This document shows positions 1 to 64,000 of a DNA stretch of 64,000 nt, one piece after another (within the stretch, counting starts at the first letter, position 1; each line of letters starts with the position of its first letter). The position numbers and the translations under genes are program-made. The stretch is from assembly GCF_014396975.1 (NCBI RefSeq), contig NZ_CP060719.1, positions 1,708,001 to 1,772,000 on the forward strand. Direction: 5' to 3'. The notes under the pieces are model-generated. The model was not told where the DNA came from and ran no database searches. It saw only the letters and a program-made list of their open reading frames with translations. Origin of the DNA: Thermomonas carbonis. GTDB taxonomy: Bacteria > Pseudomonadota > Gammaproteobacteria > Xanthomonadales > Xanthomonadaceae.

Positions 1-1
1 G

Positions 2-322
2 CTGCGCTTCGCCCGCGCGGTCGCGATCAGTACGGGCGAGCCGCAGGACGTGGTCTTCGATCCGCAGGGCCGCAGCTGGCGCGGCGCGAAAGGCCGCAGC
101 GGCAGTCTGCCGGGCGAGGGCGACGTGGTCTTCACGGGTGCCGGTACCGCCCAGTTCGCCGATACCGCCGATGAAGCGGGCAAGGGCGTGGTGCGGTTCT
201 TCCCCGATGGCGCGGCCACCGGCGGGCGCGTGCGGCTGCTCGCGAATGGCGCGGGGTGGGATGTGGACGTGCGCTGGCTGACCGGCGAGGTGGTGATGCG
301 CCGCGTGCGGGACGTGCAATGA
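2..322 (+). CDS. gspH: Type II secretion pseudopilin GspH/XpsH (3' part only)
   Basis: C-terminal 106 residues of a minor pseudopilin; the start and the prepilin N-terminus lie left of the window. The visible part opens LRFARAVAISTGEP and contains the FFPDG..TGGRV stretch typical of GspH globular domains. In the family, GspH is cleaved by the prepilin peptidase and joins the periplasmic pseudopilus. The stop overlaps the gspI start by 4 bp (ATGA), so it belongs to the operon that follows. The identification rests on this short stretch plus a very strong gene order (H-I-J-K-L-M-N-D). Confidence 0.85.
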   Translation: MRFARAVAISTGEPQDVVFDPQGRSWRGAKGRSGSLPGEGDVVFTGAGTAQFADTADEAGKGVVRFFPDGAATGGRVRLLANGAGWDVDVRWLTGEVVMRRVRDVQ

Positions 323-771
323 CGCGTCCGCAGATGCATCGCGTCGCCAAGCGCAAGCGTGCCGCAGCCGGCTTCACCCTGATCGAGATCATCGTGGCGT
401 TCGGCGTTCTTGCGCTGGGTCTCACGTTGTTGATCGGCACCTTGTCCGGCGCGACTCGGCAGGTGCGCCAGGCCGGCGATGCCGGGCGCGCGGCGCTGCA
501 TGCGCAGACGCTGCTAGCCGAGCACGCCAGTACGTTGCAGGGGCCAGCGAATGACGATGGCGAGCTGGAGGACGGCCGGTATCGCTGGCAGTTGCGGGCC
601 ACGCCGTGGACCGATCCGGCGGCACGTGGCGGATCGGTGCAGGTTGACCCCGGTGCCGCCCGCCTGCTGCACGTGCAGCTGGACATCGAATGGGCCGAGG
701 GCGATCCGCAGCAACGCCTGCAAGTCAGCAGCCTGCGTCTGGCCTTGCCCGCGCAGGGCGGACGGCCGTGA
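319..771 (+). CDS. gspI: Type II secretion minor pseudopilin GspI/XpsI
   Basis: 150 aa. The prepilin motif G18|FTLIE has Phe at +1 and Glu at +5 and is followed by a hydrophobic helix (about residues 19-40), as expected for substrates of the prepilin peptidase encoded at 46689-47552. A short globular domain follows. In the family, GspI, J and K form the tip of the pseudopilus. The ATG at 319 is chosen because it overlaps the gspH stop in ATGA and puts the cleavage site at residue 18; a longer in-frame reading from 256 would overlap gspH and has no leader logic. Confidence 0.93.
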   Translation: MTRPQMHRVAKRKRAAAGFTLIEIIVAFGVLALGLTLLIGTLSGATRQVRQAGDAGRAALHAQTLLAEHASTLQGPANDDGELEDGRYRWQLRATPWTDPAARGGSVQVDPGAARLLHVQLDIEWAEGDPQQRLQVSSLRLALPAQGGRP

Positions 772-1484
772 TGCGCCGCGCCGCCGGCTTCAGTACGGCC
801 CTCGCGCGCAGCCCTCGGGCGTTCAGCCGGCCAGGCGGCAGTGCCGCCAAAACGGCCGGCTTCACCTTGCTGGAAGTGCTGCTGGCGACCAGCTTGCTGG
901 CGGCTGCGATGGCGCTCGGCTTCGCCACCCTGCGTGCGGCCGCTGCCACCGCGCAGCGCGGCGAGGCGATCGCCGAACGCAACGAACGCATCCGCGCCGT
1001 CTCCGATTTCCTGCGCCGGCGCATCGGCGGGGCGCAGGGCGTCGTCTTCGAACTCGATCCCGGCACCGGCGCGTCGAAGCGTTTCGAGGGCGATGCAAAT
1101 TCGATGCGCTTTGTCGCCGACCTGCCGGATTACCTCGGGCGTGGTGGGCCGCATCTGCACGCGCTGGGCGTCGGCCGCGGTGCCGAGGCCGGGCTCGGCC
1201 TGCTGATCGATTTCCGCATGGTGCAAGCCGGCCAACTCGTCCCCGGCAGCGCCGCCCGCCCGCCTGAACCGCTGGCGGAGGGCCTGAGACAGGTGCGCTT
1301 CGCCTATCGCTCGCTCACCGGCAACGGCGAGTTCGGCCCCTGGGAAGCCGTTTGGGAAGACCCGGCAAAACTGCCGCTGCAGGTGCGCGTGCAAATCGTC
1401 GATGGGCGCGGCCCGTGGCCCGATCTGGTGGTCGCGTTGCCGGTCGCGGGTAGCTTCGCCACCCTCGGGGATGCCCAGCAATGA
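771..1484 (+). CDS. gspJ: Type II secretion minor pseudopilin GspJ/XpsJ
   Basis: 237 aa. The prepilin cleavage motif G30|FTLLE is followed by a hydrophobic helix and a beta-rich domain whose end (GPWPDLVVALPVAG) resembles GspJ. The 30-residue leader is longer than usual, but the ATG at 771 shares one base with the gspI stop (TGATG), which favours it. GspJ is part of the I-J-K tip complex of the pseudopilus. Position 3 in the visible operon matches xpsJ. Confidence 0.92.
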   Translation: MRRAAGFSTALARSPRAFSRPGGSAAKTAGFTLLEVLLATSLLAAAMALGFATLRAAAATAQRGEAIAERNERIRAVSDFLRRRIGGAQGVVFELDPGTGASKRFEGDANSMRFVADLPDYLGRGGPHLHALGVGRGAEAGLGLLIDFRMVQAGQLVPGSAARPPEPLAEGLRQVRFAYRSLTGNGEFGPWEAVWEDPAKLPLQVRVQIVDGRGPWPDLVVALPVAGSFATLGDAQQ

Positions 1485-2311
1485 GCCGGAGTCGGGGCGC
1501 GGCGTTGTTGCTGGTGATGTGGCTGGTGCTGCTGCTGAGCGGGCTGGTCGCCGGTTATGCGATGTCGGCACGGATCGAGTCCTTGCAGGGCAATGGCGCG
1601 GCGCGGGGCGTGGTCGCCGGAGAGGCCGCGCGGGCCGGCGTGGAGCTCGCGGTATCGCGCCTGCTGGAACAGGATCCGACGCAGCGCTGGGCGGCCGATG
1701 GCCGCGCCTACAAGATGCCGTTCGGGCGCGCTGCGGTCTCGGTCGTGATCCTCGATGAAGCGGCCAAGATCGACCTCAATGCCGCCGCCCCGACCTTGCT
1801 GGCCGGCCTGTTCGAGGAACTCGGCGAACCGCGCGAGCGCGCCGCGCGCCTGGCCGCTGCGATCGTCGACTGGCGTGACCCCGACAACCTCAGCCAGCCC
1901 GCCGGTGGTGCCGAGGATCCGGCCTATGCCTCCGCCGGCCTGGCCTGGGGCGCGAAGGACGCACCGTTCGACAGCGTGGCCGAACTAGCCCAAGTGCTGG
2001 GCATCCGTCCGGCGTTGGTCGCGGCCGCCGTACCGCACCTCACCGTGTATTCCAGCAACGCCACACCTGACGCGAACATCGCCGATCCGGTCGTGCTGGC
2101 GGCGATGGGCCTGCAGCCGCGGAGCGCACCGATCGACCCGGATGCGCCACCAGCAAGCGCCGGCAGCGGCACGTATAGTATCGATAGTCGTGCCCGACTC
2201 CCCGATGGTCGCAGTGCACATCTGTCGGTAGTCCTGCGAATGGGAGGCAACGCTTTGCCCGGATCGACGTACACGCCGCTGCGTTGGCAGGCGGGGAGCG
2301 ACGCACGGTGA
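1481..2311 (+). CDS. gspK: Type II secretion pseudopilin GspK/XpsK
   Basis: 276 aa. It starts MSRSRGAALLLVMWL, a short leader with a cleavage glycine at residue 6 and a hydrophobic helix but no Glu at +5, which is characteristic of GspK among pseudopilins. The large domain contains AKIDLNAA and AIVDWRDPDN, hallmark GspK stretches. GspK caps the pseudopilus. The start overlaps the gspJ stop (ATGA, 1481-1484) and the stop overlaps the gspL start (GTGA). Confidence 0.93.
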   Translation: MSRSRGAALLLVMWLVLLLSGLVAGYAMSARIESLQGNGAARGVVAGEAARAGVELAVSRLLEQDPTQRWAADGRAYKMPFGRAAVSVVILDEAAKIDLNAAAPTLLAGLFEELGEPRERAARLAAAIVDWRDPDNLSQPAGGAEDPAYASAGLAWGAKDAPFDSVAELAQVLGIRPALVAAAVPHLTVYSSNATPDANIADPVVLAAMGLQPRSAPIDPDAPPASAGSGTYSIDSRARLPDGRSAHLSVVLRMGGNALPGSTYTPLRWQAGSDAR

Positions 2312-3447
2312 GCGCGATGCCTGCACGCCTGGGCAATGCCGGGGTTGGCCTGCGCGGGTTCATCGCCTGGTGGAGCGCCGGCCTGCGCGCCTGGCTGCCG
2401 CTGCGGTGGCAACACCTGCTGTCCGCCAATGGCGACCGCGTATTGCTGCAGGTGCAGGGCGATGGCGTGCAGTTGCGCCGCCAGCGCGCCGACAGCGTGC
2501 AGGACGTGGCGATGTTGCCGCTGCAGGTGCACGGTGCCGCCGATGGCCGCGATCCGCTGGCCGGGGTACTGGCCGATGCCGCCGCGGAGTTGCCGCGCTG
2601 GCTGGTGTTGCCGGCGTCGCAGGGGCTGCGCCGTCCGTTGTTGTTGCCGGCCGCCGCGCGCGAACGTCTGCGCGACATGCTGGCCTTCGAGATCGAACGA
2701 CAGACCCCATTCGCCGCTGCCGACGTGGTCCACGACGGCCGCCTGCTGGGCGTGCGCGAGGACGGCCAGTTGCAGGTCGAACTGGTGGTGGTGCCGCGCC
2801 GCGCGCTGGACGCGCAGATGACGCAACTCGGCGCGATGACGGCAACCCTGGCCGGCGTGGATCTGCTGGATGCCGAGGGCCGTACGCTCGGGGTGAACCT
2901 GCTGCCGCCGGCGCAACGTCTGCAGGAGCGCAATCCGTGGCGCGTGTGGAACCTGATCCTGGGCGCGGTCGCGCTGCTGGCACTTGGCCTTGCGCTGGCG
3001 CAGGTGGTCGACAACCGCCGCGCCGCCGCCGATGCCTTGCAGGCCGAGGTCGCATCGCGCAGCACTCAGGCCCGCGCCGTCGCCGAACAGCGCCAGCGCC
3101 TGGTGGATGCGGTCGAAGGCGGCGCCTACCTGCAGCGCCAGCGCAATGGCCGCGCCTCGGTGATCGAAGTCATCGACGCATTGTCGCCGCGCTTGCCGGA
3201 TGGCACCTACCTCGAGAAATTGAGCATCGAAGGCGAGCAGCTGACCCTGCTGGGCCTGTCCAACCAGGCTGCGGCGCTGGTCGGCAAGCTGGAAGGCGCG
3301 CCGCAATGGGACCTGCCTGCGTTGAGCGGTGCCCTGCAGACCGATCCGCGCACGCGCATGGATCGCTTCACCATCGTCGCGCAACTGCGTGGCACCGCTG
3401 CCGAGAAGTCCACCGACAAGCAGGGGGCCGCCGGTGGCGCGCGCTGA
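2308..3447 (+). CDS. gspL: Type II secretion assembly platform protein GspL/XpsL
   Basis: 379 aa from the GTG at 2308, which overlaps the gspK stop; an ATG lies three codons later and an upstream TTG at 2284 looks unused. An N-terminal cytoplasmic actin-like half is followed by one transmembrane helix (about 213-233) and a periplasmic PilN/GspL-like ferredoxin-type domain. In the family it links the secretion ATPase GspE (outside this window) to the inner-membrane platform and partners GspM, encoded next. Sequence similarity in this family is low, so topology and position carry much of the call. Confidence 0.88.
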   Translation: MSAMPARLGNAGVGLRGFIAWWSAGLRAWLPLRWQHLLSANGDRVLLQVQGDGVQLRRQRADSVQDVAMLPLQVHGAADGRDPLAGVLADAAAELPRWLVLPASQGLRRPLLLPAAARERLRDMLAFEIERQTPFAAADVVHDGRLLGVREDGQLQVELVVVPRRALDAQMTQLGAMTATLAGVDLLDAEGRTLGVNLLPPAQRLQERNPWRVWNLILGAVALLALGLALAQVVDNRRAAADALQAEVASRSTQARAVAEQRQRLVDAVEGGAYLQRQRNGRASVIEVIDALSPRLPDGTYLEKLSIEGEQLTLLGLSNQAAALVGKLEGAPQWDLPALSGALQTDPRTRMDRFTIVAQLRGTAAEKSTDKQGAAGGAR

Positions 3448-4042
3448 CCGCGACCGCTGGCTGGCACTGGTCTTGCTGCTGGCGGTGATCGGGCTGGTGT
3501 ACCTGTTGCTGGTGCATCCGTTGTTCACCGTGCCGCTGCGCGAGGCCGACGCCCGCATCGCCGAACTGCGCGAGCGCGATGCGCGGGTGCGCAGCCTGCT
3601 GGCGCAGCGTCCGCAGATCGAACAACGCCTGGCCGAACTCGATGCGCGCGGCGGCGCGTCCGGCTTCCTGGCCGAGCCCACCAGCGAACTCGCCACCGCC
3701 GCGCTGATCCAGCAACTGGAGCGCGTGGTCGGCGAAGCCAGCCCGGGCAACCGCGGCTGCGCCATCGTCAACCGCGCGCCGCTGTCCGGCGACCCACCGC
3801 CGGGCCGCTACCGCCGGGTCACCGTGCAGGTGCGCCTGCGCTGCGGCAATGCGGAAACCTTGGCGGTCCTGCACACCCTGGAGTCCACGCGTCCGTACCT
3901 GTTCGTCGACATGCTCTCGATCGCCGCGCAACGCTATTTCGCGATCCCCGGCAGTGCGCAGCCGCAGGAAGGCGGGCTGGACGTGAGCTTCGACCTGCAT
4001 GGCTACCTGCGACCGGCACCGGGGGTGGCGCGTGCGGACTGA
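3434..4042 (+). CDS. gspM: Type II secretion assembly platform protein GspM/XpsM
   Basis: 202 aa from the GTG at 3434, giving a 14-bp overlap with gspL. A single transmembrane helix (about residues 9-27) is followed by a coiled-coil-prone stretch rich in Arg, Glu and Leu (READARIAELRERDARV) and a small periplasmic domain. Size, topology and position between L and N match GspM, the partner of GspL. A longer frame from 3329 would sit deep inside gspL and is not supported. Confidence 0.87.
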   Translation: MARADRDRWLALVLLLAVIGLVYLLLVHPLFTVPLREADARIAELRERDARVRSLLAQRPQIEQRLAELDARGGASGFLAEPTSELATAALIQQLERVVGEASPGNRGCAIVNRAPLSGDPPPGRYRRVTVQVRLRCGNAETLAVLHTLESTRPYLFVDMLSIAAQRYFAIPGSAQPQEGGLDVSFDLHGYLRPAPGVARAD

Positions 4043-4784
4043 GCGCAGCCTGCTGCAACGTTTCGCCCAGGCGCGACCGCTGACGTGGCTGTTGGCCGGC
4101 ATCTGCAGCTGGGCCCTGCTGCTGTGGCTGGGCGCGCTGCTGGGCATGGGCGGGCGCGTTGCCGCGGTCGAACCGCAGCCGGCCAGCGCCTTGCCGCAAC
4201 CCCGGCCGGCCACGCCGGACCGGATCGGGCCGCTGATCCGTTACGCGGAAGCCGCGGCGCGTCCGTTGTTCACCCAGGATCGTCGCCCGCGCGGCTTCCT
4301 GGCCAGCGTGCCCGAAGGCGAGGGCGAAGCCGCGCAGAGCCAGTCGCTGGATTTCATCCTGACCGGCGTGCTGATCAGCCCGCAGGTGCGCCTGGCGACC
4401 CTGCAGCCCAGCGGTGGCGGCGAAGCCCAGCGCGTGCGCGAGGGCAGTTCACCCGACGGCGCGAACGGCTGGCGCCTGCTGGAAGTGCAGCCGCGCCGCG
4501 TCGTGTTCGAAGGCAGCAGCGGCCAGGTCACCCTGGATCTGCGCACCTTCGGCGGCAGTGGCCAGGCGCCGGGTGCGGTGGCCGTCCCCACCCCCGCGGT
4601 ACCGCCGCCGCCCACGACGCAAAGCACGGACGCGGGTCCACCGCAGTCCGAGGCCGCGCGCATCGAAACCATCCGTCGCCGCATCGAGGCCCGTCGCGCG
4701 CAACTGCGCGCCGGCTCGGGTAACGGCAACACCAACAACAACGGCACGCCGCCCTCGCCGGCGACCGCGCCGCGACGGCAATAA
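4032..4784 (+). CDS. gspN: Type II secretion protein N (XpsN, GspC-like)
   Basis: 250 aa from the GTG at 4032 (11-bp overlap with gspM). One transmembrane helix lies near residues 18-40. A periplasmic region follows containing the homology-region-like segment LDFILTGVLISPQVRLATL, then a Pro-rich linker and an Arg/Asn-rich low-complexity tail. In Xanthomonas, XpsN takes the GspC role, linking the L/M inner-membrane complex to secretin D, which is encoded next. The tail is poorly conserved in appearance. Confidence 0.85.
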   Translation: MRTERSLLQRFAQARPLTWLLAGICSWALLLWLGALLGMGGRVAAVEPQPASALPQPRPATPDRIGPLIRYAEAAARPLFTQDRRPRGFLASVPEGEGEAAQSQSLDFILTGVLISPQVRLATLQPSGGGEAQRVREGSSPDGANGWRLLEVQPRRVVFEGSSGQVTLDLRTFGGSGQAPGAVAVPTPAVPPPPTTQSTDAGPPQSEAARIETIRRRIEARRAQLRAGSGNGNTNNNGTPPSPATAPRRQ

Positions 4785-4817
4785 GCAGTGCACGCCATGA
4801 ATGTGGAGTTTCCCCGA

Positions 4818-6989
4818 ATGAACCTGCGCCCTTTCCTGATCGCCAGCCTGCTCGGCCTGCTGGCGGCCTGCGCCAGCAACCCGCAACCGCAGATCCGTCA
4901 TGCGGACCGGTTGCCTGCGGGGCAGGCCGGCCAACAGGTTGCCGGCGACGATTCCGGCGTGAGCGGGATCCGCCGGGACGTATTGGAAGAACTCGGCCGT
5001 GACGGACCGAAGCCGGTGATCCGCCGCGGCAGCGCGTCGCCGATCAACCAGACGGCCGCCAGTGCGGCACCGCCGTCGTTGGTCAGCAGCGGCCAGGCCA
5101 GCTTCAACTTCGAAGGCGAGTCCCTGCATGCGGTGGTCAAGGCGATCCTGGGCGACATGCTCGGGCAGAGCTACAACATCGCGCCGGGCGTGCAGGGCAC
5201 GGTCACCGTGGCCACCCAGCGTCCGGTCGGTGCCGCCGGTGCGCTGAGCCTGCTGGAAAGCGTGCTGGCGCAGAACAATGCGCGCATGGTCTACAGCGAC
5301 GGTCGCTACAACATCGTCACCGCCGACCAGGCGCTGACCAGCGGCGTGGTGCCGCGTACCGGCTCCACTGCGCTGGCGCGCGGCTTCGAGTCGCGGGTGG
5401 TGCCGCTGCGTTTCGTCTCCGCGACCGAGATGGAAAAGATCCTCAAGCCATATGCGCGACCGAACGCCATCGTCAGCGTCGACGGCGCGCGCAACATGCT
5501 GACCATCGCAGGCACCCGCGCCGAGTTGGACAACTACCTGCGCACCATCCAGGTGTTCGATGTCGACTGGATGGCGAGCATGTCGGTGGGCGTGTATCCG
5601 CTGCAGTCGGGCCGTGCCAGCGACGTGGTGCAGGACCTGGAGCGGGTGTTCGGCGAAGAGGGCAAGTCGCCGACCGCCGGGATGTTCCGTTTCATGCCGC
5701 TGGACAGCAGCAACGCGGTGATGGTCATCACCAGCCAGCCGAAATACCTGGACGACATCCAGCAGTGGATCGACCGGATCGAGGGCGGCAGCGGCGATGG
5801 CCGCCTGTTCTCCTACGAGCTGAAGTACATCAAGGCGCGCGACCTGGCCGACCGCCTGGCCGAGGTGTTCGGCGGCGGCAGTGGCAACAGCGGCAGCGAA
5901 TCGCCGTCGATGATGCCCGGCGTGGGCACCACCGAGATCAGCGACGCCGGCATCGACGACAAGTCCGGCACCTCCAGCGCCGCGATCAACAGCGGATTGG
6001 GCGATGGCGGCAACCTGCCCAACAACCGCAGCGGCAACGGCAAGGTCACGCTGAAGGTCGAAGGGTCGGAAGTCGGCGTGTCGGCGGTGGAAGACACCAA
6101 CTCGCTGCTGGTGCGCGCCAATCCGTCGCAATGGAAGTCGATCCGCGAAGTGATCGAGCGGATCGACGTGATGCCGATGCAGGTGCACATCGAGGCGCAG
6201 GTGGTCAGCGTGGCGTTGAAGGGCGCGCTGCAGTACGGCGTCAGCTGGTTCTTCGACAACGCGGTGGGTTCGGAGGCGGCGGGCAACTTGCCGTATCCGA
6301 CCGGTCGCAACAGCTTCGGCAGCTATGGCGGCGGCGTGAGCAACATCCCGAATGTCGGCAACCTGCTCAGCTGGACCTTCCTCGGCAACAACGCGGCGGC
6401 GATCGTCAGCGCACTGGATCAAGTCACCGACGTGCGCACGCTGTCCGCGCCCTCGGTGTTCACCCAGAACAACCGCGAGGCCAGTCTCAACGTCGGCCAG
6501 CGCATCCCGATCTCGTCGGTCAGCCTCAACCCGGGGAACGGCAACGAGAACACGTACAGCTCGGTGCAGTACCTGGACACCGGCATCATCCTCAAGGTGC
6601 GCCCGCGAGTGACCCGCGACGGGCTGGTGTTCCTCGACATCGTCCAGGAAGTCAGCAAGCCGACCGGCGAAGCGGACGACAACGGCAATGTGCGCATCGA
6701 CACCAGCAAGGTCACCACCAGCGCGCTGGCCCCGAGCGGTGAGACCATCGTGCTGGCGGGCCTGATCAGCGAGGGCACGAATCGCAATTCGACCGGTGTG
6801 CCCGGCCTGAGCCGGATCCCGTGGGTCGGCGGCCTGTTCGGCCAGCAGGGCCAGACCAAGACCCGCGACGAACTGGTGGTGCTGATCACACCGACCGTGG
6901 TGCGCAATCCGATGGAAGCGCGCGAGCTCACCGACGAATACGGTCGCCGCTTCCGTGCGCTGGACCCGATCTACAAGCCGAAGCAGTGA
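4818..6989 (+). CDS. gspD: Type II secretion outer-membrane secretin GspD/XpsD (lipoprotein)
   Basis: 723 aa from the ATG at 4818, preceded by GGAG at 4804-4807; two other in-frame starts (4788, 4797) give a signal peptide that begins too late. The lipobox ends LLAAC with Cys18, matching the known lipoprotein nature of XpsD. N-domains (from about residue 90) lead into a secretin domain with a glycine-rich VPGLSRIPWVGGLFG motif near the C-terminus. Gly/Ser/Asn-rich segments near residues 355-410 form a loop. It is the outer-membrane pore through which folded exoproteins leave, and the last xps gene here. Confidence 0.96.
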   Translation: MNLRPFLIASLLGLLAACASNPQPQIRHADRLPAGQAGQQVAGDDSGVSGIRRDVLEELGRDGPKPVIRRGSASPINQTAASAAPPSLVSSGQASFNFEGESLHAVVKAILGDMLGQSYNIAPGVQGTVTVATQRPVGAAGALSLLESVLAQNNARMVYSDGRYNIVTADQALTSGVVPRTGSTALARGFESRVVPLRFVSATEMEKILKPYARPNAIVSVDGARNMLTIAGTRAELDNYLRTIQVFDVDWMASMSVGVYPLQSGRASDVVQDLERVFGEEGKSPTAGMFRFMPLDSSNAVMVITSQPKYLDDIQQWIDRIEGGSGDGRLFSYELKYIKARDLADRLAEVFGGGSGNSGSESPSMMPGVGTTEISDAGIDDKSGTSSAAINSGLGDGGNLPNNRSGNGKVTLKVEGSEVGVSAVEDTNSLLVRANPSQWKSIREVIERIDVMPMQVHIEAQVVSVALKGALQYGVSWFFDNAVGSEAAGNLPYPTGRNSFGSYGGGVSNIPNVGNLLSWTFLGNNAAAIVSALDQVTDVRTLSAPSVFTQNNREASLNVGQRIPISSVSLNPGNGNENTYSSVQYLDTGIILKVRPRVTRDGLVFLDIVQEVSKPTGEADDNGNVRIDTSKVTTSALAPSGETIVLAGLISEGTNRNSTGVPGLSRIPWVGGLFGQQGQTKTRDELVVLITPTVVRNPMEARELTDEYGRRFRALDPIYKPKQ

Positions 6990-7840
6990 GCCTGTCGGGC
7001 GCGTCGCTTCCCATCGTCCTGGTGCCGGTCGGCACCAACGAGGATGCGCTCGACGCCAGCCTGGCCGCACTGGATGCATCCACGCCGGTCGGCACGCGCG
7101 TGTGGCTGGCCGACGACGCGCAGGTCGGCCCGCGCGGCAACGCGATCATCGAACGCTGGCTGGCGCACACGCCGTTGCAGGCCGCGCATACGCGACGTGC
7201 GTCGCCGATCGGCGACGCCGCGCATCTCGACGAAGCGCTGCGCGCCTGCGGCGATGCCGATGTCGCGATCCTGGCCAGCGACGCGCGGCCGACACCGGGC
7301 TGGCTGGAACACCTGCACGATTGCCTGGCACGCGATCCATCGATCGCCACTGCCACGCCCTGGAGCAATGCCGGTGAAGCGGCGGCATGGCCGCGGATCG
7401 GCGAGATTGTCGAGGTCGATGCCTCGCCGGCACGTCTCGCGCGCGCCTGCGCGCAACTCGGCAACACGCATCCGTCGCTGCCGTCGGCGGTGACCCATGC
7501 GGTGCTGATTCGCGGCGCGGCGCGTGCGCGAGCCGGCGGGCTGGATCCGGCGAGTTACCGCTCCTGGTATGCGGCGTTGATCGATCTGTCGCTGCGCATG
7601 TCCGGACTCGGCGGGCGCAACGCGCTGTGCGAAACCGCCTTCGTCCTGCGCGAGGTCGAAGGCAAGCCGGCCGAAGGCGACATGGACGCGCTGTCGGTGC
7701 GCTGGCCGGCCTGGCATGCGCAGTTGGCCCACTTCCTGATGGACGATCCGTTGCGTGCGTTGCGCGAACGCATGGCCGAAGCGCTCGCAGGCGATGACGG
7801 CACGCCACCGCAGCCGGATCTGTTTGCGGACGTGCCATGA
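6986..7840 (+). CDS. Glycosyltransferase family 2-like protein
   Basis: 284 aa from a GTG at 6986 that overlaps the gspD stop (GTGA). It opens with a strand-turn pattern like GT-A enzymes (LPIVLVPVGTNEDAL) and has VAILASDARPTPGWL, which aligns with the metal/acceptor region of GT2 proteins, but a clean DXD is missing. It is coupled to the next glycosyltransferase by an ATGA overlap. Substrate is unknown; co-transcription with the secretin gene is suggested by the overlap only. Confidence 0.6.
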   Translation: MSLSGASLPIVLVPVGTNEDALDASLAALDASTPVGTRVWLADDAQVGPRGNAIIERWLAHTPLQAAHTRRASPIGDAAHLDEALRACGDADVAILASDARPTPGWLEHLHDCLARDPSIATATPWSNAGEAAAWPRIGEIVEVDASPARLARACAQLGNTHPSLPSAVTHAVLIRGAARARAGGLDPASYRSWYAALIDLSLRMSGLGGRNALCETAFVLREVEGKPAEGDMDALSVRWPAWHAQLAHFLMDDPLRALRERMAEALAGDDGTPPQPDLFADVP

Positions 7841-8760
7841 GTGGCGGCGACATCGCCGCCATCGTGGTCAGCTACGACAGCGAGGAAACCATCGACGACT
7901 GCCTCTCGCGCCTGCGCGCCGCAACGGGCGTGGTCGAGATCCGCGTGGTCGACAACCAATCGCGCGACGGCACCCTGGATATCGTGCAACGCCACGCACT
8001 GGCTGATCCGCGCCTGCGTTTCATCGCCAATCCCGACAACCCCGGTTTTGCGGTGGGCTGCAATCAGGGCGCGGCAGACAGTCGTGCGCCGTGGCTGGCC
8101 TTCGTCAATCCGGATTGCCTGGTCGAACCCGATTCGCTGGCGCGGATGCGTGCGCATGCGCATCGGGCCGTCGGCTTCGGCGAGGATGGCCCGCGTGACC
8201 TCAGCGAGTATTTCGATGCGGCGTTGCGCGGGCAGGGCGGCGATGTCGTCCTCGGTGCCGACCTGGTCGGCGAAGACGGCGTGCGCGATACCGCCGCGCG
8301 TCGCCGCGATCCGGATTTCGCGGCGATGCTTCGCGATCCGTCGCGCGCGCAACTCGGCATCGCCATCGATCCGTCGCAACGGGTGCAGGCGGTCGATGCG
8401 GTTTCGGGTGCGTTGATGCTGATGGCGCGTGGATTGTTCGAGTGCATCGGCGGCTTCGATGAACACTATCGATTGCATGCGGAAGACCTCGACCTGTGCC
8501 GTCGCGCGCGCGCAGAGGGCGCGATGGTGGCCTGCGCGAATGACGTGCAAGTGGTGCATGTGCGCGGGGTGTCGTCGCGCTCGCGGCCACTTTTCGTGGA
8601 ATGGCACAAGCACCGCGGCTTCTGGCGCTACTACCGCAAGTTCGATGCAGCGCGCGATGGTGCATTCGTTCGCGCCACGGTGTTCACGATGATCTGGGGG
8701 CGATTTCCGTTCGCGGCGCTGCGCGCCTCACTCCGTCGAAAAACAGGGCTGTCATCCTGA
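7837..8760 (+). CDS. Glycosyltransferase family 2 (rhamnosyltransferase-like)
   Basis: 307 aa. Classic GT2 signatures are visible: AAIVVSYDSEETIDDCL at the N-terminus, VVDNQSRDGT, NPGFAVGCNQG, NPDCLVEPDSL (the nucleotide-sugar/metal region) and GGFDEHYRLHAEDLDLC (acceptor/catalytic ED motif). This WcaE/rhamnosyltransferase-like pattern transfers a nucleotide-activated sugar to a lipid or polysaccharide acceptor at the cytoplasmic membrane. The start overlaps the preceding gene. The last codons and stop lie inside a palindromic repeat (8751-8777), so the C-terminus may be repeat-derived. Confidence 0.85.
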   Translation: MSGGDIAAIVVSYDSEETIDDCLSRLRAATGVVEIRVVDNQSRDGTLDIVQRHALADPRLRFIANPDNPGFAVGCNQGAADSRAPWLAFVNPDCLVEPDSLARMRAHAHRAVGFGEDGPRDLSEYFDAALRGQGGDVVLGADLVGEDGVRDTAARRRDPDFAAMLRDPSRAQLGIAIDPSQRVQAVDAVSGALMLMARGLFECIGGFDEHYRLHAEDLDLCRRARAEGAMVACANDVQVVHVRGVSSRSRPLFVEWHKHRGFWRYYRKFDAARDGAFVRATVFTMIWGRFPFAALRASLRRKTGLSS

Positions 8761-8777
8761 GCGAAGCGAAGGATGAC
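8751..8777. repeat. Short palindrome of the 'GTCATCC...GGATGAC' type
   Basis: An 8-bp perfect stem (GTCATCCT at 8751-8758, AGGATGAC at 8770-8777) encloses GAGCGAAGCGA. It sits between convergent genes and contains the stop codon of the upstream glycosyltransferase gene. It resembles dispersed intergenic palindromes seen in many bacteria and may act as a bidirectional transcription end. Confidence 0.6.
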
Positions 8778-8788
8778 TGGCGGAGCGC

Positions 8789-9604
8789 CTACCTGTGGCG
8801 GTTGATCTCGTCGCGCAGCGTCTTCGCCGCGTCCGCGGCCGCATCGGCATAACCCGCACCGCCGCTGGCGTACAGGATCCCGCGCGAGGAATTGATCATC
8901 AGGCCGGTGCCGTTCGCGGTCTTGCCGTTGCGCACGGTGGCTTCCACGTCGCCGCCCTGTGCACCGATGCCGGGGATCAGCAGCGGCATGTCGCCGACGA
9001 TGCCGCGGATGATCTTCAATTCTTCCGGGAAGGTCGCGCCGACCACCAGCGCGCAGTTGCCATCACCATTCCACTCGCTGGCAATGGTGCGGGCAACGTG
9101 CTGGTACAGCGGCGCGCCATCGACCAGCAACTCCTGGAAATCACGCGCGCCGGGATTGCTGGTATGGCAGAGGAACACGCAGCCGCGGTCGTTGCGCTGC
9201 AGGAAGGGTGCGGCCGAGTCGCGGCCCATGTATGGATTCAGCGTCACCGCATCGGCGCCGAAGCGATCGAAGGCTTCGACCGCGTATTGCTCCGCGGTAT
9301 TGCCGATGTCGCCGCGCTTGGCGTCGAGGATCACCGGGATGTCGGGATACGCGCCGTTGATGTGCGCGATCAACCGCTGCAGCGCGGCCTCGCCGTCGTT
9401 GTGCGCGGCGAAATAGGCGATCTGCGGCTTGAACGCGCAGGCGTATTCGGCGGTGGCATCGACGATATCGCGGCAGAACCCGAACAGCGCGTCATCGTCA
9501 TCGACGAAGACATCGGGGAATTTCGCCGGGTCGGGATCGAGGCCGACGCAGAGCAGCGAGTCGGATGCCTGCCAGCGGTCGCGGAGTTTTTCGATGAAGC
9601 CCAT
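8789..9604 (-). CDS. pyrF: Orotidine 5'-phosphate decarboxylase (type 2)
   Basis: 271 aa. It decarboxylates OMP to UMP, the last step of de novo pyrimidine synthesis. The catalytic DAKRGDI motif (Asp94, Lys96, Asp99) and the type-2 subfamily stretches GLDPDP and [12 protein letters not shown] are present. Length fits the longer type-2 enzymes. It lies downstream of ettA on the same strand, separated by a terminator-like hairpin, so it probably has its own promoter in the short gap. Confidence 0.95.
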
Positions 9605-9628
9605 GGGTTGTTGTCCCTCCGATGCGGA

Positions 9629-9652
9629 AACGCCCGCGTTGCCGCGGGCGTT
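9629..9652 (-). terminator. Terminator-like hairpin downstream of ettA
   Basis: A 10-bp perfect stem (AACGCCCGCG / CGCGGGCGTT) with loop TTGC lies 7 bp past the ettA stop. On the minus strand the stem ends in a short U run (TTT). It separates ettA from pyrF. Confidence 0.6.
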
Positions 9653-9658
9653 CCATGA

Positions 9659-11323
<1,665 letters not shown>

Positions 11324-11396
11324 CGTGGCGTGCTCCGCAGGCAGGCGGCGGCGCCTGCACGTGGCAGGGCCGCAAAGGGGGTTCCAGAATCGGCCG

Positions 11397-11402
11397 ATTA
11401 TA
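11397..11402 (-). promoter_or_regulatory. Candidate -10 box for ettA
   Basis: On the minus strand this reads TATAAT, a perfect sigma-70 -10 hexamer, 74 bp upstream of the ettA ATG in the divergent ettA/glyA spacer. No convincing -35 is visible at 16-18 bp, so this rests on the -10 alone. Confidence 0.4.
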
Positions 11403-11469
11403 GCCGGGCAGGGGCCTGCGGCGGTGTTCGCGTACGCCATCGCATGGGGTGCCCGGGGCCGTGAAACGC

Positions 11470-11475
11470 TAAACT
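11470..11475 (+). promoter_or_regulatory. Candidate -10 box for glyA
   Basis: TAAACT lies 31 bp upstream of the glyA ATG, with the RBS GGAG just before the start. No clear -35 is visible. It is the best A/T-rich hexamer in an otherwise GC-rich spacer. Confidence 0.3.
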
Positions 11476-11506
11476 TGCGGTTCCCCACCGCCACCCCGGA
11501 GCTCCG

Positions 11507-12778
11507 ATGTTTTCCCGCGCCGACCTGATTGCCGGTTTCGACCCCGAACTCGCCAAGGCCATCGCCGACGAGACCCGTCGCCAGGAAGACCACGTCGAGC
11601 TGATTGCCAGCGAGAACTACGCCAGCCCGCGGGTGATGGAAGCGCAGGGCAGCCAGCTCACCAACAAGTACGCGGAAGGCTATCCGGGCAAGCGCTACTA
11701 CGGCGGCTGCGAATACGTTGACGTTGCCGAGCAACTGGCCATCGAGCGCTGCAAGCAACTCTTCGATGCCGACTACGCCAACGTGCAGCCGCATTCCGGT
11801 TCGCAGGCCAACCAGGCGGTGTATTTCGCGCTGCTGCAGCCGGGCGACACCATCCTCGGCATGTCGCTGGCGCATGGCGGCCACCTGACCCACGGTGCCA
11901 AGGTCAACATCAGCGGCAAGCTGATGAACGCGATCCAGTACGGCGTCGACGATGCCGGCCTGATCGATTACGACGAGGTCGAACGCCTCGCCATCGAACA
12001 CAAACCGAAGATGGTCGTCGCCGGCTTCTCCGCGTATTCGCAGGTGGTCGACTGGGCGCGCTTCCGCGCCATCGCCGACAAGGTCGGTGCGTACCTGTTC
12101 GTGGACATGGCGCACGTGGCCGGCCTGATTGCCGCTGGCGTGTATCCGAACCCGGTGCCGCATGCGCACGTGGTCACCAGCACCACCCACAAGACCCTGC
12201 GCGGTCCGCGTGGCGGGATCATCGTGGCGAGCGCCGCCGGCATGGGCGAGCACGCCGAAGACATCCAGAAGAAGTTGCAGTCGATCGTGTTCCCGGGCAT
12301 CCAGGGCGGTCCGCTGATGCACGTGATCGCGGCCAAGGCGGTGGCGTTCAAGGAAGCGCTGCAACCGGAGTTCAAGGCCTACCAGGAACAGGTGGTCAAG
12401 AACGCGCGGGCGATGGCGAAGGTGATCATCGCGCGTGGCTACAAGATCGTCTCCGGCGGCACCGACAACCACCTGATGCTGGTCGACATGATCGGCAAGC
12501 ACGTCAGCGGCAAGCAGGCCGAGGAAGCCCTCGGCAAGGCGCATATCACCGTCAACAAGAACTCGGTGCCGAACGACCCGCGCAAGCCATTCGTCACCTC
12601 CGGCCTGCGCATCGGCACCCCGGCGGTCACCACCCGCGGCTACAAGGAACCGGATTGCGTGGCGCTGGCCGAGTGGATCTGCGACGTCCTCGACAACCCG
12701 GCCGACGACAACGTGATCGCCGGCGTGCGCGAGAACGTGACGCTGCAATGCAGGCAATTCCCGGTCTACGGCGACTGA
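11507..12778 (+). CDS. glyA: Serine hydroxymethyltransferase
   Basis: 423 aa. This PLP enzyme interconverts serine and glycine while charging tetrahydrofolate with a one-carbon unit. The PLP lysine is Lys229 in [13 protein letters not shown]; the N-terminal ELIASENY and the GSQAN region are conserved. The ATG at 11507 has GGAG 7 bp upstream. It is divergent from ettA and followed after 6 bp by nrdR, an arrangement common in gammaproteobacteria (glyA-nrdR-ribD). Confidence 0.97.
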
Positions 12779-12784
12779 CCACGC

Positions 12785-13318
12785 GTGCACTGCCTCTTCT
12801 GCCAGCACCACGACACCCGCGTGATCGATTCGCGCGTGTCCGAGGACGGCGCGACGATCCGTCGCCGCCGCGAGTGCGAGGCCTGCGGCGAGCGCTTCTC
12901 CACGCTGGAAACCATCGAGCTGAAATTGCCCACGATCATCAAGTCGGACGGGCGGCGCGAACACTTCGACGCGCGCAAGCTGCGCGCCGGCTTCGACCGC
13001 GCGCTGCAGAAGCGCTCGGTGTCGGAAGAGGCGATCGAGACCGCGGTGCGCGCGGTGGTGCACCAGTTGCGCATGACCACCGAGCGCGAACTCGCCTCGC
13101 GCCGGGTCGGTGAATTCGTGATGGGCGAGCTGCGCAGGCTGGACCACGTCGGCTACGTGCGCTTCGCTTCCGTGTACCGCAGTTTCGAGGACGTGGCCGA
13201 TTTCCGCGAGGAACTCGACCGCCTGGAACGCGACCTGCCCGGCGAAGGGCAATTGCCGCTGCTCGGTGGCGATGTGGTGTCGATCGACAAGCACGCCGAC
13301 AAGAACCGGAAAAAATGA
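12785..13318 (+). CDS. nrdR: Transcriptional repressor NrdR
   Basis: 177 aa from a GTG start. An N-terminal zinc ribbon with Cys3/Cys6 and Cys31/Cys34 is followed by an ATP-cone domain (about residues 45-150). In the family, NrdR senses ATP/dATP and represses ribonucleotide reductase genes by binding NrdR boxes; none was looked for successfully here because no nrd genes lie in the window. The stop overlaps the ribD start by 4 bp, so it is probably co-transcribed with the riboflavin genes. Confidence 0.95.
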
Positions 13319-14412
13319 GCTACAGCACGATCGACCACCTGATGATGGCGCGCGCGTTGCGCCTGGCGCAACGCGCCGCGTTCACCACCCGACCGAACCC
13401 GATGGTCGGTTGTGTGATCGTGCAGGGCGAGGACCTGGTCGGCGAAGGCTGGCACCAGAAGAAGGGCGGGCCGCATGCGGAAGTCTTCGCGTTGCAGGCC
13501 GCCGGTGATCGTGCGAAGGGCGCGACCGCTTACGTGACATTGGAACCCTGCGCGCACACCGGCAGCACCGGGCCGTGCGCGGATGCGTTGATCGCGGCAG
13601 GTGTTTCGCGCGTGGTCGCGGCCATGCGCGATCCGTTCCCGCAGGTGGACGGTGCCGGTTTCGACAAGCTGCGTGCTGCGGGGATCGCGGTGGAATCCGG
13701 CTTGATGGAAGCGCAGGCGCGGGAACTGAATCGAGGCTTCCTGTCGCGGATCGAGCGCGGACGACCCTGGTTGCGGGTCAAGTTGGCCAGCAGCCTGGAC
13801 GGCCGCAGTGCGATGGCTTCCGGCGATTCGAAATGGATCAGCGGCGAGGCCTCGCGGCGCGATGTGCAGCAGTGGCGCGCGCGCAGTGGTGCGTTGTTGA
13901 CCGGCGCGGGCACCGTGCTGGCCGACGATCCGCAACTGACCGTGCGGCTGGGCGATGACAGCGCATTCCTGCCGCCGCTGCGGGTGGTCCTGGATCCGGG
14001 ACTTGCCACCGTCGCCCGTGGCCGCGTCCGCGAAGGCGACGCGCCCACGCTGTACCTGCATGCACCCGAGGCCAAGCCGCCGCGCGGACTGCAGGCCGAT
14101 CACGTGGCGGTGCCGGTCAACAAGGGGCGCTTCGACCTCGATGCCGTGCTGCGCCTGCTGGCCACGCGCGGCATCAACGAGGTGCAGGTGGAAGCTGGCG
14201 CAACCCTGGCCGGTGCGTTCCTCGCTGCCGGCCTGGTCGACGAATTGCTGCTGTACATCGCGCCGGTCCTGCTCGGCGAACGGGCGCGCCCGTTGTTCGA
14301 TGGCCTGCACATCGACGCGATGACCGAGCGCCTGCGCCTGCGCACCGTCGACAGCCGCAGCATCGGCGGCGACATGCGCCTGCTGTTGCGGCCGGAAGGG
14401 ACGACGGCCTGA
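13315..14412 (+). CDS. ribD: Bifunctional riboflavin deaminase/reductase RibD
   Basis: 365 aa. It deaminates the GTP-derived pyrimidine and then reduces its ribosyl chain, the second and third steps of riboflavin synthesis. The N-terminal deaminase zinc site is His54-Ala-Glu56 with Cys79 and Cys88 ([11 protein letters not shown]). The C-terminal reductase domain begins near residue 150 ([14 protein letters not shown]). It overlaps nrdR by 4 bp and shares one base with ribE. Confidence 0.96.
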
Positions 14413-15011
14413 TGTTCACCGGATTGATCGCGGGCGTTGGCCGATTGGCCGCGCGCGAAACACGTGGTGGCGATGCCCGATTGGCCATCGAGGTCGGCAC
14501 CTTGCCGTTCGATGGCGTGCAACTGGGTGAGAGCATCGCGGTCAATGGCTGCTGCCTGACCGTGGTCGAGTTCGATGCGTCGTCGTTCGCGGTAGACGCA
14601 TCGAACGAAACCCTTGCACTGACCACGCTCGGTCGCCTCGCCATTGGCGTACCGCTGAACCTGGAACGCGCAATGCTGCCGACCGATCGACTTGGTGGGC
14701 ACCTGGTGAGCGGGCATGTCGATGGTCTGGCCGTCGCCGCGAAGCGCCGGGACGACGCGCGCGCGGTGCGCTGGCGCGTCGAAGCACCGATGACGCTGCT
14801 GCGCTACATCGCCCACAAGGGCTCGGTCTGCGTGGACGGCGTGAGCCTGACCGTCAACGAGGTGGATGATGCGGGCTTCGAAGTGGCGCTGATCCCTCAC
14901 ACCGTCGGGCACACCGCGTTCCATGCGCTGCAAGAAGGCGACGCGGTCAATATCGAAGTGGATTTGCTGGCCCGCTATGTGGAGCGATTGCTGGCGACCA
15001 AGGAACATTGA
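14412..15011 (+). CDS. ribE: Riboflavin synthase alpha chain
   Basis: 199 aa, the usual length. It dismutates two 6,7-dimethyl-8-ribityllumazine molecules to riboflavin. It begins with the conserved MFTGLI and shows two internal lumazine-binding barrels (about 1-97 and 98-190), the second containing GSVCVDGVSLTVNEV. It lies in the order ribD-ribE-ribB-ribH. Naming varies (ribE or ribC). Confidence 0.95.
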   Translation: MFTGLIAGVGRLAARETRGGDARLAIEVGTLPFDGVQLGESIAVNGCCLTVVEFDASSFAVDASNETLALTTLGRLAIGVPLNLERAMLPTDRLGGHLVSGHVDGLAVAAKRRDDARAVRWRVEAPMTLLRYIAHKGSVCVDGVSLTVNEVDDAGFEVALIPHTVGHTAFHALQEGDAVNIEVDLLARYVERLLATKEH

Positions 15012-15016
15012 GGCCG

Positions 15017-15122
15017 TCACCCCGGCGAATGCCGGGGTCCAGCTTTTCCGACATCGAATCAAGAACTGGATATTCGGCTACCGCCGAAATGAATCACTTC
15101 CGGCCTGCGCCGGGATGACGAG
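15017..15122. repeat. Paired REP/BIME-like intergenic element
   Basis: Two GC-rich palindromic ends in inverted orientation: GTCACCCCGGCGAATGCCGG... at the left (perfect 7-bp stem CCCCGGC/GCCGGGG, 15021-15038) and ...GGCCTGCGCCGGGATGAC at the right. The right end reverse-complements to GTCATCCCGGCGCAGGCCGG, close to the left end. The element fills the whole ribE-ribB gap and may fold into a long hairpin that tunes read-through. Confidence 0.7.
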
Positions 15123-15131
15123 CAAAACATC

Positions 15132-16247
15132 ATGAGCTTCGCGCCAATCCCCGAACTGCTGGAAGAACTCCGCGCCGGCCGCATGGTCGTCATCGTCGAC
15201 GACGAGGACCGCGAGAACGAAGGCGACCTGATCATGGCCGCCGAACTGGTGCGGCCGGCCGACATCAATTTCATGGTCACCCACGCGCGCGGCCTGGTCT
15301 GTCTGTCGCTGACCCGCGAACGTTGCGCGCAACTCGGGCTCGCGCCGATGGTGCAGGCCAATACCGCTCAGTTCCATACCAATTTCACCGTCAGCATCGA
15401 AGCGGCGGAAGGCGTCACCACCGGAATCAGCGCCTACGACCGCGCGCATACCATCCGCACCGCGGTGCGCCCGGATGCGAAGCCGGCCGACCTCAGCCAG
15501 CCCGGCCACATTTTCCCGCTCACCGCGCAACCCGGCGGCGTGCTGACCCGCGCCGGCCACACCGAGGCCGCCAGCGACCTGCCGATGCTGGCCGGGCTGG
15601 AGCCGGCCGGCGTACTGGTCGAGGTGATGAACGCCGATGGCGGCATGGCGCGCAGGCCGGAACTGGAAGTGTTTGCCCGCGAGCACGACCTGAAGATGGG
15701 TTCGATCGCCGACCTGATCGCCTATCGCCTGGCGACCGAGCATACCGTCGAGCGCATCGATGATCGCGCCATCGATACCGAATTCGGCCCGTTCCGGCTG
15801 ATCACCTACCGCGACCGCATCGCCCACGAGCTGCATTTCGCGCTGGTTCGCGGCACCCCGGATCGCGAGACCCCCACGTTGGTGCGCGTGCAGGTCGAAA
15901 ATCCGCTGAGCGACCTGCTGCACTGGCGTCGCGACGATTTCGGCGTGGCCGCCACCGATGCGCTGCGGGCGATCGCCGCCGAAGGGCAGGGCGTGATGGT
16001 GGTGCTGTCCGAGCCGCGCAACGCCGAGGCCCTGCTGGCGCGCCTGCGCGAGCAGGCCGCGCCTGCCGCCAACAGCAAGGACGTGGGCCAGTGGCGGCGC
16101 AACGGTGCGGGCGCGCAGATCCTGGCCGAGCTGGGCCTGGGCAAGCTGCGCGTACTCGGCACTCCACGCCGGCAGGTCGGCCTGGCCGGCTATGGGCTGG
16201 AGGTGGTCGAATACATCGCGGCCACAGCCACGGCGGCTGCGCGCTAA
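15132..16247 (+). CDS. ribB: 3,4-dihydroxy-2-butanone-4-phosphate synthase with degenerate GTP cyclohydrolase II-like domain
   Basis: 371 aa. Residues 1-200 form a complete RibB domain: DDEDRENEGDL near 23-32, THARGLVCL, and HIFPLTAQPGGVLTRAGHTEA, making the four-carbon unit of riboflavin from ribulose 5-phosphate. Residues ~205-371 align in position with GTP cyclohydrolase II, but the zinc cysteines of the CLTGD..SLRCDCG region are replaced (VENPLSDLLHWRRDDFG) and the QEGRGIGL-type motif is absent. The C-terminal half is therefore probably inactive, as in proteins called RibBX. A separate RibA should exist elsewhere. Confidence 0.93.
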   Translation: MSFAPIPELLEELRAGRMVVIVDDEDRENEGDLIMAAELVRPADINFMVTHARGLVCLSLTRERCAQLGLAPMVQANTAQFHTNFTVSIEAAEGVTTGISAYDRAHTIRTAVRPDAKPADLSQPGHIFPLTAQPGGVLTRAGHTEAASDLPMLAGLEPAGVLVEVMNADGGMARRPELEVFAREHDLKMGSIADLIAYRLATEHTVERIDDRAIDTEFGPFRLITYRDRIAHELHFALVRGTPDRETPTLVRVQVENPLSDLLHWRRDDFGVAATDALRAIAAEGQGVMVVLSEPRNAEALLARLREQAAPAANSKDVGQWRRNGAGAQILAELGLGKLRVLGTPRRQVGLAGYGLEVVEYIAATATAAAR

Positions 16248-16280
16248 ACTGCACGGCCCCGTTTCGACCTCCCAGCTCCC

Positions 16281-16748
16281 ATGCCGCATATCGAAGGCGA
16301 CCTGCGCGCCCCGCAAGGCGCACGCTTCGCGATCATCGCCAGCCGCTGGAACCCGCGCATCGTCGACGCGCTGGTCGCCGCGGCGCGCGAGACATTCATC
16401 GGCAACGGCGTGGACGAAGCCGCCATCGATGTGGTCCGTGTACCCGGTGCCTGGGAATTGCCGATGGCCGCACGCGATGTGGCGGTGGCCGGCAGGCATG
16501 CGGCGATCGTCGCCCTCGGCTGCGTGATCCGTGGCGACACCCGGCATTACGAGCAGGTGGCCGATGGCGCATCGGATGGCTTGATGCGCGTTGCGCTGGA
16601 CACCGGCGTACCGGTGCTAAACGGCGTGCTGGCGGTCGACCGCTTCGAGGATGCCGCGGCGCGTGCCGGCGGCAGCCATGGCAACAAGGGCGAGGAAGCC
16701 GCATTGGTGGCGATCGAAATGGCGAACCTGCGGGAGAAACTGGCATGA
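16281..16748 (+). CDS. ribH: 6,7-dimethyl-8-ribityllumazine synthase
   Basis: 155 aa, the normal length. It condenses the RibD product with dihydroxybutanone phosphate (the RibB product). Conserved stretches are [23 protein letters not shown], the catalytic-histidine region [12 protein letters not shown], and NGVLAV. It assembles as a capsid-like or pentameric shell in this family. The stop overlaps the nusB start (ATGA), a widespread ribH-nusB coupling. Confidence 0.96.
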
Positions 16749-17206
16749 ACCGGCATCGCAACGACGGCATCGACCCGGTGGCCCGCTCGCGTTCGCGCCG
16801 GCGCGCGTTGCAGGCGATCTACGCCTGGCAATTGAGCGCGACCAGCGAAGGCGCGCTCATTGCCGAATTCGCCCACGAGCAGGCACATGAAATCGCCGAC
16901 CTCGAATACTTCGAGGACCTGGTGCGCGGCGTGCTCCGCCACGTGGCGCAACTGGACGATGCGCTGTCTGGTTACATCGATCGCACGGTGAACGAAGTCG
17001 ACCCGATCGAGCGCGCCGCGCTGCGCATCGCCGCGTATGAATTGCTGCATCGCCCGGACGTGCCGTATCGGGTGGTGATCAACGAAGCGATCGATTCGAC
17101 CAAGCGCTTCGGTTCCGAACACGGCCATACCTACGTCAACGGCGTGCTCGACAAGGCGGCCCTGGCGTTGCGCGGCACCGAGTCGCAGGCTGCGCGCCCG
17201 CGCTGA
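16745..17206 (+). CDS. nusB: Transcription antitermination factor NusB
   Basis: 153 aa. An all-helical RNA-binding protein that, with NusE/S10, binds boxA in rRNA operons to prevent premature termination. Conserved [12 protein letters not shown] at the N-terminus, a central YFEDLVRGV, and [11 protein letters not shown] near the C-terminus. The ATG at 16745 overlaps the ribH stop; a longer frame from 16091 would overlap ribH completely and is rejected. Confidence 0.95.
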
Positions 17207-17221
17207 CGTCACGGAGCATCG

Positions 17222-18178
17222 GTGGACAGCAAAGTCGCCGAATTCGACCTGATCGAACGCATCCGCCGGCGCATCGCGACGCGCAGCGACGTGTTGCTCG
17301 GCATCGGCGACGATGCCGCACTGCTGCAGCTGCCTGCCGGCATGCAGTTGGTCGTGGCCATGGACACGCTCAACAGCGGCGTGCATTTCCCGCCCGAAAC
17401 CGCGCCCGCCGACATCGGCTGGAAAGCACTCGCGGTGAACCTGTCCGACCTTGCAGCGATGGGCGCGTTGCCGGCGTGGTGCACGCTGTCGTTGTCCTTG
17501 CCCGATGCGAACAGCGACTTTGTCGATGGCTTCCTCGACGGCTTCCTCGCGCTTGCGGAGCAGCACGACATCGCCCTGGTCGGCGGCGATACCGCGCGCG
17601 GGCCGTTGTCGATCTGCGTGACCGTGCACGGTTTCATCGAGCCGGGCACGGCGCTGCGCCGCGACGGCGCATGCGTCGGCGATGACCTCTGGGTCAGCGG
17701 CAGCCTGGGCGATGCCGCGGCGGCGCTGTCGCAGTGGCGGGCAGGCGGCGCGATTGATCCGGGATTGCGCGCGCGATTGGACCGACCGACGCCGCGCGTT
17801 TCGCTGGGACGGGCGCTGCGCGGCATTGCGACGTCATGCATCGACATTTCCGATGGCCTGCTCGCCGACCTGGGCCATGTGTGCAAGGCCAGCGATGTCG
17901 GCGTGCGGGTCGACGTGGATGCGCTGCCTGCTTCGCAGGCGTTGCGTGCGTGCTTCGATGCTGAGGCAATCCGCCGGTTGCAGGCGACCGGCGGCGACGA
18001 TTACGAATTGTGTTTCAGCGCGCCAGTGGAACTGCGCAGCGCGGTGATCGAATCGGCATCCACGCATGCGCCGGTGACAAGGATCGGCCGCATTGTCAGC
18101 AGAAATGGTGTCTCCGCGCTGGATGCGAGTGGCGTGGCGTGGCAGCCAGGGCAGGCGGGATTCCGCCACTTCGAATGA
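17222..18178 (+). CDS. thiL: Thiamine-monophosphate kinase
   Basis: 318 aa from a GTG preceded by CGGAG. It phosphorylates thiamine monophosphate to thiamine pyrophosphate using ATP. The PurM-like fold signatures are clear: EFDLIERI, GIGDDAALL, MDTLNSGVHFP, the Gly-rich NLSDLAAMGA, and GGDTARGPLSI. It follows nusB by 15 bp, the common nusB-thiL order. Confidence 0.95.
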   Translation: MDSKVAEFDLIERIRRRIATRSDVLLGIGDDAALLQLPAGMQLVVAMDTLNSGVHFPPETAPADIGWKALAVNLSDLAAMGALPAWCTLSLSLPDANSDFVDGFLDGFLALAEQHDIALVGGDTARGPLSICVTVHGFIEPGTALRRDGACVGDDLWVSGSLGDAAAALSQWRAGGAIDPGLRARLDRPTPRVSLGRALRGIATSCIDISDGLLADLGHVCKASDVGVRVDVDALPASQALRACFDAEAIRRLQATGGDDYELCFSAPVELRSAVIESASTHAPVTRIGRIVSRNGVSALDASGVAWQPGQAGFRHFE

Positions 18179-18216
18179 GCAAGCCGGTGCAGCGGCCCGC
18201 CTGACGACGTGTGGTC

Positions 18217-19071
18217 TCAGCGACCGCGGCGGCCACCTTCTCCTTCCTCTTCGTCCTTGCCCTTCGGCTCGGGCAAGGCTTTCACCAGCGGTTCGATCAG
18301 GTTGGCGGGGATCAAGGTCGCCTTTCCGTTTCCAGCCAATCCCGGCTGGGATTCCATTGCAGAATCCGGCGACACCGCTGCATTGACCGGCAGCAGCGGC
18401 GCAGCGACGCGCAGATCCTTGGCGACGGGCACATTGCCGGTGACATCGCGGTACAACGCGAGCGCCAGCATCACGGAAGCCAAGGTGCTGGGGTGGGTGC
18501 CGTCAGGATAGAGCTTGATCTCCGGCTGGGCCTTGCGCAGCGCGTCCAGCGCTCCAGCCGCATCGAACACCGACGCATCATGTTGCTTGGCAATCATGCG
18601 CACACTGCGATTCAGCTTGCCCTGCCAGCGTTCGTCCGGCCCCCAGGTACCGAACAGCAGCACCTTCGCACCTTGTTCCGATGCCTGTTCGACGAATTTT
18701 CCATAGGCTTGAACGCTGGCTGCGCAGGGCGCCTTGCGTTGCTCCTGCGCACTGGCCATGCAGGCGGCGAGGTGGCCACCCTGCTCCTGCAGCACGACGG
18801 CATCGAATCTGCGCGCCCGCAAGGCTGCGGCAACATGGCCATCGTCCAGTCGATCATCAAGCTTGCCGCCCGGCGCTGCGTAGGTTTCGGTGGTGATGGC
18901 CACGCTCTGCGAAGTGCCCACGGCGCGCAGCAGCGCGGGCAGGTTGTTGGTGTAGATCAGGCTGTTGCCGACCAGCAGCACGCGATATTCCTTCGTTGCC
19001 GGATCCGGTGCCTGCGCATTGGCGAACGGAGCGAGCAAAAGCGTCAGACCGAGCAGGAGGCGTGGCGGCAT
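18217..19071 (-). CDS. Secreted SGNH/GDSL-like hydrolase
   Basis: 284 aa. An N-terminal signal peptide probably ends at ANA|Q (residue ~19). SGNH block I is LLVGNSLIY with nucleophile candidate Ser37, and the C-terminal catalytic Asp-x-x-His is D190-G-T-H193. The order nucleophile...DGTH fits SGNH-fold esterases or deacetylases acting on surface carbohydrates or lipids. A charged tail (EPKGKDEEEGEGGRRGR) ends the protein. It is convergent with thiL; substrate unknown. Confidence 0.75.
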   Translation of the reverse strand: MPPRLLLGLTLLLAPFANAQAPDPATKEYRVLLVGNSLIYTNNLPALLRAVGTSQSVAITTETYAAPGGKLDDRLDDGHVAAALRARRFDAVVLQEQGGHLAACMASAQEQRKAPCAASVQAYGKFVEQASEQGAKVLLFGTWGPDERWQGKLNRSVRMIAKQHDASVFDAAGALDALRKAQPEIKLYPDGTHPSTLASVMLALALYRDVTGNVPVAKDLRVAAPLLPVNAAVSPDSAMESQPGLAGNGKATLIPANLIEPLVKALPEPKGKDEEEGEGGRRGR

Positions 19072-19147
19072 GGTGGCGGTCGCGAAGGAGGACGTCGAAG
19101 CGTAAGGCTTTGTAGTCCGGGTTGCGTATGCCGTTGGTTGGCCGGGC

Positions 19148-19552
19148 TCAGACGTCGTCGGCGCGGAAGGCGTCCTGCAGCCACTCCAGCGCGGGCGCGG
19201 CGGGATCGCCGCTGGCGGCGATCACGTCGAAGCGGCAGGGTGCGTTGGCGTGCTCGGGATGTCGTTGCAGGAAGACCTGCGCGGCGCGGATGAGGCGACG
19301 GCGCTTGCCGGCGTCGACCGAGGCCGCGCCACCACCGAACGCGTTGCTGGCGCGATAGCGCACCTCGACGAAGACCACGGCATCGGCGTCACGCCCGTTG
19401 TTGTCGAGCATGACCAGGTCGATCTCGCCGCCACGCGCAGCGGCGTTGCGCGACAGCATGTGCATGCCTTGGGCCTGCAGGTAGGCGAGTACGGCGGCTT
19501 CCACCGCATCGCCACGGATGCGGCGCGGGGTGCGCCGGTCAGCGTGCGCCAT
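19148..19552 (-). CDS. YraN/UPF0102 family endonuclease-like protein
   Basis: 134 aa. It has the restriction-enzyme-like core of this family: [12 protein letters not shown], followed by VVFVEVRYR (the D...ExK-like region), then [13 protein letters not shown]. Biochemical function in the family is not settled; a Holliday-junction or DNA-processing role has been proposed on fold alone. The start lies 14 bp inside the end of lpoA, the usual rsmI/lpoA/yraN neighbourhood. Confidence 0.88.
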
Positions 19553-20855
19553 CGGCCAGCGGCACCGGCACGCCGCCGGCGAACCGCGACCAGCCGGGGA
19601 CGCGCAGCACGTTACCGAACCCGTCCAGGCTCAAGCGCCCGGTCGCGCCGGCCACGTCGCCGTTGTTCGACAGTGCCAGCCGTTCGAGATAGCCGGTCAG
19701 CAACCATGCGTCGTAGCCGAAGGCGAACAGGCGCGCAGCCGGGCCCTTGGCGGTATCCACGCGGGCCGCTGCACTGGCCTGCGAGGGCAGGCCGTCGACA
19801 TTGCGCACGGCCCAGGCCTCGGTCGGATAGACGATGCCGTCCAGCGCCGCGTCCTCGGCCGGCTTGCCGGTGCCGGAGACGATCTGCGAGGTCGCCACGC
19901 GCGTGCCCGCATTGATCCCGGCCAAGGCGAGTTGCGGCATCAATGCACGCGCCTGGGAACCCTTCACCGCCAGCAGCAACGTATCGACGCCCTGTGCCGC
20001 TGCGATGTCCTCGGTCACCTGGACGCCGCGGCGTTCCAGTTGCGCCTTGGCGGTGCTGGCGGTGCGTCGTTGCGCATCCTCCCCACCGGTCTGGATCAGC
20101 ACATGCTTGGCCCCGCGCTGGATCAGGTACTGGGCCAGGCTGATGCCCTCGTCCTCCGGAGACAACGAAAAAGCCGCGCTGCCGGCCGGTGGGGTGCGAC
20201 TGCCGCGGTTGAGCGCGAGCAGCGGCACCGACGGGGTCTCGTCGGCGAACACCGCATCGACCTCGTCGCGCGCGAGCGGACCGACCACGAAATCGTTGCC
20301 CTCGGCGGCGGCGCGCGCGTATGCGGCGCTCGCGCCTGCGGCGGTGTCGTAAAAGCGCACGTCCGGCCGACGCCGGCGCTCGCCGTAATAGCCGGCCAGG
20401 AAACCGTCGCGCACCGAGGCCGCCGCGGCCGATTGCCCGCCGCTGAGCGGCAGCAGCACGCCCACCTTGAGGGGTGGCCGGTAGCCGTCGCGGTCGGCCG
20501 GCGGCCGGTCGGCGGCACCGAAGCTGACATCGCCGCGATCGAACGGGCGCGGCAGCGGCAGCCCGCGGTTGAGCAGGGCGCGGCCGGCGAAGGAATACAG
20601 CGGATCGCCGACCGGCAGGCGCGCGGCATCGCGGGCCAGCGCGGCATCGTCCAGACCGGCCAGCAGGGTCTCGATGCGTCCGGCATTGGCGCTGCGGGCT
20701 TGCCCCGTCAACGCGGCGTGGCCCTGCGCCAGCACCTGCGCCTCGCTGAAGGCGACGCTGTAGGCGGACGTGACCACGGGTGGCTGCACGTCCACGCTGG
20801 CGCAGCCGGCGAGGGCCAGCAACAGGAGGGCGATGGCGGTGTGTTTCAGGGCCAC
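19539..20855 (-). CDS. lpoA: Penicillin-binding protein activator LpoA (LppC family lipoprotein)
   Basis: 438 aa; E. coli LpoA is longer. A signal peptide with lipobox LALAGC puts Cys18 as the lipidated residue. The C-terminal two-thirds is a periplasmic-binding-protein-like domain ([16 protein letters not shown] onward). In the family this outer-membrane lipoprotein reaches through the periplasm to activate a class A penicillin-binding protein. It is divergent from rsmI with a 61-bp spacer, the conserved arrangement. Confidence 0.92.
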
Positions 20856-20916
20856 GTGTCGGCGCTCGTTCGGGAACCGGCTAGGATTCTACCCGCGACC
20901 ACGATCAAGGCAGGCG

Positions 20917-21741
20917 ATGCAACGTTCCGGAACCCTGTTCGTGGTAGCCACGCCGATCGGCAATCTGGGCGATTTCAGCGCACGCGGGCGCGAGGTGCTG
21001 GCCTCGGTTGCCGCGATTTGCGCCGAAGACACCCGCCGCAGTGGCCAGTTGCTGGCCCATTTCGGGATCTCGACGCCGCTGCTCGCCCTGCACGAGCACA
21101 ACGAGGACGCCATCGCCCAGAAGATCGTCGCCCGTTTGCTGGCCGGCGACTCGCTGGCGCTGGTCTCCGATGCCGGCACCCCGTTGGTCAGCGATCCCGG
21201 CTTCCGGCTGGTGCGCGCCGCCCGCGAGGCCGGCGTCCCGGTCAGCCCGGTGCCCGGCGCCAGCGCGCTGGTCGCCGCGCTTAGCGTGGCGGGACTGCCG
21301 AGCGACCGGTTCATCTTCGAGGGCTTCCTGCCGGCCAAGTCGAAAGCCCGCCGCGAACATCTGCAAAGCCTCGTCAGTGAGCCGCGCACCTTGATCTTCT
21401 ACGAGTCCTCGCACCGGATCGAGGAAGCGCTGGACGATGCCGTGGCCGCATTCGGCGCCGATCGCCCCGCGGTGATGGCGCGCGAACTGACCAAGCTGTT
21501 CGAGACCGTTCTCGACGGCACGCTGGCCCAGCTGTCCGAACGCGTACGCGCCGATCCCGACCAGCGCAAGGGCGAGTTCGTGCTGCTGGTGCAGGGCGCC
21601 GGCGAGGACGCCGATGCCAAGGTCGCCGAGGGCCTGCGCCTGTACGCGAAACTCAAGGAACACCTGCCGCCTTCCACGGCGGCGAAAGTGGCCGCGGAGC
21701 TTTCCGGCGCGCCCCGCAAATCTCTATACGGCGCGCAGTAA
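20917..21741 (+). CDS. rsmI: 16S rRNA (cytidine1402-2'-O)-methyltransferase RsmI
   Basis: 274 aa from the ATG at 20917. Tetrapyrrole-methylase-like fold: LFVVATPIGNLGD, AEDTRRSGQLL, LVSDAGTPLVSDPG, and the family-typical YESSHRI. It methylates the 2'-OH of C1402 of 16S rRNA; its partner for N4 of the same base, RsmH, is encoded at 23826. A longer frame from 20770 would run across the divergent lpoA start and is not used. Confidence 0.96.
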   Translation: MQRSGTLFVVATPIGNLGDFSARGREVLASVAAICAEDTRRSGQLLAHFGISTPLLALHEHNEDAIAQKIVARLLAGDSLALVSDAGTPLVSDPGFRLVRAAREAGVPVSPVPGASALVAALSVAGLPSDRFIFEGFLPAKSKARREHLQSLVSEPRTLIFYESSHRIEEALDDAVAAFGADRPAVMARELTKLFETVLDGTLAQLSERVRADPDQRKGEFVLLVQGAGEDADAKVAEGLRLYAKLKEHLPPSTAAKVAAELSGAPRKSLYGAQ

Positions 21742-21749
21742 AAAGTGCC

Positions 21750-21850
21750 GTCGCAAAGCCCCCTTTAGTAAAGGGGGCGCGCCGACAGGCGCGGGGATTT
21801 GGCCAGCGATGGCCTGGGGCCCAAAGTTTGCGCAGCAAACTTTGGGGGCT
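21750..21850 (-). repeat. Three-hairpin dispersed repeat, copy 1
   Basis: Read on the minus strand it contains, in order: a GCCCCCAA...TGCTGCGCA...TTGGG hairpin, AATCCCC, CGCGCC-TGTC-GGCGCG, and CCCCCTTTACTAAAGGGGG followed by CTTT. The same order and much of the sequence recur at 44860-44957 on the other strand. It lies directly after rsmI and beyond the 3' end of rnpB, so it may end both transcripts. Confidence 0.75.
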
Positions 21851-21872
21851 TCATCGTGCCAAGCACGATGAA
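21850..21872. terminator. Hairpin at the 3' end of rnpB
   Basis: A 10-bp perfect stem (TTCATCGTGC / GCACGATGAA) with a 3-nt loop sits about 5 bp beyond the last paired bases of RNase P RNA. There is no U tract, so it may be a processing or stability element rather than a canonical terminator. Confidence 0.45.
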
Positions 21873-21876
21873 GGTG

Positions 21877-22226
21877 GCGGAGCCGGCCGATAAGCCGGGT
21901 TCTGTCTAGGACAGTCATTCCTCTAGGCGCACGGTCACCCGTACGCTCAAGCAGCCTACCCGGAGACACCGCGGGCCGCGGCATCGTCTCCCTATTTGGC
22001 CTTGCTCCCGGTGGGGTTTGCCGTACCGGCCTGTTGCCAGGCTCGCGGTGCGCTCTTACCGCACCATTTCACCCTTACCTGCCAGATTGCTCCGACATAG
22101 GCGGTATCTTTCTGTTGCACTTTCCGTCGGCTTGCGCCGCCCAGGCGTTACCTGGCACCGTGCCCTGTGGAGCCCGGACTTTCCTCGGCATTGTTTCCAA
22201 TGACGCGACTGTCTGGCCGACTCCGC
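21877..22226 (-). ncRNA. rnpB: RNase P RNA, class A
   Basis: On the minus strand the universal elements appear in order: CCAGACAGTCGC near the 5' end, GAGGAAAGTCCGGGC (22172-22186 region), GGTGAAA...GGTAAGAGCGCACCG (about 22045-22074), and ACAGAACCCGGCTTA (about 21891-21906). The ends pair as helix P1 (GGAGTCGGCC with GGCCGGCTCC), which sets the borders to within a few bases. It is the catalytic RNA that matures tRNA 5' ends. Confidence 0.96.
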
Positions 22227-22282
22227 CGCGTGCATTGTCGCACGTGAGTCGCGTAGCCCGGGTAGAGCGCGCGAAACCCGGG

Positions 22283-23050
22283 CTACAAGAGCGGCTCGCC
22301 GTGCAGCACGGTCTCGCCCTCGAACACGCCCTCCGGGCCGAAGCGGCGCTCGTGGATGCGGGCTCGGCCATCGTGGTCGATCAGGGTGAGCGTGCTGGCG
22401 CGGGTGCCGTAGTCGCGGCCGCGGATGAAGGCGGGCGAGAGCCGGCGTTCCAGCTCCAGGCCGACGCCGGTGTCGGGCAGGCCGGCATCGTCGGCGAGCT
22501 GCTCGTTGGCCAGCGCGCGCCACAGCGGGTCGAGGTCGTCGTGGCCGGCATCGACCCATGCCTGCAGGGCCGCGCGCAGCCGGCGGGTCTTCGGCCATGG
22601 CGCGTCGAAGGCACCGTTGGAGAGCCCGTGCACACCGGATGCCACCTCGCGGGCACCGTTGGCGGGGTGGTTGCCGACATAGGTGCAGGTCTCGGCGTCG
22701 GCCAGCACCAGATTGAACGGGGCGTAGTCGCTGGCGACGCCGGCCAGCGCCGCCGCATGGGCCGAGGCGGATGCGGCGCTACCCAGGAAATCCGCCGGCA
22801 GCGCGCCGCGCGAGGGTCCGTTGAAGGGCGGCGGCAGGCCGTCGCGGACATTGGTGATGACCGCGGCCCGGCCATTGCGGCCCAGCCCCACCCACGTCCC
22901 GCCGGACTTCAGGTCGCGGCCGGCCAGGATCCCGCTGTCCGGCCAGATTGCCAAGGGTGCGGTCGGCCGCCCATGGAATTCATCGCGATTGCCGGCCAGC
23001 ACCAGCCGCCAGCGAGGGTGGGATTTCCAGGCGAAGGCGACCAGGCACAT
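22283..23050 (-). CDS. NRDE/TANGO2-family protein
   Basis: 255 aa when started at the ATG giving MCLVAFAW; an ATG three codons upstream is also possible. The family hallmarks are the N-terminal Met-Cys and the NRDEF motif (residues 21-25), with GGTWVGLGRNG and ITNVRD further on. Human TANGO2 and bacterial members are of uncertain biochemistry; a heme- or lipid-related role has been suggested for the family. It is divergent from mraZ across a 330-bp spacer. Confidence 0.88.
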   Translation of the reverse strand: MCLVAFAWKSHPRWRLVLAGNRDEFHGRPTAPLAIWPDSGILAGRDLKSGGTWVGLGRNGRAAVITNVRDGLPPPFNGPSRGALPADFLGSAASASAHAAALAGVASDYAPFNLVLADAETCTYVGNHPANGAREVASGVHGLSNGAFDAPWPKTRRLRAALQAWVDAGHDDLDPLWRALANEQLADDAGLPDTGVGLELERRLSPAFIRGRDYGTRASTLTLIDHDGRARIHERRFGPEGVFEGETVLHGEPLL

Positions 23051-23192
23051 GGCGCGCATTCTGGCAGAGGCGTGATGCCCTCAATGACGGTGATTTTTGC
23101 GATGCAGCATCGCGCACTCCGGATCTGAATGCAGGGGCTGGAAGATGTGCCGAATGTCACGGATTCTCAAATATTGAGACGAAACAGTAGCT

Positions 23193-23201
23193 TGTGGATA
23201 A
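23193..23201 (-). promoter_or_regulatory. Candidate DnaA box upstream of mraZ
   Basis: Read on the minus strand this is TTATCCACA, a perfect match to the DnaA 9-mer, in the mraZ promoter region 71 bp upstream of the -35 box. A second imperfect copy (TGTGGATTG) lies at 23260-23268. A single 9-mer can occur by chance, but the A/T-rich spacer and position before a division operon make it notable. Confidence 0.4.
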
Positions 23202-23271
23202 AGCTTGAACAAGTCTCTCAAGAGTGCTGCAAGTCCTTGAACGCACAGGTGAAAAGGCCTGTGGATTGTTG

Positions 23272-23300
23272 TTGACAAGGGCATGGGCCCTGCCTACTGT
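23272..23300 (+). promoter_or_regulatory. Predicted sigma-70 promoter of the mraZ/dcw cluster
   Basis: A perfect -35 TTGACA (23272-23277), a 17-bp spacer and a -10 TACTGT (23295-23300). It lies 83 bp before the mraZ ATG, in the only long spacer before a run of overlapping genes. This is the best promoter visible in the window. Confidence 0.75.
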
Positions 23301-23333
23301 GGCGACTCGTGGGAAAACCGGGAAATTTGTGGT
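23300..23333 (+). promoter_or_regulatory. MraZ operator: four boxes at 10-bp spacing
   Basis: TGGC at 23300, TGGG at 23310, GGGA at 23320 and TGGT at 23330 recur with an exact 10-bp period, beginning at the -10 box and running into the leader. MraZ proteins are known to bind TGGGN direct repeats spaced by about 10 bp just upstream of their own gene, so this predicts autoregulation of the cluster. Confidence 0.7.
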
Positions 23334-23382
23334 TTTCTTGTCATGAACTCCGCCTTAGACGGAGGCGACGCAGGGCAGGGAC

Positions 23383-23829
23383 ATGTTCCAGGGCGAGACC
23401 GCCATCACCATCGACGACAAGGGCCGGCTGGCGATTCCGACCAGCTACCGGGAGATTGTCGCGCGCGAGTGCGGCAACCGCCTGGTCGTCACCTACAACC
23501 CGTTCGAAGCGGGCTGCCTGTACCTGTATCCGCTGCCGGTCTGGGAAAAGGTCCGCGACCAGGTCAACGCCCTGCCGCGCACCCGCAAGAACAGCCGCTT
23601 GCTGCAGTTGAAGCTGGTCGGCGCGGCGGCCTTTGCCGAGCCCGACGGCAGCGGCCGCATTTCCCTGCCGGCGAGCCAGCGCAGCGCGGTCGGCATCGAG
23701 AAGAAAGCGGTCCTGCTGGGCATGGGCGACAAGTTCGAGTTGTGGAGCGAGCAGGCCCACCACGAACAGATCCGGCAAACGCTGGGCGATGCCGACCTGG
23801 GCGACGATTTGCAGGACCTGGTGTTGTGA
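23383..23829 (+). CDS. mraZ: Transcriptional regulator MraZ
   Basis: 148 aa, the usual size. Two AbrB-like half-domains: [19 protein letters not shown] at the N-terminus and a second [10 protein letters not shown] near residues 86-95. MraZ forms a ring and binds repeat boxes in the dcw promoter, repressing the cluster. The start ATG opens the first codon of the conserved N-terminus. The stop overlaps the rsmH start (GTGA). Confidence 0.96.
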
Positions 23830-24773
23830 GTACGGGTGGCGCGGCCCTCGCGTCCGCCCACCTCCCCGTGATGTTCGCCGAGGTGATGGACGGTCTGGCG
23901 GTGAAGGCGGATGGCACCTATCTGGATGGCACGTTCGGGCGCGGCGGGCATGCGCGCGGCGTGTTGCAGCGACTCGGGCCGGGAGGCCGCCTGCTGGTGA
24001 TGGACAAGGACCCCGAGGCGATCGCCGTGGCCGCGCAGTTGGCGGGCGGTGATGCGCGCGTGTCCTGGCATCGCGGCAGCTTCGCTGACCTGGCCGGCTG
24101 GTCGCTGGCTGCGGATGGGCTGGATGGCGTGTTGTTCGACCTGGGCGTGTCCTCGCCTCAACTGGACGTGGCCGAACGCGGGTTCTCGTTCGGCAAGGAC
24201 GGCCCGCTGGACATGCGCATGGATCCCGATTCCGGCGAGAGCGCCGCCGAGTGGCTGGCGCGCGCCGACGAAAAAGAGATCGCCGACGTGCTGTGGACCT
24301 GGGGCGAGGAAAAGCAGTCACGCCGGATCGCCCGCGCCATCGTGCAGGACCGTGCGACGAAGCCGTTCACCCGCACGGCCGAGCTTGCGGGATTGATCGC
24401 AAGGCTGATGCCGCGCAACGACAAGAAGGCGCATCCGGCGACGCGCACCTTCCAGGCGATCCGCATCTTCATCAACCGCGAGCTGCTCGACCTGGAGGTC
24501 GGGCTGGATGCGGCGATGGCGCGGCTCAAGCCGGGTGGTCGGCTGGCGGTGATCAGCTTCCATTCGCTGGAAGATCGTATCGTCAAGCAATTCATGCTCC
24601 GCCACGCCAAGGCACCGCCGACGAACCGGCGCATGCCGATCGAAATCGAATTCACGCCTTCGCTGCGCCTGATCGATGGCGCGCAGAAAGCCGGCGAAGC
24701 CGAGCTGGCCGACAACCCGCGCGCGCGCAGCGCCGTGCTGCGCGTCGCCGAGCGATTGGAAGAGGCGGCATGA
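23826..24773 (+). CDS. rsmH: 16S rRNA (cytosine1402-N4)-methyltransferase RsmH (MraW)
   Basis: 315 aa from a GTG overlapping the mraZ stop. SAM-binding motif [14 protein letters not shown], the family motifs [11 protein letters not shown] and GPLDMRMD, and [12 protein letters not shown] near the C-terminus are all present. It methylates N4 of C1402 in 16S rRNA, complementing RsmI (20917-21741). The frame is open to 23283, but that part overlaps mraZ and the promoter and is not used. Confidence 0.97.
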
Positions 24774-25036
24774 ACGGCAAGTTGCTGCTGGGCGCGCTGA
24801 TAGCGGCCAACGTGGCCACCGCGCTGCTGGTCGTGCGCGATCGCCACGAGCACCGCCAGGCTTTCGTGGCGCTCAGCAAGCTGGAGCGGGCGCGCGACGA
24901 GATCAACATCGAATTCGGCCGCTTGCAGCTGGAGCAGGCGACCTGGGCGGAGAGCAACCGCGTGGACCAGGTCGCGCGTTCGCGCCTGGGCATGGTGTTC
25001 CCGCGCACCGAAGACATCGTGGTGCTGCGCCGATGA
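24770..25036 (+). CDS. ftsL: Cell division protein FtsL
   Basis: 88 aa. A short cytoplasmic start, one transmembrane helix (about residues 4-22) and a periplasmic coiled-coil segment ([20 protein letters not shown]) ending in DIVVLRR. FtsL forms the FtsQLB complex that activates septal peptidoglycan synthesis. Sequence conservation is low; the topology, size and place between rsmH and ftsI decide the call. It overlaps rsmH by 4 bp. Confidence 0.92.
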
Positions 25037-26904
25037 AACTGTTCGGCAAGCAACAGCCATTGCCCGGCCGCCATGACGGCGAGCGCCGCGAGCGCGCCCG
25101 CCCCGCTGCGGGCAGCCGGCCACGCGCGCAACGCAACGGTTTCGACCTGCGCAGCCGGCTGATGATGGTCTGCGGCACGCTGGCCCTGTGTTCGGTGGCG
25201 CTGATCGCGCGCGCGCTGGACCTGCAGGTCATCGACCATGCCTTCTACCAGCAGCAGGGCGACGCCCGTTTCGTTCGCGAGATCCCGATTGCGACCTCGC
25301 GCGGGATGATCACCGACCGCAACGGCGAGCCGCTGGCGATTTCCTCGCCGGTGGAATCGATCTGGGGCAACCCCAAGGAACTGCTGAAGTCGCCGGCCCG
25401 CTTGCCGGCGCTGGCGGTAGCGCTGGGCATGCCGCAGGACGAACTGGCCAGCCGCCTGAGCCAGCGCGCAGGCAAGGAATTCGTCTATCTCAAGCGCCGG
25501 ATCAACCCGGACGAGGCGGCGCGCATCCTGGCGCTGAACATCCCCGGCGTGGCCAGCCAGCGCGAATACCGCCGCTTCTATCCGCAGGGCGAAGCGGTGG
25601 CCCATGTGCTGGGCTTCACCAACATCGACGACCGTGGCCAGGAAGGCCTGGAACTGGCCTTCGACGACTGGCTGCGCGGCACGCCGGGGGCGAAGCGGGT
25701 GATCCGCGATCGTCGCGGTCGGATCGTGGAGAGCGTGGATCTGGTGCGCGCCGCCGAGCCGGGGCGCGACCTGGCGCTCAGCATCGACCGCCGCATTCAG
25801 TACCTGGCGCACCGCGAACTGCGCAATGCGATCAACATCACCGGCGCGAGCAGTGGCTCGGCGGTGGTGCTCGATGTCGCCACCGGCGAAGTGCTGGCGA
25901 TGGTGAACCTGCCGACGTTCAATCCGAACGCAGTCGGTACCAGCCCGCGCGACGCCCACCGCAACCGCGCGGTCACCGACCTGCTGGAGCCGGGCTCGAC
26001 GATGAAGCCGCTGACGGTGGCTGCCGGTCTGGAAGCCGGCGTGATCAGCGTGGACTCGCTGTTCAACACCAGCCCGGGCTGGATCCCGAACGGCCGCTAC
26101 CGCACCAACGACACCCACAATTACGGCGTGCTGGACACCACCGGAGTGATCCGCAAGAGCTCGAATGTCGGCGCGGCGATGATCGCCAAGCGCCTGGGCG
26201 ATGCCCAGTTCGATGCGTTCCTGCGCCGCTTCGGCTACGGCCATGTCACCGGCAGCGGTTTCCCGGGCGAGGCTGCCGGCCTGTTTCCCAGCCATCAGCG
26301 CTGGAGCGGGACCAGCAAGCAGACCATCAGCTACGGCTACGGCCTGAACGCCACGCCGCTGCAGATCGCCACCGCCTACGCGGCGCTGGGCAATGGCGGG
26401 CTGTTGCACCAGCCGAGCTTCGTGAAGGGCCAGAAGGGCAAGTCGCAGCAGGTGCTGGCGCCGGCGATTGCGGACCAGGTGTTGCACATGATGCAGACCG
26501 TGACCGAGCCGGGCGGCACCGCGACGCAGGCCGCGATCCTGGGCTACCACGTGGCCGGCAAGACCGGCACCTCGCGCAAGGCCAGCGCGGGCGGTTACTC
26601 GCGCCGTTACATCGGCTACTTCGCCGGCCTGGTGCCGGTGGATAACCCGCGCTTCGCGATGGTGGTCGCGATCAACGACCCCACCAAGGGTTCCTACTAC
26701 GGCGGCATCGTGGCGGGCCCCGTGTTCCGCAACGTCATGGAAGGCGCGTTGCGCCTCATGGACGTGTCGCCGGACAACCTCGACGCCTGGCTGGCCGCGC
26801 AGGCCGCAGCCGAAGCCAAGCGCGCCAAGGCCGTTGGCCATGCCGTGCCGGTGACTGCAGTCGCCGATGCCGGCACCGCGCCTGTCGCGGGAGCGCTGCA
26901 ATGA
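25033..26904 (+). CDS. ftsI: Septal peptidoglycan transpeptidase FtsI (PBP3)
   Basis: 623 aa from the ATG at 25033. A basic N-terminal tail, one transmembrane helix (about 42-62), a pedestal domain, then the transpeptidase domain with Ser322-Thr-Met-Lys325, Ser376-Ser-Asn378 and Lys510-Thr-Gly-Thr513. All three active-site motifs are intact, so it should be a working beta-lactam target. It cross-links septal peptidoglycan with FtsW. A Lys/Ala-rich tail extends past the usual end. Confidence 0.97.
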
Positions 26905-28388
26905 CTCGCGCGATGTTGCTCAGTGAATTGCTGCCCGAACTGGAAGGCTTGTCCGCCGATCTCGCCGTCACCGGCCTGGTGATGGATAGCCGCGAGGTTC
27001 GCCCGGGCGATGCCTTCGTCGCCATCGCCGGCTTCGGCGCGCATGGGCTCAACTTCGTCGATGCCGCGCGCGAGGCCGGTGCTGCCGCGATCCTGTTCGA
27101 GCCGCCCGCGCCCGAGGCCTTGCCCGCGCCGGTGGATGCGATCCCGGTCGCCGGCCTGCGTTCGCGCATGGGCACGATGGCCGACCACTTCCACGACCAC
27201 CCCAGCGCGGCGATGACCACGGTCGGCGTGACCGGCACTAATGGCAAGACCTCGACCGTGCAGTTGCTCGCACAGGCGTGGACCTTGCGTGGCGAGAAGG
27301 CGGGCACGGTGGGCACGCTCGGTGCCGGCATCTGGCCGAAGATCGTGCCGACCGGGTTCACCACGCCGCTGGTGCTGCGCATGCACGCGCTGCTCGCCGA
27401 ATTGCGCGACGAAGGCGCGCAGGCGGTGGCGATGGAAGTGTCCTCGCATGCGCTCGACCAGGGTCGCGTCGATGGCGTCCACTTCGATGTCGGCGTGTTC
27501 ACCAACCTCACCCGCGATCATCTGGATTACCACGGCGACATGGCCAGCTACGGCGCGGCCAAGGCGCGGCTGTTCGACTGGCCGGGGCTGCGCGCTGCCG
27601 CGGTGAACCTCGACGATGCCTTCGGTCGCGAACTGTTCGATGCGGTCAGCGGCAAGGTGCGCGCGGTCGGCTTCTCCTCGCGCGGCGCAGCGGGTGCCAG
27701 CGTGCGTGCGGAGGATGTGCAGCTGGACGGCAGCGGCATCCGCTTCCTGCTGGATGCAGGCGGCCAGGCGCATTCGGTGCGTTCGCCGCTGCTCGGCCGC
27801 TTCAACGTCGACAACCTGCTGGGCGTGGCCGCGACCCTGTTCGCGCTGGGCATGGCGCCGGCGCTGGTCGCCGAAACCCTGTCGCAGCTGGCGCCGGTCG
27901 ATGGCCGCATGAACCGCATCGGCGGCGAGGGCGGGCTGCCGCTGGTGGTGATCGACTACGCGCACACCCCGGACGCGCTTGAGCAGGCGCTGGCGTCGCT
28001 GCGTGCGCACACCGTCGGCACCCTGGCCTGCGTATTCGGCTGCGGTGGTGAGCGCGACCGCGGCAAGCGCCCGCAGATGGCGTCGATCGCCGAGCGGCTG
28101 GCGGACACGGTCATCGTCACCGACGACAACCCGCGCAACGAAGATGGCGATGTCATCGTCGCCGACATCATCGAAGGCTTCGCCGATGCATCGCGCGTGG
28201 TGGTGCAGCGCGACCGCGCCGATGCCATCGCGCAGGCGCTGGCCACGGCCGGCGCGGACGACGTGATCCTGGTCGCCGGCAAGGGCCACGAGCCTTACCA
28301 GGAAATCGCCGGCATCCGCCACGCGTTCGACGACACCGCGGTCGCCCGCGACCTGTTGCGTCGTCGCGCGCAGGAGTCGAACACGTGA
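26901..28388 (+). CDS. murE: UDP-MurNAc-tripeptide synthetase MurE
   Basis: 495 aa. ATP-grasping P-loop GTNGKTST at about 112-119 and the DNPR motif at 409-412, which specifies meso-diaminopimelate in Gram-negative enzymes. It adds mDAP to UDP-MurNAc-L-Ala-D-Glu in the cytoplasm. It overlaps ftsI and murF by 4 bp each. Confidence 0.97.
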
Positions 28389-29770
28389 CGCCGCGCTCGC
28401 TCGCCTGGATCGCGCAGGCCACCGGCGGTCGCCTGGTCGGTGCCGATCGCATGGTGGATGCGATCGCCACCGACACCCGCGCGTTGCCGGGCGGCAATGC
28501 GTTGTTCATCGCGTTGAAGGGCGAACGGTTCGACGGCCATGCGCATGTGCAGGCCGCCATCGACGGTGGCTGCGTGGCCGCGCTGGCCGCGCGCGAACTC
28601 GACATCGACACGCCGCATGTGGTGGTGGCCGACACCGAACTCGCGCTGGGCGCATTCGCCGCGGCGGTGCAGCGTGAACGCAGCACGAAAGTGCTGGCGA
28701 TCACCGGCAGCAATGGAAAGACCTCGGTGAAGACCTTGCTGCTGTCGATCCTGCAGCAGCTTGGTGGCGCCTACGCCAACCCGGGCAATCGCAACAATGA
28801 AATCGGCCTTCCGCTGGCGGTGCTGGACGCGCCCGACGACGCGCGTTTCGCGGTGTACGAAATGGGCGCCGGCAAGCCGGGCGACATCGCCTACCTGACC
28901 GAGATCGCGAGGCCGGATGTCGCATTGGTCAACAACATCGCGCCTGCACACCTGGAACGGATGGGCAGCATGCAAGGCGTTGCCGAAACCAAGGGCGCGA
29001 TTTACGGCGCACTGCCCGCTGACGGCGTGGCGGTGGTCAATGCCGACGACAGCTTCGCCTCGACCTTCATCGAGCGCGCTCAGGGCCGCGGGGTGCTGCG
29101 CTTCGGCATCGATGCGGCCGCCGATGTGCAGGCGCGCGACATCCGCATCGACGCGGACGGTTCGCGCTTCGTCCTGGTCTCGCCGCACGGCGACGCCGAG
29201 GTGCGGTTGCCGATGCCGGGCCGCCACAACGTGCGCAATGCGCTGGCCGCGGCGGCGATGGCGTTCGCGGTGGGTGCCAGCCTCGAACAGGTGCGCGCCG
29301 GGCTGGAAGCGGTGCAGCCGGTCGCCGGTCGCCTGGTCGCGCACGCGCTGCGCAACGGTGCGGTGCTGGTCGACGACAGCTACAACGCGAATCCGGGTTC
29401 GCTGGCTGCGGCCCTCGACACCTTGGCAAGCAGCGGCAACGAAGCCTGGGTGGTGCTGGGCGACATGCGCGAACTCGGCGCAGAAGAAATCGCCTTGCAT
29501 GCGCAGGCCGGGCAGCAGGCGAAGGCCGCCGGCATCGCCCGCCTGTTCGCGCTGGGCGAATTGAGCGCGCACGCGGCGCAAGCGTTCGGCGACGGCGCTT
29601 TGGAATTCGAGACGCATGCGGCGCTGGTCGATGCGCTGCTGGCCGGCTTGCGGCCGGGTGTGCGCGTGCTGGTGAAGGGATCGCGCGGCAGCGCGATGGA
29701 TCGCATCGTCATGGCGCTGTTGCAGCGCGACGCGGCGGAAAATGGCGGGGGAACGACCGATGCTGCTTGA
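28385..29770 (+). CDS. murF: UDP-MurNAc-tripeptide:D-Ala-D-Ala ligase MurF
   Basis: 461 aa from a GTG overlapping murE. P-loop GSNGKTSVK (about 108-116), followed by [16 protein letters not shown] and [13 protein letters not shown], typical of MurF. It adds the D-Ala-D-Ala dipeptide made by Ddl (gene at 34730). It overlaps mraY by 11 bp. Confidence 0.97.
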
Positions 29771-30857
29771 ACTGACCCGCTGGCTGGAACAGCTGCAAAG
29801 CGTATTCGGCCTGTTCAACTACCTGACCTTCCGCGCGATCCTGGGTGCGCTGACCGCGCTCGCGCTGTCGCTGTGGTGGGGCCCGGCGATGATCCGCAAG
29901 CTGGCCACGCTCAAGGGCGGCCAGCCGATCCGCAAGGACGGTCCGCAATCGCATTTCTCCAAGGCCGGTACGCCGACCATGGGCGGCGCATTGATCCTGC
30001 TCACCGTGCTCGCCTCGGTGCTGCTGTGGGCGGACCTGCGCAACAAGTACGTGTGGGTGGTGCTGGTGGTGATGATCGGCTTCGGCGCGATCGGCTGGTG
30101 GGACGACTGGATCAAGATCGTCAAGCGCGATCCCAACGGCATGCGTTCGCGCACCAAGTACGCGCTGCAGTCGGTGCTCGGCCTCGCCGCCGGCCTGTTC
30201 CTGTACATGACGGCCGATGTCGATGCCGCGACCACGTTGTATATCCCGTTCTTCAAGAACGTGGCGCTGCCGCTGGCGGGCATCGCCGGCGCGATTTTCT
30301 TCGTCGGCATCGCCTACTTCTGGATCGTCGGCTTTTCCAATGCGGTCAACCTGACCGATGGCCTGGACGGGTTGGCGATCATGCCGACGGTGCTGGTGGC
30401 CTGCGCGCTGGGCGTGTTCGCCTACGCCTCCGGCCACGCCGTGTTCTCGGCCTACCTCGGGATTCCCAAGGTTCCCGGTGCAGGCGAGCTCGTGGTGATC
30501 TGCGCGGCGATCGCCGGCGCGGGCCTGGGCTTCCTGTGGTTCAACACCTACCCGGCGATGGTGTTCATGGGCGACATCGGCGCGCTCGCGCTGGGCGCGG
30601 TGCTCGGTACCGTTGCGGTGATCGTGCGCCAGGAACTGGTGTTGGTGATCATGGGCGGCATCTTCGTCATCGAAACGCTGTCGGTGATGATCCAGGTGGC
30701 CAGCTTCAAGCTCACCGGCAAGCGCGTCTTCCGGATGGCGCCGATCCACCACCACTTCGAGTTGAAGGGCTGGCCGGAACCACGGGTGATCGTGCGCTTC
30801 TGGATCATCAGCGTGGTGCTGGTGCTGGTCGGTCTGGCGACGTTGAAGATCCGCTGA
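29760..30857 (+). CDS. mraY: Phospho-MurNAc-pentapeptide transferase MraY
   Basis: 365 aa, about ten transmembrane helices. It moves phospho-MurNAc-pentapeptide to undecaprenyl phosphate to form lipid I. Conserved [27 protein letters not shown] (catalytic Asp region) and the [11 protein letters not shown] loop. The ATG at 29760 gives the usual [11 protein letters not shown] start; an in-frame start six codons upstream is less likely. The next gene is ftsW: murD, which sits here in E. coli, is absent. Confidence 0.97.
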
Positions 30858-32212
30858 TGAGCGCGACGACCTTCGATGCCCTGTCGAACGACGGCCGCCG
30901 CCAGGCGACCCGCGTCGACGACATCCGCGGGCGCTTCGATCCGTGGCTGCTCGGCGTGGCGATCGCCCTGGCGTGCACGGGCGTGGTGATGGTCGGTTCG
31001 GCCGCGGTCGCGGGTGCCGGCATGGACGTGGGGCCGTGGTATTTCCTGACCCGCCACGTGCTGTTCCTGGCGGTCGGCGTGGTGCTGGCGGCGATCGCCA
31101 TGCGCACCGAACTGAAGACGATCGAGCAATACAGCCAGCTCCTGCTGCTGGGCTGCTTCGTCCTGCTGCTGCTGGTCTATGTTCCGGTGCTGGGCAGCAC
31201 GGTGAACGGCGCGCGGCGCTGGATCAACCTGGGCGTCTCCAAGTTCCAGGTCGTCGAGGCGGTCAAGGTTCTCTACATCGTCTGGCTGGCGAGCTACCTG
31301 AAGCGTTACAGCGAGGACGTGGCCATCACCTGGATGGCGATGTTGAAGCCGGTCGCGGTGGTTGGTGCGCTGGTGGTGCTGTTGCTGATGCAGCCGGACT
31401 TCGGATCCTCGGTGCTGCTGCTCGGCATCACCATCTGCATGCTGCTGCTGGGTGGCGCGCCGATCCAGCGGATCATTTTGCCGATCCTGTTGATGGTGCC
31501 GGCGCTGGTGCTGCTGGTGGTGTTCGAGCCCTACCGCATGCGTCGCGTCACCTCGTTCATGGATCCATGGCAGGACCAGCTCGGTGCCGGTTACCAGCTC
31601 AGCAACGCGTTGATGGCGATCGGCCGCGGCGAATGGCTGGGCGTGGGCCTGGGCGCGTCGGTACAGAAGCTGTCCTATTTGCCGGAAGCGCATACCGACT
31701 TCATCTTCTCGGTGATCGCCGAGGAACTCGGTTTCGCCGGTGCCTGCGCGATCGTGGCGATGTACGTGCTGCTGGCCGGCCGGGCGTTCTGGCTGGGCCT
31801 GGAGTGCGTGGAGATGAAGCGCCACTTCGCCGGCTACATCGCCTTCGGCATCGCCCTTTGGATGGCCTTGCAGAGCTTCGTCTCGATCGGGGTCAACCTG
31901 GGCCTGCTGCCGACCAAGGGCCTGACCCTGCCGCTGATTTCCTCCGGCGGTTCCAGTGTGCTGATGACCTGCGTGGCGATGGGCCTGCTGCTGCGCGTGT
32001 CCTGGGAATACGAACGCGCCGCGCGGCAAGTCGCCAAGTTGCGCGGCCTGGCCAGCCAGCCACCAGCCGGCCCGGGCCCGGAGACCGCGCAGCCGCCGAT
32101 GCCGTCCGATGGCGGCACGCGCGGCACCAGCCGCCTGCGCCAGCGCATCGAACCGGGCGTGGGCACGCGCAGCGAAGCCGCGGCGTCGCCGGTGTTGCGG
32201 AGGTCGCGTTGA
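30857..32212 (+). CDS. ftsW: Septal peptidoglycan polymerase FtsW
   Basis: 451 aa. A SEDS-family membrane glycosyltransferase with about ten helices; FsWQ-type motifs appear as [33 protein letters not shown] and PLISSGGSS. It polymerises lipid II at the septum together with FtsI. It shares one base with mraY (TGATG). A Pro/Arg-rich cytoplasmic tail of about 60 residues follows the last helix. Confidence 0.97.
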
Positions 32213-33291
32213 ACGATTCCGCACCCCTCGTGCTGATCATGGCCGGCGGCACCGGCGGCCACATCTTCCCCGGCCTTGCGGTCGCGCAGGCGCTGCGCGA
32301 GCGTGGCGCGCGGGTTGCGTGGCTGGGTGCCGATGGCGGCATGGAAACCCGATTGGTGCCGCCGCACGACATCGCCATCGACACCATCGCGGTGGCCGGC
32401 GTGCGCGGCAAGGGTCTGATGACACTGCTCGGCGCACCGCTGCGGATCCTGCGCGCGGTGCGCGATGCAGCGCGTGTATTGCGCGCGCGCCAGCCATCGG
32501 CGGTGGTGAGCTTCGGTGGGTTCGCGGCCGGCCCGGGCGGGATCGCCGCGCGCATCGCCGGTATCCCGCTGCTGGTGCACGAACAGAACCGCGCAGCGGG
32601 CATGACCAACAAGGCGCTGGCGAAGGTCGCGCGGCAGGTGCTGGTCGGCTTTCCGCAGACTTTCGCGCGGGAAACATTGGTCGGCAATCCGGTGCGCGCG
32701 CAGATCGCGCAGGTCGCAGCGCCGGAACTTCGCGACTTCGTGCATGGCGGTGCGCTGCGCCTGCTGGTGCTCGGCGGCAGCCAGGGCGCGCGCGCGTTGA
32801 ACAACGCGGTGCCGCAAGCGGTGGCTGCGCTCGGCCTGCCGGTGGAAATTCTCCACCAGGCCGGCGAAAAAATGCTCGATGACGCGCGCAAGGCCTATGC
32901 CGATGCGGGCGTTGCCGCCACCGTCGAACCCTTCATCGCCGACATGGCCGCGGCCTACGCGCATGCCGACCTCGTGGTCTGCCGCGCCGGCGCGTTGACC
33001 CTCGCCGAGTTGTGCGCGGTCGGCGTGGGCAGCGTGCTGGTGCCGTTCCCGCAGGCGGTCGACGACCACCAGACCCGCAATGCCGAATTCCTGGTCGAGC
33101 GCGGCGCTGCATTGCTGCTGCCGCAGGGCGACGACCTCGCGACTCGCCTGCAAGCGCTGCTCGCCGACCTGGCCGCCGAACCGGGCAAGCGCCTGGCCAT
33201 GGCCAATGCCGCGCGTTCGCTGGCGATGCCCGATGCCGCCGCACGCGTCGCCGACGCTGTGCTCGCAACGATTCGCAAGGAAGCCGCCTGA
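32209..33291 (+). CDS. murG: UDP-GlcNAc transferase MurG
   Basis: 360 aa from a TTG at 32209 overlapping the ftsW stop; no ATG or GTG precedes the conserved [17 protein letters not shown]. It adds GlcNAc to lipid I to give lipid II on the inner face of the membrane. GSQGARALN and the [11 protein letters not shown]-binding region are intact. TTG starts are less efficient, which may set its level within the operon. Confidence 0.96.
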
Positions 33292-34733
33292 TGTCCATCA
33301 ACAGCCTGCGCCTGCGGCAGATCGGCGATCTCGCCAAAGCGTTCCCGCGCGTGCACTTCGTCGGCATCGGCGGCGTCGGCATGAGCGGCATTGCGGAAGT
33401 GCTGTGCACGCTCGGCTACCAGGTCAGCGGTTCCGACAACGCCGACAACGCCGTGACGCGTCGCCTTGCGTCGCTGGGCGCAACGATCAGCAAGGGCCAC
33501 GCCGCCGCCAACGTGCTGGATGCCGATTGCGTGGTGGTCAGCAGCGCGATCAAGCCCGACAACCCGGAATTGCTGGAAGCGCGTTCGCAACGCATCCCGC
33601 TGGTGCCGCGCGCGGAAATGCTGGCCGAGTTGATGCGCTTCAAGCGCGGCATCGCGGTCGCCGGCACCCACGGCAAGACCACCACCACATCGCTGCTGGC
33701 CAGCGTGCTGGCCGAGGGCGGTATGGATCCCACCTTCGTGATCGGTGGACAGCTGCTTGCCGCGGGTGCCAACGCACGCCTCGGTGGCGGTCAGTGGCTG
33801 GTCGCCGAAGCCGACGAAAGCGATGGCAGTTTCCTGCGCCTGAATCCGGCGGTGGCGATCGTCACCAACATCGACGCCGATCACCTGGAAAACTACGGCG
33901 GCGACTTCGCCCGGGTGAAGGACGCGTTCAACGAATTCCTGCACAGGTTGCCGTTCTACGGGCTGGCGGTGCTGTGCATCGACGATGCGGAAGTCGCCGC
34001 GCTCGCGGAAAACACGCCGCGCCATGTGGTGACTTACGGCTTCAGCGCCATCGCCGATGTGCGCGCCGAGGACGTTCGCCAGCAGGGCGGGCGCATGCAT
34101 TACACGCTGTGCCTGCCGGACGGCTCGCGCACGCCATGCACGCTCGCCTTGCCGGGTCGGCACAACGTGCAGAACGCGCTGGCGGCATCGGCGGTCGCGT
34201 GGCAACTCGGCGTGGGCAACGATGCGATCGCCCGCGCGCTGGAACAGTTCGCCGGCATCGGCCGCCGCTTCAACCAGTTGGCGAAATTGCCGCTGGCCGG
34301 CGGCGGCGACGTGGTCCTGGTCGACGACTACGGCCACCATCCGAAGGAACTCGCCGCGGTGTTCGATGCCGCGCGTGGCGGCTGGCCGGACAAGCGGCTG
34401 GTGGTCGCGTTCCAGCCGCATCGCTATTCGCGCACGCGCGACCTGTTCGACGATTTCGCCGCGGTGCTGTCGAGCGTGGACGCGCTGGTGCTGACCGAGG
34501 TCTACCCGGCCGGCGAAGCGCCGATCGCCGGTGCCGACGCGAAGTCGCTGGCGCGTTCGATCCGCACCCGCGGCCGGGTCGATCCTGTGGTCGTCAACGG
34601 TGCCGCCGACGTAGCCGGCGTGCTCGCTGGCCTGCTTCGCGATGGCGATCTGCTGCTGTTGATGGGTGCCGGCGACATCGGCGCGGCCGCGCAACAGATC
34701 GCACGCAATGGCCTGCAAGGAGACAACCCATGA
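33291..34733 (+). CDS. murC: UDP-N-acetylmuramate:L-alanine ligase MurC
   Basis: 480 aa. Rossmann-like [15 protein letters not shown] at the N-terminus and the P-loop GTHGKTTTT at 125-133; DDYGHHP and FQPHRYSRT in the C-terminal half. It attaches L-alanine to UDP-MurNAc, the first peptide-stem step. It abuts murG (TGATG) and overlaps ddlB. Confidence 0.97.
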
Positions 34734-35713
34734 GCGCCGACATGACGTTTCCGCCGCTTCGGGTGAGCGATGCGCGCGACTTCGGCCGCGTCGCCGTGCT
34801 GATGGGCGGCACCAGCAGCGAGCGCGAAGTCTCGCTGGATTCCGGCCGCAACGTCCTGGAGGCGCTGCAGGCGCGCGGCGTGGATGCGCACGCGGTCGAC
34901 GGCATCCCGGCATTGGTCGATGCATTGGTGCATGGTCAGTTCGATCGCGTGTTCAACATCCTCCACGGCAATCGCGGCGGTGGTGAAGACGGCGTGCTGC
35001 AAGGGCTGCTGGAAGCGCTGGAAGTGCCGTACACCGGCTGCGGCGTGCTGGCCAGTGCGCTGACCATGGACAAGATCCGCACCAAGCAGGTTTGGTTGAG
35101 CGCGGGCCTGCCGACGCCGAAGTTCGTGCGCCTGTCGCCCGGTGAAGATGTTCGTGCAGCAGCGCTGCAACTCGGCCTGCCGGTGTTCGTGAAACCGTCG
35201 AGCGAAGGCTCGAGCGTGGGCGTGGCCCGCGTGACCGACGATGCCGGCATCGAAGAGGCGATCCGCGTCGCCCGCGCGTACGGCGGCGAGATGCTGATGG
35301 AGCAGATGGTGGTCGGCGACGAACTGACCGTCGGCATCCTCGGCGATGTCGCGCTGCCGTCGATCCGCATCGTGCCGAAGGGCGAATGGTACGACTACAA
35401 CGCCAAGTACATCGCCGACGACACCCAGTATCTCTGCCCGGGCCTGCAGGGTGACGATGAAATCGCGATCCGCCAGCTCGCCCTGGATGCGTTCCGCGCT
35501 GCCGGTTGCAGTAGCTGGGGCCGTGTCGACGTCATGCGCGACCGCGCCAGCGGCGCGTTGTTGCTGCTGGAAGTGAACACCGCGCCGGGCATGACCAGTC
35601 ATTCGCTGGTGCCGAAGGCGGCCGGTCAGCGCGGCGTGTCGTTCCAGGAGCTGTGCTGGCGGATCCTCGAACAGACCCTGCCGGCGACTGACGAGGAGCG
35701 CGCGGACGCATGA
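34730..35713 (+). CDS. ddlB: D-alanine:D-alanine ligase (DdlB type)
   Basis: 327 aa from the ATG at 34730, with a strong AAGGAGA ribosome-binding site at 34717-34723. ATP-grasp enzyme making the D-Ala-D-Ala dipeptide for Mur[31 protein letters not shown], and [20 protein letters not shown] are family signatures (the last holds the metal and serine-lysine residues). murB, found between murC and ddl in some relatives, is not here. Confidence 0.96.
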
Positions 35714-36507
35714 GCGCGATGCTGCGACTGCTGGCCTGGATCCTCGCGGTGGCGCTGGTCGCGCTGCCGGTGGTCGCCGTGGTCAACGGTTGGGTCGGCG
35801 GCGCGCAATGGCCGCTGCGCACCCTGCGCGTGCAAGGCGACCTGCAGCAGGTCGACCAGGCACGCCTGCGCGCGACCGTGCTGCCGTATGCCAAGAAAGG
35901 CTTCTTCGCGGTCGAACTGGATCGCATCCAGTCCGCGGTCGGCGCGTTGCCTTGGGTCGAGCGCGCGGAAGTGCGCAAGCACTGGCCGGACGTGCTGGAA
36001 GTGCGGATAAGCGAGCATCGTCCGTTCGCGCGCTGGGGCAGGGATCGCTTGCTGTCCGAACACGGCAAGCTGTTCTCGGCGGCGGGCGCGCAGGTGCGCG
36101 CCGACTTGCCGCAGCTCGACGGCCCGGACACCCAGGTGGCCGATGTCGTGGCGCTCTACAACCAGGCGCGCGAGCGGCTGGCCAATGCCGGCGGCGTGCG
36201 CGGCGCCGGCATGGACAAGCGCGGCAGCTGGTCGATCACCCTGTCCGACGGCACCGAAGTCGTGCTCGGTCGCAACGATCCCGAGCAACGCCTGGAACGC
36301 TTCGCGCCGCTGCTGCCGCGGCTTGCCGCGCAGCATCCCGGGCAGCGCCTGGTGCGCGCCGACCTGCGCTACACCAACGGGTTTTCGCTGAGCTGGGCCG
36401 CGTTGCCGAAGCCAGCTGCACTGCCCGCACCGATGCAGGAAGCAACCCCATCCCAATCCTCCCCTGCAAGCAGGGCAGGCAGCGAAACAAGGCAAGCAAA
36501 CACATGA
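35710..36507 (+). CDS. ftsQ: Cell division protein FtsQ
   Basis: 265 aa. A short N-terminal cytoplasmic part, one transmembrane helix (about 6-27), a POTRA domain ([14 protein letters not shown] onward) and a beta-domain ending near [10 protein letters not shown]. It nucleates the FtsQLB complex. The final ~25 residues (Pro/Ser/Gly-rich) coincide with a small palindrome and may be repeat-derived. It overlaps ftsA by 4 bp. Confidence 0.95.
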
Positions 36508-37739
36508 ACCGCAAGGGCGACAAGTCGCTGATCGTCGGCCTCGACATCGGAACCTCCAAGGTCACCGCGTTGGTCGGCGAGTACGCGCCGGGCGAACCGA
36601 TCGAGGTGATCGGGATCGGTTCCCACGAATCGCGCGGCCTGCGCAAGGGCGTGGTGGTCGACATCGACTCCACCGTCCAGTCGATCCAGCGCGCCGTCGA
36701 AGAAGCCGAGTTGATGGCCGGCTGCGAAGTGCGCAGCGTGTACGCCTCGATCAGCGGCAACCACGTGCAATGCCGCAACTCGCAGGGCATCGCCCCGATC
36801 CGCGACGGCGAAGTCAGTTACGCTGACCTCGACCGCGTGCTGGAGGCGGCCAAGGCGGTCGCGATCCCGGCCGACCAGCGCATCCTCCACGCGATCCCGC
36901 GCGACTACGTGCTCGACGATTCGCAGGAAGGCATCCGCAATCCGGTCGGCATGAGCGGCGTGCGCCTGGAGGTGCATGCGCACCTGGTGGTGTGCGCGCA
37001 ATCGGCCGCCGCCAACATCACCAAGTGCGTGCAGAAATGCGGGCTGCAGGTCGACGATCTGGTGCTGTCGTCGCTGGCATCGAGCACCGCGGTGCTGACC
37101 CCGGACGAACGCGAACTCGGCGTGGTGCTGGTCGACATGGGCGCGGGCACCACCGACATCGCGGTGTTCGTGCAGGGCGCGATCAGCCATACCGCGTCGC
37201 TGCCGGTGGCTGGCGACAAGGTCACCGAGGACATCGCGCACATGCTGCGCACGCCCACGCCGGAAGCCGAACAGATCAAGGTCCGCTACGCCTGCGCGCT
37301 GGCGCAGCTGGCGCGTGCCGAGGAAAGCATCCAGGTGCCCAGCGTCGGCGACCGTCCGCCGCGGCGGATGCCGCGCCACGCGCTGGCGCAGGCGGTGCAG
37401 GCGCGCTACGAGGAAATCTTCGAGATGGTCCAGGCGGAACTGCGCCGCAGTGGCTTCGAGCAACTGGTGCGCGCGGGCATGGTCCTCACCGGCGGCGCTT
37501 CCAAGATGGAAGGCGTGGTCGAACTGGCCGAGGAAATGCTGCAGATGCCGGTGCGCATCGGCATCCCGCAACACGTCAGCGGGCTGGGTGAAGTGGTCGG
37601 CAACCCGGTGCACGCCACCGGCGTGGGCCTGCTGCTGATGGGCAGCCAGATCGAGAACCCACGCCGGCCGCAGCTCCGCGATGGTCGCGCATTCGGCTGG
37701 ATGGACAAGGTGAAGAACTGGTATCGCGGCCAGTTCTAG
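36504..37739 (+). CDS. ftsA: Cell division protein FtsA
   Basis: 411 aa. Actin-fold ATPase that anchors FtsZ to the membrane: LIVGLDIGTSKVTALVGE at the N-terminus, GAGTTDIAVF in the middle and VLTGGASKMEGVVELAE near the C-terminus. A short amphipathic C-terminal helix (WMDKVKNWYRGQF) would bind the membrane. It should recruit the conserved FtsZ tail, which in this assembly is out of frame (see ftsZ). Confidence 0.97.
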   Translation: MNRKGDKSLIVGLDIGTSKVTALVGEYAPGEPIEVIGIGSHESRGLRKGVVVDIDSTVQSIQRAVEEAELMAGCEVRSVYASISGNHVQCRNSQGIAPIRDGEVSYADLDRVLEAAKAVAIPADQRILHAIPRDYVLDDSQEGIRNPVGMSGVRLEVHAHLVVCAQSAAANITKCVQKCGLQVDDLVLSSLASSTAVLTPDERELGVVLVDMGAGTTDIAVFVQGAISHTASLPVAGDKVTEDIAHMLRTPTPEAEQIKVRYACALAQLARAEESIQVPSVGDRPPRRMPRHALAQAVQARYEEIFEMVQAELRRSGFEQLVRAGMVLTGGASKMEGVVELAEEMLQMPVRIGIPQHVSGLGEVVGNPVHATGVGLLLMGSQIENPRRPQLRDGRAFGWMDKVKNWYRGQF

Positions 37740-37866
37740 CGACGGGGCATCGCCGCGAGGGCGTGGCGATGCGTGGAGGGTGGCAGGCAGGACGGTTGCG
37801 GGCGCGGCATCGGCATCACCACACAAACGATCTCAAACAAGCACCACATAACAAGAGGACACGGAC

Positions 37867-39122
37867 ATGGCGCAGACATTCGAACTGGTCGAGAAGATGG
37901 CACCAAACGCGGTGATCAAGGTCATCGGCGTGGGCGGCGGCGGCGGCAACGCGGTCGCGCACATGGTCAACAGCAGCGTGGAAGGGGTGGAGTTCATCAC
38001 CGCCAATACCGACTCGCAGGCGATCAAGAATTGCGGCGCGAAGCTGCAGTTGCAGCTGGGCGGCAATGTCACCAAGGGCCTGGGCGCAGGCGCCAACCCG
38101 GAAGTCGGCCGCCAGGCCGCACTGGAGGATCGCGACACCATCATCGACGCGCTGACCGGCGCCGACATGGTGTTCATCACCGCCGGCATGGGTGGCGGCA
38201 CCGGCACCGGCGCCGCGCCGGTGGTCGCGCAGGTCGCCAAGGAAATGGGCATCCTGACCGTTGCCGTGGTCACCAAGCCGTTTCCGTTCGAAGGCCGCCG
38301 CCGCATGCAGGTGGCGCTGAAGGGCATCGAGGAACTCAGCCAGCATTGCGACTCGCTGATCACCATCCCCAACGAAAAGCTGATCACCGTGCTCGGCCGC
38401 AACGCGACCATGATCCAGGCCTTCCGCGCGGCGAACGACGTGCTGCTTGGTGCGGTGCAGGGCATCGCCGACCTGATCGTTCGCCCGGGCCTGATCAACG
38501 TCGACTTCGCCGACGTCCGCACCGTCATGTCGGAGATGGGCCTGGCGATGATGGGCAGCGGCAGCGCGCGCGGCGACGACCGTGCCCAGGCCGCGGCCGA
38601 GGGCGCGATCCAGAACCCGCTGCTGGACGACGTCAACCTGTCCGGCGCCAATGGCATCCTGGTCAACATCACCGCAGGTCCTGACTTCACCATGGCCGAG
38701 TTCGACGAAGTCGGCCGAACCGTGGAGCAGTTCGCCTCGGAAGACGCCACCGTGGTCATCGGGACCGTGCTGGATCCGGAGATGCAGGACGAAGTGCGCG
38801 TCACCGTGGTCGCCACCGGCCTCAACCGCAACACCGCCGGTGGCCGCCAGCCGGCCCCCGCAGCGAGCGCAACGATGCGCGTTTCGACAGCGGTTTCGAC
38901 GCCCCGCGTCGCCCGCAGGTGCAGTTGATCAACACCCAGGGCAAGCGCGACGGCACCACCGGCCTGATGATCGACGAGGTCTCCGATCCGTTCGTGCCGG
39001 GTGCGAACACCGGTTTCGTCGGTGGCCTGCGCCGTAATGTCGATGCCGGCCCGGCCGTGGCCGAGTTGCCGAAGGACGATTACCTGGATATCCCGGCGTT
39101 CCTGCGTCGCCAGGCGGATTGA
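37867..39122 (+). CDS. ftsZ: Cell division GTPase FtsZ, with a frameshift before its C-terminal tail
   Basis: The uninterrupted frame (37867-38928, 353 aa) holds the whole GTPase core: [10 protein letters not shown] at 109-118, [11 protein letters not shown] (T7 loop, 211-221). It then ends in an unrelated tail and stops at 38928. The +2 frame, open from before 38862 to 39122, reads [16 protein letters not shown] and ends [15 protein letters not shown], the conserved tail that binds FtsA/ZipA. Adding one C to the run at 38855-38859 joins them into 418 aa, a normal length. Since FtsZ is essential and its tail needed, a base missing from the sequence is the likeliest cause. The start follows AAGAGGA. 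Confidence 0.95.
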
Positions 39123-39132
39123 GTCTGAAGCG

Positions 39133-39158
39133 CCATCCCGGCTTGCGTCGGGATGACA
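39133..39158. repeat. REP-like palindrome downstream of ftsZ
   Basis: ATCCCG (39135-39140) and CGGGAT (39149-39154) form a stem, followed by GACAG. The ATCCCGGC...GGGATGAC ends resemble the element between ribE and ribB. The rest of the 247-bp ftsZ-lpxC spacer (39123-39369) shows a second GC-rich inverted stretch near 39190 and no gene. Confidence 0.5.
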
Positions 39159-39369
39159 GCGAAGCACGAGCGTCATGTCCCTTCGCACGCCGGGTTGCCC
39201 GCCCGGCGTGATTCCAGGTCGGTCGGCGTCATGCCGGCCGGCCCTTTTCCTGAGTCACCCGCGAACAGCTCGCAAGCAGGGATCGACGCGCGCGGCGGCG
39301 CGCCAGGCCTGCGTCTCAAGCGTGTTGCATAGCGGCGCGGTTCAGCAATCAGAGTGGTAATCTGCGCCG

Positions 39370-40284
39370 ATGCTTCGCCAACGCACCCTCAAGAACCTGA
39401 TCCGCGCCACCGGCGTGGGCTTGCATGGCGGCGAGAAGGTGTTCCTCACCCTGCGCCCGGCCCCGATCGACACCGGCATCGTGTTCCGCCGCATCGACCT
39501 GGATCCGGTGGTCGAGATCCCTGCCAGCGCCGCCCTCGTCTCCGAAACCACGCTCTGCACCGGTCTGAGTTGCGAAGGTGCCAAGGTGCAGACCGTCGAA
39601 CACCTGATGTCGGCCCTGGCCGGCCTGGGCATCGACAACATCTACATCGAACTGACCGCACCGGAAGTGCCGATCATGGATGGCTCGGCCGGCCCGTTCG
39701 TGTTCCTGCTGCAGTCCGCCGGCATCGCCGAGCAGAACGCGCCAAAGCGCTTCATCCGCATCCGCAAACACGTCGAAGTGCGCGACGGCGACAAGATCGC
39801 CAGCTTCAGCCCGCACGACGGCTTCCGGGTCGGCTTCACGGTCAAGTTCAACCATCCGGCGATCCCGGACACGCTGTCGCGCGCCGAAGTCGACTTCTCG
39901 ACCAGCGCCTACATCAGCGAGGTGAGCCGCGCGCGCACCTTCGGCTTCATGCAGGATCTGGAGTACATGCGCGAGCGCAACCTGGGCCTGGGCGGCTCGA
40001 TGGACAACGCGATCGTGCTCGACGAGTTCCGCGTCCTGAACGAGGACGGCTTGCGCTACGCCGACGAATTCGTGCGCCACAAGATCCTCGACGCGGTCGG
40101 CGATCTGTACCTGGCCGGCCGTCCGATCATCGGTGCCTACGAGGGTTACAAGTCCGGCCACGCGCTCAACAACAAGCTGGTCCGGGCCCTGTTGGCCGAT
40201 GCCGAAGCGTGGGAAGAAGTCAGTTTCACCGACCCGGTGGCACCACTGCCGGTCATTTATGGCGACGCCGTCCCGGCGACCTGA
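39370..40284 (+). CDS. lpxC: UDP-3-O-acyl-N-acetylglucosamine deacetylase LpxC
   Basis: 304 aa, the usual size. Zinc ligands His78 (VEHLMSAL), His237 and Asp241 ([11 protein letters not shown]) and the catalytic His264 (KSGHALNNK) are all present. It carries out the committed step of lipid A synthesis. It closes the dcw cluster as in other gammaproteobacteria. No Shine-Dalgarno is obvious; TAATCT lies only 6 bp before the ATG, so a leaderless transcript is possible. Confidence 0.97.
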
Positions 40285-40409
40285 ACCGGTTTGCCCGCGG
40301 CCCCGGCCTGTGACCAAGTGCGCGCATTCAGCTGAATCGTTAGTCTTTATTTAACAAAATCACAGACTTGTGACGTTAGGATGCCCAGCCGGCCGGGTTG
40401 GGTGCGTTC

Positions 40410-40922
40410 CTACGTCCCCCGCTGTCCGGGTTTGCGGTTTCCCCCGACGCGCTTCTCCGACACGTCGGGCGCGCCAGACCGCAACAGTGCCAAGGCAGCC
40501 GCCAGTCCCGATTGGCCGGCCGCCGACATTGGTGGAGCGGTTGACGCGGCTGGTGGCATCGGTCGCAACGGTTGGGTCGTCGTCCTGACGGTCAACCCCG
40601 CGACATCGAGCCCGACGGACCGGGCGGCGTCGACCAGTTCCTGCGTGGCCAGCCGCAACTTGGCATGCCACACCGGGCCATCGACGACGAAAACGAGCTT
40701 GTCGCCACGAACGTTCGCCAGCCGCGCATGCGCGGCCAGAACGGGCGGCAAGTGGGGACGCAACAACTGGTCCACCGCGTCGAGCCAGAGTGCCCGGCGC
40801 AGGGTGCCGCCTTCGGCCCCGTCGAGCAGCGCTTGCAGCGCCGCGCGCGGACCCGATGGGGCAGTCGCCCCCGCAGGGGTGTGGACCGAGAACCAGGCAT
40901 ACCCGATGACCGAAACAAGCAA
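40410..40922 (-). CDS. DUF721 (DciA-like) protein
   Basis: About 170 aa. The segment ALQALLDG...TLRRALWLDAVDQLL followed by LVFVVDGPVWHAKLRL fits the DUF721/DciA family, whose studied members help load the replicative helicase DnaB. Pro/Ala-rich C-terminus. The start is uncertain: no ATG or GTG lies before the conserved region without running into the divergent M23 gene, and TTG at 40922 is the only candidate, giving a 17-bp overlap of 5' ends. lpxC-DUF721-M23-secA is the Xanthomonadaceae order. Confidence 0.7.
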   Translation of the reverse strand: MLVSVIGYAWFSVHTPAGATAPSGPRAALQALLDGAEGGTLRRALWLDAVDQLLRPHLPPVLAAHARLANVRGDKLVFVVDGPVWHAKLRLATQELVDAARSVGLDVAGLTVRTTTQPLRPMPPAASTAPPMSAAGQSGLAAALALLRSGAPDVSEKRVGGNRKPGQRGT

Positions 40923-41832
40923 GTCACACGATACCCGCCGGCGCGTGATCGCGCAGGTACAGACCTTCCGCTTCTGGGCGATGCGCCGTCCGTTGGCCGC
41001 CCTCGGCGTGCTGCTCGGCGCAGGCCTGCTGCTCGGTGCCGGTGGTCGCAGCATGGTGGGCATGGCCGAGGTCGAAGCCATGCAGGCCGCCGAAGCCAAT
41101 CGGCAGGCCGAGCTGGCCAAGGTCCGCCGCGACGCCCAGCGTGAGGTCAATGCGCTGGCTGCACGGCTGGCGGAGCTGCAGGCGCAGGCCAACCGCCTGA
41201 ACGCGCTCGGCGCGCGCCTGACCCAGGCCGGTCAGTTGCAGGACGGCGAATTCGAGTTCGAGAAGCCGGTGGGTCAGGGTGGCGCGGGCCGCGCCAGCGA
41301 CATGCCGCCGGTCGAGCTGCGTCGTGGCATCTCCCTGCTGGAAGGCGAGTTCGGCCGCGCCGATACCCAGCTGTCGGTGCTGGAAAGCCTGCTGTTCAAC
41401 CGCGCGCTGGACCGCAACGCGATGCCTTCGCGCGATCCGATCGCCAACAGCTACATCACCTCCGGCTTCGGCGGCCGTGCCGATCCGTTCGGTGGCGGCC
41501 ACCAGTTCCACAAGGGCATCGATTTCGAGGCCGATGTGGGCGACCCCGTGCTGGCCGTGGCCGATGGCGTGGTCAGCTATTCCGGCGTGCGTTCCGGCTA
41601 CGGCAACGTGGTCGAGGTCGATCACGGCAACGGTTACGTGACCCGCTACGCGCACAACTCCACCCTGGAACGGCAAGTCGGCGACCTGGTGCGTTCGGGC
41701 CAGGAAATCGCCAAGGCCGGCTCCAGCGGCCGCTCCACCGGTGCCCACGTGCACTTCGAAGTCTGGCAGGACGGTGCGGTGGTCAACCCGCGCAAGTTCC
41801 TCGCGGTGACGTCCAGCGGCGCACACCGCTGA
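40906..41832 (+). CDS. M23-family membrane-anchored peptidase
   Basis: 308 aa from the ATG at 40906. One transmembrane helix (about 30-47), a coiled coil (about 55-110) and a C-terminal LytM domain with intact zinc residues His202, Asp206 (HKGIDFEA) and His283, with His281 also present in HVHFEVW. It should cut peptide cross-links in peptidoglycan in the periplasm. It stands just upstream of secA. A frame open back to 40381 would be antisense to the DUF721 gene and is rejected. Confidence 0.92.
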   Translation: MTETSKSHDTRRRVIAQVQTFRFWAMRRPLAALGVLLGAGLLLGAGGRSMVGMAEVEAMQAAEANRQAELAKVRRDAQREVNALAARLAELQAQANRLNALGARLTQAGQLQDGEFEFEKPVGQGGAGRASDMPPVELRRGISLLEGEFGRADTQLSVLESLLFNRALDRNAMPSRDPIANSYITSGFGGRADPFGGGHQFHKGIDFEADVGDPVLAVADGVVSYSGVRSGYGNVVEVDHGNGYVTRYAHNSTLERQVGDLVRSGQEIAKAGSSGRSTGAHVHFEVWQDGAVVNPRKFLAVTSSGAHR

Positions 41833-41964
41833 GGCCGCTTCCCGTCCGTCCATCCGCACTGCGGGTTGGATGTGCGGGGAGGGGCATCGCCTGTTTGCCT
41901 CTTCCCGGCCCCCGCTTGAAGCGGGGTGGACGCCGGCTTGATAACGCCTGCCGGTGCCTCCAGC

Positions 41965-41970
41965 TACACT
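41965..41970 (+). promoter_or_regulatory. Possible -10 box upstream of secA
   Basis: TACACT lies 126 bp before the secA ATG in the 264-bp spacer that holds no gene. A TTGATA at 41938 is 21 bp away, too far for a standard promoter. If transcription began here, the hairpin at 41983-42006 would lie in the leader. Confidence 0.25.
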
Positions 41971-41982
41971 AGCGGACTGCGA

Positions 41983-42006
41983 AACGGGCGCAATGCGCCC
42001 GTTTTT
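41983..42006 (+). terminator. Rho-independent terminator or attenuator before secA
   Basis: A perfect stem ACGGGCGC/GCGCCCGT with loop AAT is followed by TTTTG. It lies 150 bp after the M23 gene and 91 bp before secA. It could end the M23 transcript or, if secA starts upstream of it, act as a leader attenuator. Confidence 0.75.
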
Positions 42007-42096
42007 GTCGTTTCGCCCGCTGATACGCCATCCCCGATGGCCCACTGATGCCGCCGCGCGACCGCGCGCGCATCCTCGAACCGGATTCGTCGCCCC

Positions 42097-44823
<2,727 letters not shown>

Positions 44824-44859
44824 CAAGCTGCCCGTGCACCGCCTGCCCAGTCAGGTGGT

Positions 44860-44957
44860 GCCCCCAAGCCGCTGCGCGGCATTGGGGCCCCACGGGGCGC
44901 ACCTCCAATCCCCCGCGCCTTCGGCGCGCCTCCCTTACCAAGAAGGGGGCTTTTCCG
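44860..44957 (+). repeat. Three-hairpin dispersed repeat, copy 2
   Basis: Contains GCCCCCAAGCCGCTGCGCGGC...TTGGGGCCCC, then CCAATCCCCCGCGCC, CGCGCC-TT-CGGCGCG and CCCTTACCAAGAAGGGGGC followed by TTTT. It matches the element at 21750-21850 in order and much of the sequence but in the opposite orientation. The final hairpin plus T run looks like a terminator for secA. Confidence 0.75.
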
Positions 44958-45005
44958 ATCCAAGATCATCGGCATTGGTCACTGCACCGGGGCGTGGTTG
45001 TTGCC

Positions 45006-45962
45006 ATGAAGCAGATCCACGTTGTCGCCGGCGTCATCCGCGATGCGCGCGGCCGTATCCTGCTGGCGCGTCGTACCGAAGGGCGTGATCTCGCCGGCCT
45101 GTGGGAATTCCCCGGCGGCAAGGTCGAAGCCGGCGAGTCGCCTGAAGACGCACTGATCCGCGAGCTGCATGAGGAACTCGGCATCCAGGCCACGGTCGGC
45201 GCATCGCTGATCCGCGTCCCCCAGCAATACCCCGGCAAGCGGTTGCTACTGGACGCGCGCCATGTCGAATTCGATGGCGTGCCCGAGGGGCTGGACGGGC
45301 AGGCGCTGGCTTGGGTGCCGCAGGGAGATCTCGCCGATTACCCGATGCCGCCCGCGGACGTGCCGGTGGTCGCCGCGTTGACCCAGCCGGATCGCTACCT
45401 GGTCACGCCAGCCCCTGGCGACGACGAGGCCTGGCTGACTTCACTGGCGGATGCGCTGGCGCACGGCGTGCGCCGCGTGCAGTTGCGCGCGCGCGATGTC
45501 GAGGCGCGTCGCTGGCGCGGTCTGGTTGCGCGTGCCGTTGCGCTGAGCCGTCGCGTGGGTGCCGAGGTGCTGCTCAACGGCGACATCGCCCAGGCCCGGG
45601 AAGCGGGCATCGGCGTGCACCTGCGCTCGGCCCAGTTGCACGATGCCGCACTGCAGGCTTCGCTGGATGACATGCGCGCCGCCGGCCACGCAATCGCCGC
45701 GTCCTGCCACGACGCAGGCGACCTGCAGCGGGCCGAGGCGCTGGGTTGCAGTTTCGTCGTGCTTGGCCCGCTGCAGGCGACCGCGTCCCATCCGGGCCAG
45801 CCGGGCATCGGTTGGGATGCCTTTTCAGGCGTGCGCGAGCACGTGTCATTGCCGATCTATGCGATCGGCGGCCTAGCGCCCGTGGATATCGCCGACGCCC
45901 GCACGCATGGTGCGCAGGGGATTGCCGCGATCCGCGGCTTGTGGCCTGGCGGAAACGCCTAG
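45006..45962 (+). CDS. Nudix hydrolase fused to a ThiE/TenI-like domain
   Basis: 318 aa from the ATG at 45006. Residues 1-130 are a MutT-type Nudix domain with an intact box (GGKVEAGESPEDALIRELHE, then ELGI), expected to clear oxidised nucleotides such as 8-oxo-dGTP. Residues ~135-318 resemble thiamine phosphate synthase/TenI (VQLRAR, IGVHLRS, LPIYAIGGL), but the pyrophosphate-binding and substrate motifs of true ThiE are degraded. This fusion is known in gammaproteobacteria next to secA. The stop codon shares CTAG with the convergent coaE stop. Confidence 0.9.
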   Translation: MKQIHVVAGVIRDARGRILLARRTEGRDLAGLWEFPGGKVEAGESPEDALIRELHEELGIQATVGASLIRVPQQYPGKRLLLDARHVEFDGVPEGLDGQALAWVPQGDLADYPMPPADVPVVAALTQPDRYLVTPAPGDDEAWLTSLADALAHGVRRVQLRARDVEARRWRGLVARAVALSRRVGAEVLLNGDIAQAREAGIGVHLRSAQLHDAALQASLDDMRAAGHAIAASCHDAGDLQRAEALGCSFVVLGPLQATASHPGQPGIGWDAFSGVREHVSLPIYAIGGLAPVDIADARTHGAQGIAAIRGLWPGGNA

Positions 45963-46564
45963 GTTGCCAGCCGCCGGTAAAGCCGATCCAGCGCTTCCAC
46001 TTGGGCGTGCAGGGCATCCAGCGGCCCATCATTGACCAGCACATCGTCGGCGATCGCCAGTCGTTCCCGCCGGCTTGCCTGTGCTGCGACCATCGTCCGT
46101 GCCAAGGCTTCGTCGATCCCGTCGCGCTGCAACAGTCGCACCAGTTGCACGGGTTCGGGTACATCGACCACCAGGATCCGGTGCAACCAGGGATAGGCCT
46201 CGCGGCCACCGCCTTCGGCGAGCAGCGGGATCGAGGCGATCGCGTACGGCCCGGTCGCGGCAATGCAGGTGGCCCGGAGCGCCTCGCGCACACGCGGATG
46301 GATGATCGCTTCCAGTTTCTTTCGGGCATCGGGGTCGGCGAACACGCGGCGGCGCATGGCCGGGCGGTTGAGCTGCCCGGCGTCGAGTACCCCCATGCCG
46401 AATTCCGCAACGACCTCGGCCAAGCCTTCGCTGCCCGGGACGACGGCTTCGCGCGCAGCGATGTCGGCGTCGGCGACCACCAGTCCATGCGAACGGAACA
46501 ATGCATCGACCGTGCTCTTGCCGGACGCCACGCCGCCGGTGATCGCGAGGATGAACTCACTCAT
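45959..46564 (-). CDS. coaE: Dephospho-CoA kinase
   Basis: 201 aa from the ATG giving MSEFILAITGG; a TTG two codons upstream is ignored. P-loop GGVASGKST at 10-18, DADIAAREAV and IPLLAEGGG follow, typical of CoaE. It makes the last step of coenzyme A synthesis. It is the end of the pilB-pilC-pilD-coaE order and shares its 4-bp stop overlap with the Nudix gene. Confidence 0.96.
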   Translation of the reverse strand: MSEFILAITGGVASGKSTVDALFRSHGLVVADADIAAREAVVPGSEGLAEVVAEFGMGVLDAGQLNRPAMRRRVFADPDARKKLEAIIHPRVREALRATCIAATGPYAIASIPLLAEGGGREAYPWLHRILVVDVPEPVQLVRLLQRDGIDEALARTMVAAQASRRERLAIADDVLVNDGPLDALHAQVEALDRLYRRLAT

Positions 46565-46613
46565 GGGCAATTTTCACCGGTGGTGCAGCTGTCTTGGAGT
46601 CAGGCGAGGCTTC

Positions 46614-46671
46614 TGTGGAAGGGGCTTCGGCCCCGACGGAGGAAAGCATCGGGGCTCAAGCCCCTTCCACA
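46614..46671. repeat. Inverted repeat of the 'TGTGGAAGGGGCTT...' type
   Basis: Arms of 23 bp: TGTGGAAGGGGCTTCGGCCCC plus GA at 46614-46636 and its reverse complement with 2 mismatches at 46649-46671, separated by 12 bp. Each arm also has its own small GGGGC/GCCCC hairpin. It fills the coaE-pilD gap and looks like a mobile REP/BIME unit. Confidence 0.75.
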
Positions 46672-46688
46672 AAGGCAAGGCGCGAGGC

Positions 46689-47552
46689 TCAAGCCAATCC
46701 CGCGATGCGCATGTACCAGCCGACCAGATCGTTGCCCCACATGAAGCTGATCCAGCCGGCGATCGCCAGATACGGGCCGAACGGGATCGGAGTGGCCTTG
46801 TCGCGGCCCTTGGCGGCAAGCCAGATCGAGCCGACCAGGGCACCGACCAGCGAAGAAATCAGGATCGTGGGCAGCACCCCGGCCAGTCCGCACCACGCGC
46901 CCAGCGCCGCGAGCAGCTTGAAGTCGCCGTGGCCCATCCCTTCCTTGCCGGTCAGCTGCTTGAACACCCAGTACACCGACCACAGGCTGACATAGCCAGC
47001 CATCGCCCCCAGCAGCGCGGCCTTCTGGCCGATGTAGAGGTTCTCCACCGACGCCACCAAGCCCAGCCACAGCAGCGGCAAGGTCAGTTGGTCGGGCAGG
47101 AGGCGGGTGCGGAAATCGATACCGGACAACGAGATCAGGAAGCCGGTGAGCAGCATCGCGCCGAACCCCTTCCAGCCGAAACCGAACCGCCAGACGCAGG
47201 CCACGAACAACAGCGCGGTCAGCAGTTCGACAAGCGGATACTGAACGGAGATCGGTGCCTTGCAGCCGCGGCATTTGCCGCCCTGAATCACCCAGCTGAC
47301 CAGCGGGATGTTTTCGTACCAGGACAGGTTGCGTTTGCAATGCGGGCAGTGCGAGCCCTCCACCACGATCCCCGGCGGCGGCGGATCATAGAGATCCGGC
47401 TCTTCCAGGATCTCGCGGGCGTCGCGCTTCCACTCCCATTCCAGCCGACGCGGGAGGCGCAGGATCACGACGTTGAGGAAGCTGCCGACCAGCAGGCCAA
47501 GCCCGGCCACGGCGGGAAAGCCGAGCCCGGGGTGTGCATCGAGGAATGCCAT
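46689..47552 (-). CDS. pilD: Prepilin peptidase/N-methyltransferase PilD
   Basis: 287 aa, about eight membrane helices. Zinc cysteines Cys69, Cys72, Cys94 and Cys97 in the cytoplasmic loop, and catalytic aspartates Asp146 (GIDFRTRLLPD) and Asp210 (GMGHGDFKLLAA). It cleaves and N-methylates type IV prepilins and also the type II pseudopilins encoded at 1-2311 (XpsO role), linking the two systems in this window. 31 bp upstream is the pilC stop. Confidence 0.96.
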   Translation of the reverse strand: MAFLDAHPGLGFPAVAGLGLLVGSFLNVVILRLPRRLEWEWKRDAREILEEPDLYDPPPPGIVVEGSHCPHCKRNLSWYENIPLVSWVIQGGKCRGCKAPISVQYPLVELLTALLFVACVWRFGFGWKGFGAMLLTGFLISLSGIDFRTRLLPDQLTLPLLWLGLVASVENLYIGQKAALLGAMAGYVSLWSVYWVFKQLTGKEGMGHGDFKLLAALGAWCGLAGVLPTILISSLVGALVGSIWLAAKGRDKATPIPFGPYLAIAGWISFMWGNDLVGWYMRIAGLA

Positions 47553-47583
47553 CGAGTTGCCGTGCGCCTGTGTGTTGGGCGGA

Positions 47584-48852
47584 TTACATCACCGTCATGG
47601 CGAGCTTGAAGATCGGCAGGTACATCGCGATCACGATCGAGCCCACCAAGCCACCGATGATCACCATCACCATCGGCTCGATCAGGCTGGACAGCGCATC
47701 GACCGCATTGCTGACTTCTTCCTCGTAGAACTCGGCCACTTTCAGCAACATGTTGTCGAGCGCACCGGCTTCCTCGCCGATCGCGGTCATCTGCACCACC
47801 ATGTGCGGGAACAGGTTGACCTGCTTCATCGCCACGTTGACCGGGTAACCCACGGCCACGTCTTCCTTCATCCGCATCACCGCCTTGCTGTAGACCGTGT
47901 TGCCAGTGGCACCGGCCACGTTGTCCAGCGCTTCCACCAGCGGCACGCCGGCACGGAATGTCACCGCCAAGGTACGTGCGAAGCGTGCAATCGCCGAGTC
48001 ATTGAGCACCTTGCCGATGACGGGGAGCTTCAACAACAGTCGGTCGACAAGATGCTGCAGAGGCACCGAGCGCTTGTAGAAGAACATGAACGCGGCGAAG
48101 GCCCCTGCCGCAATGATGGCGATCAGCCACCACCATTTCACGAACTGATCCGATATGCCGAACACCAAAGTAGTGAAAGCCGGCAGATCCGCTCCGAAGC
48201 TGATGAAGGTCTCCTTGAAGGTCGGGACCACGAAGACCATGAGGACACCGCAGACGATGATCGCCACCGCGATCACGGCGGCCGGGTAGAACAAGGCCTT
48301 CTTGATCTTGCCCTTGATCGACTCGATATTTTCCTTGTAGACCGCGATGGTCTCCAACACTGTCTCCAGCACGCCGGAGGATTCGCCTGCGCGCACCAGG
48401 TTGCGATAGAGCTCGTCGAACTGCACCGGGTATTGGCTGAGCGCTTCGTAGATGGAGGCACCGCCCTCGATGTCGTTCCTCACGCCGAGAACCATCTTCT
48501 TCATCGCCGGGTTCTTGTTGCCGCTGCCGATGATTTCCAGCGCCATCACGATCGGCACGCCGGACTTCATCATCGTTGCCAGCTGGCGACTGAAGATGGC
48601 GATGTCACGCGGGCCGATCTTCTTGGTCGCGCCTCCGAAGAAGGGTTTCGGCTTGGCCTTGACCACGGTCGGGGTGATGCCCTGCTTGCGGAGCTCGGCG
48701 CGCAATAGGTTGGCGTTCTTCGCCGTCTGCTCGCCCTTCATGACCACGCCGCGCTTGTCGCGGCCCTGCCAGACGAATTCGACCATCGGGTTCAGGCGGC
48801 GGGACTCGGCTTGGGTCCGGGCCTTGCTGATGGCGGCTCTGCGTGCGGACAT
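47584..48852 (-). CDS. pilC: Type IV pilus inner-membrane platform protein PilC
   Basis: 422 aa. Two GspF-type domains (about 70-195 and 275-400) with three membrane helices; IFSRQLATMMKSGVPIV and FARTLAVTFRAGVPLVEAL are the repeated F-domain signatures. It couples the PilB motor to pilin assembly. The gap to pilB is only 10 bp, so no pilA lies between them as it does in many Xanthomonas genomes. Confidence 0.96.
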   Translation of the reverse strand: MSARRAAISKARTQAESRRLNPMVEFVWQGRDKRGVVMKGEQTAKNANLLRAELRKQGITPTVVKAKPKPFFGGATKKIGPRDIAIFSRQLATMMKSGVPIVMALEIIGSGNKNPAMKKMVLGVRNDIEGGASIYEALSQYPVQFDELYRNLVRAGESSGVLETVLETIAVYKENIESIKGKIKKALFYPAAVIAVAIIVCGVLMVFVVPTFKETFISFGADLPAFTTLVFGISDQFVKWWWLIAIIAAGAFAAFMFFYKRSVPLQHLVDRLLLKLPVIGKVLNDSAIARFARTLAVTFRAGVPLVEALDNVAGATGNTVYSKAVMRMKEDVAVGYPVNVAMKQVNLFPHMVVQMTAIGEEAGALDNMLLKVAEFYEEEVSNAVDALSSLIEPMVMVIIGGLVGSIVIAMYLPIFKLAMTVM

Positions 48853-48862
48853 GGCGATTACC

Positions 48863-50587
48863 TCAATCCTTGGTGACTCGGTTGATCTCGATGAGACTGG
48901 TGATCCCCTGTTTCACCTTGTCCAACGCTGAACCACGCAGGTCGCGGACTCCGCTGCGGAGCGACGCCTCGGTGATTTGCTGGACATTACCACCGGCCAG
49001 CACGATCTGCTGGATTTCGTCGTTCATGGGCATCACCTGGTACACGCCGGCACGGCCCTTGTAGCCCTCGGTGCAGTCCTCGCAGCCCACCGCCTCGTAG
49101 ACGGTGATGCCAGCATGCACTTCGTCCGCGGTGAAGCCCTCGGCCAACAGGGCATGCTCGGGCAGGTGCACCGCGCGCTTGCAGTCGTGCAGGCGACGCA
49201 GCAGGCGCTGGGCAATCACCAGGCTGACCGAACTGGTGATGTTGTAGGGCGCGATGCCCATGTTCATCAGGCGTGCGATGGTCTGCGGCGCGTCGTTGGT
49301 GTGCAGGGTGGACAACACCATGTGGCCGGTCTGTGCGGCTTTGACCGCGATCTCGGCGGTTTCGAGGTCGCGGATTTCGCCGACCATGATGATGTCGGGA
49401 TCCTGGCGCAGGAAACTGCGCAGTGCCGCGGCGAAGGTCATCCCGCGCTTGACGTTCTGCTGCACCTGGTTGACCCCGGGCAGGCGAATTTCCACCGGAT
49501 CCTCGACCGTGCTGATGTTGCGGGTCTCGTCGTTGAGGATGCCCAGCGCGGTATACAGACTGACGGTCTTGCCCGAGCCGGTCGGGCCGGTCACCAGCAC
49601 CATGCCGTAGGGCTTGTGGATGGCATCCATGAACAGTTTCTGCTGGATCGGCTCGTAACCCAGCTTGTCGATACCCAGCTTGGCGGCGCTGCCGTCCAGG
49701 ATGCGCAGCACGATCTTCTCGCCGAACAGGGTCGGCAGGGTGCTGACGCGGAAGTCGATCTGCTTGGTCTTGGACAGGTTGAGCTTGATGCGACCGTCCT
49801 GCGGAATGCGCTTCTCGGCGATATCCAGCTGCGACATGACCTTCAGGCGCGCGGCAATGCGCTGGTGCAGCTTGACCGGTGCCCGCTTGGCCAGTTTGAG
49901 GATGCCGTCGATGCGGAACCTGACCCGATAGTCGGTTTCGTAGGGCTCGAAGTGGATGTCGCTGGCGCCCTTGCGGATCGCATCGACCAGCGCCTTGTTG
50001 ATGAACTTGACCACGGGCGTGTCTTCGCCCTTGGCGTCCACGCCGGTGTCGTTGCTGAGGTCGTCATCGCCGCCGCTGACTTCCAGGCCTTCCAGGCCTT
50101 CGGAATCGGCCATCTCGTCGGCCATCGCCTCTGCGACTTCCAGCCACTGGTCCAGGCAGCGCTTGATGCGCTCGGCATCGACCAGGATCGGCTCCACCGC
50201 CAGGTTGGTGTGGAACTTCAGTTCGTCCAGCGCCTGGTGGTCGGTCGGGTCGCTGGTGCCCACGAACAGGCGTCCACCGCGTTTGAACAGCGGCAGGACC
50301 TGGTGCTTGCGCAGCAATTCTTCCTTGACCAGCGCAATCGCCGACTGCGACGGGTCGAGCGCCAGCGCATCCACCAGCGGCATGCCGAATTCGATGGAAT
50401 TGGCAGCCGCGATCGCCGCGGGCGTGACCAGCCTGCGCTCGGCAAGATAAGCCGCCAGCGGCTGCTTCTCTGCGGTGGCGGAATCCATCGCCTTGCGCGC
50501 AGCGGCCTCTTCCAGCGCGCCATCCAGCACCAGACGCCGGGCAATGCCGGTAATTCCCATCAAATTGGCGGACGTGACTGCGCTCAT
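48863..50587 (-). CDS. pilB: Type IV pilus assembly ATPase PilB
   Basis: 574 aa. An N-terminal MshEN-type domain (possible c-di-GMP binding, about 1-140), then the motor domain with Walker A GPTGSGKT at 334-341, the Asp box, DIIMVGEIRDLETAEIA and HTNDAPQTIARL. A zinc-ribbon part has GCEDC near the C-terminus, but the upstream half reads RRLHDC rather than a CxxC. It powers pilus extension. The next gene upstream (33 bp) belongs to the membrane-protein operon. Confidence 0.96.
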   Translation of the reverse strand: MSAVTSANLMGITGIARRLVLDGALEEAAARKAMDSATAEKQPLAAYLAERRLVTPAAIAAANSIEFGMPLVDALALDPSQSAIALVKEELLRKHQVLPLFKRGGRLFVGTSDPTDHQALDELKFHTNLAVEPILVDAERIKRCLDQWLEVAEAMADEMADSEGLEGLEVSGGDDDLSNDTGVDAKGEDTPVVKFINKALVDAIRKGASDIHFEPYETDYRVRFRIDGILKLAKRAPVKLHQRIAARLKVMSQLDIAEKRIPQDGRIKLNLSKTKQIDFRVSTLPTLFGEKIVLRILDGSAAKLGIDKLGYEPIQQKLFMDAIHKPYGMVLVTGPTGSGKTVSLYTALGILNDETRNISTVEDPVEIRLPGVNQVQQNVKRGMTFAAALRSFLRQDPDIIMVGEIRDLETAEIAVKAAQTGHMVLSTLHTNDAPQTIARLMNMGIAPYNITSSVSLVIAQRLLRRLHDCKRAVHLPEHALLAEGFTADEVHAGITVYEAVGCEDCTEGYKGRAGVYQVMPMNDEIQQIVLAGGNVQQITEASLRSGVRDLRGSALDKVKQGITSLIEINRVTKD

Positions 50588-50620
50588 CGGTATCCGCTCT
50601 CCCCAAGCGTGCGTTCGACT

Positions 50621-53600
50621 TTACCGCAACCTATCCCCATCCGCGATCTCGGCGTCGTTGGTGGCCTCGAGCGGTGCTTCGGGGTTCGCTTGTGGCGATG
50701 CGGCGAGCACCAGCAGCAGGCGGATGGTTTCGCTGTCACGCAGTGACGGATGCAGTTTGTTCCAGTATTTGTTGTAGAGCAGGGGCACGTCGGCATTGCG
50801 GCCAGAGGCCATTGCGGCAAACAGCATCGCTCCGAACACATACTTGCTGGACACGGCGCTGCCGGCGACCAGTGCGGCATCGGGGCCGTCGAGCATCGTC
50901 CTGCCCACGTCGAGTACGCGCGCGTGGTCATTGCGCGAGGCGGCATCGACGAATGCCAGGGCCTGGAGCAGCAGCGGCGAAGTGGGCGGGCATTCGAGCC
51001 ACGCCGGCGACTGCCACAGGCCAACCTGCGCCGGGACATCCAGGAAGGCCACGGTGTCGCTCGCCAAGGCGAAGATCAGTTCGGCGTTGCGTCCGGGTGC
51101 GCCGTCCAGCCGGCAACTCATGCCCAACCCACGCAGCGCTTCAGCATAGTCGAGTTGCGGGTCATGGGCGTCGACGGCGGGTCGTGCATCACCTTCCACC
51201 AGCAAGCGCCTCAATTCGCGCGCGGCCTTCTGCTTGCTATCGCTCACGACCGGACGCCGCACGCCGGGTGGGGGCTGGTCGATGCTGCGTGGGCTGAAGC
51301 CGCCCAGGAACGGCACGACCGGCCATGGTGCACCGTGCCAAGGGTTGAGATCCGCCTTGGCTTTCATGAAGCGGGTCGCAGGCGCCTGGAGTTGCAGGAT
51401 CGGAAAGAAATCCGAATTCGCCTGGGACGGGTGCAGGTTGGCATAGGCCACCAGCGCGCGGCGATCCATGACGAAGGTGTCCTGGAGATCGCGGACATCA
51501 CGGAACCCGAGGCGCGCCAAGTCGTCGCGCAAGCCGGCATCGCCGAACAGGCGCGCGCCGAGGGCGGGGACTTTGCCCTTCGGGACAGCGATCAGTAGAA
51601 GATCCTCGCCGTTGGAGAGGTAGGCCTGGACATCGCTGAAGTGACCAAGCATCGCCCGCAGCACCGAACTGACCAAGGCGGGATTGATTTCGTACGTCTG
51701 CACCCATTGCAGGAAGATCCCGTCATCTTCCAGGTGCCTTGGCACGAAGGAATAGAACTCCTCACTGAAGAGCGTGGCGGTGCCGCCCATCCACGGGTTG
51801 GACGGCTCCGACACGATCAGGTCGTAGCGTCGCGGCGAGGAAGCAAAGAAGGCCTTGGCGTCATCGATCACGATATGCGAGCGCGGATCCTCGTAGGCGC
51901 GGCTGACCCGGTCGCCGAACAGTTTCGCGCCCTCGACCATCATCGGTTCGATTTCGATGGTGTCGACTTGCCCGATCCGCTCGCTGCCCAGCAAGGCGTG
52001 CGTGGTGAGGCCCGAACCGAAACCGATGACGCCCACGCGATCGAAGCGATCGCGCATCGACAGAGGCAATGCCGCGGCCATCACCATGGTGTATTCGTCG
52101 GCGATGATCTCGCCTTCGGGATGCATCGACAGGGCCGCGTCCACCTTGCCGTTGGTGGAGATCGCGCGCACCAGGCCCTTGCCCTCGCCGCGTTCGTACA
52201 GCGCCACCGAGGCGGTCTTGCCGTCGCGGTAGTAACGCATCCTGGTGTTGTCCAGGAACGTGCTGCCGTGTCGGTATACCGACGAGGCCAGCATCAGCGG
52301 GTCGAACTTGACCAGCCATAGCGACAGTGCAAGCGCGAAGACCGAAACAAGCGCGGCGAATACCGCCGGCCCCGGCCTGCGCCCGCTCCGTCCCGGGGCC
52401 ATGACGTGCAGGACGACCACGCCCAGCACCAGATCCACCGCCGCCGCCAGCCACAACGCCAGCTTCAGCCCAAGCATCGGCAGCAACAGGTGTACTGCGA
52501 CCAGCACGCCGACAATCGCACCCAGGGTATTAGTGGCATACACGCGACCGATCACCCGCTCGCCGCCCCCCTGGCGCAGGAGCTCCAAGGTGAGCAAGGG
52601 CAGTGTCATGCCCGCGAAGAACGCAGCGGGGAACATGACCAGCAGCGAGATCAGCCCGCTCGACAGGTTGTAGAGCGCATAACCCTCGCCAGTGCGGGCA
52701 ATCACCCGCAGCAGCCAGCCGACCCATTCGAAGGCATGGGCATAGACGAACATCGATGCCAACGCCGCCAACCCCATCAACACCTGCACCCAACCCGCAG
52801 TGGCGAGTGGCGACTGCAGCCGGTCAGCGCGGTGGCGCAGCCACAGCCCGCCGAAGGCGATGCCGGAAATGAAGGCCGCCAGCATCACTTCGAATGCATG
52901 GATGGTGGTCCCCAGTGCCAGCGAGAGCATCCGCACCCAGGTGATTTCGTAGACGAAGGAGGTCGCACCCGTCAGTGCCGCCACCGTGAGCACCAGGAGC
53001 GGCGTGGCGGTTCGCATCCGTGTCCGTGGTGCGGCGGCTGGCTTTGGCGTGGCTGCGACCGCACCTTCATGCTTGCTGATGGGGTAGATCGCGACTGCGA
53101 CCGCGATATTGAGCAAACCGGCGGTCATGATCGCGCCTGGCAAGCCCACTTTCGGCAGCAACAGATACGTGGCGGCGAGTGCGCCGATCGCTGCGCCGAT
53201 GCTGTTGGCGAAATACAGGCCGGCCAGTACCCGTCCCTCCGACGCCGGCTGCAAGCGCATGTATCCGGCACTCATCAGTGGGAACGTCGCCCCCAGCAGG
53301 ACGCATTGCGGCAGCACCAGCACGGTGGCCATTGTCCAGCGCAGGCCGTTGCCCGTGGCCGATTGCATGAGGCTCTCGTATGCCCACGCAGTGCCGGCGT
53401 GGTAGAGCGGATCGAACAGCAGGCCGAGAACGCCGATCACCAGTTCGATGACGGCATACGCCAGCAGCGGCCGGCGCAGCGACTCGGTACGCCGGCTCAC
53501 CAGCCAAGCACCCAGCGCCATTCCCCCCATGAACAGCATCAGTACCAACGACTGCGCATACGCCGAGTGCCCGAGGAACAGGCCCAAGTACTGGGTCCAG

Positions 53601-53686
53601 ATCGACTGGTAGATCAGTCCGGCGAAACCGGAGAGCGCGAAGATCCACAGCAGGGCATGGCCCAGGCGAGCCTTGTGTTCGCTCAT
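50621..53686 (-). CDS. Polytopic membrane protein fused to a spermidine-synthase-like domain
   Basis: 1021 aa from the ATG giving MSEHKARLGH, preceded by AAGGGGA. Residues 1-460 hold about 12-14 helices in two similar halves (GLIYQSIW/FVYEITW repeats), resembling the MFS-like part of known fused proteins. Residues ~480-680 have a SAM-methyltransferase/spermidine-synthase fold: VGVIGFGSGLTT, IDDAKAF at 607-613 and DLIVSEPSNPW at 622-632. The catalytic Asp of true aminopropyltransferases is replaced in SEPSNP. A C-terminal ~300-residue extension is unassigned. Its start overlaps the frame-restored stop of the upstream gene (ATGA). Confidence 0.85.
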   Translation of the reverse strand: MSEHKARLGHALLWIFALSGFAGLIYQSIWTQYLGLFLGHSAYAQSLVLMLFMGGMALGAWLVSRRTESLRRPLLAYAVIELVIGVLGLLFDPLYHAGTAWAYESLMQSATGNGLRWTMATVLVLPQCVLLGATFPLMSAGYMRLQPASEGRVLAGLYFANSIGAAIGALAATYLLLPKVGLPGAIMTAGLLNIAVAVAIYPISKHEGAVAATPKPAAAPRTRMRTATPLLVLTVAALTGATSFVYEITWVRMLSLALGTTIHAFEVMLAAFISGIAFGGLWLRHRADRLQSPLATAGWVQVLMGLAALASMFVYAHAFEWVGWLLRVIARTGEGYALYNLSSGLISLLVMFPAAFFAGMTLPLLTLELLRQGGGERVIGRVYATNTLGAIVGVLVAVHLLLPMLGLKLALWLAAAVDLVLGVVVLHVMAPGRSGRRPGPAVFAALVSVFALALSLWLVKFDPLMLASSVYRHGSTFLDNTRMRYYRDGKTASVALYERGEGKGLVRAISTNGKVDAALSMHPEGEIIADEYTMVMAAALPLSMRDRFDRVGVIGFGSGLTTHALLGSERIGQVDTIEIEPMMVEGAKLFGDRVSRAYEDPRSHIVIDDAKAFFASSPRRYDLIVSEPSNPWMGGTATLFSEEFYSFVPRHLEDDGIFLQWVQTYEINPALVSSVLRAMLGHFSDVQAYLSNGEDLLLIAVPKGKVPALGARLFGDAGLRDDLARLGFRDVRDLQDTFVMDRRALVAYANLHPSQANSDFFPILQLQAPATRFMKAKADLNPWHGAPWPVVPFLGGFSPRSIDQPPPGVRRPVVSDSKQKAARELRRLLVEGDARPAVDAHDPQLDYAEALRGLGMSCRLDGAPGRNAELIFALASDTVAFLDVPAQVGLWQSPAWLECPPTSPLLLQALAFVDAASRNDHARVLDVGRTMLDGPDAALVAGSAVSSKYVFGAMLFAAMASGRNADVPLLYNKYWNKLHPSLRDSETIRLLLVLAASPQANPEAPLEATNDAEIADGDRLR

Positions 53687-55601
53687 CGCACGATCCCCTT
53701 CCCGAGTTGCAGGTCCGCCATGACGTCGGTGCAACGATAAAGACGCCAGGTCACCTGGGCATCATGGGTCACCGGGTCCATGATCGTCCATGCACCTGCG
53801 GCGCGCTGTGGTTGCTCGTAGGGCAGGACGATGTAGTCGGGACGTTCGTCCGCTCCTGCTGCACAGGCCTGCTGCATCGCGGCATCACCGATGTGGCAGC
53901 GCGCGCGCTCCTCTGCTGCTCGCGCGCGATCCTTGCAAAATCGATCATCTTCCAGCAGGGATAGAGGCGATTGAGTCGTCGGCGGCCGTCCATTGCCATG
54001 TCGCGGTTGAAGACCTGTCCCGACAGCTGATGCGGGCTGAAGAAGCTCGCGCGCTGCAGGACCAGCCACGGCCCGGTCAGCGTCTCATAACCCCACAGCA
54101 CTTGTGCATCTTCCGGAATGCGCACGCCGAAGATGTCGGTACGGAAGGTCGCCCGCTCGAACGCGAGGACTTCCGGGGAGCGCAGGTCCCAGCGCACGGC
54201 GGATACCATCACGAGCGGGCACAGGACCAAGACAAACAGCAGGGTCCGTCCGCCCGTGGCCAATCGCTCCCAGAGCCGGACGCCGAGCAGCGGCAGGCCC
54301 AGGGCAAGCGGGGCGAAGACCAGCAGCCGGCGGTCGATGGCATAGAGATCCAGCCGGTAGTGCGCCATGCGGAACATGACGAACTCCGAATATGCATAGC
54401 TGGCGAACAGCAGCAGGATGCCGGCAGCCGACATCCATCCGACCAGTCGCTCCACCCGCGGCGGGCGTTCGGCCATGATGCGGGGCAGTGCGGGATAGAG
54501 CAGTGCCGGAGCGAGCCAGAGCCAGCCCCCCTGACCCCATGCGAGCGAGACCGCAAAGGCGAGCAGTAACGCCCGAGATCCGTTTTTCGCCTGCATGTCG
54601 CGATGGAGCAGGGCCGCAATCGCCGCCATCGCAAGCCAGTGTGCGAGCCAGTGGACGCGCCACAGCTGCAGACCGGCAGGCAGGATCAAGTGCAGGCCAT
54701 CGACGAGTAAAAGGGTTGAGCCCAGCCCCAGTCCAAGCCCCGCCAGCCCCGCCACGCACCACGCACCGAACGCGCCGCGCAAGGCATGCCAGCTGTAAGC
54801 CAGTACGAGCACATCCATCAACAGAAACCTGAAGTCGTCCGTCGTCCAGCGCGTGAGGAAGAGTTGTGGCGTGTTGTCGCGGAGGATGTAGAGCCAGTTT
54901 TCATCCGCCGCCTGCAGCAAACCGGCAAATGGCGGGACGCCGCCAACGGCTAGGCCCAGCAGCGGGATGCCAAACCAGGCCGCATGCAGCCACCGTCGAT
55001 CCTGCATCACCGCCCAAGGCCAGACGATCAACGCGGAGGCGATGGCTTGCAACGGGTGGAACAGCGCGGCCAGCGCCATGCATGCCGCTGCCAAGAACCA
55101 ACGCTGGCGCGCCAGCATGCCGATGCCGAGCAGGCATAGTCCTTCGGCAAGCGGGCGCGGGGTGAAGAACTGTTCGCTGTAGCCGAACATCCGGACCATG
55201 CCGTACATGGTCGGCAGGCTGAGCACGCCCAGCCAGGCCCAGTAGCGTTGTCCCCGCGGCAGCAATGCCGTGAGGCAGAACCAGCCGGCCGCCGCGAACA
55301 GGAGGTGCGCAGCAAGTGCGCCCCACATGAAGAGCGTCGCCGGATCAGTCCACGCCAGTGCTTGCGCGACCAAGCGTGGGAAGAGCGTGTATTGACTCTG
55401 TCCCCCGCCGTGGACGAACACCAGGTCGTTGCCGTAGATCTCCGGCCAGCGCCGAACCAGCGCTTGACCGAGGTACAGCACCGAATCGTGGTTGATGCCG
55501 GCGTAGCGTCGCAGCTGCAGGATCAGTATCAATCCAAGTGCAGCCGCGGCGATGGCGGTAAGGCGTGAGTGCTGCAAGCGCGGTGGAGCAGGCAGGCTCA
55601 T
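53683..55601 (-). CDS. Polytopic membrane protein, paralogue 2 (frameshifted near its end)
   Basis: About 638 aa if repaired; roughly twelve transmembrane helices. It shares with the upstream gene QRYWAWLGVL, GLQLWRVHWLAHWLAMAA and the YRLD..AIDRR stretch, so the two are tandem paralogues. An acidic first loop (GINHDSVLYLGQAL) recalls GT-C glycosyltransferases. After residue ~564 the frame turns to nonsense: a (GC)5 tract at 53899-53908 appears one unit too long. The alternative frame gives PDYIVLPYEQ and WRLYRCTDV, matching the paralogue's PDFLVLPFD and DWSLYSCSSI, and its TGA overlaps the next ATG. The open frame alone ends at 53769. Confidence 0.8.
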
Positions 55602-57523
55602 GGCGCGCGCGCGCTGCCTTGACCAGTCAAGACATCGGCTTGTTTCAAGGCTCGATTGATCGATGAGCACGAGTATAGTGACCAATCAGCCAATAGTTCG
55701 CGTCCGTTCGAGCTCATCCGACGCCACCGTCCCTCGGGTGGGAAGCTCAGGTCGAAGGGCAGCACCAGGAAATCGGGATGCAATACCTCTCCGGGACCGC
55801 AGGCGCGCGCAAGTGCAGGATCAGGAATGCTGCATCCCGCATACGTGCCGTCGCGGCTCGATAACTTGCAGCTTTCCACCGAATCAAGCAGCGGTCCTAT
55901 TCTGCCCAGCCGCCGCCTCGCCTCGCGGATGGTGCCGGGATTGAACGCGATGCCCGAGAGATGTTGTTGGTCGTAGTAGTCGGCCCGTCCAAGCACCAAC
56001 CATGTCGCCACCAAGCTCATGTCGTGCCAGTACACCTGCGCGTGTCTTGGCAGCGGCGTGGCGAACAGTTCGGGGTGGCCGGCCTGCTCGAGCACAAGTC
56101 GGCGTTGCGGGATCTGGATATCCCAGCGGAGGGCCGCAAGGGCCACCAGCGGTACCAGTCCGGCTACGGCGAGCAGAGCCCTCCCACGTCCTTCGATTCG
56201 CTGCCAAGCCATGGCTGCAGCAAACGGTAACCCGAAGGCGAGCAAGGGATACGCAAGGATGCGACGATCAATTGCGAAAGCGTCGAGCCGATAGTTGGCC
56301 AGCCTGAACGTAACCAGTTCCATAGCGATGTGTTGCACCAGCAACAGCGAAATCGCGATACCGATCAGGCTTGCCAGAACACGCAGTATGCGTGGCTGGA
56401 GTTGCGGCCCGACCCGTGGCCAAGCCCAGTAAAGCAAGGCAAACGGAACCCACGCCCAAGCAATTGCACCCCACGCCAGCAGGCCAGTGAGTGTCAGGAG
56501 CGCTGCCCGAAGGTGCGCGCGCTCGAGCAGGTCCCTTGAGATATGCAGGGCAAATGCGGCCATTGCGAGCCAGTGGGCAAGCCAGTGAACTCGCCACAAC
56601 TGCAGGCCGGTCGGCAGAATCAGGTGCAGCCCCTCCACTAACACCAGGCTGGCACCAACTCCGAGCAACAATCCGACGAGCGTCGCAAGGCAAAGTCGGC
56701 CGAAATCGTCCTGGCGGGCGTGCCAGGCGTAGGCCAGCAGCGCCGCATCGAACACCAGGTACTGATAGTCCAACCTTGGCCAGCCAGTCACGAAAAGCTG
56801 GCCGGTGATGCCCCTGAGCTCGACCCACCAACTTTGATCAACGCGCAGTAGCAGCCCGTCGAATGGGGCCAGCCCCATCAATGCGGCGCAACAAATCGGC
56901 AGGATCAGCCAGAGCGCATGGAGCCAGCGCCGATCCTGAAGCACCGCCCATGGCCAGAGAACGAGCGCCGCCGCGAGCGCCTGCAGCGGATGCAACATCC
57001 CTGCAAGTCCCAAGCAAGCAAGCGCACCCAAAATATTTCGACGCAAGCCCAAACCCAACGCCACCAACGCCAAGGCTTCGGCGAACGGCCGCGGAGTGAG
57101 AAAAGGTTCTGCGTAGCTGAAGATCACTGTGCGGCCGTACGAAGCAGGCAGACCCAACACGCCCAGCCACGCCCAGTAACGTTGCCCGCCGGGAAGCAGC
57201 GAAGACAGGCAAAACCAGCTGGCCCATGCAAAGGCGAGCAGGCCCGCAAGTCCGCCCCAGAAGAACAGCGCCGCCGGATCCAGCCAGCCCATCAGCTGGG
57301 CCAAGACCCAAGGGAAAAGCGTGTATTTGCCCTGGCTTCCGTGGGCGAAATACAGGTCGTGGTTGTAGATGTCCGGAGACAGGAGGCGCAGCGCTTCGCC
57401 CATGTAGAGGGTGGCGTCGTGGTCGATGCCCCAATAGCGATGAGTCAGCAGCAGCATGGCTAAACCCAAAAGTGCGGCCGCAAGTCCGGTTCGAGCATTT
57501 CCTGGTTTAGCGATGGGTAGCAT
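55598..57523 (-). CDS. Polytopic membrane protein, paralogue 1 (GT-C-like)
   Basis: 641 aa from the ATG giving MLPIAKPGN, chosen because it aligns with the start of paralogue 2; a GTG at 57562 would add 13 residues. About twelve helices, then a C-terminal ~120-residue soluble domain with several cysteines. The first periplasmic loop has GIDHDATLYMGEALRLL, with acidic residues in the place where GT-C transferases hold their catalytic Asp. No family is recognised with certainty. It heads a three-gene operon with ATGA overlaps, just upstream of pilB-pilC-pilD. Confidence 0.8.
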   Translation of the reverse strand: MLPIAKPGNARTGLAAALLGLAMLLLTHRYWGIDHDATLYMGEALRLLSPDIYNHDLYFAHGSQGKYTLFPWVLAQLMGWLDPAALFFWGGLAGLLAFAWASWFCLSSLLPGGQRYWAWLGVLGLPASYGRTVIFSYAEPFLTPRPFAEALALVALGLGLRRNILGALACLGLAGMLHPLQALAAALVLWPWAVLQDRRWLHALWLILPICCAALMGLAPFDGLLLRVDQSWWVELRGITGQLFVTGWPRLDYQYLVFDAALLAYAWHARQDDFGRLCLATLVGLLLGVGASLVLVEGLHLILPTGLQLWRVHWLAHWLAMAAFALHISRDLLERAHLRAALLTLTGLLAWGAIAWAWVPFALLYWAWPRVGPQLQPRILRVLASLIGIAISLLLVQHIAMELVTFRLANYRLDAFAIDRRILAYPLLAFGLPFAAAMAWQRIEGRGRALLAVAGLVPLVALAALRWDIQIPQRRLVLEQAGHPELFATPLPRHAQVYWHDMSLVATWLVLGRADYYDQQHLSGIAFNPGTIREARRRLGRIGPLLDSVESCKLSSRDGTYAGCSIPDPALARACGPGEVLHPDFLVLPFDLSFPPEGRWRRMSSNGRELLADWSLYSCSSINRALKQADVLTGQGSARAP

Positions 57524-57641
57524 TGACAGATCTTCGTTGAAGTTCAGGTGTGCGTAGGACACAAATGCCGTTTGCGTCAGGCCCTAATCGCTTTGCGTTC
57601 TAATCCTTTATTCTGTCTAGGGCAATCTTCTGGCCGCACGG

Positions 57642-58582
57642 ATGACTCGAATCGCAGTAGTACTTCCTGCTTACAACGAGGAAGAAACACTAGCAGCCAC
57701 CATCGCGGGATTTCACTCGGCTCTTCCGAGCGCAAGTATTTGGGTGGTCAACAATAGGTCTACGGATCGAACCGAGGCCATAGCCGCGGAGACTATTCGT
57801 AAGCTCAAGTGCTCGGGGGAGTAATCAACGAGGACCGCGGTGGTAAAGGCAATGCCGTGAGACGAGCTTTTATGGATGTTGACGCGGATGTGTACGTTCT
57901 CTCTGATGCTGATTTGACTTACCCGGCGATGCAGGTAGGCGAATTGCTTGCTCCGATTTTCGATGGTAGGGCCGAGATGGTGGTTGGAGATCGCCACAGC
58001 GGAGGGAACTACGCCATCGAAAACAAGCGAGCTCTCAATGGCTTCGGAAATCGCCTGGTGCGCGGGCTCGTTAACTTGCTTTTCGGCAGTAACCTTGCTG
58101 ACATCATGAGCGGCTATCGAGCTTTCAATCGTAAATTCGTCAAAAGTTATCCGATCTTGGTCGGCGGCTTTGAAATTGAAACGGATATGACACTTCACGC
58201 CTTGGACAAGCGCTTCCGCATCATGGAGGTTCCTGTCGATTATCGGGATCGGCCAGAGGGAAGTGTTTCGAAGCTCAACACGCTACGAGATGGGGCTCGT
58301 GTCCTCGCGACGATATTCAATATTCTTCGCCACTACCGGCCACTTCTATTCTTCGGCGGTATCGGCAGTGCTCTTTCTTTGCTCGGTTTGCTGGCAGGAA
58401 TTCCTGTTGTTTGGGAATGGTTGGAAACCGGCTTGATCTATCGAGTACCAATGGCGATTCTTGCGAGCGGCCTGGAAATCATTTCAGTGTTGCTGGTTGC
58501 CATTGGTCTCATCCTTGACTCGATCGCACACCAAAACAGACAGGACTATGAAAGAGATCTTTTGGCGCGAGGAAACCGCTAG
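57642..58582 (+). CDS. Glycosyltransferase family 2 (dolichol-phosphate-mannose-synthase-like), frameshifted
   Basis: About 313 aa if repaired. The first piece (57642-57824) has VVLPAYNEEETLAATI and NNRSTDRT, then hits a stop. The second (to 58582) carries on with GGKGNAVRRAF, VYVLSDADLTYPA (DXD) and MSGYRAFNRKF, plus two C-terminal membrane helices. A G5 run at 57815-57819 is one base short; a sixth G joins the frames as CSGGVINEDRGGKG. It probably moves a sugar to a polyprenyl-phosphate carrier, in keeping with the GtrA-like gene at 59412. Lower GC than the left part of the window. Confidence 0.85.
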
Positions 58583-58615
58583 TCACTCAGGGGCTGTGGT
58601 GCTGCCTCCGATGAC

Positions 58616-59401
58616 TCAGCTCGAGCCTGCTGGGGTCGTGACTCTTTTGCGCGCGAAGGCATGGAGCTCGTGGTGGAATACGGCAGGGCTGAAACGCTCT
58701 ATCCACTCGCCAATTTGCCCAAGAAAGCGTCCGGCCTCGGTGAGGTGGCTAGGGCCGCGGTGTCTGTAGACAACTGCATCGAAGCCTCGTTCTTCCAACA
58801 TGCTTGCCAGTAGCCCACGCGTGTTGGCGCGATAAAGCGTCGGAAAGACATCCTCGGATTCATGGGGTTGTCGCAGGAGTTGTCGCACCTTGTAGTGCAA
58901 CCGATCCGGGATCATCAGCGCGGCCAAGCATGAGTAATGCCAAAGGTTCGGCGTGCGGATGCAGAGAAATCCCCCTGGCTTGATGACTCGACTTAGTTCG
59001 TCAAGGCTGTCGCGCGGGTTCGGGAGATGCTCGACTACCCACTCTGTGACAACCAAGTCCACCGATTCGCTTGCCAGTGGAAGCGGTGCGTCCATCGGTG
59101 AGATCAGCCGGAATTCGTCAATGTAAGGATTTTCCGCTGCATAGCTGTCCACATCGACACCGACTACGTGCTTCGCCTTCCTCGTGAATACCTGCACGTC
59201 GCGGGCGAATCCCCGATAAAGATCCTTGTGGAATCCTCGCCCGCATCCGAAATCACAGACGATCGAATCGCGTCGCAGTAGGGACTGCACTCGTGAATAG
59301 AAGGCAACTGCACCGTCTTGGTTCGTATATCCGCCAAATTCGTGCTCGGGGTAAAGAGCCTCGAAGGCACGCGATCTATCGAAATTCCTGTCGGTCATCA
59401 T
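58616..59401 (-). CDS. SAM-dependent methyltransferase (class I)
   Basis: 261 aa from the ATG-ATG pair at 59401; a longer frame to 59461 would overlap the GtrA gene. Motif I VCDFGCGRGFH (about 48-58), an acidic VVGVDVDSYA, and VTEWVVEHLPNP then ELSRVIKPGGFLCIRTPN, the usual Methyltransf_11-type order. Target unknown; within a glycan locus it may modify a sugar or lipid carrier. Convergent with the GT2 gene. Confidence 0.82.
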   Translation of the reverse strand: MMTDRNFDRSRAFEALYPEHEFGGYTNQDGAVAFYSRVQSLLRRDSIVCDFGCGRGFHKDLYRGFARDVQVFTRKAKHVVGVDVDSYAAENPYIDEFRLISPMDAPLPLASESVDLVVTEWVVEHLPNPRDSLDELSRVIKPGGFLCIRTPNLWHYSCLAALMIPDRLHYKVRQLLRQPHESEDVFPTLYRANTRGLLASMLEERGFDAVVYRHRGPSHLTEAGRFLGQIGEWIERFSPAVFHHELHAFARKRVTTPAGSS

Positions 59402-59411
59402 GCGTGTGCGC

Positions 59412-59825
59412 TCAGGTATCACGTAGCCAGGACAAGCCGAAGCTCCATCCTCGATGGACAAGGTAGATTATTGGTGCGGACAGAACACCAACACAGGCAA
59501 CAGCGAGCGAATAGTGCATATGCATGCTCGTTACAAGCCATGAGCATGCAATCATGCCAACCGCGAGTTGGGTGGCTGTTGTCGCGACATAGCGCAAGAA
59601 CTCCGGGGTGATCGCAGTTCCCGATTGGCGAAAGGTCCAGGACCTATTTAGCAAGAAGCCAACGATGGTGACGATGAGCGAGCTAAGCGCGAGGGAGACT
59701 AGGTAGTGAAAATTGAGATAGTGGGTCAAGATTACGACGATTGCGACGTTGAGCGTGATGCCGAGAAGCCCGGTCGCAATGTAACGACAAAACTCAGCGA
59801 TCCTCGCTCTCGTTGTCACCTGCAT
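59412..59825 (-). CDS. GtrA-family membrane protein
   Basis: 137 aa with four predicted helices. FCRYIATGLLGITLNVAI at the N-terminus and FLLNRSWTFR are GtrA hallmarks. GtrA-like proteins flip or bind polyprenyl-linked sugars for surface-glycan decoration, often with a DPM1-like GT2 (the gene at 57642). The start overlaps the upstream methyltransferase by 10 bp. Confidence 0.88.
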   Translation of the reverse strand: MQVTTRARIAEFCRYIATGLLGITLNVAIVVILTHYLNFHYLVSLALSSLIVTIVGFLLNRSWTFRQSGTAITPEFLRYVATTATQLAVGMIACSWLVTSMHMHYSLAVACVGVLSAPIIYLVHRGWSFGLSWLRDT

Positions 59826-60481
59826 CTCTCAGCCTCAACAGCGTAAACAGCGGCGTTGGTGTCCCGAATCGTGTTAGGGGTCAGGCAGTCTGCTGTCAAC
59901 GCAAGAACGTTGACAAGGAAGTTTGCCGGTGCGAGCAACACAGACGCAGGCCCCAGTAGTTTCTTCGCCGCGAGCATGGGGAACATCGCCAGCCACGCTG
60001 CAGGCCCGCACAGCGGGGTTATGCGAAGTATCACGAAGCCGGCTTGCTCAAGCGTTTCGCGTAAACCATCTTGGGTCCAACGCCAATAATCGGTAGGGTG
60101 TGGGTGATATGGCCACACGCCATGAGTAGACAGAAAAAGCCTCCCGTCTCGGGTCAATACACGCCGAGTTTCTTCAAGGTATCTGGGTACTTCCCTTACA
60201 TGCTCCAGTACCTGGAACGATACGACGAAATTCATGCTCTCATTAGTCAGCGGCAATGGCTGGTCGGCCTCTATACGCAGGTCCGGTGCGCCATCAATGT
60301 CTGCGCCGATATACCGTGCGCCTGCAGAAGTGAAAATTGGCCGGTACGGCATTGTGCCGCAGCCAAAATCCAGTACGACATGCTTGTCGAGTTCATTTGC
60401 GTGGGCGAACTTCCGGACGGAGTTCTCAAGGGCGGCGGCGACCAAGCCATCAGCCTGCAGCAGATACTTCAGCATATGCAT
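59816..60481 (-). CDS. SAM-dependent methyltransferase (class I)
   Basis: 221 aa. Motif I VLDFGCGTMPYRP at 36-48, IGADIDGAPDL, and FQVLEHVREVPRYLEETRRVL; FLSTHGVWPYHPHPTDYWRWT is typical of sugar or lipid methyltransferases in glycan clusters. A hydrophobic C-terminal stretch may sit at the membrane. The start lies 32 bp inside the end of the GT4 gene. Confidence 0.82.
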   Translation of the reverse strand: MHMLKYLLQADGLVAAALENSVRKFAHANELDKHVVLDFGCGTMPYRPIFTSAGARYIGADIDGAPDLRIEADQPLPLTNESMNFVVSFQVLEHVREVPRYLEETRRVLTRDGRLFLSTHGVWPYHPHPTDYWRWTQDGLRETLEQAGFVILRITPLCGPAAWLAMFPMLAAKKLLGPASVLLAPANFLVNVLALTADCLTPNTIRDTNAAVYAVEAERCR

Positions 60482-61583
60482 CCTTCAGGCTCGAAAAATT
60501 TGCATCCCAATCGAAATGTCGGAGCGCGGTCTGTCGGCAGCGTAACCCCATTTCGAGAACGAGCTTGGGGTCAGACAGAAGGGTGACGATGGCTTTGTTG
60601 AATTCTTCTGCTTGCCGAGGACAAAGTATCAAACCATCAGCCATTTCGTTGTTCGTGTAGGCTGCGTCGTCAGTCGTGATCACGGGCAGTTGGCTCGCCA
60701 TGGCTTCCTGCATTGCCAATGTAAAGATCTCGCCAACTGCGGGAAAGGCGAACACGTCGCAAGATCGGTAAAGTTCAGCCGTCTGGGCTTGGTCCAGTGG
60801 GCCGAGCCAGTGGACGCCTTCCATCAATCCATCTTCCGGGACTGGACCGGGTCCTGCAAACACAAGGTCGAAGCTAGGGTCCTTGGCGTTCAGCAGTATC
60901 TGGACGCCTTTCTTTTCGACCAGTCTGCCCACGAACAAAATTAATGGTCGATCTAGGGGCAGGCGGAACTGTGCGCGGATCGCGGCACGCTCGCCCTCTG
61001 CTGGTGGTCGGAATCTCCGTACGTCGATGCCATTGGTTAGCCATAGGATTTTCTTTTCGTTGATGCCGCGCGATAGGAGGAAGTCGCGAACATTGCGGTT
61101 GTACGCAACGATCTTCCTCGCGCTGCCGAAGATCAGCCTGCCCGCCGTCGCATAGACAACTCTTTGCACCCACATCACGAACCTGCTTGGGTGTTCCACT
61201 ATCGCTACATGCTGCGTCAGTAGCATGGGCTTGCGAGCGACCTTCGCTAGTGCAGCAGATATCCAAGAGCTCATGTAGAAAACATCATGGATATGCACTA
61301 CATCTGCAGATCGGATCTGCCGCCAAGCATCCACAACAAAGCGCGGGGAAAATATGGGGAAAGGAATGAAGAGAGTGTCCTCGATGACATGCCATGTGGG
61401 CACCCGCAACACTTCGATGCCTTCTTTCTCGGTTTCGCGCTGTTGCTTCGATTGCCAGAGAGACGAAATTATACGAACTTCATAGCCATTCCTGATTAGC
61501 CCTTGGGCTTGTTGCTGGACGACGATTTCCAAGCCTCCAACATGTGGAAGATAATGATGGGCCACGATCAGTGTGGTTGGCAC
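60450..61583 (-). CDS. Glycosyltransferase family 4
   Basis: 377 aa. GT-B fold: YLPHVGGLEIVVQQQAQGL at the N-terminus (acceptor side), LFVGRLVEKKGVQ at 217-228 and the GT4 E-x7-E motif with Glu285 and Glu293 (VGEIFTLAMQEAM). It transfers a sugar from a nucleotide donor with retention of configuration. Part of the minus-strand glycan operon. Confidence 0.92.
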   Translation of the reverse strand: MPTTLIVAHHYLPHVGGLEIVVQQQAQGLIRNGYEVRIISSLWQSKQQRETEKEGIEVLRVPTWHVIEDTLFIPFPIFSPRFVVDAWRQIRSADVVHIHDVFYMSSWISAALAKVARKPMLLTQHVAIVEHPSRFVMWVQRVVYATAGRLIFGSARKIVAYNRNVRDFLLSRGINEKKILWLTNGIDVRRFRPPAEGERAAIRAQFRLPLDRPLILFVGRLVEKKGVQILLNAKDPSFDLVFAGPGPVPEDGLMEGVHWLGPLDQAQTAELYRSCDVFAFPAVGEIFTLAMQEAMASQLPVITTDDAAYTNNEMADGLILCPRQAEEFNKAIVTLLSDPKLVLEMGLRCRQTALRHFDWDANFSSLKDAYAEVSAAG

Positions 61584-61592
61584 AAGGCTTTC

Positions 61593-62305
61593 TCAGGGGC
61601 TGTTAGTGCGAGCAATAACCAAGAGTGACGTGCCTCCAAGAATACGAGCCGAAAGCTCCTTGTTCAGCAGGGAGAGCAGTCTACGGGGTAGCCAAAACAA
61701 ATACTCACTGGTTGTGCGAGGTATATCTGTGAGGCGGCTGATGTATTGGAATTCTGTCACTGTGTAGCCGCAATCAGACAATGTCTCAAACGCTACGGCG
61801 GCTGTATAAAAGTGCAAATGTCCGTAATGCCTGCGTGTCCACCTTTGGTGATTGATCAAGATTCCGGCGACATGCATTTCTAGCGGGATATTGAATACGA
61901 CGACGGGGGCCAATTTTTTGAGGCTTCGCAAAAACGCGAATGGATCTTCGACGTGCTCAAAAACATCCACACATAGAAGCAGATCGAAGCTCTGCCCGGA
62001 CTTCGTAAGGTCCTCTAGGTGGAAGTTCAGGCGGGGTGATGCGCGCCTGTTGGCCAGATCGATTGCAGCCGGGGCGATATCGAAACCATCGAGCTGAACG
62101 TTGTCTGGAAACAGGTCATGAAGCTTGGCTAGTATCCCCCCGCGCCGCACCCGATCTCCGCAATCGACAACGGGGAGGGGAGATTGGATTGGTTCCATAG
62201 CTCATGAATGCATCTGGCTTTCCACGCGCTATCTTCTTCGCCCCAGGTCGGATTCGATGCAAGGTATTCGCCATCTGTGTAACGGTCATTTGCGGTTTTT
62301 TGCAT
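61593..62305 (-). CDS. SAM-dependent methyltransferase, frameshifted in motif I
   Basis: About 237 aa if repaired. The N-terminal piece from the ATG at 62305 reads MQKTANDRYTDGEYLASNP and reaches SIAEIGCGAGG, then stops. The other frame continues GILAKLHDLFPD and carries on to VDVFEHVEDPF and IARTNSP. Adding one base to the C6 run at 62136-62141 (G6 on the coding strand) joins them exactly inside the SAM-binding glycine loop. A longer-looking start on the second frame (62198) is only a fragment. Lies 10 bp upstream of the GT4 gene. Confidence 0.82.
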
Positions 62306-62386
62306 TTCTTCGCCTGCAATTGATGTCCACCCTCGGTGAGGATACGTGTCTGGTTCGCTTCGCCTGCTGTTAGGCCAGTCGTAAGC

Positions 62387-63988
62387 TTAGGGGCTTTTGC
62401 TCGCGGGGGGGGCTGCTTGCGAGGAATCCGGAATTCTCCAAGAAGAACCACGTTGATCTATTGTCACCAAAACCGCCTCACCCGCGATCTTTCGCATGAG
62501 CGCGCGATCAGCTTCAGTTCCCTCGCTCAACATGTTGATGGTGCGTTCTTGGTTTCGTGGATAGTTCCTGACCAGATCGACGCTGTAGAGGGCGGGTCGG
62601 TCCGTAGAGAAAAAGACGACGGATCGGCCATCCTCCGGCGTAGGTGGTTGCTGCGCTATTGAAGTGTTGATCGTTTGGCGGGTCGAGTACATGAATGCTG
62701 GCATTGCCAGAAGGCCGGCACATATCGCGGTTGCAAGAAAGCTTCGTTGAGGCGATGTGCTTATCCCACGCACGGCAAAGACCCCGGCGGCAACGGCGAC
62801 CAAGCCCCAAGCTGAGTGGACGTAGCGATAGCCCCAGCCATGCCCTTGGTCGTAAGGAAAGAAAAAGTAGAATCCGAAAGTGATGAGGAATCCCGCCAGC
62901 AGCAGACGCTGGATAGTCGTTTGTCGTCTCGCGATCAGCGCAAGGATGAGGGTTCCTGGGGCGGCCCAGATGAGGGCTTTCCACGCGGCATACGAACGGA
63001 TAACGAGAAGTTCCAGGTTAGGAACGAAAAATATTCCCTGTAGCTTTTCCACCCATGAGGCGAAAAAGCCTGCATGCGTGGCGGTCACGCCAGAGAGGCG
63101 CAAGCCCATTGTGCTTGTCAACAGCGGCCAGCCGAGGCAAAGCAGCAATGTCAGTGGTAGGTATCCGGCTGCGAGAGGAACCAAGCGGCGGCGGCGCTCG
63201 GGATCGGCCAGCATCCAGATGAATACCGGGACTGCGAACAATGCATGAGGCACTGGGTTGTGCAATACGAGCGCGATGCTGCCGACTACGCCTGCAAGCA
63301 TTGCCTGGCGCCATCCCGGCCGAAGCAGCAGCCAGAGGAACAGCAAGTTGAGGGTAAGCAGTGCCGACATCGCGTAGTAGGACATCGCGTTGATGCTGTA
63401 CTGCGGGCAGGCCATTGCGACCAAGAACGCCCAACCAAATGCCTTGTCGGATCCACTTGCCTGCTTGGCCAGATCACCGATCAACCACAGGCCGATCGCA
63501 CCCATCAAGGGGTTGAGCAACCATTCTCCACCGAACAGGGCAAATGGCGTCATCAAAAGGGCCAAACCGGGCCAATAGGCGGAGGCTGCCTGTCCCGTGT
63601 CATGGTTAACAAGGATGAAAACTCCTTGGAAGCCAGGGACCACCATTCGATCCATCAGTTCAGGAGGGTAGGTCGCCGTGAGGGCCCCGCTTGCAAAAAT
63701 ACGCGCTTGGAGCAATGGGGCGTATTCGTCCATTGCCAGCGGAAAACCTTGATACACGACGCGCGAAGCAATCGCCAATATGGAGAATGCGGCAATGCAA
63801 GCGGTTATCGGACGATTGGTGATCGAGTCGGCCAGTTGTTCGATGAATCGGTGCAGTGGGCGTAATGCGAATGCCAGCAGCAGCGCCCCAAGCATCGCAA
63901 GTGAATTCGTGAAGTCGTTGTAGAACAGCAGTCGGTAATAAATCTGGTAGTCGAACTCCCCGAGACCCGGCACGCGCCCGGAATACAT
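62387..63988 (-). CDS. Polytopic membrane protein, GT-C glycosyltransferase-like (may extend past the window)
   Basis: 533 aa from the ATG at 63988; the frame remains open to the window edge (APLAMYSG), so the true start may lie outside. About eleven helices. After the second helix comes PLAMDEYAPLLQARIFASG, acidic residues in the first large loop as in GT-C transferases. A soluble C-terminal tail (about 460-533) has no recognised domain. It may add a sugar to a lipid-linked glycan at the outer face of the inner membrane. Confidence 0.75.
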   Translation of the reverse strand: MYSGRVPGLGEFDYQIYYRLLFYNDFTNSLAMLGALLLAFALRPLHRFIEQLADSITNRPITACIAAFSILAIASRVVYQGFPLAMDEYAPLLQARIFASGALTATYPPELMDRMVVPGFQGVFILVNHDTGQAASAYWPGLALLMTPFALFGGEWLLNPLMGAIGLWLIGDLAKQASGSDKAFGWAFLVAMACPQYSINAMSYYAMSALLTLNLLFLWLLLRPGWRQAMLAGVVGSIALVLHNPVPHALFAVPVFIWMLADPERRRRLVPLAAGYLPLTLLLCLGWPLLTSTMGLRLSGVTATHAGFFASWVEKLQGIFFVPNLELLVIRSYAAWKALIWAAPGTLILALIARRQTTIQRLLLAGFLITFGFYFFFPYDQGHGWGYRYVHSAWGLVAVAAGVFAVRGISTSPQRSFLATAICAGLLAMPAFMYSTRQTINTSIAQQPPTPEDGRSVVFFSTDRPALYSVDLVRNYPRNQERTINMLSEGTEADRALMRKIAGEAVLVTIDQRGSSWRIPDSSQAAPPASKSP

Positions 63989-64000
63989 GGCGAGTGGTGC

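Follow-up and report, generated by a model that had tools for sequence, protein, structure and literature searches.

In Pseudomonas aeruginosa group IV, the GT-C enzyme TfpW, whose gene lies immediately downstream of pilA, puts D-arabinofuranose on the pilin, according to two reports (PMC11841053, PMC11626772). A third describes TfpO, TfpM and PglS as linked to their substrate gene and as containing an O-antigen-ligase-related domain (PMC12645811). Pilin glycosylation in Pseudomonas is described in PMC11841053 as letting cells evade pilus-binding phages, and TfpY (235 aa; TfpZ has 245 aa) as a pilin-linked accessory protein with no glycosylation activity. We compared these systems with a locus of Thermomonas carbonis found in a stretch of 64,000 nucleotides (the window). 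There, a minus-strand run of three consecutive genes, P1, P2 and a third gene (SPD), lies directly upstream of reading frames that we take to be pilB, pilC and pilD (Table 1). The initial annotation had described these genes as an operon joined by ATGA overlaps; the operon is real, and both overlaps are present in the sequence (GCCATGAGC where P1 meets P2, GCGATGAGC where P2 meets the third gene). Beyond the window edge, upstream of the truncated 571-aa membrane protein gene (locus L048), stand genes for a flavoenzyme resembling UDP-galactopyranose mutase (UGM) and for GtrA, followed by pilA2, pilA1, pilR and pilS; the window's own pilA genes lie outside it, 9-10 kb upstream of P1/P2. Copies of the truncated membrane protein occur in loci L086 (57% identical) and L088 (55%).

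Table 1 Features of the P1/P2 locus in window coordinates.
Feature	Position	Strand	Basis
P1, 641-aa GT-C-fold membrane protein, intact	55598..57523	-	1926-nt frame; structure model
P2, tandem paralogue of P1, frame-broken	53683..55601	-	610-aa frame ending at 53769; the tail is read out of that frame, as far as 53683
SPD (third gene), MFS-like membrane + spermidine-synthase-like fusion, 1021 aa	50621..53686	-	3066 nt; profile matches
pilB, type IV pilus ATPase	48863..50587	-	open reading frame; name presumed
pilC	47584..48852	-	open reading frame; name presumed
pilD, prepilin peptidase	46689..47552	-	open reading frame; name presumed
GT2 glycosyltransferase gene, divergent from P1, with its frame broken near 57.8 kb	57642..58582	+	PF00535, 33.5 bits, for 57809-58582
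Methyltransferase	58616..59461	-	PF08241
GtrA-like protein, second copy	59412..59825	-	PF04138, 63.1 bits
Methyltransferase	59816..60481	-	Pfam search
Glycosyltransferase, group 1 / family 4 type	60450..61583	-	PF13692
Methyltransferase	61593..62198	-	Pfam search
571-aa membrane protein, cut by window edge	62387..64000	-	NF047440 putative glycosyltransferase, weak at 40.1 bits against a cut-off of 200

P1 matched no Pfam family at E 1 and no NCBIfam model covers it. Its structure model (pLDDT 92.5) adopts a GT-C fold: the 42 best structural matches listed are all GT-C-fold proteins, judged by title or known family, and the mycobacterial arabinofuranosyltransferases EmbB, AftA and AftD are among the closest folds. 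These three differ from P1 in serving arabinan synthesis, not pilin, and a search of the P1 profile against PDB sequences gave a single, insignificant match. Residues D36 and D56 are invariant in the P1-family alignment and are placed right after helix 10-27 of the model, and in P1 an acid stands in the first extracytoplasmic loop beyond TM1, as is characteristic of GT-C enzymes. The structure model, one of the checks that the initial annotation had proposed, supports its GT-C-like assignment; the acidic first loop that it had noted is present. P1 and P2 are best explained as predicted integral-membrane GT-C glycosyltransferases with putative transferase activity. A P1 relative gave no tblastn match in phages, and P1 none in PHROGs or PADLOC; plasmids gave one partial match.

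A genome scan supplied 30 P1-family loci for a survey. In 20 of them, several families being represented, the P1-family gene stands directly downstream of a pilin gene on the same strand, a position that the window's own copies do not share. In five Thermomonas-type loci the P1-family genes directly precede pilB. The P1-family gene is followed by gtrA and the UGM-like flavoenzyme gene in 22/30 loci, and among 24 genomes of the genus the flavoenzyme occurs in exactly the five P1-family carriers. The usual cassette order is pilA, GT-C gene, gtrA, UGM-like flavoenzyme, with a patchy distribution; Curvibacter gracilis ATCC BAA-807 (L029) and Lysobacter xinjiangensis KCTC 22558 (L027) are two strains that have it. 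Linked pilins have a Ser/Thr content of 0.242 (29 pilins) and 0.239 (25), versus 0.197 (12) without a cassette, a weak difference uncorrected for kinship. The gene neighbourhoods, next to pilin genes or pilB, favour the glycan- or pilin-modifying role that the initial annotation had considered possible for its three-gene operon, though not the three genes as a conserved unit. Another membrane family, with a first-loop FDD motif, stands behind pilA in 14 further genomes among the same 24, with no overlap with the five carriers, and the pilA-pilB interval holds different cassettes in different genomes. Profile comparison saw no homology between the P1 and FDD families (probability 1.6); the latter has C-terminal TPR matches to solved TPR proteins and is, by its motif, only a candidate GT-C family.

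The best PDB profile match of the cassette flavoenzyme is UGM, and over 444 residues it has the UGM fold, for which protoporphyrinogen oxidase ties in the fold comparison. Ten UGM active-site positions are kept in an alignment read by hand. H63, R182, R327, Y453 and N457 of the Aspergillus enzyme, which we take to be catalytic and pyrophosphate residues, correspond to H55, R206, R365, Y471 and N473 of the L027 flavoenzyme, in columns invariant across 12 aligned flavoenzymes. In contrast, Q107, N163 and N207, presumably substrate-pocket residues, are replaced by K131, T187 and I237 in the same hand-read alignment, and Y334 is also changed. Since the ring-contraction residues are kept while part of the attributed nucleotide-binding pocket is lost, a donor other than UDP-galactose is possible. 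The copy in the window's genome scores 25.6 bits against the curated UGM model TIGR00031, far below the cut-off of 303.75, and the best NCBIfam family, PRK07208, is named only hypothetical protein.

It is likely that P1 and P2 are the GT-C glycosyltransferases of a patchy pilin cassette, adding a sugar to the major type IV pilin. This sugar is perhaps furanosyl, which would make the cassette TfpW-like with another donor module. The flavoenzyme would contract a pyranose sugar donor to the furanose, a polyprenyl-phosphate sugar would be formed in the cytoplasm and cross the inner membrane with the help of GtrA, and P1, whose catalytic acid would lie in its first loop on the periplasmic side, would move the sugar to a pilin Ser/Thr before or during assembly. 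With two distinct tandem paralogues in Thermomonas, one may start the glycan and the other extend it. What we observed is the gene order and co-occurrence, the GT-C fold of the P1 model, the invariant acids, and the relationship of the flavoenzyme to UGM with its kept catalytic residues; the enzymatic steps, together with acceptor and sugar, are all inferred. More tentatively, pilin, GT-C transferase, GtrA and UGM-like flavoenzyme might constitute a pilin-furanosylation system in scattered bacteria, in which the flavoenzyme donor may not be UDP-galactose and is perhaps already polyprenyl-linked, the GT-C enzyme puts the furanose on the pilin, and the Thermomonas alternation with the unrelated-looking FDD family in one pilA-pilB slot looks like an exchange of pilus coats from strain to strain; we hold this broader reading to be possible rather than probable. 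If true, a second GT-C pilin cassette would extend the phage-evasion theme to scattered beta- and gammaproteobacteria. The cassette joins a transferase without Pfam or NCBIfam match to a conserved sugar-enzyme partner and points to a concrete sugar class, and the alternation of two cassettes at a single chromosomal site among members of one genus would open pilus-coat switching to direct testing.

Set beside TfpW by description, the P1 family resembles it in the gene position of most members, in GT-C fold class and possibly in a furanose, whereas its partners are GtrA and a UGM-like flavoenzyme instead of D-Araf pathway genes, which are of the DprE1/DprE2 type. With TfpO/PilO, TfpM, PglS and PglL it would share periplasmic glycan transfer to pilin or pilin-like proteins. 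Those enzymes, however, carry the O-antigen-ligase-related domain, while P1 has a GT-C fold model and, at E 1, no Pfam family, including PF04932, which we take to be the O-oligosaccharyltransferase domain in Pfam.

The third gene, initially annotated as a membrane/spermidine-synthase-like fusion, is just that by profile, scoring above the cut-offs of NF037959 MFS_SpdSyn (91.1 bits; cut-off 40) and PF01564 (59.9 bits; cut-off 22.9). But compared with solved spermidine synthases, GGGDGG is changed to GFGSGL, and D-S-S-D-P (also D-S-T-E-P, D-G-S-D-P) to E-P-S-N-P, with SEPSNPW invariant in 14 aligned third-gene sequences. As GGGDG and DSSDP are presumably the catalytic Asp motifs, here GFGSG and EPSNP, the protein probably makes no spermidine, judging from its sequence, and aminopropyl transfer is unlikely too. 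This bears on the reading that the three genes form one functional unit, in which the spermidine-synthase-like protein adds an aminopropyl group to pilin or glycan. The ATGA overlaps speak for such a unit, as do third-gene relatives within the order, 11 of which have a pilin gene nearby in the stretch retrieved, out of 13 loci drawn from the 16 other genomes with a match. A general pilA linkage nevertheless fails outside the order, where no pilin motif occurs near the relatives in any of 13 loci of 8.3-16 kb, a count that leaves out two further loci of 4 kb. One of these 13 loci, L155, contains a 37% pilB-like fragment. The initial annotation had treated the trio as an associated unit, to be abandoned if a neighbourhood survey found no association elsewhere, and the survey found none: the third gene is in none of the P1 family's other loci examined, and a search of the genomes of the five P1-family carriers in the genus turned up no third gene at E 1e-30. 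We thus rejected the conserved trio and regard a joint aminopropyl-transferring unit as very improbable; the third-gene protein is an accessory of the window locus alone.

The cassette could also decorate another envelope glycan (LPS or capsule, in GtrA-GtrB-GtrC style), the pilA-pilB interval being an insertion hot spot. GtrA is part of serotype-converting systems, the window locus has several glycosyltransferase and methyltransferase genes of its own, and the interval carries varying cassettes between genomes. A bare hot spot, however, leaves the constant order of pilin, GT-C, gtrA and flavoenzyme genes unexplained, and in the 20 loci described above it is the pilin gene itself that precedes the P1-family gene, both being on one strand. 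Close pilB is absent from 17 of these 20 in the stretch fetched (present only in L018, L022 and L027), so the 17 are not the Thermomonas-type interval; we consider decoration of another envelope glycan unlikely. The least probable alternative, with only a slim chance of being right, is that P1 and P2 are non-catalytic pilin accessory proteins, assembly helpers that keep a GT-C-like shape. The example of TfpY, as described in PMC11841053, shows that pilin-linked proteins with no glycosylation activity exist, but P1 is much longer than the TfpY and TfpZ lengths given there, its first-loop acids are invariant in the family, and a sugar-enzyme module travels with the P1-family gene. Pilin glycosylation by P1 and P2 remains the preferred reading.

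The initial annotation had counted two 640-aa paralogues; P1 is an intact frame of 641 aa, but P2 is frame-broken. The long identical stretches it had noted, WRVHWLAHWLAMAA and QRYWAWLGVL, are found in both, and an alignment of 544 positions shows 48% identity between the two. The P2 span is 1919 nt, no multiple of three, and from around residue 548 on its 610-aa frame no longer shows homology. Read in the other frame, the homologous tail is 32% identical to the P1 end over 76 positions and 78% identical over 87 positions to the tail of a 639-aa relative, P0068. P2 relatives with an intact frame exist, and the P2 break may be a true one or a base-calling error. Beside the operon, the plus-strand glycosyltransferase gene at 57642-58582 is a second frame-broken gene.

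We confirmed the three-gene operon on the minus strand, with its two ATGA overlaps, described in the initial annotation, which had also taken the second GT-C-like paralogue, P2, for a single intact frame. That part did not hold, since a length of 1919 nt means that P2 is not one frame. Its first 610 aa are open, homology is lost near residue 548, and the tail continues in another frame to a stop at 53683. Both pieces find a match in a relative of 639 aa, P0068 (88% for residues 1-548 and 78% for the tail), so intact P2 relatives exist. A GT2 glycosyltransferase gene adjoining the operon is also broken, and 4 kb separate this break from the one in P2; both breaks represent either decay or sequence error. 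Both GT-C copies are interrupted in Thermomonas sp. S9 (locus L088, 8745-12498, titled as a canu contig), one being split over two frames and the other containing two internal stops.

Genes of the operon and the adjoining glycosyltransferase gene
Feature	Position	Strand	Remarks
P1 (GT-C-like paralogue)	55598-57523	-	641 aa, intact
P2 (GT-C-like paralogue)	53683-55601	-	1919 nt, frame-broken
SPD (MFS-like membrane and spermidine-synthase-like fusion)	third gene	-	1021 aa
GT2 glycosyltransferase gene	57642-58582	+	frame-broken at about 57.8 kb

A family profile run against a single genome of each species yielded 30 P1-family loci, chiefly from gamma- and betaproteobacteria, two of which (L019 and L033) share one contig. 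Recognised by the motif GFTLIELM, a pilin gene lies upstream in 20 of the 30: in 17 it is on the same strand and ends 82-307 bp before the P1-family match, in L018 and L038 it precedes another copy of the family gene, and in L022 it was detected after length limits were dropped. In a further five loci (L016, L017, L019, L021 and L023) a P1-family pair stands directly before pilB. In L020, L036 and L045 the P1-family gene lies close to the end of its contig, and no pilin gene was seen in the locus L034.

In the window's own genome, a single contig of 3.46 Mb, the exact motif occurs only twice, each time on the strand of P1 and 9-10 kb upstream of it. The gene order is pilS, pilR, pilA1, pilA2, GtrA, a flavoenzyme and a 571-aa membrane protein, followed by a group of methyltransferase and glycosyltransferase genes that includes a second GtrA, and then P1, P2, SPD, pilB, pilC, pilD and coaE. 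Two other Thermomonas loci (L086, L088) have the same frame without SPD. The best reading, and in our judgement a probable one, is a cassette for pilin glycosylation whose transferase is of the GT-C type; that its donor is a furanose is possible, if rather doubtful. Going by published descriptions of TfpW, the GT-C pilin arabinosyltransferase of Pseudomonas aeruginosa group IV, such a cassette would work in a similar way.

Another pilA-linked family comprises membrane proteins of about 610-690 aa whose first loop has an FDD motif and whose C-terminal part has TPR matches; the members scanned matched no Pfam or NCBIfam model. This FDD family is present in 14 of 24 genus-mates, never together with the P1 family, and its gene is directly behind the pilin gene in all 11 genus loci fetched, counts that share ancestry. 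In G014 (L109), the one informative genome of five genus-mates that have neither family, the order is pilA-pilA-pilB and the slot is empty. The distribution of the two families, their pilin-linked placing and the G014 order thus show that one pilA-pilB slot takes alternative cassettes in the genus. The window's locus combines the P1 type with SPD, which elsewhere in the genus accompanies the FDD type (G011, G017 and G020). At L062-L069, L071 and L075-L085, pilA-linked FDD genes (about 620 aa) often form tandem pairs, sometimes with an SPD gene.

SPD relatives were found in 16 of 59 other related genomes. A pilin gene lies within the stretch in 11 of the 13 SPD loci fetched from these, mostly within 1 kb; in L064 and L073 it is several kb away. 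Nine of the 13 genomes also encode FDD-type proteins. Elsewhere in the class, 15 further places comprise 13 loci of 8.3-16 kb and two of about 4 kb; the pilin motif was absent from all of the 13 longer ones, one of which, L155, has a 37% pilB-like fragment. SPD-pilin linkage is not general. SPD residues 535-692 align with solved spermidine synthases, in which GGGDGG is replaced by GFGSGL in SPD and D-S-S-D-P by E-P-S-N-P; SEPSNPW is invariant in 14 of 14 aligned SPD-type sequences. Judging from these residues, aminopropyl transfer would not be expected.

Scoring 7998 candidates gave 176 homologues of P1 at E 0.001. Of the 120 matches listed, those shown with a name are all hypothetical proteins, from Thermomonas, Luteimonas and Stenotrophomonas acidaminiphila, and P1 matched no model in Pfam, NCBIfam, PHROGs or PADLOC. 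In a class-wide sample with only three candidates scored per genome, the family appeared in 1 of 368 other genomes. P1 and P2 belong to separate supported groups in the tree. Each group also holds one of P0023 and P0066, two proteins whose source names bear neighbouring numbers of a single Thermomonas record, so both paralogues are distinct and have been retained side by side. On Vitreoscilla filiformis plasmid pVF1 (L133, 5917-7758), a remote relative of P1, named hypothetical protein, sits within a cobalamin cluster where no pilin gene is annotated. The single Desulfurella locus (L041, 7971-11791, D. acetivorans) holds a GT-C gene, seen as two separate tblastn hits, together with gtrA and a gene resembling that for UDP-galactopyranose mutase, about 650 bp from a pilin-like gene divergent from the P1-family gene; here the cassette seems to cross phyla.
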